Part shown: positions 1 through 39,337 of the stretch, piece after piece | How positions within the stretch are numbered: position 1 is the stretch's first letter | Layout: each line of letters begins with the position of its first letter | Virus record (IMG/VR): IMGVR_UViG_3300032224_001149 | Location: 1-39,337 of that record | DNA: 39,337 nucleotides | DNA from: a virus | Direction: 5' to 3' (one strand) | Made by a program: the position numbers and the translations under genes | The notes under the pieces: model-generated | What the model was told of the DNA's origin: nothing | Databases searched by the model: none | The model's input: only the letters and a program-made list of their open reading frames with translations

Positions 1-6
1 TCATAA

Positions 7-82
7 GCTGGTTTAGCTCATCCGGTAGAGCAACTGTTTTGTAAGCAGTAGGTGGTCAGTTCGAGTCCGACAACCAGCACCA
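7..82 (+). tRNA. tRNA-Thr (anticodon TGT)
   Basis: Full cloverleaf: 7-bp acceptor GCTGGTT/AACCAGC, anticodon loop TTTGTAA on a 5-bp stem, T-arm loop TTCGAGT and an encoded CCA end. It reads ACA. It is the first gene of the window, and the cluster may extend upstream. Confidence 0.95.
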
Positions 83-87
83 AATTT

Positions 88-162
88 GGGGGATAAACTT
101 TGCAGGCGAAGTACCCGGCTCTTACCCGGACAAGATAGGTTCGAATCCTATATGCCCCACCA
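88..162 (+). tRNA. tRNA-Lys (anticodon CTT)
   Basis: Cloverleaf with encoded CCA. The anticodon loop is CTCTTAC, giving CTT (Lys, AAG). Two helices are imperfect: a G-G mismatch at acceptor pair 5 (GGGGGAT/ATGCCCC) and a C-A at the base of the anticodon stem. The T-arm ATAGG/CCTAT is perfect. A second Lys tRNA (TTT) lies at 1727, so this copy may be decaying or its identity may differ. Confidence 0.75.
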
Positions 163-184
163 ATAATAAGTTAAATATCAACAT

Positions 185-258
185 GCGGGATTAGTTTAAT
201 GGTCAAACGAAACCTTGCCAAGGTTTAGTTAGGAGTTCGATTCTCCTATCCCGCTCCA
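185..258 (+). tRNA. tRNA-Gly (anticodon GCC)
   Basis: Acceptor GCGGGAT/ATCCCGC, anticodon loop TTGCCAA on stem AAACC/GGTTT, discriminator T and encoded CCA. It reads GGC and GGU. Confidence 0.95.
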
Positions 259-271
259 TTCAATATAAAAT

Positions 272-1090
272 ATGCTAACAAGAATAATGTGTATAGGTCA
301 AGGCCGTGTGTTTGAAGCGGCTTGTGTATTGTCATTTGACCATAACATAAATGCTACAATAGATCAAACTTTAATTGTGTCAATGTATGACGAGGATACT
401 TTAAAACTTTGGTGGTCAACTTTTAACATTGATTACAGTAAAATAAAATTCATAGCTGATGCAAGTATACAAGAACTTCACGCATGGAGCAGTGATCGTT
501 GGTATTTACAACAGGCATTTAAATTACATTTATTAGATACTATAGACAGCGATTATTTTTTAATACAAGACAGTGATGTGTTTTGTATAAAACCTTACAT
601 TCCGTTTGTTGATGGTAAGCCTTGTTTCAGAGTAGATGAATTGTGGAATCCTTACCAAAAAGTATATGCAGACGGCATTAAGCAGTTAACAGGATTCAAT
701 AGAGCTATACCCTATAGTTTTGTTACAGAGATGATGCCCTATACTAAAAAAGATTGGTTAGCATGCAAAAATATTGTTGAAGATTTGTTTGACTCATGGG
801 TCAGTAGAATTCCTAAATGTAGAGAGTTTGATGACTCTAGATGGTTCAGTGAATATGAATTACTGGGTATAGTTAAAACTAATACTAGCAGTGACTATAC
901 TATATCAATTGACAAAAATACAACTCCCATCAATACATGGGAAGAAATACAAACAACAGATTGGACTGATGTGCCTACTGTTAAGTTTAGATCAACACCA
1001 TTGAAGTTTATGACACGGGAACAAGCTCAATGGTTAATCGAGTTTTTCAATGGAAGTGTGGCAGAGTCTGGTTTATTGCACCTGTCTTGA
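272..1090 (+). CDS. glycosyltransferase-like protein (DUF6492-like)
   Basis: 272 residues. The segment DYFLIQDSDVFCIKP (about residues 93-107) looks like the acidic metal/nucleotide-sugar site of GT-A type glycosyltransferases of the DUF6492 sort, and aromatic-rich segments around it fit such a fold. Its likely role is sugar transfer to a phage or host surface glycan, but donor and acceptor are unknown. It sits directly behind tRNA-Gly without a clear Shine-Dalgarno sequence. Its last 39 bases lie inside tRNA-Ser, and its TGA stop codon at 1088-1090 is the tRNA anticodon. The assignment is by motif only; a general hypothetical protein is the alternative. Confidence 0.6.
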   Translation: MLTRIMCIGQGRVFEAACVLSFDHNINATIDQTLIVSMYDEDTLKLWWSTFNIDYSKIKFIADASIQELHAWSSDRWYLQQAFKLHLLDTIDSDYFLIQDSDVFCIKPYIPFVDGKPCFRVDELWNPYQKVYADGIKQLTGFNRAIPYSFVTEMMPYTKKDWLACKNIVEDLFDSWVSRIPKCREFDDSRWFSEYELLGIVKTNTSSDYTISIDKNTTPINTWEEIQTTDWTDVPTVKFRSTPLKFMTREQAQWLIEFFNGSVAESGLLHLS

Positions 1091-1141
1091 AAACAGACGG
1101 CCTTAAAAGGTCCGTGAGTTCGAATCTCACCGCTTCCGCCA
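1052..1141 (+). tRNA. tRNA-Ser (anticodon TGA), overlaps upstream gene
   Basis: Class II tRNA with a long variable arm (GGCCTTAAAAGGTC), acceptor GGAAGTG/CGCTTCC, anticodon loop CTTGAAA, T-loop TTCGAAT and encoded CCA. Its 5' half is also the 3' end of the gene at 272-1090, whose stop codon coincides with the anticodon at 1088-1090. Confidence 0.95.
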
Positions 1142-1147
1142 AACAAT

Positions 1148-1221
1148 GACTGGGTAGTATAATGGCAGTGCGATGGTCTCCAAAACCATTAATGGGGGTT
1201 CGATTCCCTCCCTGGTCGCCA
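1148..1221 (+). tRNA. tRNA-Trp (anticodon CCA)
   Basis: Anticodon stem ATGGT/ACCAT with loop CTCCAAA gives CCA. The acceptor GACTGGG/CCTGGTC pairs with two G-U wobbles. CCA is encoded. Confidence 0.9.
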
Positions 1222-1223
1222 AA

Positions 1224-1436
1224 TTATCTAATAGTGTTGAATTCAGGTCCTGCCAGTATAAACGGCGGATTGGGATCAGGTTTGACATCTTCAGCAAATT
1301 GCTTTACTGTTGATTGAAGCAATGGATCTAGTTTAAATTCTGAGGGTAGTACCCAAGATAGTTTAGGATCGTAGGGCTCTTTGCTAAACAAAGCATACAG
1401 CTCTTCAACTTTAGGACGATCTACGTAGGGCACCAT
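1224..1436 (-). CDS. small hypothetical protein on the minus strand between tRNAs
   Basis: About 70 residues from ATG at 1436; an in-frame TTG at 1451 would add five. The protein is acidic and proline-rich towards the C-terminus (DVKPDPNPPFILAGPEF) and has no recognisable domain. No Shine-Dalgarno sequence is visible for either start. It fills nearly all the space between tRNA-Trp and the next tRNA, and the residue composition looks like a true protein rather than a chance frame. Its transcript would be antisense to the neighbouring tRNAs. I do not recognise the family. Confidence 0.5.
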   Translation of the reverse strand: MVPYVDRPKVEELYALFSKEPYDPKLSWVLPSEFKLDPLLQSTVKQFAEDVKPDPNPPFILAGPEFNTIR

Positions 1437-1455
1437 CAAGTATTTAACCAAAATT

Positions 1456-1547
1456 GCCCCTGTAGTTTAACGGTAAAACGGCGGATTTATATCCCGTAAG
1501 CAACAGATAATTGGTTCATGTGGGTTCGATTCCCGCCGGGGGTACCA
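1456..1547 (+). tRNA. atypical tRNA, anticodon loop TTTATAT (TAT, Ile if standard)
   Basis: The acceptor GCCCCTG/CGGGGGT, D-stem GTTT/AAAC, T-arm GTGGG/CCCGC with loop TTCGATT and encoded CCA are all clear. The anticodon stem GCGGA/CCCGT has an A-C mismatch next to the loop. The loop reads TAT in the standard register. Between anticodon and T arms there is a 22-nt variable region, far longer than in an Ile tRNA. Identity is uncertain: a class II tRNA with altered anticodon or an Ile tRNA with an insertion. Confidence 0.65.
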
Positions 1548-1549
1548 AA

Positions 1550-1578
1550 TTGACAATAATTCAAATTTATTGTATAAT
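1550..1578 (+). promoter_or_regulatory. consensus sigma-70 promoter
   Basis: TTGACA at 1550-1555 and TATAAT at 1573-1578, separated by 17 bp. It lies immediately after the CCA of a tRNA and directly before the small basic gene at 1602; it would also transcribe the following tRNAs. Confidence 0.85.
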
Positions 1579-1601
1579 ACGTTTTTAACAAGGAGAAAGC
1601 A

Positions 1602-1736
1602 ATGAAACGTAGTAAACCGATCGCCATCGCACGTAACCCCTTCGTGCGTTTGGCATTGTTCAAAAAAGCGGGTAGCCATCGTAAGCCATTTAAGGCTATG
1701 CGTAAAGCACAAAATCAAGTACCTTTGGGGGTATAA
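1602..1736 (+). CDS. small highly basic protein (DUF7230-like)
   Basis: 44 residues starting MKRSKPIAIARNPFVRLALF, rich in Lys and Arg with few acids. The pattern NPFVRLALFKKAGSHRKPFK recalls the small basic phage proteins grouped as DUF7230, but I offer this only as a resemblance. It has an excellent Shine-Dalgarno sequence (AAGGAG, 1590-1595) and a perfect promoter at 1550-1578, so it is probably well expressed early. The charge suggests nucleic-acid or ribosome contact (inference). Its last ten bases lie in the acceptor stem of tRNA-Lys. Confidence 0.8.
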   Translation: MKRSKPIAIARNPFVRLALFKKAGSHRKPFKAMRKAQNQVPLGV

Positions 1737-1801
1737 CTTAACGGCTAAAGTAGCTGGCTTTTAACCAGCAAATCAGAGTTCGATTCTCTGTGCCCCTACC
1801 A
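1727..1801 (+). tRNA. tRNA-Lys (anticodon TTT)
   Basis: Anticodon arm GCTGG-CTTTTAA-CCAGC is perfect. The acceptor GGGGGTA/TGCCCCT has a G-U first pair and an encoded CCA. The 5' end overlaps the stop of the small basic gene, and the 3' end overlaps the possible GTG start of the next gene. Confidence 0.95.
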
Positions 1802-2164
1802 TATAAAAACATATTGGTCTACCGCCACCGAGAGGTAGTTAAAGACAATGACAAGCAACAGCCAGTGTGTTTCTATATGGTAAATGAGTTTTTGATTTCA
1901 TTCTATAAAAAGTATCCTATTGCAGTCACTGAAAAATGGGACTGGTGGCATACTGATGAACATAGAAAAGAACTGTGGGCCAAGTTGGATGAAATGCGTA
2001 AGCAAGGAAAAACATCATACACTGATAATGGAACGTATTCACATTACGCAGAGGATGGTAGTCCTACAAAGTATTTTAGAGACATGGAAGCCGCAGAAGA
2101 ATATATGAATTGGTTAGACAAATGGAAACCTGTTAGTCTAACAGTAAAGAATATGGCCAGTTAG
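1790..2164 (+). CDS. hypothetical protein wedged between two tRNAs
   Basis: Up to 124 residues. The first in-frame start is a GTG at 1790 inside tRNA-Lys; a TTG at 1814 and an ATG at 1879 are alternatives, and none has a Shine-Dalgarno sequence. The charged, aromatic sequence (for example EKWDWWHTDEHRKELWAKLD) looks like a genuine soluble protein. The region TDNGTYSHYAEDGSPTKYF is polar and glycine/serine-rich. The TAG stop at 2162-2164 is formed by the T8-A9-G10 of tRNA-Ile. No family recognised. Confidence 0.6.
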   Translation: MPLPYKNILVYRHREVVKDNDKQQPVCFYMVNEFLISFYKKYPIAVTEKWDWWHTDEHRKELWAKLDEMRKQGKTSYTDNGTYSHYAEDGSPTKYFRDMEAAEEYMNWLDKWKPVSLTVKNMAS

Positions 2165-2229
2165 CTCAGGGGGAGAGCATCGTCTTGATAAGGCGAGGGT
2201 CGATGGTTCGAAACCATCACTGGCTACCA
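2155..2229 (+). tRNA. tRNA-Ile (anticodon GAT)
   Basis: Acceptor GGCCAGT/ACTGGCT, anticodon stem TCGTC/GGCGA with loop TTGATAA, T-loop TTCGAAA, encoded CCA. It overlaps the end of the preceding gene by ten bases. Confidence 0.93.
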
Positions 2230-2233
2230 AATT

Positions 2234-2308
2234 GGAAGTATAGCAAAGTGGTAATGCACTACCTTCATACGGTAACTATCGCTAGTTCGAATCTAGCTAC
2301 TTCCACCA
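2234..2308 (+). tRNA. tRNA-Met (anticodon CAT)
   Basis: Acceptor GGAAGTA/TACTTCC, anticodon loop TTCATAC, T-arm CTAGT/CTAG-type stem, encoded CCA. A CAT anticodon could also mean Ile2 (lysidine-modified C34); the sequence does not settle this. The first pair G1-C72 argues against the initiator, which lacks it in bacteria. Confidence 0.88.
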
Positions 2309-2316
2309 AGTTATAT

Positions 2317-2392
2317 TGGGGTATAGTGTAATGGCTTATCACAGCGGGCTTTGAACTCGCTAATCTTGGTTCGATTCCAAGTACCCCTACCA
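2317..2392 (+). tRNA. tRNA-Gln (anticodon TTG)
   Basis: Starts TGGGGTA as bacterial Gln tRNAs do. Anticodon arm GCGGG-CTTTGAA-CTCGC, T-arm CTTGG-TTCGATT-CCAAG, encoded CCA. The first acceptor position is unpaired (T-T). Confidence 0.92.
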
Positions 2393-2393
2393 A

Positions 2394-2531
2394 GTTTCGA
2401 GTTAGACGGCGTGATTGAGTCCCTTATAGTCTAGCACACTGGCTGGTGTGTGACACGGCAGTAGACTTAGTAGGTTGATAAACTCTTGCGTTCGAGACAG
2501 GCAAAGTATCGCGATACTTTGTACTCGAAAA
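2394..2531 (+). ncRNA. candidate structured RNA between tRNA-Gln and tRNA-Arg
   Basis: No coding frame explains this 147-base gap. The ends pair (TTTCGAGT 2395-2402 with ACTCGAAA 2523-2530). Inside are AGTCTA/TAGACT enclosing a CACAC/GTGTG hairpin, and a perfect 20-nt palindrome at 2502-2521 (CAAAGTATCG and its complement). A TTCGAGA segment recalls a tRNA T-loop but its flanks do not form a T-stem. It is presumably co-transcribed with the tRNAs. Its function is unknown and the fold was made by eye. Confidence 0.45.
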
Positions 2532-2539
2532 TCTTTTTA

Positions 2540-2616
2540 CGGTCCTTAACTCAATTGGATAGAGTGCAAGTCTTCGAAATTTGAAGTTGGGGGTTCGAAT
2601 CCCTCAGGGCCGGCCA
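2540..2616 (+). tRNA. tRNA-Arg (anticodon TCG)
   Basis: Acceptor CGGTCCT/AGGGCCG with one wobble, anticodon arm CAAGT-CTTCGAA-ATTTG, T-arm GGGGG/CCCTC, discriminator G and encoded CCA. Confidence 0.93.
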
Positions 2617-2617
2617 A

Positions 2618-3880
2618 TTATATTTCTATATCTTTAAGTAGTTCTGCTATAGCAGGAAACACTGCAACATAGTCTGTACCACGTCGACGATCTAGTTCTA
2701 CTAGATATGTTTTTAATTGACGTTGTAATTCTAGGTTGGGTTTGCTGTCAGCAATTTCCATAGCAATACCTTCAAAGTATTCTTTGTATTTGGCTTTGTC
2801 AACATCACCGTAATCATTGAATTGATCAATCGCTTGTTGATATCCCATATTCAATAATTTAGATCCAAAAATAGTGGGATGAAGGTAAGTGATGTGCCTA
2901 CCTCCTACTTTCATCAATGACCAATATACTGTACGTACTTGGCTCCATTCATTAATTTTGTTGACTAAGTCAATCATTGTTGGTATTGTAAGTGGTGTTA
3001 GAGTTGAATTAATGTTTAATGTTATATCTGTATTATGTAACACATAGTTAAAGTTTTTTTCGAATAAACTAAGATCTATACCATTGCGAACATATTCTGC
3101 AGTATTGCCCCAACAGTCTACACTACAAACTAAATTCAATTGATTTAATCTTGATTTTATCTTAATTTTTTGTAATTGGTCTATTTGTTGTTTAAATTTT
3201 TCATGTTCTATAGTAAGATTACTAAACAACACTAAGTCTAAATTAGGTAATTTTTTCTTTAATAAAAAATCTAACAACCGCCCAGTTTCTTTTTGTATAA
3301 ATGGTTCTCCACCCAAAACCAATAATTTATTTAAATTATGAACATTGGAGTCTAACCAATCAAACATTTTTTCAGTGGCTTCGGCATATTCCTCAGGGAA
3401 TTTTGCATATCCTGGTAACTCCAATCCGTTTTTATTAAATGGACCAAACTTACCATTTTCTGAATTTATTTGACTACTGGAATGGTAATCACAATAAACG
3501 CATTTCAAGTTACATACATTACTAAAATAAATTTCAAGTATTCTAGGAGTAACAGTGGTAGCAGTTAAATCGTAGTCTAATTCTGGTGGTGCAGTGATTC
3601 CTGGAAAGTCTAAGTGTAACATTCTATCACTGACTCCACCAGAATCTTCAATATTTTTACAATGCTCACAACCATAGCCAGGCCATTTGCCTTCAAGCAT
3701 CAGCTGTCGAGCAAGTATTTTTTCTTTGGTATTATGAAAATCAAATGTTTCCAAACTAAACTTATTGGGATTTACACGATGACAACTGGCAGTTCGTAAT
3801 ACAGGTAAAAACACTGTACTATGACTCCATTTAAGTTGACACGCTGTGGCAGTTTTGATGGGAAACATTTTTTGAGTCAT
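2618..3880 (-). CDS. radical SAM protein (twitch-domain type)
   Basis: 420 residues from ATG at 3880. The Fe-S motif CNLKCVYC (Cys 123, 127 and 130, CxxxCxxC) follows a hydrophobic strand, and LVLGGEPF at about 187-194 is the SAM-binding GGE motif. Four more cysteines before the domain (14, 33, 71 and 74, the last two as CEHC) could hold an auxiliary cluster. Such proteins are frequent in T4-like cyanophages and are annotated as twitch-domain radical SAM enzymes; the substrate is not known. It is the only large gene on the minus strand here, lying between tRNA-Arg and tRNA-Leu, with no clear Shine-Dalgarno sequence. Confidence 0.88.
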   Translation of the reverse strand: MTQKMFPIKTATACQLKWSHSTVFLPVLRTASCHRVNPNKFSLETFDFHNTKEKILARQLMLEGKWPGYGCEHCKNIEDSGGVSDRMLHLDFPGITAPPELDYDLTATTVTPRILEIYFSNVCNLKCVYCDYHSSSQINSENGKFGPFNKNGLELPGYAKFPEEYAEATEKMFDWLDSNVHNLNKLLVLGGEPFIQKETGRLLDFLLKKKLPNLDLVLFSNLTIEHEKFKQQIDQLQKIKIKSRLNQLNLVCSVDCWGNTAEYVRNGIDLSLFEKNFNYVLHNTDITLNINSTLTPLTIPTMIDLVNKINEWSQVRTVYWSLMKVGGRHITYLHPTIFGSKLLNMGYQQAIDQFNDYGDVDKAKYKEYFEGIAMEIADSKPNLELQRQLKTYLVELDRRRGTDYVAVFPAIAELLKDIEI

Positions 3881-3903
3881 AGTAATATATAGCAGATTAA
3901 TTT

Positions 3904-3980
3904 ACCCTAGTGGCGAAATTGGCATACGCACCTCTCTCAAAAGGAGTTTGTTGAAGGTTCGAGTCCTTCCTAGGGTACCA
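3904..3980 (+). tRNA. tRNA-Leu (anticodon CAA) with short variable arm
   Basis: Acceptor ACCCTAG/CTAGGGT and a Leu-like D arm (GTGGCGAAATTGGCA). The anticodon loop CTCAAAA gives CAA. T-arm GAAGG/CCTTC, encoded CCA. The variable region is only about 5 nt (TTGTT), whereas Leu tRNAs normally carry a long class II arm. The anticodon stem has a C-T mismatch at its base. Confidence 0.85.
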
Positions 3981-3986
3981 TAAATA
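3979..3986 (+). promoter_or_regulatory. T4-late-like promoter CATAAATA
   Basis: One mismatch to the T4 late element TATAAATA. It uses the CA of the tRNA-Leu CCA end as its first two bases and stands 5 nt before the ATG at 3992, which has no Shine-Dalgarno sequence. Confidence 0.5.
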
Positions 3987-3991
3987 AATTT

Positions 3992-4921
3992 ATGATTTAC
4001 ATTGATTTTTACGCAGGCAGTCATGGACATTTCTTGGAGTTCTTGATTAACAAATATGTATATAAAGATCCTCAATTTGAAAACTTCCTACCGTTTACTG
4101 ATCAAGGCACATCCCATAACAGAGTGTTTGATCCAAATTTGACTGAGTCAACTTTGCAGTGTCAATCTACTCATTATAGTTATGATGATCAACAGAAATT
4201 AGTAGGCCGCGAGAAACTTATCCTAATTAAAAAAATAAAACCAGATGATTTAATTATTAGAATTGTAGTTGAACACGATTCACTTTATTACATAATTTAC
4301 AATGCCCATACAAGAGCAGGGGACATTAGTTTAGATGTACATTCACTTGAAGTTGATACTGTAGCAAAATTAAAAAGTGCTAAAAAATTTCAACCGTGGT
4401 TAAAGTTTATTGATCATAACAATGACTCCCCGAGAAGCATACTTAGAAATATGATATACAGTCAAATTCGAGAATATGGTATGTTTGCTCAAATTAATAA
4501 TTTTTACAATTTTACTTCTCCATCTAATGTAATAAACTTAGAAATTAGTACGTTTTATGATATAAACCTATTGTCAGATTTTTTAGTATCTGTAGCGGAT
4601 CGATGTTCTGTTACTGTAGACTTGACTGGGTTACGTGAAATTTGGGAAATGTTTATTTCAAAGGTGGAATCAGTATATAGCCGAAAAAAAATAGACGATA
4701 TTTTTGAAAAAATTGTAAACAATATATCTTATGATTTTGGTAAACTTAACATTATTGAAGAAGCATACCTTAACGTACGAATTACGCAAACTTTTGACAT
4801 ACACTCAGGCATATCTGTATTCTCAGACAACTATCCATCAAATACAAAGATTATAAAGGATGAAATATGCCAGTCACTTGCTGTGAGGACAGATATACCT
4901 AAAAACTTATGGTGTTGTTGA
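3992..4921 (+). CDS. GGSHG-motif hypothetical protein (paralog of the 30334 gene)
   Basis: 309 residues. The N-terminus (IYIDFYAGSHGHFLEFLINK) and the later GTSHN motif match the gene at 30334-31200 (DFVGGTHGNFLEYILNRL, then GTSHN), so the two are paralogs of one family seen in T4-like marine phages. The glycine-rich turn after a strand might bind a nucleotide or sulfate, as in P-loop sulfotransferases, but no classical Walker A is present. A late-type promoter element lies 5 nt upstream. The TGA stop lies within tRNA-His. Function unknown. Confidence 0.8.
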   Translation: MIYIDFYAGSHGHFLEFLINKYVYKDPQFENFLPFTDQGTSHNRVFDPNLTESTLQCQSTHYSYDDQQKLVGREKLILIKKIKPDDLIIRIVVEHDSLYYIIYNAHTRAGDISLDVHSLEVDTVAKLKSAKKFQPWLKFIDHNNDSPRSILRNMIYSQIREYGMFAQINNFYNFTSPSNVINLEISTFYDINLLSDFLVSVADRCSVTVDLTGLREIWEMFISKVESVYSRKKIDDIFEKIVNNISYDFGKLNIIEEAYLNVRITQTFDIHSGISVFSDNYPSNTKIIKDEICQSLAVRTDIPKNLWCC

Positions 4922-4984
4922 TGTAGTGGTCGCATATCTGACTGTGAATCAGAGCGAGAGGGTTCGATTCCCCACAACACCCCA
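4911..4984 (+). tRNA. tRNA-His (anticodon GTG)
   Basis: The acceptor GTGTTGT/ACAACAC plus an encoded G at position -1 (4911) opposite discriminator C73 is the His signature. Anticodon arm TCTGA-CTGTGAA-TCAGA; CCA encoded. Eleven bases overlap the end of the gene at 3992-4921. Confidence 0.93.
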
Positions 4985-4990
4985 AATAAT

Positions 4991-5066
4991 GGCACAATAG
5001 CTCCAATGGTAGAGCAGTGGATTGAAAATTCATGTGTTGCTGGTTCGAGTCCAGCTTGTGCTACCA
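4991..5066 (+). tRNA. tRNA-Phe (anticodon GAA)
   Basis: Acceptor GGCACAA/TTGTGCT, anticodon stem GTGGA/TTCAT with loop TTGAAAA, T-arm GCTGG/CCAGC, encoded CCA. Confidence 0.93.
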
Positions 5067-5071
5067 AACAT

Positions 5072-5146
5072 GCCGCCGTAGTATAATGGATAATACACTA
5101 CGCTACGAACGTGGGGATTGAGGTTCGATTCCTTACGGTGGCACCA
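5072..5146 (+). tRNA. tRNA-Arg (anticodon ACG)
   Basis: Acceptor GCCGCCG/CGGTGGC, anticodon arm CTACG-CTACGAA-CGTGG, encoded CCA. A34 would need the host tRNA deaminase TadA to read CGC. Confidence 0.93.
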
Positions 5147-5150
5147 ACTT

Positions 5151-5224
5151 GCTCTTATAGGTAAATGGCATACCAGCACTTTGGTAAAGTGCAATTACAA
5201 GTTCGATTCTTGTTAAGAGCACCA
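5151..5224 (+). tRNA. tRNA-Thr (anticodon GGT)
   Basis: Acceptor GCTCTTA/TAAGAGC, anticodon arm GCACT-TTGGTAA-AGTGC, encoded CCA. Second Thr tRNA; with TGT at 7-82 it covers the Thr codons well. Confidence 0.95.
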
Positions 5225-5226
5225 AG

Positions 5227-5255
5227 TTGACAAATAAACCAAAATATAGTATAAT
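5227..5255 (+). promoter_or_regulatory. consensus sigma-70 promoter, leaderless geometry
   Basis: TTGACA at 5227-5232, 17-bp spacer, TATAAT at 5250-5255. The next ATG begins at 5262, seven bases after the -10 element, so the predicted +1 is the A of the start codon. Confidence 0.85.
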
Positions 5256-5261
5256 AAGCGA

Positions 5262-5489
5262 ATGTATAAAGTAATAGGTAAAAATATAGAATATAACGCA
5301 GTATCACTCGATAATGCAATGGACATTGCCAAGACACTGAATGAGTTTGTAACCATTACAGGAGCAGGCTTTGAAGTAGTTGGTCGATTTGGTGTAGATA
5401 GTATTAAGAACGGCAAGTGCCCAGACGGCATTGCTTATGATTGGAACAAAGCGTCACGTATCGGACGAGTTCAACGGGAGCGAACATGA
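5262..5489 (+). CDS. small conserved phage hypothetical protein, probably leaderless
   Basis: 75 residues beginning MYKVIGKNIEYNAVSLDNAM, with a short beta-rich middle (FVTITGAGFEVVGRFGVD) and a basic C-terminus (ASRIGRVQRERT). No domain recognised. There is no Shine-Dalgarno sequence and the ATG coincides with the expected transcription start of the promoter at 5227. It opens an operon of closely packed genes: its TGA stop overlaps the next ATG (ATGA at 5486-5489). Confidence 0.8.
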   Translation: MYKVIGKNIEYNAVSLDNAMDIAKTLNEFVTITGAGFEVVGRFGVDSIKNGKCPDGIAYDWNKASRIGRVQRERT

Positions 5490-5692
5490 AATTTAGATTA
5501 ATTGAACAGCACTACGACATGCCGCCAAATACTATTTGGTTCGACGCAGGACCTGCTGTTCCATCCCTTTGGGAAGGTGAGTCAAGAGTAGTTACTGCTA
5601 TCGACGGTGACGGATCAGAAACAGCCATGAGAATCGTGCCTGTTAACAAACTGGAGGTCGTCCATGCCATGGATACAGAACGTAGCACTTAG
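5486..5692 (+). CDS. small hypothetical protein
   Basis: 68 residues if read from the ATG at 5486, which overlaps the upstream stop and follows CGGGAG; an upstream in-frame ATG at 5441 would bury the start deep in the previous gene. Contains GPAVPSLWEGESRVVTAIDG and no recognised motif. Its end overlaps the phosphatase start by 29 bases, so the two are probably translationally coupled. Function unknown. Confidence 0.7.
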   Translation: MKFRLIEQHYDMPPNTIWFDAGPAVPSLWEGESRVVTAIDGDGSETAMRIVPVNKLEVVHAMDTERST

Positions 5693-6224
5693 CGATATTA
5701 AAAGAGGTATGCACATCAACCCTGGCGAAAATGCCATGTTGATACAAATTGTAGATCCTCCTGGAGACTTTCCTATACCCCTATACAAGTTTAAAGAAGT
5801 ACATCAATTTGAATTTCTGGACGTAGAGGAAAAGGACGAAGTATTAGACGAAGCCATGCGTTGCAGTCATGGGCAAGCCGCAGAGCTTGTTCGACTGTTG
5901 CAACATGCATTGGCAAATCATATGAACGTCGTTGTTCATTGTCATGCAGGTGTGTGCCGCAGTGGTGCAGTTTGTGAAATAGGTGTTATGCTGGGCTTTG
6001 GCGATACCGAGTCATTCCGTAGTCCCAACTTACTGGTCAAACATCGTATGATGGATACATTAGGTTGGAACTATGACCCCAATGAGCCGCATACTATCAA
6101 CGGTGTGACAACTGAGTTTGGTATTATTCTTCCTAAAGAAATTGAATGGGCCAATGACAACGAAAAAGTTTTTACTTTAGCCGCTGAACGCAAAGCACGT
6201 AGAGAAAGAGAAGGCGATATCTAA
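5664..6224 (+). CDS. dual-specificity/tyrosine phosphatase-like protein
   Basis: 186 residues. HCHAGVCRSG (Cys93-X5-Arg99) is the catalytic P-loop of Cys-dependent protein phosphatases. The Asp in FEFLDVEE, about 40 residues earlier, is a candidate general acid. The C-terminus is basic (AAERKARREREGD). A Shine-Dalgarno sequence (GGAGG) precedes the ATG. The substrate could be a phosphoprotein or a phosphorylated RNA end (some family members act on RNA). It is followed with a one-base overlap by a kinase-like gene, so the pair may add and remove phosphate on the same class of target (inference). Confidence 0.85.
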   Translation: MPWIQNVALSDIKRGMHINPGENAMLIQIVDPPGDFPIPLYKFKEVHQFEFLDVEEKDEVLDEAMRCSHGQAAELVRLLQHALANHMNVVVHCHAGVCRSGAVCEIGVMLGFGDTESFRSPNLLVKHRMMDTLGWNYDPNEPHTINGVTTEFGIILPKEIEWANDNEKVFTLAAERKARREREGDI

Positions 6225-6697
6225 TGCCAAAATGTTATCAACTTATCGGAGTACCAGGCAGTGGAAAATCTACTTGGTATCGAAATCAAGACTGGTTGGG
6301 TGAGGATAAAAAGGATCACAAATATGTTTCCACAGATCAGCATGTTGAAGGATATGCCAAAGATCAAGGCAAGACATACAGTGAAGTATTTGAAGAATAC
6401 ATGCCCACCGCTGTCCAGCAGATGATGGTGAATGTAAACATGGCCGCGGCCTTACAGTTAGATATTGTTTGGGACCAAACCAGCACAACCATTGCTAGTC
6501 GTACTCGCAAGTTTAATGCTTTACCGGACTACGAACACATTGCCGTTGTATTTGCTACACCCAATCCAGATGAGTTGACTCGTAGATTAGCAAGTCGTCC
6601 GGGTAAGGTTATCCCGTATCACGTTATAATGAACATGCTACAAAACTGGGAAGAGCCTACTTTTAACGAAGGTTTTAAGGACATCTGGCGTATCTAA
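6224..6697 (+). CDS. P-loop kinase, polynucleotide-kinase-like (AAA_33 type)
   Basis: 157 residues. GVPGSGKST at residues 9-17 is the Walker A, followed by YVSTDQHV as the DxD-like region of the T4 Pnk kinase fold. WDQTSTTIASRTRK resembles the segment after the second Asp where the R-x3-R lid lies. Only the kinase half is present (T4 Pnk has about 300 residues with a 3' phosphatase). It may phosphorylate 5' ends of DNA or RNA, possibly in repair of cleaved tRNA; no RNA ligase is seen in the window. The ATG overlaps the phosphatase stop. Confidence 0.8.
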   Translation: MPKCYQLIGVPGSGKSTWYRNQDWLGEDKKDHKYVSTDQHVEGYAKDQGKTYSEVFEEYMPTAVQQMMVNVNMAAALQLDIVWDQTSTTIASRTRKFNALPDYEHIAVVFATPNPDELTRRLASRPGKVIPYHVIMNMLQNWEEPTFNEGFKDIWRI

Positions 6698-6715
6698 AGT
6701 AATACTTTTTACTGC

Positions 6716-6744
6716 TTGTCCAAAATTTGGATATTTGCTATAAT
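6716..6744 (+). promoter_or_regulatory. extended -10 sigma-70 promoter
   Basis: TTGTCC at 6716-6721, 17 bp, TATAAT at 6739-6744 preceded by TGC (extended -10). It drives the gene at 6773. Confidence 0.75.
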
Positions 6745-6772
6745 AATGGCATGCAAAGAAAAAGGAGTTAGT

Positions 6773-6907
6773 ATGTTTTTATTAGAAGTTTTTGATGGCA
6801 ATAGTTGGGAAACCGTTGCTGAGTTTTTTGACTCAGTAGAAGATGCTGAAGTATATTACAACAATCAACTTGGGGGTTTTCTAGACTTTCGTGTAGTGGA
6901 AGGCTAA
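6773..6907 (+). CDS. small hypothetical protein
   Basis: 44 residues from ATG 6773, chosen because AAAGGAG lies 6 nt upstream and the promoter -10 is at 6739; the longer frame from 6716 would start inside the promoter. Acidic, with FLLEVFDGNSWETVAEFFDS resembling short phage proteins with a beta-beta-alpha outline. Two bases separate it from the peptidase gene. Confidence 0.75.
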   Translation: MFLLEVFDGNSWETVAEFFDSVEDAEVYYNNQLGGFLDFRVVEG

Positions 6908-6909
6908 CA

Positions 6910-7314
6910 ATGGAATTCTACGTAGAAACGCGAAGCACAAAGACTCGCAAATTTATAGAAGCAATTCTGCCTTCTATGCTGGAGCAGACTAAGTTGACTA
7001 ACAACAAACGCCTGTTGCACATTAAATTTGACCGAGACTTTGAAGACTTAGGCACAATGGTTCCTTTGTTGGGCATTGACACTTTTTTGATTGTTATAAA
7101 ACCAACAAGAAACATGCATGAGTTAGGTGTAACACTTGCACATGAACTGATTCATGTTGCACAGGTAGCAAAAGGTAAACTAAGATTTGTTCCCAGAGGT
7201 TGTATATGGCAAGGCAAGTTCTACAATAGGAAGGTGCCTTATTTGTCCAAGCCTTGGGAAGTGCAGGCATTTCGAGAACAAGAATTGTTGTTTAGGCGTG
7301 CCGTAGAAGAATAA
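6910..7314 (+). CDS. zinc metallopeptidase-like protein (HELIH)
   Basis: 134 residues. LAHELIHVAQ gives the HExxH zinc site at His78-Glu79-His82, and Glu117 in KPWEVQAFREQE is a plausible third ligand after about 35 residues, as in SprT-like or IrrE-like peptidases. No signal peptide, so it would act in the cytoplasm. Its substrate is unknown; phage copies are common and uncharacterised. It is co-directional with the preceding gene and is followed by a Shine-Dalgarno-led phosphoesterase gene. Confidence 0.75.
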   Translation: MEFYVETRSTKTRKFIEAILPSMLEQTKLTNNKRLLHIKFDRDFEDLGTMVPLLGIDTFLIVIKPTRNMHELGVTLAHELIHVAQVAKGKLRFVPRGCIWQGKFYNRKVPYLSKPWEVQAFREQELLFRRAVEE

Positions 7315-7326
7315 AAGGAGTTTAAT

Positions 7327-7908
7327 ATGCCAGCAGTATTTTTAGTCAGCGACACGCACTTTGGTCATGCTGGTGTTTGTCGTTTTACGTTAGATGACGG
7401 TGTGACAAAGTTGCGCCCATGGACTGATCCTGACGAAATGGATGAGGAAATGGTTAAGCGTTGGAACGAAACTGTGGGTCCTAACGATAAAGTGTATCAT
7501 TTGGGCGATGTTGTTATCAACCGCAAAGCATTGAGCATCATGCATCGTTTGAACGGTGACAAGGTCTTGATCCGTGGCAATCACGACATCTTTAGAGATG
7601 ATGAGTATAGACAACACTTTCGTGAGTTGAGAGCCTATCATGTAATGAACGGAATGATCTTAAGTCACATCCCCATACATGAAGAATCATTGGGCCGCTT
7701 TGGTGTTAACATTCACGGACACTTGCATGCTAATCGTGTACAGATTCGTGGGTTTAACGGCAAGCCCATGGGCATTGACAACAGGTATCATTGTGTCTGC
7801 GTTGAGCAAACTGATTTTCGTCCTATCTTGTTTGAAGATGTAATAAAGCGCATCAAAGAGGAAGGCGGGGAAGTCGGATTCAAAAACGGCAACGGTCCTA
7901 CAATGTAA
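7327..7908 (+). CDS. metallophosphoesterase
   Basis: 193 residues with the calcineurin-like motifs in order: SDTHFGH (Asp9, His11), HLGDVV, RGNHD, SHIPIH and HGHLH. These coordinate a two-metal site that hydrolyses phosphoesters. The small size and the DTHFGH start match the phage/bacterial YfcE-like or phosphoesterase subgroup; the substrate (cyclic nucleotide, RNA end or phosphoprotein) is open. Strong Shine-Dalgarno sequence AAAGGAG. It closes the nucleic-acid/phosphate block just before a tRNA group. Confidence 0.88.
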   Translation: MPAVFLVSDTHFGHAGVCRFTLDDGVTKLRPWTDPDEMDEEMVKRWNETVGPNDKVYHLGDVVINRKALSIMHRLNGDKVLIRGNHDIFRDDEYRQHFRELRAYHVMNGMILSHIPIHEESLGRFGVNIHGHLHANRVQIRGFNGKPMGIDNRYHCVCVEQTDFRPILFEDVIKRIKEEGGEVGFKNGNGPTM

Positions 7909-7910
7909 GT

Positions 7911-7985
7911 CTCGCTATAGTTCAACGGATAGAACGATTCTCTCCTAAAGAATAAATTCAGGTTCAATTCCTGATGGCGAGACCA
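7911..7985 (+). tRNA. tRNA-Arg (anticodon CCT)
   Basis: Acceptor CTCGCTA/TGGCGAG, anticodon arm ATTCT-CTCCTAA-AGAAT, T-arm TCAGG-TTCAATT-CCTGA, encoded CCA. Reads AGG. Begins two bases after the previous stop codon. Confidence 0.9.
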
Positions 7986-7988
7986 AAT

Positions 7989-8063
7989 ACCGCTTTCGTA
8001 TAATGGATAATACAATGGGCTTCTACCCCGTGAATAGGAGTTCGATTCTTCTAGGCGGTACCA
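7989..8063 (+). tRNA. tRNA-Arg (anticodon TCT)
   Basis: Acceptor ACCGCTT/AGGCGGT, anticodon arm ATGGG-CTTCTAC-CCCGT, T-arm AGGAG/CTTCT, encoded CCA. Reads AGA. Fourth Arg tRNA of the window. Confidence 0.92.
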
Positions 8064-8138
8064 GGATGTTTAGCACAGCGGTAGTGCAACACCTCGACAC
8101 GGTGTAGGTCAGTGGTTCGATCCCACTAACATCCACCA
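8064..8138 (+). tRNA. tRNA-Val (anticodon GAC)
   Basis: Acceptor GGATGTT/AACATCC, anticodon arm ACACC-TCGACAC-GGTGT, T-arm GTGG/CCAC, encoded CCA. It abuts the previous tRNA with no spacer. Confidence 0.93.
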
Positions 8139-8161
8139 AAGTATTTTGATAAAATTAGTAT

Positions 8162-8190
8162 TAGGCAAAGATTAAAATTGATGCTACAAT
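8162..8190 (+). promoter_or_regulatory. candidate extended -10 promoter
   Basis: TAGGCA at 8162-8167, 17 bp, TACAAT at 8185-8190 with TG one base before. The expected start near 8197 lies a few bases before RNA element A. Confidence 0.45.
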
Positions 8191-8202
8191 ACATTATTGA
8201 AA

Positions 8203-8380
8203 GTTAGGATCGGTTCAGCAAAATAAATTATTATATGGACTGCTGGTAATATTGGGTATAGTTGGAGTTCAGAGGTTCGCCCGAGAATGTTGAAGGTTAT
8301 ACTTGAAGATAGAACCAGATAAAGGAGTTTCGATAAGTCTCCTTGAAAAAAACAAAAAGTAGGCAACGATCCTGTTAAAC
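8203..8380 (+). ncRNA. structured RNA element A (AGGAT/ATCCT family)
   Basis: The ends pair: AGGATCG at 8206-8212 with CGATCCT at 8367-8373. The 5' strand is followed by the conserved CAGCAA (8216-8221), and the 3' strand by GTTAAAC. Inside are the hairpins GGTT/AACC (8295-8316) and AAGGAG/CTCCTT (8322-8344). It shares blocks with elements at 9231 and 9527. It is either a free RNA, a candidate ligand of the Ro-like protein, or the 5' leader of the gene at 8385, whose ATG stands 12 nt after the helix. No coding frame explains this interval. Confidence 0.6.
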
Positions 8381-8384
8381 TAAA

Positions 8385-8636
8385 ATGGAATACATTGTAA
8401 CTTTTCTTGCAGTGTTTGTTACTGATTTGATGTACGTTTATTTCGTAAAGTCAATTCAAAATAACAAACCTTGGTTCGCCGCTTGGTGGAGCATGGTTGT
8501 GACATTCACTGCCAGTGTTGCAATTATTAATTATACCACAGACCATTGGACCTTGATACCTGCACTACTTGGTGCATTTTTTGGCACATGGGTTGGGATG
8601 AAGATTAAATTAAAGGAACAAAATGCCATTCGATAA
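8385..8636 (+). CDS. small membrane protein, three predicted TM helices
   Basis: 83 residues with hydrophobic segments at about 3-21, 32-50 and 55-73, and a short basic tail (KIKLKEQNAIR). The sequence DLMYVYFVKSIQNNKPWFAAWW and the PALLGAFFGTWVGM end are typical of a small membrane protein family widespread in phages, without known function. It would sit in the inner membrane. No Shine-Dalgarno sequence; RNA element A ends just upstream. Its end overlaps the rubrerythrin start by 14 bases. Confidence 0.8.
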   Translation: MEYIVTFLAVFVTDLMYVYFVKSIQNNKPWFAAWWSMVVTFTASVAIINYTTDHWTLIPALLGAFFGTWVGMKIKLKEQNAIR

Positions 8637-9087
8637 AGTATCAAAAACAATGGAGAATCTCGAAAGCGCACTTGCTGGTGAGTCAATGGCTCATATTAAG
8701 TATCGCTATTTCGCAAAGATTGCACGTGAAGAAGGGTTTGAAGAAGTCGCCAAGCACTTCGAACATACAGCGGATCAGGAAATCCTACATGCTTGGGGAC
8801 ATTTAGAATTGCTAATTGGCAAGCCAACAACCAAAGAATGTCTTGAAAAAGCCATTGAAGGTGAGACTTATGAGTTTACAGTGATGTATCCTCGCATGGA
8901 AAATGCCGCACACAATGAAGGCGATCAAATTGCCTTGAACGAGTTCAGGAATCAAATAGCCGAAAGTGCTGAACATGCCGAACAATTCAAAGCAGTGTTG
9001 GCCAAAGCTGAAAAACGTTTTCATGCTTTGAAGAAAGTTGAAGAACGTCATGCAAAAGCATATACGCAAGTATTGGAGAACATGTAA
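8623..9087 (+). CDS. rubrerythrin-like ferritin-fold protein
   Basis: 154 residues, all helical in outline. Glu20 in SALAGESMAHIKY, EHTADQEILHAWGHLELL and the later AESAEHAEQF give the ExxH-type ligands of a di-iron four-helix bundle. Rubrerythrins reduce hydrogen peroxide with electrons from rubredoxin. The usual C-terminal rubredoxin domain is absent here, but a separate rubredoxin gene starts at its stop codon. The likely role is peroxide defence or iron handling in the infected cell (inference). Confidence 0.88.
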   Translation: MPFDKVSKTMENLESALAGESMAHIKYRYFAKIAREEGFEEVAKHFEHTADQEILHAWGHLELLIGKPTTKECLEKAIEGETYEFTVMYPRMENAAHNEGDQIALNEFRNQIAESAEHAEQFKAVLAKAEKRFHALKKVEERHAKAYTQVLENM

Positions 9088-9221
9088 TGAGCGAAACACA
9101 CGTATGCGTGATCTGTGGTCACGAACACAATGATGAACTAGAAGGCGCTTGGGAAACCTTGCCCGACGACTTTGTCTGTCCAGAATGTGGATGCGGCAAA
9201 GAAGATTACGTAGAAATGTAA
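9087..9221 (+). CDS. rubredoxin, stand-alone
   Basis: 44 residues starting MSETHVCVICGHEHNDELEG. Two knuckles, CVICG and CPECG, about 24 residues apart, hold the Fe(SCys)4 site, with the aromatic and acidic filler WETLPDDFVCP typical of rubredoxin. A third CxC-like Cys (CGCG) follows the second knuckle. The ATG overlaps the TAA of the rubrerythrin gene, so the two are co-translated and the protein is the natural electron donor to it. Slightly shorter than the usual 50-54 residues. Confidence 0.88.
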   Translation: MSETHVCVICGHEHNDELEGAWETLPDDFVCPECGCGKEDYVEM

Positions 9222-9230
9222 TTACTATGG

Positions 9231-9480
9231 TTATAGGATGATTACAGCAATCAAAACAATACTCTGAAACTTCTGCTATAGAAAGTGGTGGCAGCACACA
9301 GTAGAAATACTGTTCTAGAAATAGACACTGATGGAATAGTTGACAGAATGGAAAGACATACTATGTAGCTAGTAGCAGACACAATCACTAGATAGGCAAC
9401 GTGAATCGTTGATAGGGGTCTGGGTGCTATAATTGGCCAGACCAGAATACTAAACAAATTGGCACGTTCATCCTGTTAAC
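9231..9480 (+). ncRNA. structured RNA element B (AGGAT/ATCCT family)
   Basis: The end helix AGGATGA (9235-9241) with TCATCCT (9468-9474) is homologous to that of element A, with two compensated pairs. CAGCAA (9245-9250) and TAGGCAACG (9393-9401) are also shared. Internal hairpins: two adjacent GAAA-capped stems, ACAGTA/TACTGT (9298-9313) and TCTA/TAGA (9314-9325), then GGTCTGG/CCAGACC (9417-9443). There is no coding frame. It lies after rubredoxin and ends 15 nt before the promoter of the Ro-like gene, the position where bacterial Y RNAs are often found. No own promoter is evident. Confidence 0.6.
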
Positions 9481-9489
9481 CAAAACCAA

Positions 9490-9518
9490 TTGACATTATA
9501 TCTGAAATCAGTTATAAT
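9490..9518 (+). promoter_or_regulatory. consensus sigma-70 promoter for the Ro-like gene
   Basis: TTGACA at 9490-9495, 17-bp spacer, TATAAT at 9513-9518. The expected start near 9525 gives a leader of about 83 nt that begins with RNA element C. Confidence 0.88.
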
Positions 9519-9526
9519 AGATTTTT

Positions 9527-9584
9527 AAGGATACTTTCAGCAACTTTAATCTTTCCAAATAGAGAAAAAAGCGTATCCTGTTGC
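9527..9584 (+). ncRNA. structured leader element C (AGGAT/ATCCT family)
   Basis: AGGATAC (9528-9534) pairs with GTATCCT (9573-9579). CAGCAA (9538-9543) follows the 5' strand and GTTG follows the 3' strand, as in elements A and B. GCAAC (9540-9544) could also pair with GTTGC (9580-9584) as a pseudoknot. It begins about 3 nt after the predicted transcription start and ends 18 nt before the Shine-Dalgarno sequence of the Ro-like gene, so it could be an autoregulatory site. Confidence 0.55.
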
Positions 9585-9607
9585 ATAAATCAAAGAAAGG
9601 AGTACTT

Positions 9608-11032
9608 ATGTCAACATTTGTAGAAGCAGTAGCAAACCAAGAAGCCCGTACCACTAATGGTATGAAGGCACGTAAGTCAACAGCCAACGCCTGCGTTGAT
9701 CTGTTTTATAACATCGGTGCAAGCCGTGGTAAGAACATCGTCCCGCAATTCACTGCGGCCTATGTTGAAAACTCCGATCTAGCTTTGCGTATCGCATTGT
9801 GGGCACGTGATGCACGTGGTGGATCTGGCGAACGTGAATTGTTCCGTGCTATCCTAAAGCACTTGGAAAAGACTGACAAGGATGCCGCATTGGCACTGTT
9901 GGCTCGAGTACCGGAAATTGGTCGTTGGGATGACATTTTTGTCTTTTCGGATCAACATTTGAAGTCTGCCGCTTATGTTATGTTGGGCAATGCCCTTCGT
10001 GAACGTAATGGCCTGGCTGCAAAGTGGACTCCACGTAAGGGCGATGTTGCACGTGAAATCCGTGAATTCTTTGGAATGACCCCAAAGCAATATCGTAAGA
10101 GCCTTGTTGCATTGACCAATGTTGTTGAAACACAAATGTGTGCCAACAATTGGGATAACATCAACTACAGTCATGTACCATCCGTGGCACATGCACGTTA
10201 CAAGAAGGCTTTTGGTCGTCATGGTACAACTTATGCAGAATATGTAACTAAGTTGGTTAAGGGTGAGGCTGGTGTTAAAATTAACGCTGGTGCAGTATTC
10301 CCTTACGATGTATTGAAGGGTGCTATCAACCGATACAGCCGTTCAGATATGTCTAAGACTGAATTGGATGCATTGCAAGCCCAATGGGATGCATTGCCAA
10401 ACTTCATCGGTGGTGCTGATGTATTGCCAATGGTTGACAGTTCAGGTTCTATGACTTGTGCGGCAGGTGGACATAACTCTAAGAGTGGTCTGTCTTGTTT
10501 GGATGTTGCAATCTCCCTGGGATTGTATTTTGCAGACAAGAACACTGGTAAGTTCAAGGATACATTCTTGACTTTCAGTCGCACTCCAAAGTTGGTTACT
10601 CTTAAGGGTAACATCAATCAAAAGATTGACCAAATGAACACTGGTGAAGTCGCTAACACCGATTTGAACCGTGCGTTTGATTTGATCCTTAAGACAGCAG
10701 TAGATAACAAGGTACCACAAGCAGAAATGCCAGGTACATTAGTGATCTTCAGTGACATGCAATTTGATGCAGGTGTTCATCACGATGACTCTGCAATCGA
10801 AATGATAGCACGTAAGTACGAAGCGGCAGGTTACGAACTACCTAAGGTAGTATTCTGGAACTTGAACGCCGCATACGGTAACGCACCAGTTAAGTTTAAC
10901 AAGGCAGGTGTTGCGCTAGTCTCAGGATTTAGCCCAGCAGTTGCACAAAGTATTCTTTCTGGCAACTTGGATGACTTCACACCAGAAGCAATCATGTTGA
11001 AGACCGTTATGAAGGATCGCTATTCTTACTAA
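9608..11032 (+). CDS. TROVE/DUF2828-like and vWA domain protein (Ro60/Rsr-like)
   Basis: 474 residues from ATG 9608, preceded by AAAGGAG. The N-terminal helical part carries WARDARGGSGERELFR, GRWDDI and VPSVAHARYKKAF followed by KINAGAVFPYDV, the pattern of DUF2828/TROVE HEAT-repeat proteins. The C-terminal vWA domain has the MIDAS motif MVDSSGSM (Asp277, Ser279, Ser281), with a later NTDLNRA and FSDMQFD as metal-site partners. Ro60/Rsr proteins bind Y RNAs and misfolded RNAs and work with exonucleases. The gene is flanked by structured RNA elements and carries one in its own leader. The DUF2828 subgroup itself lacks a proven RNA ligand, so RNA binding is inferred. Confidence 0.82.
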   Translation: MSTFVEAVANQEARTTNGMKARKSTANACVDLFYNIGASRGKNIVPQFTAAYVENSDLALRIALWARDARGGSGERELFRAILKHLEKTDKDAALALLARVPEIGRWDDIFVFSDQHLKSAAYVMLGNALRERNGLAAKWTPRKGDVAREIREFFGMTPKQYRKSLVALTNVVETQMCANNWDNINYSHVPSVAHARYKKAFGRHGTTYAEYVTKLVKGEAGVKINAGAVFPYDVLKGAINRYSRSDMSKTELDALQAQWDALPNFIGGADVLPMVDSSGSMTCAAGGHNSKSGLSCLDVAISLGLYFADKNTGKFKDTFLTFSRTPKLVTLKGNINQKIDQMNTGEVANTDLNRAFDLILKTAVDNKVPQAEMPGTLVIFSDMQFDAGVHHDDSAIEMIARKYEAAGYELPKVVFWNLNAAYGNAPVKFNKAGVALVSGFSPAVAQSILSGNLDDFTPEAIMLKTVMKDRYSY

Positions 11033-11150
11033 TTTGCTGACCTACACCTCCCAAGTAATTGGGAGTTCAAATTCAGCATCCGCGGAAGCGAAATGTAGGA
11101 TGGGCTGCTCTCCCGGGGTTTGTTTATTATCCCGACACAATAAAAATTAA
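11033..11150 (+). ncRNA. structured 3' region after the Ro-like gene
   Basis: No coding frame. CCTACA (11041-11046) pairs with TGTAGG (11094-11099) around the hairpin CTCCC/GGGAG (11048-11065) and the palindrome TCCGCGGA. An alternative pairing, GCTGA/TCAGC, or CATCC with GGATG just downstream, competes with this fold. It ends in the terminator at 11155. It could be a small RNA released from the 3' end of the mRNA. Confidence 0.4.
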
Positions 11151-11154
11151 CACT

Positions 11155-11186
11155 ACCCGTCCTCCGCAAGGTTGACGGGTTTTCTT
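11155..11186 (+). terminator. rho-independent terminator
   Basis: ACCCGTC (11155-11161) pairs with GACGGGT (11174-11180), followed by TTTTCTT. It ends transcription of the Ro-like unit. Confidence 0.85.
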
Positions 11187-11213
11187 ATTTGTGCAATAAT
11201 ACCAGTGTAAATA
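11172..11213 (+). promoter_or_regulatory. candidate promoters upstream of nadE
   Basis: TTGACG (11172-11177), 17 bp and AATAAT (11195-11200) with TG one base before form a sigma-70-like site overlapping the terminator. TGTAAATA at 11206-11213 is one mismatch from the T4 late element. Either could serve the gene at 11237. Confidence 0.4.
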
Positions 11214-11236
11214 CACATTATTAACCTTCAACTAAC

Positions 11237-12205
11237 ATGACTTTAAAACAAGAAATCCTCAAATATAGCCGCCAAGAAAAAATGCAACCACTTAGTCCGT
11301 GGTTTGACAGTAAGTTTGATGCACTAATTGACAAGGGTGTTTACACAGACCTTCCCAGTCTTGAAGACACAGGTAAACAACTAGTCAGTGGACTAATTGC
11401 TTATGGTAAGAAATACAATATACAATCAGTGGCACTGGGCATGAGTGGTGGTGTGGACAGCGCACTTACAGCGGCATTGTTTAAATCCGCAGGCTGGAAA
11501 GTCACAGGGCTTACTATGCCCATTCATCAAAACCCAGATGAAACTACACGGGGTATTGAAGCCTGCAGGGCACTGGGCATCGCACACAAGCACGTAGATT
11601 TAACCAGTGCATACGATATGTTGTTGGCCAATGTTAAGAGCCACGATTATAAAATTACCAGTGAATCGGAAGCACTGCGTAGAGGTAATTTGCGTGTACG
11701 TCTACGTATGATGACAGTGTACAATGAAGCCAGTGCAATTAAAGGACTAGTGGGCAGTACAGATAACTTCAGTGAGCTGGCGGCAGGCTTTTGGACCTTA
11801 CATGGTGATGTTGGCGACCTTGCACCAATCCAAAGCCTAAACAAGAGTTGGGAAGTTCCTAAACTAGCAGAACTATACGGCGTACCTGTGGAAACAGTGG
11901 AAGCAAAACCCACCGACGGTTTGGGTATCAGTGATGGCGATGAAGATCAATTTGGGTTTAGTTACCTTGAATTTGATATTGTATTGTTATCACTTTGCCA
12001 AATTGGTATGCCTCGAGACAGACAAGAAATTTTGGATTATTTAAATCCTGCTACAGAAGATATTGACAAAGTCAGTAGGATTTTAAATCGTATCAAGGGT
12101 AGTAGCTTCAAAAGACAAAACCCTTATAACTTAGAACACCCACTGCAAACAAATAGATTCATTGGCCTGCGAAATCTTGACACTAGTTTGTGGAATAACA
12201 TCTAG
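11237..12205 (+). CDS. nadE: NAD(+) synthetase
   Basis: 322 residues. SGGVDSA at 70-76 is the ATP-pyrophosphatase P-loop, and GSTDNFSELAAGFWTLHGD followed by DLAPIQ is the deamido-NAD site of NadE. The C-terminal DGLGISDGDEDQFGF matches the conserved segment before the last helices. The length fits the ammonia-dependent form; no glutaminase domain is present. It makes NAD from nicotinate adenine dinucleotide and may refill NAD during infection or against NAD-depleting defences (inference). It has no Shine-Dalgarno sequence and stands alone between a terminator and a late promoter. Confidence 0.92.
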   Translation: MTLKQEILKYSRQEKMQPLSPWFDSKFDALIDKGVYTDLPSLEDTGKQLVSGLIAYGKKYNIQSVALGMSGGVDSALTAALFKSAGWKVTGLTMPIHQNPDETTRGIEACRALGIAHKHVDLTSAYDMLLANVKSHDYKITSESEALRRGNLRVRLRMMTVYNEASAIKGLVGSTDNFSELAAGFWTLHGDVGDLAPIQSLNKSWEVPKLAELYGVPVETVEAKPTDGLGISDGDEDQFGFSYLEFDIVLLSLCQIGMPRDRQEILDYLNPATEDIDKVSRILNRIKGSSFKRQNPYNLEHPLQTNRFIGLRNLDTSLWNNI

Positions 12206-12230
12206 ACTACTAGTTTAAATTCTTTAATAA

Positions 12231-12238
12231 TATAAATA
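12231..12238 (+). promoter_or_regulatory. T4-type late promoter TATAAATA
   Basis: Exact TATAAATA, 22 nt before the ATG at 12261, in the intergenic space after nadE. It may start transcription of the sugar cluster in the late phase. Confidence 0.65.
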
Positions 12239-12260
12239 CGGTATACTGGGCCACTCAATT

Positions 12261-12701
12261 ATGATTTATACTATTAAAGATCTAGCCGATCCAATGGCAA
12301 CTTACCTTAAGGACGATCCTGTTCGTCCTCATATTCCACATGAACAACGTTTTGGTGCAAACAGACAAGTCTATGCACTGACTGAAAATCAAGAAGTCAA
12401 AGCTGTGGTATGCACACGACTGTGCAGTACTATTCCCAGCAGTGAACAAGAACTACTAGAGGACAACACAGACAATCCGGATACTGTGGTATTCTACACA
12501 ATTTGGAGCTACAAGCCAGGTGCTGGACAACAATTGATAAGAGAAGGCCTAAAACAGATTAAAAATCAGTTGCCCAATGTCAAAAGATTTGTTACACTAA
12601 GTCCTCCTACAGAGATGGCTCGAAAGTTCCATTTACGCAACGGCGCTAACGTATTCAGAGTTAACGACGGTAGCGTCAATTATGAATATATACAACTGTA
12701 A
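12261..12701 (+). CDS. GNAT-like acetyltransferase (tentative)
   Basis: 146 residues. The central strand VVFYTIWSYKPGAGQQLIREG followed by helix and RFVTLSPPTEMARKFHLRNGA has the order strand, turn, helix, strand and 'ARKFHLRNGA' end seen in GNAT N-acyltransferases, although the acetyl-CoA loop (Q/RxxGxG/A) is poorly kept (KPGAGQQ). If real it might acylate an amino sugar or a protein. It follows a late promoter and lies 16 bases before the glycosyltransferase-like gene. No Shine-Dalgarno sequence. Confidence 0.55.
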   Translation: MIYTIKDLADPMATYLKDDPVRPHIPHEQRFGANRQVYALTENQEVKAVVCTRLCSTIPSSEQELLEDNTDNPDTVVFYTIWSYKPGAGQQLIREGLKQIKNQLPNVKRFVTLSPPTEMARKFHLRNGANVFRVNDGSVNYEYIQL

Positions 12702-12717
12702 CAACTAATTTAATTCA

Positions 12718-13482
12718 ATGACTAATGTAAAAAACTATGTGGTGTGTGCTCACCGCAGAATCAAAAGCACCAAGTGGGTTTGGAAAGATACTAAAGACGA
12801 GGGCGATATTTACAGCATCTATCAACAGATGTGTGAGCAAAGCCTTGCCAGCGTCCGCGCATTTTTAGAAGGCGACTGGGAGTATATCTTGTTTGATGAG
12901 GAAATTGAACACATCAATCAAGCAATGCCCTTGAACAATGATAGAGTCTATGAACTTTGGCACAAAGAACCCTGTAACATTCTTTGGGTTGGTCCTGATG
13001 TACAGTTTGTTAAGCCCACTAAAATATTTGGCGAGTTCAATGAATTCAGACTGTTTAACTGGACAGATCCTAAGAGCTGGTATGAACCTAATCAATACAA
13101 CAAGACTTTTGACAACTTGTTCAACAACGACTTGCAGTATTACCCTAGTACAATGGATCCAGAGCTGTGGAAGGTAGAACGTGAAATGCGCTCACAGTGG
13201 AATCAAACAGAAGGTATGGACAGTTACAATAATCAACAAATTATTCACAACACCATGTTCTGGAGTCAAGGACTAGCATGGGAAGATGCACATCGTCCTG
13301 ACTTGTTTTATCAAGCACAATGGTTACCAAGTTGGACTACAGTTGAAGTTCAAGACGAATGGAACGGCTGTAAGTATGAAGATGCACATGTTATTCATTG
13401 GCATTCCAGTAGACATGCTCCTACTAAGTTAGAGTGCATGCGACAAGTCAACGAAGCCCTGGGTGTAACTGTCAGCGCATGA
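12718..13482 (+). CDS. glycosyltransferase-like protein
   Basis: 254 residues, Trp- and Asp-rich. NILWVGPDVQFVKPTKIF resembles the strand plus acidic motif of GT-A fold transferases (an LWxDxD-like site with Gly-Pro before Asp), comparable to the QDSDVF segment in the protein at 272. HVIHWHSSRHAP near the end could supply a metal-binding His. It is the first gene of the sugar block, overlaps the SDR gene start by 4 bases (ATGA), and is a candidate for transferring the sugar made by the genes that follow. Substrate unknown. Confidence 0.6.
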   Translation: MTNVKNYVVCAHRRIKSTKWVWKDTKDEGDIYSIYQQMCEQSLASVRAFLEGDWEYILFDEEIEHINQAMPLNNDRVYELWHKEPCNILWVGPDVQFVKPTKIFGEFNEFRLFNWTDPKSWYEPNQYNKTFDNLFNNDLQYYPSTMDPELWKVEREMRSQWNQTEGMDSYNNQQIIHNTMFWSQGLAWEDAHRPDLFYQAQWLPSWTTVEVQDEWNGCKYEDAHVIHWHSSRHAPTKLECMRQVNEALGVTVSA

Positions 13483-14282
13483 AGAAAATAGCAATCCTAG
13501 GTGCCAATGGCTTTCTGGGCAGTTATCTTACTAAGTTCTTAACTGCCGCAGGACATAATGTCCTTCCAGTAACACGAAAAACTTTAGACTTGACCAATTA
13601 CTGGCAAGTTGCTGAGTGGCTAGATTTTAACACACCCAATGTAGTTATTAACTGTGTTACCAGCGGTGGTGGTAGCCGTGTTAACGATATCAACTATACT
13701 AATGTTCAAACAGACTTGGGTATATTCTTAAACTTCTTTAACAATCCTAAATGCCCACGTTATATTAACATAGGTAGTGGTGCAGAGTTTGATCGTAGAC
13801 GCAGTATGGATAATTGTGTTGAAAGTGAAATACTATCTAATACACCCATTGACAGTTACGGATATGCTAAAAATGTTATCTCCCGTTTATGCTTGCCCAA
13901 AGACAATTTCTACACACTGAGATTGTTTGGTTGCTTTGACAATACAGAACACAACATTAGAGTGTTTAAAAAGTTATTACAAAATAAACGACTTACATTT
14001 GACGAAAAGTATTTTGATACAATCAGTGCATTGGACTTTGCATTGATTGTTAAACACTATTGTGAAGCAGATAAAATTGTAGGCAAAGATGTTAATTGTG
14101 TTTACAATAAAAAACTATTACTCAGTGAATTACTTAAAAAATTTGCACAACTGCATGTACCTGATGCTAAAATTCATGTCAGTAATGACCGAGGTTTAAA
14201 CTATACAGGTGCAGGTAATTTACTGCACTCTTTAAAGATCCCTTTGGTGGGACTGGATCAAGGAATTAAAAATTATGTCTAA
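13479..14282 (+). CDS. SDR-family sugar reductase/epimerase
   Basis: 267 residues from ATG 13479 (overlapping the previous stop; the longer frame from 13434 is inside that gene). ILGANGFLGS is the Rossmann GxxGxxG, and SYGYAK gives the YxxxK catalytic pair. The order fits extended SDRs such as dTDP-4-dehydrorhamnose reductase or the YerF-type reductase of branched sugars. In this cluster it would reduce a keto group of a nucleotide-linked deoxysugar. The stop lies inside the next gene (8-base overlap). Exact substrate unknown. Confidence 0.85.
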   Translation: MKKIAILGANGFLGSYLTKFLTAAGHNVLPVTRKTLDLTNYWQVAEWLDFNTPNVVINCVTSGGGSRVNDINYTNVQTDLGIFLNFFNNPKCPRYINIGSGAEFDRRRSMDNCVESEILSNTPIDSYGYAKNVISRLCLPKDNFYTLRLFGCFDNTEHNIRVFKKLLQNKRLTFDEKYFDTISALDFALIVKHYCEADKIVGKDVNCVYNKKLLLSELLKKFAQLHVPDAKIHVSNDRGLNYTGAGNLLHSLKIPLVGLDQGIKNYV

Positions 14283-15219
14283 AAAAATTGTATATGTAAC
14301 AGGATGTTTGGGATTCATTGGCAGCAATGTTACCCGTGCATGCCTAGAAGAAGGATGGTATGTAATTGGCGTGGATAAATGTACCTATGCCAGTAACGTT
14401 AACTTCCTTGCAGAATTTAATTCTTACGGAGATCGCTTTAAGTTTGAACACAAAGATATCAATGACTTAGATAGACTTTACGACTGCGACTACATTATTA
14501 ACACAGCCGCAGAAACACACGTAGACAATAGCATTGAAAGCAGTGATGAATTTGTACACAGTAATGTTAACGGTGTGCATCATTTGTTGAAACTGATTAA
14601 TGCTAAAAAACACAGCAAGCCTGTACTATTACATTTTAGCACAGATGAAGTATATGGCGATATCTTAGTTGGTAGTCATACAGAAGAAGACTTATTACGC
14701 CCAAGCAATCCTTATAGTGCTACTAAAGCAGCCGCAGACATGTTGGTCCTGGCTTGGGCACGTACTTTTGACCTTCCCTACGTTATTGTACGTCCTACCA
14801 ACAACTATGGTATTGGGCAGTATGTGGAGAAACTAATTCCAAAAAGTATCAAGTATTTGACTGTGGGACGTCAAATTGATTTGCATGATCGAGGACTACC
14901 AGTTAGAACTTGGCTGCATGCCAAAGACACTGCTAGGGCAGTTATTACAATTATCAACAAAGGTGTTCAAAACGAAATCTACAACATCAGTGGTAATTTA
15001 GAACTACAAAACATTCGAGTAGTTGAAAAATTAATCGAATTGTTTAACGGTGATCGGGACTGTGCCAAATATCTCAAAGATATGATACGCCCAGGACAGG
15101 ATAAACGCTACAGCATTGATGACAGCAAGCTCAAAGCATTGGGTTGGGAACCCAAAGCAGAGTTTGACAAAGAGCTGGCGGAGATAGTACAATACTACAA
15201 AGATACATTTGTTTGGTGA
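14275..15219 (+). CDS. NDP-glucose 4,6-dehydratase (RmlB/RfbG type)
   Basis: 314 residues. VTGCLGFIGSNV is the NAD-binding loop; STDEVYGD and NPYSATKAAADMLV contain the catalytic Thr, Asp-Glu and YxxxK; RPTNNYGIGQ and VRTWLHAKDTARAV are signature segments of the 4,6-dehydratases. It converts an NDP-glucose to the 4-keto-6-deoxy sugar. Overall it looks most like RmlB, but the RfbH-type enzyme downstream would want the CDP-linked product, so nucleotide preference is open. No nucleotidyltransferase is seen in the window; the host may supply the NDP-glucose. Confidence 0.9.
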   Translation: MSKKIVYVTGCLGFIGSNVTRACLEEGWYVIGVDKCTYASNVNFLAEFNSYGDRFKFEHKDINDLDRLYDCDYIINTAAETHVDNSIESSDEFVHSNVNGVHHLLKLINAKKHSKPVLLHFSTDEVYGDILVGSHTEEDLLRPSNPYSATKAAADMLVLAWARTFDLPYVIVRPTNNYGIGQYVEKLIPKSIKYLTVGRQIDLHDRGLPVRTWLHAKDTARAVITIINKGVQNEIYNISGNLELQNIRVVEKLIELFNGDRDCAKYLKDMIRPGQDKRYSIDDSKLKALGWEPKAEFDKELAEIVQYYKDTFVW

Positions 15220-15221
15220 TT

Positions 15222-16541
15222 ATGGAAGAAATTTTAAAACTTGTACGTGAGTACGCAGAAACCAAGGCTGCTAACAAAACTTGGGTAGCGGGCAAGGACT
15301 TTGTTAACTATGCAGGCGCATACTATGACGCTGACGAATATGAAGCAGGTGTAAAGAGCTTGTTGAATGGTTGGTTGGCCATGGGCGATGATGGCTTGCG
15401 ATTTGAACGTAGGTTCCCTAAGCAGTTTGGCAAAACAAAAGGCATTGTCACCAACAGCGGCAGTTCCAGTAACTTGCTGATGATGACAGCATTGACCAGT
15501 AAACGTGGTTATAACTTGCCCAAAGGCACTAAAGTTATCATGCCAATTGCTGGCTTTCCCACTACACTTAATCCTACACTACAAGTAGGATTTACTCCTG
15601 TGTTTGTGGATATTGAACTTGACACACTGAACTTGGATCTAAGTCAAGTTGAACAAGCAATCAAAGACAACCCTGATGCTCGTGTAATTACATTTGCACA
15701 CGTATTAGGTAATCCGCCTAATATGGATCGTTTGATGGAATTAGTTAATAAACATAACTTAATTTTGTTGGAAGACTGCTGTGATGCACTGGGCAGTACA
15801 TATGACGGTAAACCTTTGGGCAGTTATGGCTTAATGGCATCATGCAGTTTTTATCCAGCACACCACATGACCATGGGCGAAGGTGGTTATGTTGCTACCA
15901 GCGATGACAACACAGATGTAATTCTGCGTAGCTTCCGTGAATGGGGTCGTGGTTGTTATTGTGTTGGGCCTGGTGCTAACAAATTAAAATGCGGCACTTG
16001 CGGCAAGCGTTTTAATAACTGGATCCCTACATTACCCGATGAAATTTTTGATCACAAATATGTGTATGATGAGATTGGCTATAACTTAAAACCAATCGAA
16101 CTACAATGTGCCATGGGTCTTGAACAAATTAAAAAGTTACCTGAGATTCATGCACTACGTAGACGAAACTATAGTTTATTATTTGCCATTTACGAAAAGT
16201 ACGAACAATTCTTTCACTTGCCAAGAGCGCAAGACAAGTCGGATCCATCATGGTTTGCCTTCCCATTAACAATTAGGCAGGGAGCACCATTTAGTCGCAG
16301 TGATATAGTAGACTATTTGGAGGAAAACCTTATACAAACTCGCCCGTACTTTGCTGGCAATATTATGTTACAACCAGCGTACAGCCATTTGATGGACCCA
16401 CAACTGGCCAAGGATAACTTTCCCAATGCCACACATGCAATGACACATACTTTCTTCCACGGAACAAGTCCTGTTATTACACCTGAGCAAATTGCTTACA
16501 TCGGCGAAAAGGTTGATGGCTTTATGAGTTTATATCTCTAA
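15222..16541 (+). CDS. rfbH: RfbH-type NDP-4-keto-6-deoxyglucose 3-dehydrase
   Basis: 439 residues from ATG 15222 (TTG and GTG lie just upstream in frame). A DegT/DnrJ/EryC1 fold with SFYPAHHMTMGEGG, where His214 replaces the PLP-binding Lys, the hallmark of the 3-dehydrases RfbH/E1/ColD. CYC (Cys245, 247) and CGTCGKRF (Cys257, 260) plus Cys187 match the [2Fe-2S] region of E1; Cys187-X57-Cys245-X-Cys247 keeps the E1 spacing as I recall it, with a longer gap to the last Cys. With PMP and a reductase (E3, not seen here) it removes the C-3 hydroxyl. It sits between dehydratase and thiamine enzyme genes. Confidence 0.9.
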   Translation: MEEILKLVREYAETKAANKTWVAGKDFVNYAGAYYDADEYEAGVKSLLNGWLAMGDDGLRFERRFPKQFGKTKGIVTNSGSSSNLLMMTALTSKRGYNLPKGTKVIMPIAGFPTTLNPTLQVGFTPVFVDIELDTLNLDLSQVEQAIKDNPDARVITFAHVLGNPPNMDRLMELVNKHNLILLEDCCDALGSTYDGKPLGSYGLMASCSFYPAHHMTMGEGGYVATSDDNTDVILRSFREWGRGCYCVGPGANKLKCGTCGKRFNNWIPTLPDEIFDHKYVYDEIGYNLKPIELQCAMGLEQIKKLPEIHALRRRNYSLLFAIYEKYEQFFHLPRAQDKSDPSWFAFPLTIRQGAPFSRSDIVDYLEENLIQTRPYFAGNIMLQPAYSHLMDPQLAKDNFPNATHAMTHTFFHGTSPVITPEQIAYIGEKVDGFMSLYL

Positions 16542-16549
16542 GGAACAAT

Positions 16550-17560
16550 ATGAGAGTAGCAGATTGGATAGCAAGTTATCTTTATGATCAAGGCATTACT
16601 AGAGTACACGGCCTAATGGGCGGCGGTGCTAGCGGACTTAATGATGGATTTATCAAACACGGCAAGATTGGTTATATCTGTTATCACCATGAACAAGGCG
16701 CAGGACATGCTGCCATTGGTGAAAGCAAGTTTACCGGAGAGCTAGCAGTAGTAAATCCCACCACAGGTTGTGCAGGTACTAACTGTGCAACGTCAGTGTT
16801 AAATGCTTGGCAAGACAGTGTACCTGTGTTGTTCTTGTCTGGCAATGTCAGATTGAATACTTGTAGTAGTTGGATCAACATGCAACGTGGCACACACTTA
16901 CGCAAATATGGCGTTCAAGAGCATGACATAGTTGGAACATATCGTTCAATGACCAAATACGCCAAGTTCATTACTAGACCTGAAGATGTAGCATATCAAC
17001 TCAGCTATGCTATTCACACAGCCAAAGAAGGACGTCCTGGCCCTGTGTGGATTGATATTCCCGGCGATGTACAGTCAGCACAAATGCCTGAGGAAATACA
17101 CTTGTATCAACACAGGCCTTTTGATCTAAAACTTCCCTACATGGGAGATTTGAAAAATAAAATTCGTAATGCAGAACGTCCTGTTGTATTGGCTGGCTAT
17201 GGTATTAGACAAAGCAACACAGTCAAAGAATTTGTTGAGTTCATCGAAAAATATCAATTGCCCTATGTCAGTACATATGGTGCAAGAGACTATACAGCCA
17301 ACGACCATCTGCTCAGTTTAGGTACAGTAGGTATCAAAGGCAGTAGGGCTGGAAACTTTGCCATGCAGAACGCAGACTGTTTGATCGTGTTGGGTAGTAG
17401 TATGAATGCCAGCGTAATGGGCTATGATCCTGCTCAATTTAGTCCCTACAGTTATAAAATTTTAGTTGACATCGACAACGAAGAATTGAAAAAAGATATC
17501 GTAACTATACATACCAAAGTTCCTATGTCTTTACCTGATTTTTTTAAGGCCATGCTATGA
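16550..17560 (+). CDS. thiamine-diphosphate enzyme, N-terminal half (YerE/acetolactate-synthase-like)
   Basis: 336 residues: the PYR domain, with catalytic Glu in YICYHHEQGAGHAA, then the central domain (VVLAGYGIRQS ... CLIVLGSSMNASVMGYDP). The pyrophosphate-binding domain is encoded by the next gene with a 4-base overlap (ATGA), so one 580-residue enzyme is made as two chains. Shine-Dalgarno AAGGAA. In yersiniose synthesis YerE uses ThDP and FAD to add an acetyl group from pyruvate to C-4 of a 3,6-dideoxy-4-keto sugar; the neighbours suggest the same here. Acetolactate synthase is the alternative. Confidence 0.88.
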   Translation: MRVADWIASYLYDQGITRVHGLMGGGASGLNDGFIKHGKIGYICYHHEQGAGHAAIGESKFTGELAVVNPTTGCAGTNCATSVLNAWQDSVPVLFLSGNVRLNTCSSWINMQRGTHLRKYGVQEHDIVGTYRSMTKYAKFITRPEDVAYQLSYAIHTAKEGRPGPVWIDIPGDVQSAQMPEEIHLYQHRPFDLKLPYMGDLKNKIRNAERPVVLAGYGIRQSNTVKEFVEFIEKYQLPYVSTYGARDYTANDHLLSLGTVGIKGSRAGNFAMQNADCLIVLGSSMNASVMGYDPAQFSPYSYKILVDIDNEELKKDIVTIHTKVPMSLPDFFKAML

Positions 17561-18300
17561 CAAGACAAGAATGGATCGATAAATGCAGCCATTGGAAAGC
17601 CAAATGGCCAGTGATGCAACCTTACATGGCTGCTAATAACACAGACGGCGTGTTAAACTTGTATGCAGTATTAGATGCAGTTAATCAATACAGCACAACC
17701 AACGACATCTTAATGGGCGACGCAGGCAGTATTAGTTATGCTGGGCCCACGGCACTAAATGCCAAACAGGGACAGCGTTTGATTTTTAGTCCAGCGCAAG
17801 CAGATATGGGGTGGGCACTGCCTGGTGCAATTGGTGTAAGTATGGCCAGCAATCAACCAGTAATTGCTATTATTGGTGATGGTAGCTTTATGAGTAATCT
17901 GCAAGAATTGGCTGTGGTCAAGCAACACAATCTAAACATCAAATTTATTATCCTAAACAACAACGGATATTTAAGTATTAAGAACACACAAAGCAAATAC
18001 TATAACGGGCGTGTATTTGGCACCAGTAGTGAAACTGGCTTATGGTTTCCAAATTTTGGTGACGTTGCTAAGTCTTTTGATATGGATTATGCAGAAATTA
18101 AAACAGCCAACGACCTGGCAACCTTTCCTGAGTTGTTTGCTACTACAGGCCCAATGATCATCGACTGCCGTTGTTTGGAAGACCAAGAAGTTGTTCCAGC
18201 ACAGGGCCTTAAAAACGGCAAGCAAGCAGGCTTACATGACCTAACACCATTTCTCAGTGACGAGGAATTGGCAGAGGAAATGATTGTAAAAATTGGTTAA
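17557..18300 (+). CDS. thiamine-diphosphate enzyme, C-terminal half
   Basis: 247 residues holding the PP domain: MGDAGS start of the fold, then AIIGDGSFMSNLQELAVV and ILNNNGYLSIKNTQ, the GDG-x(about 26)-NN motif binding Mg and the ThDP diphosphate. It also has about 40 residues at its N-terminus that link to the central domain of the partner. The ATG overlaps the stop of the upstream gene, so the two chains should be made in equal amounts and assemble. The reading frames are clean over the junction with proper start and stop, which argues for a true split rather than a sequencing error. Confidence 0.88.
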   Translation: MTRQEWIDKCSHWKAKWPVMQPYMAANNTDGVLNLYAVLDAVNQYSTTNDILMGDAGSISYAGPTALNAKQGQRLIFSPAQADMGWALPGAIGVSMASNQPVIAIIGDGSFMSNLQELAVVKQHNLNIKFIILNNNGYLSIKNTQSKYYNGRVFGTSSETGLWFPNFGDVAKSFDMDYAEIKTANDLATFPELFATTGPMIIDCRCLEDQEVVPAQGLKNGKQAGLHDLTPFLSDEELAEEMIVKIG

Positions 18301-18307
18301 TCACCGG

Positions 18308-18336
18308 TTGACTTAAATGCAGTAATATGCTATTAT
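18308..18336 (+). promoter_or_regulatory. extended -10 sigma-70 promoter
   Basis: TTGACT at 18308-18313, 17 bp, TATTAT at 18331-18336 preceded by TGC. It drives the gene at 18365. Confidence 0.75.
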
Positions 18337-18364
18337 TACGTATCAATTAACCATAAGGTGAACT

Positions 18365-18520
18365 ATGTTTGAATCAATCGAAATCCGCAAAGCCGCAAAT
18401 GGCTTTATCCTTGTAGTGCATACACAGGATGATGACAAAGAATACGTCTATGATACCAGCCGTAAACTAATGCGGGTCATTAAGCAATACATTGACGCAG
18501 ATGCAAAATCCGAAGAGTAA
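18365..18520 (+). CDS. small hypothetical protein
   Basis: 51 residues starting MFESIEIRKAANGFILVVHT with a charged middle (QDDDKEYVYD) and a helical end. AAGGTG lies 5 nt before the ATG and a promoter -10 is at 18331. It resembles short phage proteins with a beta-hairpin then helix; I do not recognise a family. Followed by an imperfect hairpin (18521-18550) and a new promoter. Confidence 0.75.
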   Translation: MFESIEIRKAANGFILVVHTQDDDKEYVYDTSRKLMRVIKQYIDADAKSEE

Positions 18521-18550
18521 TACTTGAGTACTACTTTTAGTACTAAGGTA
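18521..18550 (+). repeat. inverted repeat with twin AGTACT
   Basis: TACTTGAGTACT and AGTACTAAGGTA, 6 nt apart, can form a hairpin of about ten pairs with an AGTACT core. There is no T-run behind it, so a terminator is not supported; an operator or RNA-stability hairpin is possible. Confidence 0.4.
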
Positions 18551-18586
18551 TTACAATCTATAATAACCTTCCGTAGAGAAAGGTCA

Positions 18587-18615
18587 TTGACAATAATTCG
18601 GTTATTTGCTATAAT
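18587..18615 (+). promoter_or_regulatory. consensus extended -10 sigma-70 promoter
   Basis: TTGACA at 18587-18592, 17 bp, TATAAT at 18610-18615, with TGC before the -10. It drives the AAA+ gene at 18649. Confidence 0.88.
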
Positions 18616-18648
18616 TATGGCATAGGTTAACAACAAACAGGAGCTAAT

Positions 18649-19674
18649 ATGTCAGCAACAATTCGTGTTCGTAGCGGGTCTTATCGTAACAAGTCTGTGG
18701 CCAATATGTGCTTTGAACTTGTTGAGCAGTACAAGAAAACTGCTAAAGGTGGCCACATTACTGTTCGTAATGGTGGTCAGTTTCCTAATTGTCCCGATAC
18801 TATCCGTGTAAGTGTTGACGGTGTTTCGGCTTATGAATTCGTTTCCGGAGATGCAGAAATGGTCAGTGAAGTTGAAGCCCGTGCTCAAGCAGTTGTTGAA
18901 ACTGACGAGCAAGTTATTGAACGCATTCGTGAGCGTTTTGAAATTCTTGATGAAATGGCTAAAGCCGCAACCAACGGCGACATTCGTGCAATGATTGTCA
19001 GTGGCCCTCCAGGTGTTGGTAAGAGCTACGGTGTTGAACAAGTTGTTGAAAAGGCTTGTTTGTTTGACCAAATTGCAGGCAAAAAACTTCGCGCAGAAGT
19101 TGTCAAAGGTAGTGCTACTGCACTGGGCTTGTATTGCACTTTGTACAAATACAGTGACCCTAATTGTGTGTTGGTGTTTGATGACTGTGACAGCATTTTG
19201 CTTGACGATGTGTCTTTGAACTTGTTGAAAGGTGCATTGGACTCAGGCAAGAAGCGTAAGATTAGCTGGTTAGCAGACAGCAACATGTTGCGTCGCGAAG
19301 GTGTGCCAGATCAATTTGACTTTAAAGGCAGCGTGATCTTTATCACTAACTTGAAGTTTGATGCAATGAAGTCGCAAAAATTGCGTGACCACTTGGATGC
19401 TTTGCAGTCACGTTGCCACTACTTGGACTTGACTCTTGACACTATGCGTGACAAATTGTTGCGTATTAAGCAAATTGCCAATGATGGTGCTTTGTTCCAA
19501 GACTATGATTTCGAGCAAGTTACACAAGACGAGATCATTGACTTTATGTCCGAGAACAAGATGAAGTTGCGTGAAATGTCATTGCGTATGGCATTGAAGA
19601 TTGCAGACCTGCGTAAGAGTTTCCCATTGCGTTGGAAAGCAATGGCCGCAACTACTTGTATGAAAGCCGCTTAA
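18649..19674 (+). CDS. AAA+ ATPase
   Basis: 341 residues with a good Shine-Dalgarno sequence (AGGAG). About 100 residues with no known domain precede GPPGVGKS (119-126, Walker A). VLVFDDCD (174-181) is Walker B and VIFITNLKF contains the sensor-1 Asn. The C-terminal helices lack an obvious partner motif. AAA+ proteins of this size in T4-like phages are generally annotated as ATPases of unknown role; remodelling of a replication or host complex is a guess. A perfect promoter suggests strong early expression. Confidence 0.88.
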   Translation: MSATIRVRSGSYRNKSVANMCFELVEQYKKTAKGGHITVRNGGQFPNCPDTIRVSVDGVSAYEFVSGDAEMVSEVEARAQAVVETDEQVIERIRERFEILDEMAKAATNGDIRAMIVSGPPGVGKSYGVEQVVEKACLFDQIAGKKLRAEVVKGSATALGLYCTLYKYSDPNCVLVFDDCDSILLDDVSLNLLKGALDSGKKRKISWLADSNMLRREGVPDQFDFKGSVIFITNLKFDAMKSQKLRDHLDALQSRCHYLDLTLDTMRDKLLRIKQIANDGALFQDYDFEQVTQDEIIDFMSENKMKLREMSLRMALKIADLRKSFPLRWKAMAATTCMKAA

Positions 19675-19744
19675 TAGTAGACCCCCGCCGTGTGCGTAAC
19701 AGGCAATGCCAATAAGTCCTGTTTCGATAATTAGGAGAAGTGTG

Positions 19745-19834
19745 ATGCCTTGGATCGTTGTGATATTGTTGTTGATCGTGGGCGAATCTTTCTTGGCATT
19801 TGTGTTGGCATTTTTAATAATTGTTTGGGGGTGA
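19745..19834 (+). CDS. single-TM micropeptide
   Basis: 29 residues starting MPWIVVILLLIVGESFLAFV, almost wholly one transmembrane helix with a Glu in its middle. TAGGAG lies 7 nt before the ATG, which supports translation. The stop is followed after 3 bases by the GTG of the next gene. A membrane-acting small protein (modulator or holin-like partner) is possible; nothing proves it. Confidence 0.6.
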   Translation: MPWIVVILLLIVGESFLAFVLAFLIIVWG

Positions 19835-19837
19835 ACT

Positions 19838-20095
19838 GTGGAACTTGTAGAACATGATTACAAATGGGGTGCGATAAGTCCCAATGATCCTACTCCAGTA
19901 CCGTTAAAATTTTATACCCAAGAAGAAGCGCAACGTCACGCAGATAACATGAATAGTTTAATAGAGACATGGGAAGAAAATCCGGTCCTTGCTATAGATA
20001 AATTAACTGGAAAAGAGATTCGACGTTGGAACAAAGACCACTGGAAAGTTAAACCTGAACCTTGGATTGTTATGGAGTTGAAAAATGAACGATAG
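19838..20095 (+). CDS. small hypothetical protein (GTG start)
   Basis: 85 residues starting from GTG at 19838, the first possible start after the micropeptide stop. Charged and Trp-rich: MELVEHDYKWGAISPNDPTP, TQEEAQRHADNM and HWKVKPEPWIVMEL. The middle looks helical, between two short strand regions. Its stop overlaps the next ATG by 11 bases. No family recognised. Confidence 0.7.
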   Translation: MELVEHDYKWGAISPNDPTPVPLKFYTQEEAQRHADNMNSLIETWEENPVLAIDKLTGKEIRRWNKDHWKVKPEPWIVMELKNER

Positions 20096-20261
20096 AATGT
20101 TTGAACTACTGGCCGAAGCTCGTGAACAACCACTCGATGTAGTTAAGCGGGCACCTCATGGATCAGCATTGTTGACTCCCGCCCAGCTAGAAAAATACAC
20201 CCAGCTGGTTGTGCAAGAGTGTGCTAAAATATCTAAACAACATTTTGGAGTTAAAGAATGA
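20085..20261 (+). CDS. MN(D/E)R-family small protein, copy 1
   Basis: 58 residues: MNDRMFELLAEAREQ..., then QLVVQECAKISKQHFGVKE. The start MN(D/E)R, the middle VQEC and the end HFGV(K/E)E recur in the proteins at 20545 and 20823, so these are tandem paralogs of a family common in environmental T4-like phages. Soluble, helical. ATG overlaps the upstream frame and its stop overlaps the next ATG (ATGA). Function unknown. Confidence 0.75.
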   Translation: MNDRMFELLAEAREQPLDVVKRAPHGSALLTPAQLEKYTQLVVQECAKISKQHFGVKE

Positions 20262-20431
20262 AAGTTAAAGATTTGATTGAGTTACTGGCTGAGATTGATC
20301 CAGAATATGAAGTAATGATTTATGATAACGGCAGCATCCTAAACACAGGGGAAGCACAGGATACATTGGAGTACAATGCAGAATGTGAAACCAATGAATT
20401 TTATATCGTAACTGAGGAGTGGGAAGAATGA
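20258..20431 (+). CDS. small acidic hypothetical protein
   Basis: 57 residues starting MKVKDLIELLAEIDPEYEVM, a pattern seen in many short phage proteins (helix, DPEYEV strand, YDN turn). Strongly acidic end (VTEEWEE). Coupled by ATGA overlaps to both neighbours. Function unknown. Confidence 0.75.
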   Translation: MKVKDLIELLAEIDPEYEVMIYDNGSILNTGEAQDTLEYNAECETNEFYIVTEEWEE

Positions 20432-20541
20432 AATCTAGAGATTTTGAAGCATTTTTGATATTTTTTATCATTCAGCCTCTGCTGTTCTTTTACTGTATGT
20501 TCGTATTTTTCTACGCAATATATCACAGTATTTGGGGATAA
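20428..20541 (+). CDS. membrane micropeptide
   Basis: 37 residues, MKSRDFEAFLIFFIIQPLLF and on: a short charged N-terminus then one long hydrophobic, Phe-rich helix. ATG overlaps the preceding stop and GAAGAA is the only ribosome-binding hint. Probably an inner-membrane peptide; role unknown. Confidence 0.6.
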   Translation: MKSRDFEAFLIFFIIQPLLFFYCMFVFFYAIYHSIWG

Positions 20542-20544
20542 ACA

Positions 20545-20826
20545 ATGAATGAACGAATTAAAGAACTTGCCGCTATTGCAAGAGGACAGGCAATAGTAGG
20601 AACAACAGTTGATGAGGAACAATGGCGACGACACGAAGAATTTGTTGAAAAGTTTGCCGAGTTGATTGTGCAGGAATGTCTTGCTATTATCCAAACCGAA
20701 GTAAGCATGAAATACAAAGATGGTTGGGAACAACACGGGGTATCTGATGATTGGGCCGCTGGACACTATAATGCATCATTGGAAAGCCGTGTATTTCTTA
20801 AAAAACATTTCGGAGTTGAAGAATGA
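20545..20826 (+). CDS. MN(D/E)R-family small protein, copy 2
   Basis: 93 residues: MNERIKELAAIARGQAIVG at the start, FAELIVQECLAIIQ in the middle and LKKHFGVEE at the end, the three blocks shared with copy 1 and partly with the next gene. It also holds a Trp/Tyr-rich insertion (KYKDGWEQHGVSDDWAAGHY). Function unknown; the family is repeated in tandem here, which suggests duplication. Confidence 0.75.
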   Translation: MNERIKELAAIARGQAIVGTTVDEEQWRRHEEFVEKFAELIVQECLAIIQTEVSMKYKDGWEQHGVSDDWAAGHYNASLESRVFLKKHFGVEE

Positions 20827-21191
20827 ATGAACGTGTTCAAGCACTGCTTGATCAAGTGGGCACAGATGTCAGCGGTAAATGGATCAGTGTTGATGACGCA
20901 GAAACATTGGCCGAAGCCATCATCCGTGAATGTTGTATTGCATTGCAACCAGCATTGCGTGACATGATCAGCCGTGGTCAAGGTCGTGAACTGATATTAG
21001 AACATTTTGGCTTCATGTTTGATCGTAAAATCAAACATCTGGACCAGCAGTTGGCAGAACAAGAGCCGGGTTGGATTTGCTACAAGTGTGGAGTTGATAG
21101 AATTCGGGATGTTTGCCCTAAAGGTGACAGTGCCGTATTGACAGGTGAATGTCCGATGACAGCCACTGCACAAACAGGGGTTGAAGAATGA
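20823..21191 (+). CDS. MN(D/E)R-family protein, copy 3, with Cys-rich C-terminus
   Basis: 122 residues. Begins MNERVQALLDQVG, with ETLAEAIIRECCIALQ and ILEHFGFMFD matching the family blocks. It is extended by a possible zinc ribbon, CYKCGVDRIRDVCPKGDSAV then GEC, and ends in TGVEE as if the family C-terminus had been split by the insertion. Coupled by ATGA to both neighbours. Function unknown. Confidence 0.75.
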   Translation: MNERVQALLDQVGTDVSGKWISVDDAETLAEAIIRECCIALQPALRDMISRGQGRELILEHFGFMFDRKIKHLDQQLAEQEPGWICYKCGVDRIRDVCPKGDSAVLTGECPMTATAQTGVEE

Positions 21192-21379
21192 ACGACCGGA
21201 TTCAAGAACTTGAAAACACACTGCTAGACCTGTATCAAGGTCGACGGGTGGTTGTGCCACATGACATTGACCATGCACACAACATGCTGATGGTAGCGGG
21301 TGCTTATATTCATCATGATAAACAACACATGTGGGACGCACTAAAGAAAGTAAACAATGAGCGGATGGAACACAATTAA
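21188..21379 (+). CDS. MN(D/E)R-family short protein, copy 4
   Basis: 63 residues starting MNDRIQELENTLLDLYQGRR with a His-rich middle (HDIDHAHNMLMVAGAYIHHD). It shares only the N-terminal block with the tandem family. Its end overlaps the next gene by 23 bases. Function unknown. Confidence 0.65.
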   Translation: MNDRIQELENTLLDLYQGRRVVVPHDIDHAHNMLMVAGAYIHHDKQHMWDALKKVNNERMEHN

Positions 21380-21746
21380 ACTAATACGACATCTTGAACA
21401 AGAAGTTGATAAACTTGGTTTCAAGTTTGCTGGACCCAAACACGGTGATTGGCAAGAAGAACATAATTCTGTTAGTCTTGTGCCCAAGGACGACTCCGCT
21501 TTACCTATTTACACACGTGAAGCCCAACTATTCAAAGGCAGTATCGAAGATCTGCGAGTGTGGTTACAAGGCGTTCGTTGGGCACGTGAGTATGATATGA
21601 TGCTACGTTTGGGCGATGACAAAAAGCGTAGTCGAGCAGAAGAAAAAGAACGTGCTCGTCAAGCACTGCAAGCATTAAAAGAAGAGCAAAAAAAGATGTG
21701 GAAAATTCTTGAAGAAAAAGAAGATCCTCAGGTTGAAGATGCGTAA
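21357..21746 (+). CDS. hypothetical protein with charged coiled-coil end
   Basis: 129 residues. N-terminal globular part (KLIRHLEQEVDKLGFKFAGP ... WLQGVRWAREYDMML) then a highly charged helix from about 88 (KKRSRAEEKERARQALQALK) likely to form a coiled coil. No known domain. Its last bases contain the -35 of the following promoter. Confidence 0.7.
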   Translation: MSGWNTIKLIRHLEQEVDKLGFKFAGPKHGDWQEEHNSVSLVPKDDSALPIYTREAQLFKGSIEDLRVWLQGVRWAREYDMMLRLGDDKKRSRAEEKERARQALQALKEEQKKMWKILEEKEDPQVEDA

Positions 21747-21761
21747 GTTTTCGTGTATAAT
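21733..21761 (+). promoter_or_regulatory. sigma-70 promoter
   Basis: TTGAAG at 21733-21738, 17 bp, TATAAT at 21756-21761. It drives the SPFH gene at 21784. Confidence 0.7.
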
Positions 21762-21783
21762 TTGTTTTTAACTAGGAGATAAC

Positions 21784-22635
21784 ATGGGTACAATTATGTC
21801 AGGTTTGTTGATTGCATTAGCAGTCGCAGTCAGTGTCATTTGGTTTTTTCAACGATGGTTTATGGGACTGGTGGCAGGTGCGGCAACGTTCTTGCTGGCC
21901 ATTGTAGTGGGGTCATTTACAATCATTTCAGCGGGACACACAGGTGTGCAAGTCACATTTGGTGAAGTTAATATGATACCACTCAGTGAAGGTGTTCACT
22001 TTGTTAACCCATTGAGTGGCATCAAAGACGTTGATGTACGTCTACAGAAAGCAGAACTAAAAGGTGCTAGTGCAGGTACAAAAGATCTGCAACAAGTACA
22101 CACAGACATTGTAGTTCAATATCGTTTGAACGCCAGCAAAGTACCACACATCTACAAAGAGTTTGGTCTTAACGTTGATGATAAAGTACTTGGCCCTGGT
22201 ATTAACGAAGCGTTTAAATCAATCACCGGACATTATACCAGCGAGGAATTGATTACCAAGCGTGATGAAGTTAGTACTGCTATCACAGACCATTTGCGTA
22301 GTAAAATGGCACCATTCAACATTGATGTAAGTGGTGTGAGCTTGGTTAACTTTGGCTTTAGTGCAGACTATCAAAAGGCCATTGAAAGTAAAGTTATTGC
22401 CACACAGAACAAGCTCAAAGCTGAACAGGATCTTGAACGTATCAAAGTGGAAGCCGCAAGTCGTGTTGCACAAGCTAAAGGTGAAGCTGAAGCGATTAGT
22501 ATTCAAGCACAGGCTATTCAAAGTAACGGTGGCGCAAACTATGTGCAACTGCAATGGATTCAAAAGTGGGATGGCAACTTGCCTAATACTATGTTAGGTG
22601 ATCCTAGCAAGTTAATGATTAACACAGGTAAGTGA
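21784..22635 (+). CDS. SPFH/prohibitin-family membrane protein
   Basis: 283 residues. Two hydrophobic N-terminal segments (about 5-24 and 28-52) are followed by the SPFH core: AGHTGVQVTFGEV, PLSEGVHFVNP, DVDVRLQKAEL and ...DIVVQYRLN. Then comes the alanine/glutamate-rich coiled coil (ATQNKLKAEQDLERIKVEAA). It ends in LQWIQKWDGNLPNTML as prohibitins do. Such proteins form ring-like membrane scaffolds and, in bacteria, modulate FtsH proteolysis (HflKC). A phage copy could protect phage proteins or reshape host membranes (inference). Good Shine-Dalgarno sequence TAGGAG. Confidence 0.92.
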   Translation: MGTIMSGLLIALAVAVSVIWFFQRWFMGLVAGAATFLLAIVVGSFTIISAGHTGVQVTFGEVNMIPLSEGVHFVNPLSGIKDVDVRLQKAELKGASAGTKDLQQVHTDIVVQYRLNASKVPHIYKEFGLNVDDKVLGPGINEAFKSITGHYTSEELITKRDEVSTAITDHLRSKMAPFNIDVSGVSLVNFGFSADYQKAIESKVIATQNKLKAEQDLERIKVEAASRVAQAKGEAEAISIQAQAIQSNGGANYVQLQWIQKWDGNLPNTMLGDPSKLMINTGK

Positions 22636-22636
22636 T

Positions 22637-22798
22637 ATGTGGGCGTTGATTATTGCAATAATGATGGACTCAACGCCCGCTGAGTTAAAGTTTACTCGGC
22701 TGGCACAGGTTCAGACATATCAAGAATGTAGGGACCTTGCCAAAACATTAAAGGATCGTGGGTTAAATGCTCACTTGTTTTGTGTAGAACAACAGTAA
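22637..22798 (+). CDS. small hypothetical protein, possible secreted or membrane-anchored
   Basis: 53 residues starting MWALIIAIMMDSTPAELKFT: a short hydrophobic N-terminus, then a soluble part with YQECRDLAKTLKDRG and HLFCVEQQ carrying two Cys that could form a disulfide. It begins two bases after the SPFH stop, so it belongs to that transcript. Function unknown. Confidence 0.6.
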   Translation: MWALIIAIMMDSTPAELKFTRLAQVQTYQECRDLAKTLKDRGLNAHLFCVEQQ

Positions 22799-22810
22799 AA
22801 GGATATTGAA

Positions 22811-22984
22811 ATGAGTAATTTTAGATCGTGGTATATTCGCAATCAAGAAGTAATCAGCGGTTTCATTGCTGGTATCTTAACAGTAAATGGCATTGATAAC
22901 TTGTTAGCAGGTTATACGTTTCATGGATTGATTATGCTGGCATTGGCTGGCGTTAACCTTTATATGGTCAACCAACGTATGTAA
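22811..22984 (+). CDS. small membrane protein
   Basis: 57 residues, MSNFRSWYIRNQEVISGFIA and on, with two hydrophobic stretches (about 14-23 and 38-51) and a basic end. AAAGGA lies 10 nt before the ATG. Last gene before a strong terminator. Function unknown; it may act with the SPFH protein (by position only). Confidence 0.65.
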   Translation: MSNFRSWYIRNQEVISGFIAGILTVNGIDNLLAGYTFHGLIMLALAGVNLYMVNQRM

Positions 22985-22994
22985 CAGTGTTCGG

Positions 22995-23064
22995 ACCACC
23001 AAATAAAACAGAGATAGCTCCTGTGGTGGTTCTTTTAAGCCCTGCTTCGGTGGGGCTTTTTTTT
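22995..23064 (+). terminator. double hairpin, rho-independent terminator
   Basis: First hairpin ACCACC (22995-23000) with GGTGGT (23025-23030) followed by TTCTTTT. Second hairpin AAGCCC (23037-23042) with GGGCTT (23053-23058) around a CTTCGG-type loop, followed by a run of eight T to 23064. It ends the SPFH transcript; the next -35 box starts inside the T-run. Confidence 0.92.
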
Positions 23065-23091
23065 GACTTTGTTTTTAAATAATGTTATAAT
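23063..23091 (+). promoter_or_regulatory. sigma-70 promoter, leaderless geometry
   Basis: TTGACT at 23063-23068, 17 bp, TATAAT at 23086-23091. The next ATG begins at 23098, seven bases after the -10, the same geometry as at 5262. Confidence 0.85.
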
Positions 23092-23097
23092 AGCTCT

Positions 23098-24144
23098 ATG
23101 ATACCTACATTTCAATACGTCGAAGATTACATTGAATTTATTGCAGGCCATAAAGATATAAATGGCAATATATTTTCATTGTTTAACTATCAACCCAATC
23201 CCATCAACTTGGCTAGATATGATGTAAACGTCATTGACAGTCTTAGTCAGCAAACTATTTTGATGAAGAACCCCTATACTGACAAACAAAGCCAGCTGGC
23301 CATTAAGATCATTACCAAATATCGTAGACAACTGGCTGCACTGCCGCAGCCTGTGTTCCTACCTGAAGACACTGCTTCTTTCAAGTTTAGACTGGGTGTA
23401 CGAGTAGTTGATAGAACAAAAAGCGTCACAGTTGACAACAATGAAATCATTGTTAGATTTCCTTTTGACACAAAACTGATTGACATTATGAAAACACAAG
23501 TGCGTGAAGGTCAAGGACATGCACAGTGGGACACCGACCGCAAGGTATGGTGTTTGGGACTAACTGAGTACATGGTCAATTGGGTTATGTTTTTTGCTCA
23601 AACCAATGACTTTGCAGTCAGTGATGAGCTACAACAAATGTATCAAAGCATCTTGGACTGCGAACAAAATCCCCACAAGATCGAACTAGTATTGGATGGC
23701 ACAGAGTTAAAAATTACCAATGCCACAGATAGTTTGATTGAATACATCAACGAAAACTTGGGTGGCATGGGCTACGATAATTTATTAAAGTTAATCGATG
23801 CGGCTCCTACTTTAGGATACACAGTTGATCCTTGGTTGTTTAATTCGATACCTGTGTACAGCCAATCTACTAGCATGATGTTGACGAATAGAACCTATAC
23901 GTTTTCCAAGGAAGCAACTACATTAGATGATACGTTAGAGTATGCTAGGCTGGTAAATAGATTGCCAGTGTATGTTTATGACGTGGGCATGCCTAAACCC
24001 AACACAGAAGAAATTATATACCTTAACAGAGGTGTGGACATAGATGTTAAACCTAAGTTAATGGTCACACTCAGTGGGTTAATGATAGGCAGTAAAAAAC
24101 AAGCATGGGTCACTAATGCTGAAAAAATAATTATATTAGAATGA
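23098..24144 (+). CDS. UvsW-associated hypothetical protein (HARP-like segment)
   Basis: 348 residues. GHAQWDTDRKVWCLGLTEY (about 140-158) looks like the 'basic/aromatic, W-D-x-x-x-K-x-W' repeat of HARP/SMARCAL1-type DNA-annealing domains; the flanking strands agree but I cannot prove it. The gene ends inside the start of the UvsW helicase gene (ATGA overlap), which suggests a joint function in DNA annealing or branch migration. There is no Shine-Dalgarno sequence, and the ATG is at the predicted +1 of the promoter. Alternative: a phage-specific protein of unknown role. Confidence 0.6.
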   Translation: MIPTFQYVEDYIEFIAGHKDINGNIFSLFNYQPNPINLARYDVNVIDSLSQQTILMKNPYTDKQSQLAIKIITKYRRQLAALPQPVFLPEDTASFKFRLGVRVVDRTKSVTVDNNEIIVRFPFDTKLIDIMKTQVREGQGHAQWDTDRKVWCLGLTEYMVNWVMFFAQTNDFAVSDELQQMYQSILDCEQNPHKIELVLDGTELKITNATDSLIEYINENLGGMGYDNLLKLIDAAPTLGYTVDPWLFNSIPVYSQSTSMMLTNRTYTFSKEATTLDDTLEYARLVNRLPVYVYDVGMPKPNTEEIIYLNRGVDIDVKPKLMVTLSGLMIGSKKQAWVTNAEKIIILE

Positions 24145-25580
24145 TAGCAAAACTCATAATCAAAGACGAAGTCAATGTAAAAATTGAAGGACTTGAACTA
24201 GTTGATAGGAAAAATCTTGTCAATAAGTTCAAATACGAAATTCCCGGAGCACGTTATCAGCCTGCTGTGAGATTGGGACGCTGGGATGGCAAAGTGGCAT
24301 TCTTTCAATTGGGCGGCAGCACATATATCAACTTACTGCCTGAGATATTGGAGTATCTTGACAGCAAGGGCTATGACGTTGAAGTAGAAGACCTAAGAGA
24401 TTACTCTACAACACTGGAACTAGGACAAGTTGTAGAAACTAGTTTCTTTCATAGAACATGGCCCGACGGTAGTCCTATTTTACTGCGCGATTACCAAGTA
24501 GAAATTGTTAATCGCTTTTTACAAAATCCACAATGTATTCAGGAAGTAGCCACAGGCGCAGGTAAAACTATTATGACTGCCAGTCTTTCCGCAAGTGTGC
24601 AACATCTAGGTCGTAGCATTGTAATTGTGCCTAACAAGAGTCTTGTAACACAAACAGAAGCAGACTATAAAACCATGGGACTAGACGTTGGTGTTTACTT
24701 TGGTGACCGCAAAGAGTTTGGACGTACACATACAATCTGTACTTGGCAGAGTCTGAATATATTGTTGAAGAACACACAGTCTGCAAGTGCGGATGTTACC
24801 ATTGGCGAGTTTATCGAAGACGTAGTCTGCATTATGGTTGACGAAGTACACATGGCCAAGGCAGATGCATTAAAAACTTTACTGACCTCAGTGTTTGCAA
24901 AGGTACCTATTCGCTGGGGTTTAACTGGCACAGTGCCTAAGGAAGACTACGAATTTGTTAGTTTAAAGTGTAGTTTAGGTGAGGTTCTTGGGCGATTAAG
25001 CGCCAGCGAGCTACAGGAAGCGGGCCATCTTGCTAGTTGTCACGTTAATATTGTGCAACTAGTGGACTATGTTGAGTACAAAGCGTACCAAGATGAGCTT
25101 AGATATCTACTAGATAACGAAGATCGTATAAATTTTATAAGTAACTTTATAAATCAAATTAAAGACACAGGTAACACTCTAGTGTTAGTGGATCGAGTTT
25201 TACCAGGCAAACGGATCACAGAATTGATTCCTGATGCTGTATTTGTAAGCGGAGCAACAAAAGCAAATGATCGTAAGGAAGAATATGACGAAGTGGCAAC
25301 CAGTACAAACAAAGTTATCGTGGCCACGTATGGCGTGGCGGCGGTTGGTATCAATATACCACGAATATTCAACCTTGTTCTTATTGAACCTGGCAAGAGC
25401 TTTGTTAGGGTTATCCAAAGCATTGGCCGGGGTATTAGAAAGGCGGATGACAAGGATCACGTCCAAATCTGGGACTTGACCAGTACTTGTAAATTTGCCA
25501 AACGGCACCTAACTAAACGCAAAGCATTCTACAAAGATGCTAACTACCCATTTGAAGTAGAAAAACTGGAATGGCAGTAA
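24141..25580 (+). CDS. uvsW: UvsW-like SF2 DNA helicase
   Basis: 479 residues. An N-terminal domain with the T4 UvsW-like stretch KFKYEIPGARYQPAVRLGRW, then motif I ATGAGKT (137-143), motif II DEVH (234-237), motif III GLTGT, and motif VI QSIGRGIRK. T4 UvsW unwinds branched DNA, R-loops and stalled forks and shifts origin-type to recombination-type replication. Length is close to T4 UvsW (about 500). It is translationally coupled to the gene before it. Confidence 0.93.
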   Translation: MIAKLIIKDEVNVKIEGLELVDRKNLVNKFKYEIPGARYQPAVRLGRWDGKVAFFQLGGSTYINLLPEILEYLDSKGYDVEVEDLRDYSTTLELGQVVETSFFHRTWPDGSPILLRDYQVEIVNRFLQNPQCIQEVATGAGKTIMTASLSASVQHLGRSIVIVPNKSLVTQTEADYKTMGLDVGVYFGDRKEFGRTHTICTWQSLNILLKNTQSASADVTIGEFIEDVVCIMVDEVHMAKADALKTLLTSVFAKVPIRWGLTGTVPKEDYEFVSLKCSLGEVLGRLSASELQEAGHLASCHVNIVQLVDYVEYKAYQDELRYLLDNEDRINFISNFINQIKDTGNTLVLVDRVLPGKRITELIPDAVFVSGATKANDRKEEYDEVATSTNKVIVATYGVAAVGINIPRIFNLVLIEPGKSFVRVIQSIGRGIRKADDKDHVQIWDLTSTCKFAKRHLTKRKAFYKDANYPFEVEKLEWQ

Positions 25581-25589
25581 ACTTTTACC

Positions 25590-25597
25590 TATAAATA
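25590..25597 (+). promoter_or_regulatory. T4-type late promoter TATAAATA
   Basis: Exact TATAAATA, only 5 nt before the ATG at 25603. The gene has no Shine-Dalgarno sequence, so its late transcript may be leaderless. Confidence 0.7.
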
Positions 25598-25602
25598 TTA
25601 TC

Positions 25603-26223
25603 ATGGATTATGAAATAGAACAATCAAACAACGAGCGTTGTGCAAAAATTAGCGATAAGATGTTTCCAATTTTAAAAGATTTAAATGTTTTAGAATTGGG
25701 GTCAATGGGTGGAACACATTTTACTACAAATTTATTTCGATATACCAGTAATATTACCGCGATAGAATTTGATTTATTTTCAGTTCATTATCTAAAACGT
25801 CATTTTCCAACAGTAAAAGTAATACACAAAGATTTCAATGAATGTTTACCCACTGTGGGAGAATTTGATGCTGTGGTTATTTATGGGATTCTTTACCACA
25901 GCCACGCACCACTAAAAATAATAGAAGATGTGGCTAATTTTGTTAAACCAAAATTTATTCTATTGGAAAGTGTCTTAGGTTTAAGGGCCAAAGATGATGT
26001 ATCAATATGGGAAGAAACGCCCAACTTACCAGGCAAGAGATACAGCGAAAGAAAAACATGTGGTCTTGTAATTAACTTGGGGCAATCGTATTACGATTTT
26101 GCTCTTGGCAATTTGGGCTATGAAAAAATAGACGAGTTTGATGTTGCAACAGATGAGTATTTGATGTCTACTCCTGGGGAATTAAAAAAACCAGCCTATT
26201 ACTCGACTTGGAAATTGCAATAA
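25603..26223 (+). CDS. class I SAM-dependent methyltransferase
   Basis: 206 residues. NVLELGSMGGTHFT is motif I (E/DxGxxxG), ITAIEFDLF holds the acidic residue that binds the ribose, and FDAVVIYGILYHSHAP is motif IV with the YHS-type end of small-molecule or sugar O-methyltransferases. Substrate unknown; near other surface-glycan-type genes it may cap a sugar (inference). A late promoter lies 5 nt upstream. Confidence 0.85.
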   Translation: MDYEIEQSNNERCAKISDKMFPILKDLNVLELGSMGGTHFTTNLFRYTSNITAIEFDLFSVHYLKRHFPTVKVIHKDFNECLPTVGEFDAVVIYGILYHSHAPLKIIEDVANFVKPKFILLESVLGLRAKDDVSIWEETPNLPGKRYSERKTCGLVINLGQSYYDFALGNLGYEKIDEFDVATDEYLMSTPGELKKPAYYSTWKLQ

Positions 26224-26233
26224 AATAATCAGG

Positions 26234-26261
26234 TTGACAAAAGAAATAGTTAGTGTATACT
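26234..26261 (+). promoter_or_regulatory. sigma-70 promoter
   Basis: TTGACA at 26234-26239, 16-bp spacer, TATACT at 26256-26261. Start expected near 26268, 19 nt before the ATG at 26287. Confidence 0.8.
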
Positions 26262-26286
26262 AACAAACATTATAACAAATGGACCT

Positions 26287-26790
26287 ATGCGACTTTTAAC
26301 ATTAGATAACACATCATACGAACTAAACGAGATTCCAGAAGAAGTAGACGATATTAGATTCTGCGTACTGGACAACAGTGATCCTAAAGATCCTGATTAT
26401 TTTTTTATACCGCTAATATTTTTAGAAAGCTTCAACAGCCCTGCACTAGTATTAAAAATAGGTAATAATATAATTAAAATGCCTATTGACTGGCAACTGC
26501 TGATAGGGGAACCTGACTTGGGGGACCTTGAAGTTGTGCCTCTAACCAGTATTAATGACAGGGGCTTTAGTGTATTTGCCTTCAACCCAATGGCTAGTTT
26601 TAGGCCTGAATTTTTTCCAGTTGAAGTTATTGACATTTATCAAGATGTTAAATGGTATTTCCCCAAACTTAAACCCGGACAAATGTTAGCGGTGCCATTG
26701 GAAACAGGAACAGAAAAACCTCTTTGCGTTTATTTTGTTAAAGACATCAGTCGACAAAGCGAAGTAGTAAATTATTCTAAATGTTGGTAG
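26287..26790 (+). CDS. conserved T4-like phage hypothetical protein
   Basis: 167 residues. I recognise the pattern DNSDPKDPDYFFIPLIFLES, IKMPIDWQLLIGEP, GDLEVVPLTSINDRGF and WYFPKLKPGQMLAVPL from a protein conserved in T4-like cyanophages, without known function. It has no catalytic motif. It is preceded by its own promoter but no Shine-Dalgarno sequence, and heads a run of tightly packed genes. Confidence 0.8.
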   Translation: MRLLTLDNTSYELNEIPEEVDDIRFCVLDNSDPKDPDYFFIPLIFLESFNSPALVLKIGNNIIKMPIDWQLLIGEPDLGDLEVVPLTSINDRGFSVFAFNPMASFRPEFFPVEVIDIYQDVKWYFPKLKPGQMLAVPLETGTEKPLCVYFVKDISRQSEVVNYSKCW

Positions 26791-26793
26791 AGT

Positions 26794-26967
26794 ATGTACA
26801 CAGAACCTCAAGTATTCGAAACTTTAAATCGCCTGGCAAGGATTTATCTAGAAAGCTATCCCGATGATAGACAAGGACTAGAACGTTTCCTGAATTGGGC
26901 ACATTCACAATACGGCTATACGTCGCCTTTTACAAATGAAGAAAAAACTAATAGTATGCGGGTGTAG
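26794..26967 (+). CDS. small hypothetical protein overlapping the next gene
   Basis: 57 residues, MYTEPQVFETLNRLARIYLE..., helical, with RFLNWAHSQYGYTSPFTNEE. It starts three bases after the preceding stop and overlaps the SGNH-like gene by 32 bases in another frame. The N-terminal 45 residues lie in otherwise empty sequence, which supports it. Function unknown. Confidence 0.65.
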   Translation: MYTEPQVFETLNRLARIYLESYPDDRQGLERFLNWAHSQYGYTSPFTNEEKTNSMRV

Positions 26968-27733
26968 TTTTAGCGCACCTAGTGCCACGTTACCTGGCAC
27001 AAGTTATGGAGAACTACTGGCTGCAAAGTTAGACTGGGACCTTGTGCATCTAGCTAGGCAAGGTTGTAGCAACGGAGGGGTTAGACTACAAATAGACGAA
27101 GTAATTCGTCAACAACCTGACTTTGCTATCATTGCGCCCACGTTCCACGACCGCATGGAAATACCTGCCAGTGCTGCGCCTTACCAACCCCCTAAGAATG
27201 AAAACAAAGGATGGGCTAATGATTTACAAAAACATCTGCAAAATATAGATCTTAAAAATGGCTATGTTCCTGAAGACGGTATAAAAAATGTAAATTATAA
27301 CAACAAACCTTATAATATGATTTGCGAGACTATTTTTAGTCTAGCAGAGAATTATCAGCATCCTTACCGTAGTAGGCCCATTGACAAAGATACACAGAAA
27401 GCAGTCAAACAATATATAAATCATATTTACGACAGTAATTGGAAACTACAGATGGATACTTGGATCATGCGAGATGGCATTGTACAAGCATACCTTGCTG
27501 GTATTAAGTTTATTGTACTTCCTGAGAATTTGTGGACATGTCAAACTGTACGTGGTATTATTCCTAAAATTGTACCTGATCGGTATTTAATGACTACACA
27601 GGAACATGTGCCTGCTCACGCAACATTTTTATATCCTTTTACTGGAGAAGATCCTGGATATCATGGTAGTCCTGAAAGTCAAAAGTATTTGGCAGACATC
27701 TACTATAAGGTAATAACAGAATGGCAAGACTAA
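26936..27733 (+). CDS. SGNH-hydrolase-like protein 1
   Basis: 265 residues. LIVCGCSFSAPS (Ser in GxSFS, block I), LARQGCSNGGV (Gly/Asn of blocks II-III) and HGSPESQKYLAD near the C-terminus (a possible block V His, with the Asp position less clear). Members of this fold are esterases or O-acyl hydrolases or transferases on sugars; phage relatives are largely uncharacterised. Its end overlaps the deacetylase gene by 13 bases. A glycan target is inferred from the neighbours. Confidence 0.7.
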   Translation: MKKKLIVCGCSFSAPSATLPGTSYGELLAAKLDWDLVHLARQGCSNGGVRLQIDEVIRQQPDFAIIAPTFHDRMEIPASAAPYQPPKNENKGWANDLQKHLQNIDLKNGYVPEDGIKNVNYNNKPYNMICETIFSLAENYQHPYRSRPIDKDTQKAVKQYINHIYDSNWKLQMDTWIMRDGIVQAYLAGIKFIVLPENLWTCQTVRGIIPKIVPDRYLMTTQEHVPAHATFLYPFTGEDPGYHGSPESQKYLADIYYKVITEWQD

Positions 27734-28269
27734 AAGCATTGTGTGCGGTAGCACATCCAGATGATTGCGTTATATTTGCATGGCCTTTTATTGAATATGC
27801 AGATCAGTTTGATTGGACCATACTGTACTTAACATATAATGAGAAAGATCCAAGGGCGAAAGAAATTAAAAAGTTTTGGGCCACTAAGAACACACCTACA
27901 ATTTTCTTAGGATACATCGATTCTCACAAAGACATGGAAAACAATGAATTAAGTTTTGATGTACTAACGGCCTCTTGGCAAATTGCAGGCTATGTTAAAG
28001 ACTATGACTTATTGTTAACACATGACCGCAACGGCGACTACGGCCATATTCATCATAAGTTCGTACATGACCGAGTCAATGAATCCACTAAACCTAAAGT
28101 ATATTTTGCCAATCAATCAACTTATAATCTTGAATGTACACGGACCAGTGAATTAGATTTAAATGAGTTGCCATTACATCAAGAAGTTATAAACGAATTT
28201 GGTGACATTAAAACAAGAAGATATTTGCTCACTGAATCAGCAGAGGGATTACTGAATGGGCAGTCTTAA
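27721..28269 (+). CDS. PIG-L/LmbE-type N-deacetylase
   Basis: 182 residues. AHPDD (11-15) is the zinc and catalytic Asp motif of the PIG-L family and HDRNGDYGHIHHKFVHD (about 100-116) supplies the third zinc His. These enzymes remove acetyl from N-acetyl-hexosamines. It lies between two SGNH-like genes, overlapping the first, which suggests joint action on an acylated glycan. Confidence 0.85.
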   Translation: MARLKALCAVAHPDDCVIFAWPFIEYADQFDWTILYLTYNEKDPRAKEIKKFWATKNTPTIFLGYIDSHKDMENNELSFDVLTASWQIAGYVKDYDLLLTHDRNGDYGHIHHKFVHDRVNESTKPKVYFANQSTYNLECTRTSELDLNELPLHQEVINEFGDIKTRRYLLTESAEGLLNGQS

Positions 28270-28576
28270 ACCTGATACAACCTATATCTATGAACGTGTG
28301 GGCAATGAAGTATATGCCAGGGAATCAGGCTCGGATCCTAGTACACGTAGATTAATTGGTTATGGTTACGACCCCATAACTGGACATCACATCGACTATG
28401 ATAAAAGAACCAGTGACGGCAGACCCTTGCATGATCATATTATGGAAGATAAACTTTGGGGAGAGATTCGACGGCTAGCCCGGACAAATCCCACCTTGCA
28501 ATCAGAGCTGGACCGTGTTATAATGTTGTATCATTTAATCAAAGAAGAAAATAATACATCACATCATCCCGTATGA
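28256..28576 (+). CDS. conserved T4-like phage hypothetical protein
   Basis: 106 residues. TYIYERVGNEVYARESGSDP and YDKRTSDGRPLHDHIMED, then a helical end (LQSELDRVIMLYHLIKEE), a pattern I recall from conserved hypotheticals of T4-like cyanophages. No catalytic motif. It overlaps its neighbours on both sides (14 and 4 bases). Function unknown. Confidence 0.75.
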   Translation: MGSLKPDTTYIYERVGNEVYARESGSDPSTRRLIGYGYDPITGHHIDYDKRTSDGRPLHDHIMEDKLWGEIRRLARTNPTLQSELDRVIMLYHLIKEENNTSHHPV

Positions 28577-29205
28577 AACAATTAGTAGTTTTTGGAGATA
28601 GTTGGCCTGCAGGATCAGAATTAACCAATCCCAGCGAACATTGTTTCCCCAGTGTACTTGGTGAGCTGTTGAAAATTCAAATTGATAATCAAAGTCAATC
28701 TGGTACTAGCGTAGATCAAGCATTGCTGAGATTGTTAAATTACAATCTAGTAGATTGCGGTGTTTTGTTTTGTTTTACCAGTTACGCAAGATATATTAGA
28801 TTTGATAACAGTCAAGATTTTGAAGTACACCCAAACAACAAAGATCTAGCATCATTGAATTACTATACTCAATTTTACTCTGACGAATTGGGTAAGTTTA
28901 ATTTTTTAAAAAATATATTAATAGTCCAAGGAGTTTGCAAATCATTGAATATTCCTATATACTGTGTAACTAACTGGAACACGGTACCCGACCATAAACT
29001 AATTGATTCAAATACATTTTATAAAAAATCTCTGTTTGAAATATTAGGAATGACCAACGTTACCACAGAATCTGCCAAGGAATATGATTTTAGATTACAA
29101 ATGCTTAGAAACAAACAATACATATACCCCAACAGTAGTCATCCAAACATTGACGGACACAAACTTATAGCACAAGAACTAGCATTATGGATAAACTCTC
29201 AATAA
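28573..29205 (+). CDS. SGNH-hydrolase-like protein 2
   Basis: 210 residues. VVFGDSWPAG (Ser in GDSxxxG, block I), NQSQSGTSVDQ (block II) and SSHPNIDGHKLIA (block V, with H-x-N-x-DGH in the DxxH role). The set is closer to the GDSL consensus than protein 1. Probably an esterase/deacylase for a carbohydrate or lipid ester; substrate unknown. Its end overlaps the next gene by 19 bases. Confidence 0.75.
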   Translation: MKQLVVFGDSWPAGSELTNPSEHCFPSVLGELLKIQIDNQSQSGTSVDQALLRLLNYNLVDCGVLFCFTSYARYIRFDNSQDFEVHPNNKDLASLNYYTQFYSDELGKFNFLKNILIVQGVCKSLNIPIYCVTNWNTVPDHKLIDSNTFYKKSLFEILGMTNVTTESAKEYDFRLQMLRNKQYIYPNSSHPNIDGHKLIAQELALWINSQ

Positions 29206-29654
29206 ACAATGAAATGGCGCAGTTAGACACAAAGAATCGTGGATTCTATGATGAGCTAACAGAAGAAGAACGCAAAAAGTTTGCCACATACCTCATGCTT
29301 AGATATGCTGCCAGTGTGGAAGGCGGCGCAGACTTACAGGAATGGTATTTACGTGCTACCAATGAACGTGTTAACTTGAACTTCTTTGACTTGGGCAAGC
29401 ATCCTAAACTACAATGGTTGCTGTGTACCACAGTCAGTCCGGACATGGGACGCCAACGCCATTATTGGCAAGCCAGCAAAAAGAAAGAAGGCGCTGGTAA
29501 TAGCAAGTCTATCAAATTCTTAACAAAATTGTATCCATACATGAAGCAGGATGAAATAGAATTGTTGGCAGAATTAAATGATGTAAAAGAGCTTAAAGCA
29601 TTGGCCAAAAGCATGGGCATGCCGGACAACGAAATTAAAAAGGAACTGGGTTGA
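29187..29654 (+). CDS. conserved T4-like phage hypothetical protein
   Basis: 155 residues, helical and charged: ELTEEERKKFATYLMLRYAA, NLNFFDLGKHPKLQWLLC, then KKKEGAGNSKSIKFLTKLYP and a C-terminal LNDVKELKALAKSMG. The sequence is typical of a conserved T4-like replication-region protein, but I cannot place it. It is followed by a TTG start overlapping its stop. Confidence 0.7.
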   Translation: MDKLSINNEMAQLDTKNRGFYDELTEEERKKFATYLMLRYAASVEGGADLQEWYLRATNERVNLNFFDLGKHPKLQWLLCTTVSPDMGRQRHYWQASKKKEGAGNSKSIKFLTKLYPYMKQDEIELLAELNDVKELKALAKSMGMPDNEIKKELG

Positions 29655-30334
29655 GCTTTGTTTGCAAATATTGTAACAAAACTTATAGCAAAGAAAGTAC
29701 GTTAACTGCACATCTTTGTGAGCCTAAGCGCAGACATCAGCAACAAAATGAAACTGGTGTTCAACTGGGATTTAAAGCCTACCTCAGATTTTATGAAATT
29801 ACACAGGGCAGTGCAAAACTAAAAACCTACGATGACTTTGTTGTTAGTCCTTATTACTCTGCTTTTGTTAAGTTTGGAAGACACCTTGTTGCTATTAGGG
29901 CTGTTAATACTGGTAGCTTTACTGACTGGCTCTTAAAGAACAATAAAAAACTGGACTACTGGTGCAAGGACGAGTTCTATTTAGAATGGTTGCAAGCATA
30001 CATACGTAAAGAGTCCGTACAAGATGCTATAGAACGGGCCTTAAAGGAAATGCAAGATTATGCTGAGACTAATTCAGAACTTAATAACGACTTTAGTAAC
30101 TATTTTAGACATGGTAATGGAAATCGTATTTGTCATCATATTTCTAACGGCAGGATTAGTCCTTGGATTGTTTATAATGCTAACAGCGGTGTTGACTTTC
30201 TTAGTCAACTCAATGAAGAACAAATTGGAATTATAATGCCCTGGATTGATCCCGATGTTTGGAATCAAAAATTCAAAGACTATGCCGCTGATGTAGAATG
30301 GTGTAAAGACATACTAGCAAAGGCTGGACTATAA
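29651..30334 (+). CDS. C2H2-finger-bearing phage hypothetical protein (TTG start)
   Basis: 227 residues from TTG 29651, which overlaps the preceding TGA. The N-terminus CKYCNKTYSKESTLTAHLC matches a C2H2/C2HC zinc finger (Cys-x2-Cys-x12-His-x-Cys). The rest (YEITQGSAKLKTYDDFVVSP, then RHGNGNRICHHISNGRISPW) is a domain I recall from T4-like cyanophages without known role. DNA or RNA binding through the finger is plausible. Confidence 0.75.
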   Translation: MSFVCKYCNKTYSKESTLTAHLCEPKRRHQQQNETGVQLGFKAYLRFYEITQGSAKLKTYDDFVVSPYYSAFVKFGRHLVAIRAVNTGSFTDWLLKNNKKLDYWCKDEFYLEWLQAYIRKESVQDAIERALKEMQDYAETNSELNNDFSNYFRHGNGNRICHHISNGRISPWIVYNANSGVDFLSQLNEEQIGIIMPWIDPDVWNQKFKDYAADVEWCKDILAKAGL

Positions 30335-31200
30335 TGCATCATGCAAAAATAAGCATAGATTTTGTTGGTGGTACTCACGGCAATTTTCTTGAGTATATAT
30401 TGAATAGACTAGTACTGGGTGACAAAATACATCTAGATAATTTGTTTACTGAGTTGGGAACTAGCCATAACAAAACTTGGGAATATTATCAAAAAAGAAT
30501 AGTGGAAGCACACCACTATACTGTACGGCATTTAGATACACTTGACAATATTATATCTATTAGATATAATGAAGATGATTTATTAGGTCTTATGTCATGC
30601 AGTTTATATAGATCTGGAGATTTTAAAATTAATGATAATTTCTTGCATGTAGATACGTATAACAAACTCAGTGGTGATTATACATTTCTAATAGAAGAAA
30701 TAAATCAAAGTTACGATGTTAAATTGTCAGCCAATAATCCAGATTGTCCTAGATACATTCTTAGAGAGTTTTTTAAATTTGCATTCAAAGATCCCAGTAT
30801 TTCTGGATTTATGAGGATTCAGAATAATATATCATACCCACCACATAAAAAAGTTTTTTATTTTCCGTTGACATCGTTTTATGACATAAACAAATTAAAA
30901 GAGAGTCTATGTGAAATAAAAGATTTTTTTAATTTACCAGAATTTGTAGAATTTAATTTAGAAAGTTTACACCGTCCTTTTTTAGAAAAAATGCAACCGT
31001 TTCTTGTATTAAAAAAACAAGCGGATAATTTAATTTTTGACGTGACTCAAAAGAAACATCGACCAATAGAAAGTTTAACTTTGTTTCAGGAAAGTTATAT
31101 CAATGGAATTTTGGAAAAAAAGTACAATATAGAAATGCCCTTTATTCAAGAGCATTATTTTAAAAATACATCAGAGATAATAGAGCATCTAAAATTATGA
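30334..31200 (+). CDS. GGTHG-motif hypothetical protein (paralog of the 3992 gene)
   Basis: 288 residues. DFVGGTHGNFLEYILNRL and ELGTSHNKTWEY match the two motifs of the gene at 3992, about 26 kb away, and the remaining sequence follows a similar course (a Tyr/Phe-rich middle with TSFYDINKLKESL, compare STFYDINLLSDFL). The start overlaps the zinc-finger gene by one base and the end overlaps the next by four. Function unknown; a sulfotransferase-like or glycan-related role is speculation. Confidence 0.8.
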   Translation: MHHAKISIDFVGGTHGNFLEYILNRLVLGDKIHLDNLFTELGTSHNKTWEYYQKRIVEAHHYTVRHLDTLDNIISIRYNEDDLLGLMSCSLYRSGDFKINDNFLHVDTYNKLSGDYTFLIEEINQSYDVKLSANNPDCPRYILREFFKFAFKDPSISGFMRIQNNISYPPHKKVFYFPLTSFYDINKLKESLCEIKDFFNLPEFVEFNLESLHRPFLEKMQPFLVLKKQADNLIFDVTQKKHRPIESLTLFQESYINGILEKKYNIEMPFIQEHYFKNTSEIIEHLKL

Positions 31201-31778
31201 AATTTAAGTCAGACATTGACATAGACTTTGCTAACAGGGATCAAATATTAGCAGTGCTAAATTCTACTCCCGCTAGTATTATGCGAGACGGCAAAATCTC
31301 CAAGCACAACACAGGTGTGTATTTCACAGACATTCCGGTAGATCCTTTTACAGGACTGGCCAGCGTGGGCTATGAATCTGCAGAAGATCTAGGCTATTTA
31401 AAATTGGACTTTTTGAATGTTAACTTGTATCAGCAAGTCCGAGATGAAGCACATTTGCTCACACTGATGAACACAGAACCAGACTGGAGTAAATTATACG
31501 AGCCAGAGTTCTGTGGGCAGTTAATTCATATTGGCAATCATTATGACACACTGATTAAAATGCCCGAAGCTGTAAACACTATTCCAAGAATGGCTATGTT
31601 TTTAAGTGTAATCCGTCCTGCTAAGCGGCATTTGATTGGCAGTACTTGGGCAGATGTTGCTAAGACTGTATGGGAAAAGCCCCAAGATGACAGTTACTAT
31701 TTTAAGAAAAGCCACGCGGTTAGCTACGCACATTTAGTGGTAGTGCATATGAATCTTCTAAATAACCCTGCGAACTAG
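31197..31778 (+). CDS. DNA polymerase III alpha-like fragment protein
   Basis: 193 residues. KSDIDIDFANRDQILAVL resembles the PDIDxDF catalytic Asp motif of bacterial DnaE, GYLKLDFLNVNLYQ resembles its 'KFDFLGL' segment, and YYFKKSHAVSYAHLVVVHMN its 'FNKSHAxAYA' motif. The full enzyme has over 1,100 residues, so this is a condensed relic found in T4-like cyanophages. It may retain metal binding but hardly full polymerase function. It converges with the minus-strand gene, overlapping its end by 21 bases. Confidence 0.75.
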   Translation: MKFKSDIDIDFANRDQILAVLNSTPASIMRDGKISKHNTGVYFTDIPVDPFTGLASVGYESAEDLGYLKLDFLNVNLYQQVRDEAHLLTLMNTEPDWSKLYEPEFCGQLIHIGNHYDTLIKMPEAVNTIPRMAMFLSVIRPAKRHLIGSTWADVAKTVWEKPQDDSYYFKKSHAVSYAHLVVVHMNLLNNPAN

Positions 31779-32132
31779 AGTTATACTACGGCGCTTGCTA
31801 CGCTTCTGCGCTGATTCTTTGAGACTTAATGCTGGGCCGTATTTCAAGTCTACGTCTTTGCTGTTAAACGTCTTCAGGGTGGGCCTAAACTCATGCCAAT
31901 CCTGCTTTAAAAATATGTTAATGGGAACCATTCTGTTACTTTCCCACCACCACGTATCCCCCAATTCCAAATACAGTAATTTTTGAGCTTCTGTTTTTAG
32001 CACAGCATAATCATAGATACTGGTGATAACATCGTCGATGTTTTGAATAATTCCAACGTACTCATTGCCACCGTAGGTAAGGTAACTGAGAAACGGATAC
32101 TGATCTAATAGTTTTTGATAATTTACTTCCAC
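31758..32132 (-). CDS. conserved T4-like phage hypothetical protein
   Basis: About 124 residues from GTG at 32132 (a TTG at 32150 would add six but would overlap the promoter). QYPFLSYLTYGGNEYVGIIQ, SIYDYAVLKTEAQKLLYLEL and DTWWWESNRMVPINIFLK recall a protein conserved in T4-like cyanophages near virion genes. A minus-strand TATAAATA lies 5 nt upstream of the GTG. The C-terminus is basic (KESAQKRSKRRSITLVRR). Function unknown, possibly virion-related. Confidence 0.75.
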   Translation of the reverse strand: MEVNYQKLLDQYPFLSYLTYGGNEYVGIIQNIDDVITSIYDYAVLKTEAQKLLYLELGDTWWWESNRMVPINIFLKQDWHEFRPTLKTFNSKDVDLKYGPALSLKESAQKRSKRRSITLVRRVI

Positions 32133-32137
32133 ATGGG

Positions 32138-32145
32138 TATTTATA
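32138..32145 (-). promoter_or_regulatory. T4-type late promoter TATAAATA (minus strand)
   Basis: Exact element on the minus strand, 5 nt before the GTG at 32132. Confidence 0.65.
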
Positions 32146-32181
32146 ACCAAATATTTTCCAGTATTTGAATATGGTATTTAG

Positions 32182-32189
32182 GCTAAATA
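32182..32189 (+). promoter_or_regulatory. late-like promoter GCTAAATA
   Basis: Six of eight matches to TATAAATA, 4 nt before the ATG at 32194. The two divergent late elements lie about 37 bp apart between the opposing genes. Confidence 0.4.
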
Positions 32190-32193
32190 CCTA

Positions 32194-32715
32194 ATGCAAC
32201 AGGTCAATAGTTATATTTATGACAATGTCGTCTACGTTCAACACGACATAGACCCCACCATTGAGCAAAGGAACAGAGTAGTGTACACAAATACCCTAAA
32301 GATTTATAAGGGCATTGATAATATTTTAAAAATCAAAGTTATGAATGCTGATCAGAAACCCGTTAATGTCACTGGTTATACTCTAACTTTTAACATGGTG
32401 GATGATTATGTTTATGCCAACGCCAATGTGGTTCTATCATCAAACGTAACGATTAGTAATGCTACTTTGGGATTGGGCACAGTAACTATACGAAGTTCGG
32501 ACATGGTTCAATTGGATCGTGAACAGTATCTATACAATGTAAAAATAAACAACGGCTCTGCTAACATAGCAGGTTATGTAGACGATAACTACGGAGCGGC
32601 AGGACAGATAATGGTGAGTTCTGCCGCATACCCCACCAACGGGCCCGAAGCATTAGATTTAGGTGCAGTGGGCGATGGAGTTAATAGCGCCACATTTGAT
32701 TTTGGGAATATATAA
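32194..32715 (+). CDS. BppU-like baseplate/structural protein
   Basis: 173 residues. TLKIYKGIDNILKIKVMNAD and VTGYTLTFNMVDDYVYANAN have the form of the N-terminal immunoglobulin-like domain of phage baseplate upper proteins (BppU), which anchors receptor-binding proteins. The C-terminus is rich in Gly, Asn and Ser (VSSAAYPTNGPEALDLGAVG). Its stop overlaps the ATG of the tail-fibre gene, so both belong to one late unit. Confidence 0.75.
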   Translation: MQQVNSYIYDNVVYVQHDIDPTIEQRNRVVYTNTLKIYKGIDNILKIKVMNADQKPVNVTGYTLTFNMVDDYVYANANVVLSSNVTISNATLGLGTVTIRSSDMVQLDREQYLYNVKINNGSANIAGYVDDNYGAAGQIMVSSAAYPTNGPEALDLGAVGDGVNSATFDFGNI

Positions 32716-34346
32716 TGAGTAAAACAGTACAATGGAAACGTGGTAATACCAGTGTAAATTCAACCTACACAGGTGCTGCTGGTGAAATTACAGTGGATAC
32801 AGATATATGGGCCATGCGTGTACACGATGGTAGCACCGCAGGCGGCCACCCTGTTTCTGCAGCCGGCGCTGGTAATTTAACATTTACTAATCAAACTATA
32901 GCAGGCACAATCTCTAATGCTAACATTATAATAGATCCAATTGGGGCAAACGGTGCATTGATTGTATCTTCTAATGTAATGTCTATAGTTGGTAATAGTG
33001 GTGCGTTGACAACAACTATATTTGGAAACACTGCTTATATTACAACATTCCCATTTACCCAAGGTAGTTTCGTACAAGCAAATACAAGTTTACAATTAAC
33101 CGCTAATACAACCTCTGGCGGTATTATTCTAGGTACAAATGGTCATATAGGATTTAACACATCCCCCGATGGGTACACATTCAAATTCAATGGGTCTTTG
33201 TACAGCACTGAGTTTTATGCTGAAGCAAATTTCCCAACAGGATATCAGTTTAATACACCGCAAGGTTTAACTGGTATGAATCATGTGTATGATACCACTC
33301 AAGGTAATATCAGTTTAGTTAAAATCAGTCACGACAATATATCAGTAGCAAAGTTTTATGACAACGCAACAACACAGTTAACTGGTAATCTAGTAGTCAG
33401 TCAAAGTGGTAGTATATTTGGCACATTTTCAAATGCATTTATACAAACCTATGCCAATGTCAATAACTATAGTCAAATAATCGCACAAAATATTAATAGA
33501 GGAAATGTAGCCAGTTCAGACTTTGTGGCCACAGCAGACAACGGCACTGACAGTACATATTATATTGACATGGGTATTACAGGTAGTAATGCTTGTGTGG
33601 CATCGTTCTTCGGAGATACCACAGCCAAAGATGACGGTTACCTTTATGTAGTTGGTTATAATGCCACTGGCCCTAGCACAGGAAACATAGGCAATTTAAT
33701 CATTGGTAGTACCAATGGCTTAGTAAAAACATTTATTGGTAACACGGCAAACGCCAATGTTATTACCACAGTTAGTTCATCTGGATTAGCTGTTAATGGT
33801 AATGTAGTGATCTCTGGTAATTTAACAGTGGCCAACATTACATATCTGTATCAAGAGATTGTTTCCAATACAGAAGTTGTTGCTGCCAATTTAACTACTA
33901 ATGGATTAACTGTTAATAACTCAGTTACCATTGGCACAACATTAGGTGTAACTGGTAACGTAACGGCTGGTAATTTAACTATCAATGGAAACATCTCGGG
34001 CAACACAGCAGGATTTACTATTGGTTACAGAGATATCCCTCAGGTGGTATTCACTAGCAACGCTACACTGGCCTTAACTGATGCAGGTAAACATTACTTC
34101 AGTTCTAACAGTGCCAACGTCATTACTATTCCAAATAATACCACAGTAAGTTTCAACATAGGAACTGCTATCAGTGTTATTCAACAAGGCACAGCAAACT
34201 TAACTGTAACTCCTGGATCGGGCGTAACATTGTATTTGGCTGGAAATAGTACATCTGCGTCAAGAAACGTGGGTAACTATGGTATGGCTACATTGGTAAA
34301 AGTGAACACAAACACTTGGTTTATTAACGGTACTGGAATTACATAA
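32715..34346 (+). CDS. tail fibre protein
   Basis: 543 residues. N-terminus VQWKRGNTSVNSTYTGAAGE with ITVDTDIWAMRVHDGSTAGG is the repeat-type attachment module of T4-like tail fibres/tail needles. A long beta-rich, Asn/Thr/Ser-rich shaft follows (SNVMSIVGNSGALTTTIFGN, LTVNNSVTIGTTLGVTGNVT). The shaft block VNNSVTIGTTLGVTGNVTAG also appears near the end of the 35169 fibre (VNNSATVGTTLGVTGNATVG), showing exchange between the fibres. It likely forms part of a distal fibre. Confidence 0.85.
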   Translation: MSKTVQWKRGNTSVNSTYTGAAGEITVDTDIWAMRVHDGSTAGGHPVSAAGAGNLTFTNQTIAGTISNANIIIDPIGANGALIVSSNVMSIVGNSGALTTTIFGNTAYITTFPFTQGSFVQANTSLQLTANTTSGGIILGTNGHIGFNTSPDGYTFKFNGSLYSTEFYAEANFPTGYQFNTPQGLTGMNHVYDTTQGNISLVKISHDNISVAKFYDNATTQLTGNLVVSQSGSIFGTFSNAFIQTYANVNNYSQIIAQNINRGNVASSDFVATADNGTDSTYYIDMGITGSNACVASFFGDTTAKDDGYLYVVGYNATGPSTGNIGNLIIGSTNGLVKTFIGNTANANVITTVSSSGLAVNGNVVISGNLTVANITYLYQEIVSNTEVVAANLTTNGLTVNNSVTIGTTLGVTGNVTAGNLTINGNISGNTAGFTIGYRDIPQVVFTSNATLALTDAGKHYFSSNSANVITIPNNTTVSFNIGTAISVIQQGTANLTVTPGSGVTLYLAGNSTSASRNVGNYGMATLVKVNTNTWFINGTGIT

Positions 34347-34377
34347 AAGCTAGATTTGGTTACTAACCCAAGTGCAA

Positions 34378-34385
34378 CATAAATA
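34378..34385 (+). promoter_or_regulatory. T4-late-like promoter CATAAATA
   Basis: One mismatch to TATAAATA, 25 nt before the ATG at 34411; it suggests that the small structural gene has its own late transcript. Confidence 0.55.
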
Positions 34386-34410
34386 ATAGATATACAGGAT
34401 TTTAAAGAAA

Positions 34411-34740
34411 ATGGCATCATATACCGTAACAACAACTACAGCAGTGAATGTAGCACCAAATGGCACAGGATTTAATTCTACTAGGGTGAGAATTGTAGCA
34501 AACAATGCCTGCGTGTTTGCTATCAATGCTGCCGCAACACTTACATCAAACGTTGGACCAATGATCCCCGCAAATCGTCCTGTGGACATTAACATGGGAA
34601 ATATTGGTAAGGCAATCAGTGTACTGCCAGTGGGCGGTGCAAGCACTACAATTACAGCAACTGAAATTGGTACAGTTTATGCAACAGCAATAGCACAAAA
34701 CTCTACACAGTTCTTGAATACTACAGCAGCCAACGTTTAA
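34411..34740 (+). CDS. small structural protein (predicted)
   Basis: 109 residues, rich in Ala, Thr, Asn and Val: MASYTVTTTTAVNVAPNGTG, NACVFAINAAATLTSNVGP and ...TQFLNTTAANV. The beta-strand composition is that of a virion decoration or fibre-associated protein. Preceded by AAAGAAA and a late-type element. It stands between two fibre genes. Confidence 0.7.
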   Translation: MASYTVTTTTAVNVAPNGTGFNSTRVRIVANNACVFAINAAATLTSNVGPMIPANRPVDINMGNIGKAISVLPVGGASTTITATEIGTVYATAIAQNSTQFLNTTAANV

Positions 34741-34747
34741 TATATAA

Positions 34748-35158
34748 ATGAAAATTACAGACTTAATAGGTAGCATGGAGGAGTTATTTGGGAAATCTTC
34801 CCATGGTCCTGCTGTGGTGGCAGTGTCAAATAGGCCCAACGTGCAACTTGCTAGTCCGCAGTTAGAAGATACCACAGACCAAGAAACTATGGTTCCTCCA
34901 CTACAACAAAAAATTGAGTTGTTGAAAAAAGCGGTGGACGTGGACAACTATTATGATGACGATGACGCAGATACAAAATCTGGTTCTAGAAGTTTAAACT
35001 TAACTCTTAATGTTCCCCGTGGACAAAGCAGTACAAAAATCGAACTAACTTTAAACAATCCTGACGAGATGGATGAGTTAGACAAAATTAAAAAAATAGC
35101 AGGCATTCCCGCTGCCTCTATATTTGATGCTGGTGATGATGAACCACTGGACTCTTAA
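34748..35158 (+). CDS. acidic T4-like phage hypothetical protein
   Basis: 136 residues. VPPLQQKIELLKKAVDV followed by DNYYDDDDADTK (acidic) and LNLTLNVPRG... DEMDELDKIKKIAGIPA. Such an acidic, partly helical protein recurs beside the structural genes of T4-like cyanophages; a scaffold or chaperone role is possible but unproven. Starts seven bases after the previous stop. Confidence 0.7.
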   Translation: MKITDLIGSMEELFGKSSHGPAVVAVSNRPNVQLASPQLEDTTDQETMVPPLQQKIELLKKAVDVDNYYDDDDADTKSGSRSLNLTLNVPRGQSSTKIELTLNNPDEMDELDKIKKIAGIPAASIFDAGDDEPLDS

Positions 35159-35168
35159 GGGGGTTTAA

Positions 35169-38100
35169 GTGGCAGATTTTACACAAGATCTATTTTCAAG
35201 CAGACGCAACTATCCCGACGGCAATACTCGCATAGGCGAACTTAATCGAATATGGTACGATAGTAGCCGAAATGCTTTTTACATAGGTGACGGGATAACC
35301 CCTGGCGGTATTCTTATCGGAGGAGGTGGCGGCGGCCAAGGTAATTACAGTAATGCAAACGTTGCCAGTTATCTTCCTATATACGGAGGTAACGTTGCAT
35401 TAACTTCTATTACCAACAATAGCTATGCGTGGACTTTCAATACTCAAGGTAATTTAATTATTCCAGGAAATATTAACTATGCCAACGGTGTTAATATATT
35501 ATACGGATCTACTATTGGTCCACAGGGTAATACTGGACCACAAGGTAATACTGGTAACACAGGTCCACAGGGTAATGTTGGAGCAACTGGTGTTGGTTTT
35601 GTTAATGCATATATTAGCACTGATAATTTAGTATTAGTTTATAGTAACAGTTCCATAGTTAATGCAGGTAACGTCAGAGGACTACAAGGACCGCAAGGAC
35701 CAACAGGTAACACAGGCCCACAAGGCCCAACAGGTAATACCGGTGCAGGCGGGGCATTAGGATATTGGGGTTCTTTTTGGGACACAACAACACAAACAGC
35801 GGCTGTAATCAATACTGCATATCCAATCACAATGAATAGTGCAGATGCTGGAAATAGCGGAGTTTCAGTTGTTTCAAATAGCCGTGTCACTTTTGCAAAT
35901 TCTGGTGTTTACAGCTTAACTTTTTCAATTCAATTTACAAACAAAAGCACACAAAACGGCTCAACGCAAATTTGGTTGAAAAAGAATGGCACAAATTTAG
36001 CGGATACAAATTCACATTACGATGTGCCTGACAAACAAGGCAGTGCTTTTTCGTCAGAAATTCTTACTGTCAATTTTGTTTTGCAGCTCAGTGCCGCCGA
36101 CTACATTGAAGTTTATTGGCAAACAGGAAGCACAAGCGTTTCTCTAGAGACATTGGCTGCAAGTGGAAATTACCCGAGAACGCCTTCGATAATTCTTACT
36201 GCTACCCAGGTAATGTATACACAAGTAGGCCCACAGGGTGTAGGATTTATCAATGCCAACGCTACCAGTGGAAACTTGATTTTAACTTACAGCAACTTAT
36301 CCACAATAGACGCAGGCTATGTTCGTGGTCCAAGTGGAAATGGTACAAGTAATTACTCTAATACCAATGTGGCCAGTTATTTGCCTGTGTATGGTGGTAA
36401 TGTCCAACTTGGTAACATTACTAATAATGGATACTCTTGGAACTTTGATAATACTGGGGTACTAACACTACCATATGGTGCTATAATACAAGATTCAGCC
36501 ACTCAGACATTGTCAATCGGTTCTGGTGCAGGGAATATCGGATCGCAACAAAATGGTGCAGTCGCAATAGGTTGGTTAACCGGCTCTGCTGGCCAAGGTT
36601 ATGATGCAGTGGCTATTGGTAGCAGTGCAGCCGGCGATGGATTTCAAGGTGAAAGTGCTGTAGCGGTTGGAAGCAGCGCCGGCCAAACAAATCAAAGCCC
36701 GTATTCTGTGGCAATTGGTGCAACAGCTGGACAAACTGGACAGACAGGTGCTGTAGCGATTGGTTACAGCGCCGGCCAAACAAATCAAGGTCGTGCTGCG
36801 GTTGCTGTTGGTGCGCTTGCTGGTTTAACAAATCAAGCAAATAATTCGATTATAATCAATGCCACAGGCGCTAACTTAAATGCAACCACAGCCAATACAT
36901 TCATTTTGGCACCAATTAGAAATGACTCAAGTAATATTACCAATGCATTATATTATAATACTACAACAAAAGAAGTAACATATGGCCCTGCGTCCAGTGG
37001 CGGAGGTAATTATAGCAATGCAAATGTGGCAAGTTATTTGCCTATATATTCAGGAAATATATCTGCGGCATATTATTTTGGCAACGCCTATTATCTGTCT
37101 GGCACAGTAAACAACGCAGTAACCAGTCAATATATAACCAGCCTAACAAATAGTAATGTGACTACTGCATTAGGTTATGTACCGCTTAACAGCAATGGCA
37201 CTGCCGTAACAGCAACAACAGCTCAATACGTGACTGGATTAACTGGTACTAATGTCAATGTTGCCCTGGGTTATGTACCACTTAACAGTAACGGTACAGC
37301 GGTTACTGCAACAACAGCAACTTATGTAACTGGCCTAACAAGTGGTAATGTAACAACTGCTTTGTCGTATGTACCTTTGAATAGTAACGGTACAGCAATC
37401 ACAGCAACAACAGCACAGTACGTAACTGGACTAACTTCAGCAAATGTAACAACTGCTTTATCTTATGTACCGCTTAACAGCAATGGCACTGCTATAACAG
37501 CAACAACAGCACAATTTGTAACTGGACTAACAAATAGTAATGTAACTACTGCTTTGGGTTATGTACCACTTAATAGCAATGGTACTGCTGTCACTGCAAC
37601 TACAGCACAATTTGTAACTGGGCTGACTTCAGCAAATGTAACAACTGCGTTATCATACGTTCCACTTAATAGCAATGGTACCGCTGTCACTGCAACCACA
37701 GCTCAATATGTAACTGGTTTAACCGGAACTAATGTCAATGTAGCATTGGGCTATGTACCACTTAACAGTAATGGAACAGCAGTTACGGCAACTACAGCAA
37801 CTTATGTAACCGGGCTAACTTCAGCAAATGTAACCACAGCACTGGGTTACACACCAACAAATTACAGTAACAGCAATGTAGCCAGTTACTTACCGACATA
37901 TTCAGGTAATATCACAGCTGGTAATGTCAGTGCTATAAACTTTGTTGGTAATCCCAGAGCTCAGGTAGGATCTAGTTTTTCCTATGCTACAGATGCATTT
38001 GGTGCTATCTACGATTCCAACTTTGTGTACTTACCGTCAGACACTAATTCAAATGCCGTAGTAGCCGGATATACCATAGTCGGCAATAGTGGCGCAGTGA

Positions 38101-38486
38101 CGCTGACTGTTACATCGGCATCTGTTGTTGTTGGCAGTCCTAACTTTGTCCAAGTTTCTACAACCCCAACTCCTTCGTCGTTGGCATATCCTGTCACAGT
38201 ATACACAGCCAATTACAGTCCTGCTCTATCATCGACTATAACAGTGGGTAATGTTACTGCCAATACAGCATTGTTTACCAGTGTTGGATCTAGCGGAAAC
38301 ATCACAGCATCGGCATTGACTGTTAACAATTCAGCTACTGTTGGTACAACACTGGGCGTTACTGGTAATGCTACTGTTGGTAATATTTTGGCTGGTGGTT
38401 TCTTCTACGCCAATGGAACCGCATTTAGTGGTGGTGGAGCAAGCAATGCCCGTGTGATGGGATATAATTTAGTATTTGGAGGATAA
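35169..38486 (+). CDS. large mosaic tail fibre protein
   Basis: 1105 residues from GTG, with AAGGGGG upstream. Order: attachment module (RIGELNRIWYDSSRNAFYIG), collagen-like Gly-x-y stretches (GPQGNTGPQGNTGNTGPQGN, about residues 117-136, and again about 173-194), a C1q/TNF-like domain (about 197-348: GYWGSFWDTTTQTA ... PSIILTATQV), YadA-head-like repeats (VAIGYSAGQTNQG, about 450-560), eight 32-residue repeats (about 658-900) and a shaft sharing blocks with the 32715 fibre. It ends VMGYNLVFGG. Each module is known from phage fibres; the combination suggests domain exchange. Likely trimeric. Confidence 0.9.
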   Translation: MADFTQDLFSSRRNYPDGNTRIGELNRIWYDSSRNAFYIGDGITPGGILIGGGGGGQGNYSNANVASYLPIYGGNVALTSITNNSYAWTFNTQGNLIIPGNINYANGVNILYGSTIGPQGNTGPQGNTGNTGPQGNVGATGVGFVNAYISTDNLVLVYSNSSIVNAGNVRGLQGPQGPTGNTGPQGPTGNTGAGGALGYWGSFWDTTTQTAAVINTAYPITMNSADAGNSGVSVVSNSRVTFANSGVYSLTFSIQFTNKSTQNGSTQIWLKKNGTNLADTNSHYDVPDKQGSAFSSEILTVNFVLQLSAADYIEVYWQTGSTSVSLETLAASGNYPRTPSIILTATQVMYTQVGPQGVGFINANATSGNLILTYSNLSTIDAGYVRGPSGNGTSNYSNTNVASYLPVYGGNVQLGNITNNGYSWNFDNTGVLTLPYGAIIQDSATQTLSIGSGAGNIGSQQNGAVAIGWLTGSAGQGYDAVAIGSSAAGDGFQGESAVAVGSSAGQTNQSPYSVAIGATAGQTGQTGAVAIGYSAGQTNQGRAAVAVGALAGLTNQANNSIIINATGANLNATTANTFILAPIRNDSSNITNALYYNTTTKEVTYGPASSGGGNYSNANVASYLPIYSGNISAAYYFGNAYYLSGTVNNAVTSQYITSLTNSNVTTALGYVPLNSNGTAVTATTAQYVTGLTGTNVNVALGYVPLNSNGTAVTATTATYVTGLTSGNVTTALSYVPLNSNGTAITATTAQYVTGLTSANVTTALSYVPLNSNGTAITATTAQFVTGLTNSNVTTALGYVPLNSNGTAVTATTAQFVTGLTSANVTTALSYVPLNSNGTAVTATTAQYVTGLTGTNVNVALGYVPLNSNGTAVTATTATYVTGLTSANVTTALGYTPTNYSNSNVASYLPTYSGNITAGNVSAINFVGNPRAQVGSSFSYATDAFGAIYDSNFVYLPSDTNSNAVVAGYTIVGNSGAVTLTVTSASVVVGSPNFVQVSTTPTPSSLAYPVTVYTANYSPALSSTITVGNVTANTALFTSVGSSGNITASALTVNNSATVGTTLGVTGNATVGNILAGGFFYANGTAFSGGGASNARVMGYNLVFGG
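37141..37850 (+). repeat. in-frame 96-bp tandem repeats in the tail fibre
   Basis: Eight units of 32 residues of the type TGLTSANVTTALSYVPLNSN + GTAVTATTAQYV, the last one diverging into TALGYTPTN. Units are near-identical in protein but differ at synonymous sites. Units 2 and 7 are almost the same (GTNVNVALGYVPLNSN, ATYV), as if a larger block had been copied. Confidence 0.9.
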
Positions 38487-38487
38487 T

Positions 38488-38844
38488 ATGGCAGCACCCA
38501 ATTTAATCAGTGCAACAACAATAACCGGCAAAACAGCATTGTCACAATTGACAACAGTCACAGCAAACATAATAACCAACGCCGCGGCAAGTGGCACAGT
38601 TGTAAAATTAAACACCGTGACCCTGTCAAATTACACAGCTAACACAGTTACATCAAATGTCATGATAAATCGCAGTAGTACCTTGTACTATATCAGCGGA
38701 ACCATTAGTGTGCCGGCTAATTCAACCTTGGTGCTGTTGGCCAAAGATACCACCACATACTTGGAAGAAGGTGATGTGCTACAAGCAAATGTCAGTGCAA
38801 ATACCGCAATCAGCATGTCGGCCAGTTATGAACTAGTGGTATGA
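38488..38844 (+). CDS. fibre-associated structural protein
   Basis: 118 residues from ATG 38488, chosen because TGGAGG stands 6 nt upstream; the longer frame from 38476 would start inside the previous gene. Thr/Asn/Ala-rich beta protein (TTITGKTALSQLTTVTANII, MINRSSTLYYISGTISVPAN, VSANTAISMSASYELVV). The composition is close to the 34411 protein. It may be a small fibre or baseplate component. Confidence 0.75.
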   Translation: MAAPNLISATTITGKTALSQLTTVTANIITNAAASGTVVKLNTVTLSNYTANTVTSNVMINRSSTLYYISGTISVPANSTLVLLAKDTTTYLEEGDVLQANVSANTAISMSASYELVV

Positions 38845-38848
38845 TAAC

Positions 38849-39337
38849 ATGAGAACCAGAAGCAATTACGGAGTACTGGGCAGTCAGCAGACCGTGGGGT
38901 TGGCATCAACTGGGTTTTTTGCCACCATGGTTAACCAGCAATTGCTCAAAGGTGCAGGAATCTGGCCAGGAGCAATTTCTGTGGATTTTTTGATGGTAGC
39001 TGGCGGCGGAGGTGGCGGAGGTGACGTTGGTGGTGGTGGTGGAGCAGGCGGAGTAATATATTCAACTAATAACCCTCTTGCGGCTGGAACATATACCATC
39101 ACCGTTGGTGATGGTGGTGGTGGATCTTCTTCTGGTAGCACAAGAGGAGCAAGCGGAACTAATACTATAATTACTAACACACTTATTAGTACTCTTACTG
39201 CTGTGGGTGGAGGCGGTGGCGGTTCGTGGAATAGTGGTGTGGCCGGTGGTCTTGGTGGTGGTTCAGGTGGTGGTGGATCTAATTTTTCTGCAGCCATAGG
39301 AACTGGTACAGCGGGACAAGGATTTGATGGCGGTCAA
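38849..39337 (+). CDS. glycine-rich tail fibre/adhesin, 3' end outside the window
   Basis: At least 163 residues, open to the window edge. N-terminus MRTRSNYGVLGSQQTVGLAS, then FLMVAGGGGGGGDVGGGGGA, a strand segment AGTYTITVGDGGGG and further Gly runs. Gly-rich motifs joined by short strands are typical of receptor-binding tips of T4-like phages (compare the gp38/gp37-type polyglycine sandwich) and of the glycine-rich domain of marine phage fibres. It starts four bases after the previous stop. Probably the receptor-binding tip or adhesin. Confidence 0.75.
   Translation, partial: MRTRSNYGVLGSQQTVGLASTGFFATMVNQQLLKGAGIWPGAISVDFLMVAGGGGGGGDVGGGGGAGGVIYSTNNPLAAGTYTITVGDGGGGSSSGSTRGASGTNTIITNTLISTLTAVGGGGGGSWNSGVAGGLGGGSGGGGSNFSAAIGTGTAGQGFDGGQ

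What the first reader, a model, noticed from the sequence alone, without database searches (positions are those of the whole stretch)
8203..9584. Three covarying RNA elements around a phage Ro60/Rsr-like gene: a candidate Y-RNA-like or self-regulating system
Seen directly: three sites carry AGGATnn...CAGCAA and close with nnATCCTGTT. The 7-bp helices are AGGATCG/CGATCCT (8206/8367), AGGATGA/TCATCCT (9235/9468) and AGGATAC/GTATCCT (9528/9573). The last two pairs differ in all three yet always complement each other, which is covariation. CAGCAA follows the 5' strand in every copy, as an unpaired motif would. Elements A and B also share TAGGCAACG. The loops are about 154, 226 and 38 nt. Established: bacterial Rsr proteins (TROVE plus vWA) bind Y RNAs, often encoded next to the rsr gene. 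Inference: A and B are Y-like RNAs (or A is a leader), and C is a binding site in the gene's own 5' leader allowing feedback control.
Basis: partly seen in the sequence, partly recalled or inferred. Interest (0 to 1): 0.92.

Follow-up and report, generated by a model that had tools for sequence, protein, structure and literature searches.

The report
Phage Ro60 protein's own RNA family
Three matching RNA hairpins beside a phage gene for a Ro60-like RNA-binding protein belong to a large, apparently undescribed RNA family that travels with this protein in phages of many bacteria and often carries imitations of transfer RNAs, so it may open a new branch of Ro60–Y RNA biology to simple laboratory tests.

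Summary
All three helices and CAGCAA motifs lie where stated; shuffled windows never reach three. IMG/VR holds hundreds of relatives. When the search left two helix pairs free, 140 of 144 distinct viral hits paired there, against 8 of 109 in cellular genomes. A model built only from distant isolate phages finds exactly one hit in the window, element C. The neighbouring protein (Pfam DUF2828+DUF7788) folds like TROVE/Ro60; the top four PDB matches are all Ro60/TROVE. Stem-CAGCAA RNAs lie next to this gene in Felix O1-like, mycobacterial, Listeria, Staphylococcus, Campylobacter, Enterococcus and Sinorhizobium phages. Best explanation: a phage Ro60-type RNP, with A and B as cognate Y-like RNAs and C as a feedback site in the gene's leader. 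Rfam's Dictyostelium class I RNA model hits these elements (8 of 11 contigs, 0 of 14 control genomes). RNA binding, stability and splicing are untested; preprints could not be searched.

The parts
8206..8373 (+). Element A: Y-like RNA candidate; 7-bp terminal helix 8206-8212/8367-8373, CAGCAA at 8216-8221, 154-nt payload with an internal hairpin (GGAG..CTCC)
   Evidence: homologous elements of about 100-170 nt in relatives, helix types AGGATCG, AGGTTAG, AGGCTAG
9235..9474 (+). Element B: Y-like RNA candidate; helix 9235-9241/9468-9474, CAGCAA at 9245-9250, 226-nt structured payload
   Evidence: relatives with helix AGGATGA, TGGATGA, TGGATGG, GGGATGT
9490..9518 (+). sigma70-like promoter TTGACA - 17 nt - TATAAT; predicted start near 9525, three nt before element C
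   Evidence: read from sequence; similar promoter upstream of C in many relatives
9528..9579 (+). Element C: leader element of the Ro60-like gene, proposed autoregulatory site; helix 9528-9534/9573-9579, CAGCAA 9538-9543
   Evidence: only hit in the window of CM R1 built from distant isolates, 33.9 bits, E 1.5e-4; Rfam RF01414 full length, 30.3 bits, E 0.0027 over the 1.5-kb region
9597..9602 (+). Shine-Dalgarno AAGGAG of the Ro60-like gene
   Evidence: sequence
9608..11032 (+). Ro60-like protein, 474 aa, Pfam DUF2828 + DUF7788, phrog_850; intact MIDAS residues D277/S279/S281, T351, D383

Best explanation
The region encodes a phage ribonucleoprotein of the Ro60-Y RNA type. The 9608 protein has the TROVE ring plus vWA fold (shown by prediction and fold search). 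Its cognate RNAs are marked by a terminal 7-bp helix of free sequence followed on the 5' side by N3-CAGCAA (covariation shown); binding of the protein to this mark is inferred from co-occurrence and adjacency. A and B are Y-like RNAs whose payload decides what the particle does; C, at the 5' end of the gene's mRNA, lets the protein repress its own synthesis (inferred). In relatives the same mark is grafted on tRNA-derived RNAs: permuted tRNAs, lone anticodon arms, tRNA bodies without an acceptor, and complete tRNAs interrupted near the anticodon. Most likely these mimic tRNAs for enzymes that attack or modify anticodons (inferred, weakly), and the Ro60-like protein stabilises or presents them.
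For: Non-circular covariation 140/144 vs 8/109. Fold: AF2 pLDDT 87.8, pTM 0.87; PDB top four 9kop TROVE, 9l5y Ro60 of Thermus phage phiLo, 1yvr Xenopus Ro, 2nvo D. radiodurans Rsr. Elements on the gene's strand near the gene in 77/80 close and 64/80 more distant (about 50% identity) relatives, 232+138 plus versus 2 minus. Adjacent in 8 of 10 phages sampled across the family at 28-44% protein identity. 18 of 22 contigs found by RNA pattern alone carry phrog_850. In the cellular control loci, the one with several model hits (L495) also has the gene and tRNAs. Leader element in 74/76 and 42/77 relatives versus 72/4680 control stretches. Distant-phage model finds only C in the window. Vibrio phage 1.081.O: the leader stem includes the start codon.
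Against: No transcript, binding or stability data. Pfam TROVE does not match by sequence. A and B show no tRNA-like or YrlA match. S13-like relatives have a leader element in only 3/74 and any element nearby in 11/77; Aeh1 and Erwinia phage 47 have none within 1.5 kb, so the partnership is not universal near the gene. The anticodon-decoy role rests only on sequence.
Confidence: 0.75

Rival explanations
1. The mark is the core of a new small intron class. Complete tRNAs interrupted by 41-54 nt are spliced, and the permuted copies (helix opened at its GNNA loop) splice to circular RNAs; the Ro60-like protein is a splicing chaperone.
For: About 28 inserts in complete, mostly CCA-ended tRNAs (Asp, Glu, Gly, Asn, His, Tyr, Ser, Met, Thr, Lys); removal restores a canonical anticodon arm although the site is often inside the 5' strand (27/28 to 31/32). 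Both stem halves change together across the insert, e.g. ACG|GC with GCCGT, CGT|CC with GGACG, CTT|CC with GGAAG. 128 of 169 permuted payloads close as circles into a tRNA. Linear and permuted copies share boundaries (ACG|TAAA..|GCC).
Against: Joins were chosen to fit a tRNA, so part of the fit is selected and no shuffled control was run for it. No close intron-less homolog. Phage RNA ligases mostly absent: RtcB 1/22, Rnl1 3/22, Rnl2 6/22. Many payloads are not tRNAs; interrupted tRNAs can duplicate intact ones (Gly-UCC in S13, Asn-GUU and Met-CAU in BUCT-ZZ01).
Confidence: 0.3
2. The elements are only cis-acting leader or processing hairpins in phage tRNA and mRNA transcripts, with no dedicated protein partner.
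For: C is a leader element at a promoter; many others lie between tRNA genes.
Against: Payloads with conserved folded tRNA domains, adjacency to one protein family in unrelated phages and 18/22 co-occurrence are not explained.
Confidence: 0.1
3. They are ordinary permuted tRNA genes that yield functional tRNAs.
For: The S13 element carries an encoded CCA between acceptor strands; T, D and anticodon arms are intact in many.
Against: Most permuted copies have capped acceptor stems without CCA; others are lone anticodon arms, acceptor-only or acceptor-less; window A, B and C match no tRNA.
Confidence: 0.05

Closest known systems
Bacterial Ro60 (Rsr) with Y RNAs, Rfam YrlA RF02553
   Same: TROVE-vWA fold; RNA genes beside the protein gene; terminal helix; permuted tRNA-like domain in several relatives, full-length YrlA matches up to 4e-11
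   Different: Protein is DUF2828/DUF7788 by sequence; recognition mark N3-CAGCAA; YrlA scores stay below gathering (48.9 vs 69) and 9 of 14 control genomes also give sub-threshold hits; window A, B and C have no YrlA match
Dictyostelium class I RNAs, Rfam RF01414 (PMC7919456)
   Same: Short covarying stem joining the 5' and 3' ends, conserved motif ending CAGCAA next to the 5' strand, variable payload, about 60 nt, UG after the stem; the model hits phage elements in 8/11 contigs and 0/14 control genomes, and all nine hits checked coincide with our elements
   Different: Eukaryotic; scores below gathering (up to 35.4 vs 41.5); known binder Rnp1A is an RRM protein; no Ro60-like partner reported
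Ro60 of Thermus phage phiLo, PDB 9l5y
   Same: Phage-encoded Ro60 fold, second-best structural match
   Different: About 16% identity; its RNA partners are unknown to me, no paper held
Mycobacteriophage 'Ro-like RNA binding protein'
   Same: Homolog of the window protein at 33-34% identity, with three stem-CAGCAA RNAs just downstream in phage Archie
   Different: These RNAs are not annotated in the record

Membership tests
Ro60/Rsr protein | TROVE ring plus vWA fold | tested here: met
   Foldseek PDB top four are TROVE/Ro60, E 2.9e-8 to 5.4e-7
Ro60/Rsr protein | Pfam TROVE sequence match | tested here: not met
   Only DUF7788 and DUF2828 match; NCBIfam none
Ro60/Rsr protein | MIDAS metal site in the vWA domain | tested here: met
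   D277, S279, S281, T351, D383 invariant in 49 sequences
Ro60/Rsr protein | Binds Y RNA and misfolded RNA | not testable with these tools
   needs binding assays
Bacterial Y RNA (YrlA) | Encoded beside the Ro60 gene | tested here: met
Bacterial Y RNA (YrlA) | 5' and 3' ends joined by a conserved helix | tested here: met
   (108 is partly circular, since the copies were chosen for pairing)
Bacterial Y RNA (YrlA) | tRNA-like domain | tested here: inconclusive
   present in many relatives, absent from window A, B and C
Bacterial Y RNA (YrlA) | Reaches Rfam gathering score | tested here: not met
   best 48.9 of 69 bits
Dictyostelium class I RNA | Terminal stem plus 11-nt motif adjacent to the 5' strand | tested here: met
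   alignment of C to the family consensus, one motif base missing
Dictyostelium class I RNA | Reaches Rfam gathering score | tested here: not met
   30.3 and 35.4 of 41.5 bits
Dictyostelium class I RNA | DUSE promoter and Rnp1A partner | not testable with these tools
   eukaryotic features
Group I or II intron | Match to Rfam intron models | tested here: not met
   none among hits in loci with interrupted tRNAs

The most novel reading that the evidence does not exclude
The stem-CAGCAA module is a new minimal intron (41-54 nt) of phage tRNA genes, unrelated to group I and II introns, and its permuted form makes circular RNAs, many of them closed tRNA mimics with a switchable middle anticodon base that act as decoys for anticodon-cleaving defences. 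Dictyostelium class I RNAs would be a eukaryotic offshoot of the same Ro60-type RNP.
Probability: 0.25. Interest if true: 0.97.

Novelty: new variant of a known kind. Interest (0 to 1): 0.86.

Why it matters
If the RNP reading is right, a widespread and little-studied phage protein family gains its RNA partners, with isolate phages of E. coli, Mycobacterium smegmatis and others ready for testing. Most bacterial Y RNAs known so far are single tRNA mimics; here one phage carries many different payloads on one mark, which makes it testable what Ro60 particles do. The anticodon-mimic payloads suggest a role against tRNA-targeting defences. The match with Dictyostelium class I RNAs, reported as unique to dictyostelids, suggests a testable link to a Ro60-type partner in eukaryotes.

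Tried and rejected
Rfam at gathering thresholds: only tRNAs in the window. The TAGGCAACG 9-mer shared by A and B as a functional motif: rejected. An RNA ligase carried by the phage as the obligatory partner: rejected, RtcB 1/22, Rnl1 3/22, Rnl2 6/22. Close intron-less homologs of interrupted tRNAs: none found. A search for the elements in cellular genomes: 117 stretches matched, 109 distinct hits counted, near-chance pairing at the free positions, and the one clear exception (L495) carries the Ro60-like gene. Single simple fold for A and B: RNAalifold gives few covarying internal pairs, so payload folds stay open. PDB sequence search of the protein: nothing. Literature searches for phage permuted tRNAs, small tRNA introns, DUF2828, and Ro60 with phage: nothing describing this. 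Covariation counts on A2 are partly circular because copies were picked for pairing; one search is the clean test.

Full report
Observation. The three sites are as described. Coordinates: A 8206-8373, B 9235-9474, C 9528-9579, all on the + strand. The combined motif appears three times on + and never on -, against a mean of 0.1 and a maximum of 1 in 200 dinucleotide shuffles of the window. The shared TAGGCAACG is a coincidence: in A it touches the closing helix, in B it lies in an internal hairpin, and relatives do not keep it.

The protein. The 9608-11032 product matches Pfam DUF2828 and DUF7788 and PHROG 850 'RNA-binding protein', not TROVE. A model from 49 viral homologs matches, in the PDB, first the TROVE domain entry 9kop, then Ro60 of Thermus phage phiLo (9l5y), Xenopus Ro (1yvr) and D. 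radiodurans Rsr (2nvo). The vWA metal site is invariant. GenBank calls the mycobacteriophage homologs 'Ro-like RNA binding protein'. So 'Ro60-like' stands on fold and annotation.

A large family. In IMG/VR the motif recurs around homologs of this protein and in DNA-pattern scans that ignore the protein: 488 distinct elements with 38 helix sequences in 243 loci after these first scans. The clean test is: the scan pattern fixes five pairs and leaves two free; both free pairs are Watson-Crick in 140 of 144 distinct viral hits, with 13 combinations, against 8 of 109 in cellular genomes, close to the 1/16 expected. The cellular locus with several model hits, L495, turned out to carry the Ro60-like gene and tRNAs.

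Partnership with the protein. Of 22 large contigs found by RNA pattern, 18 carry PHROG 850; the other four are fragments of 102-184 kb. The profile also rings in 6 of 14 cellular control genomes, so this count alone is not specific; adjacency is the stronger evidence. Elements lie on the gene's strand near the gene in 77/80 close relatives, 64/80 at about 50% identity and 11/77 of the S13-like group. In a spread of ten isolate phages, eight have one to four elements within 1.5 kb of the gene, among them Felix O1-like (Ro111lw, Mordin), mycobacteriophage Archie, Listeria AG20, Campylobacter F352, Staphylococcus CoN_Ph11, Enterococcus ZJGS2 and Sinorhizobium phiM7; Aeh1 and Erwinia 47 have none there. 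A covariance model built from 16 isolate elements (sequences chosen for pairing) finds exactly one hit in the 39-kb window, element C (33.9 bits, E 1.5e-4), and two further perfectly paired elements in S13 and Ci1 that the exact pattern had missed.

Element C as a leader. A TTGACA-N17-TATAAT promoter (9490-9518) would start the mRNA about three nt before C (read from the sequence). A comparable element precedes the gene in 74/76 close and 42/77 further relatives, against 72/4680 control stretches. In Vibrio phage 1.081.O the closing strand of the leader stem contains the start codon. Feedback control is therefore the natural inference; it is not shown.

Payloads. Many relatives carry tRNA pieces inside the helix: lone anticodon arms; a permuted tRNA in the order anticodon arm, T arm, acceptor, D arm; tRNA bodies without an acceptor. 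As circles, 128 of 169 such payloads fold into a tRNA by ARAGORN, with the junction at many positions. The joins were chosen for fit and no shuffled control was made, so the number is an upper view. In one family of 47 elements the anticodon is GNA with a nearly free middle base (GUA 19, GGA 9, GAA 7, GCA 4) in an otherwise nearly fixed arm; lone arms favour UNU (UUU 35, UGU 22, UCU 14). Few of these permuted copies have a CCA end, so decoding is unlikely for most; anticodon-reading enzymes or nucleases are the obvious readers (inference). The sequence just upstream of the helix pairs with the acceptor cap loop in that family and changes with it (GACCA/UGGUC, AUACC/GGUAU, UUACC/GGUAA).

Interrupted tRNAs. 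The same module, with the helix closed by a short loop, interrupts complete tRNAs in isolates S13 (Thr, Gly), BUCT-ZZ01 (Met, Asn), Ahp1 (Asn) and Ci1 (Lys, Glu) and in many metagenomic phages. Removal restores canonical anticodon arms, and bases on either side of the insert change together. This fits a new small intron. Against it: no intron-less homologs, few phage RNA ligases and redundant copies in two phages. I keep splicing as a rival at 0.3.

Known relatives. Rfam YrlA matches several permuted elements full length below its gathering score, and sub-threshold YrlA hits also occur in 9 of 14 control genomes, so the resemblance is mainly the tRNA-like body. Rfam RF01414, Dictyostelium class I RNA, matches C and hits elements in 8 of 11 phage contigs and none of 14 control genomes; all nine hits I checked coincide with our elements. 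Class I RNAs have a short covarying terminal stem and an 11-nt motif next to its 5' strand (PMC7919456). Scores stay below gathering, so I claim resemblance, not membership; a shared Ro60-type partner is a lead only.

Verdict. A real, large and apparently undescribed RNA family tied to a phage Ro60-like protein. The literature check is limited: no preprints are held and the phiLo structures of 2025 have no paper in the library.

Noticed in passing
L025 2346-2459 and 46 similar elements: Permuted tRNA mimics keep nearly the whole anticodon arm fixed but vary the middle anticodon base almost freely (GNA); lone anticodon arms do the same with UNU.
   Followed up: partly
L152 (-) 2742; L127 10661; L227 (-) 945; L232 (-) 3959: tRNA-like genes without an anticodon arm, and acceptor-only minihelices with CCA, carry the same stem-C(A/T)GCA insert.
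   Followed up: partly
L254 4396-4638, L250 4391-4625: GenBank annotates these interrupted tRNAs in phages S13 and Ci1 as tRNA-Ser, tRNA-OTHER or pseudo-tRNA; they read as Thr(GGU) and Gly(UCC) in S13, Lys(CUU) and Glu(UUC) in Ci1.
   Followed up: yes
L253 2463-2510: In Vibrio phage 1.081.O the stem-CAGCAA leader contains the Shine-Dalgarno in its loop and the start codon in its closing strand.
   Followed up: no
L551 4255-4503; L556 1-1078: RNA ligase genes (tRNA splicing ligase in Listeria AG20, putative RNA ligase in Erwinia 47) lie close to the Ro60-like gene.
   Followed up: no
L495/L524: A 186-kb contig in a Hyphomicrobiales MAG carries this Ro60-like gene, tRNAs and at least three elements; probably a phage contig.
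   Followed up: partly
window 8623-9221: Rubrerythrin-like and rubredoxin-like genes lie between A and B; an NAD synthase gene follows at 11237.
   Followed up: no
window 1456-1547: The 92-nt tRNA called Ile(tat) by ARAGORN has an unusually long variable region; its identity is doubtful.
   Followed up: no
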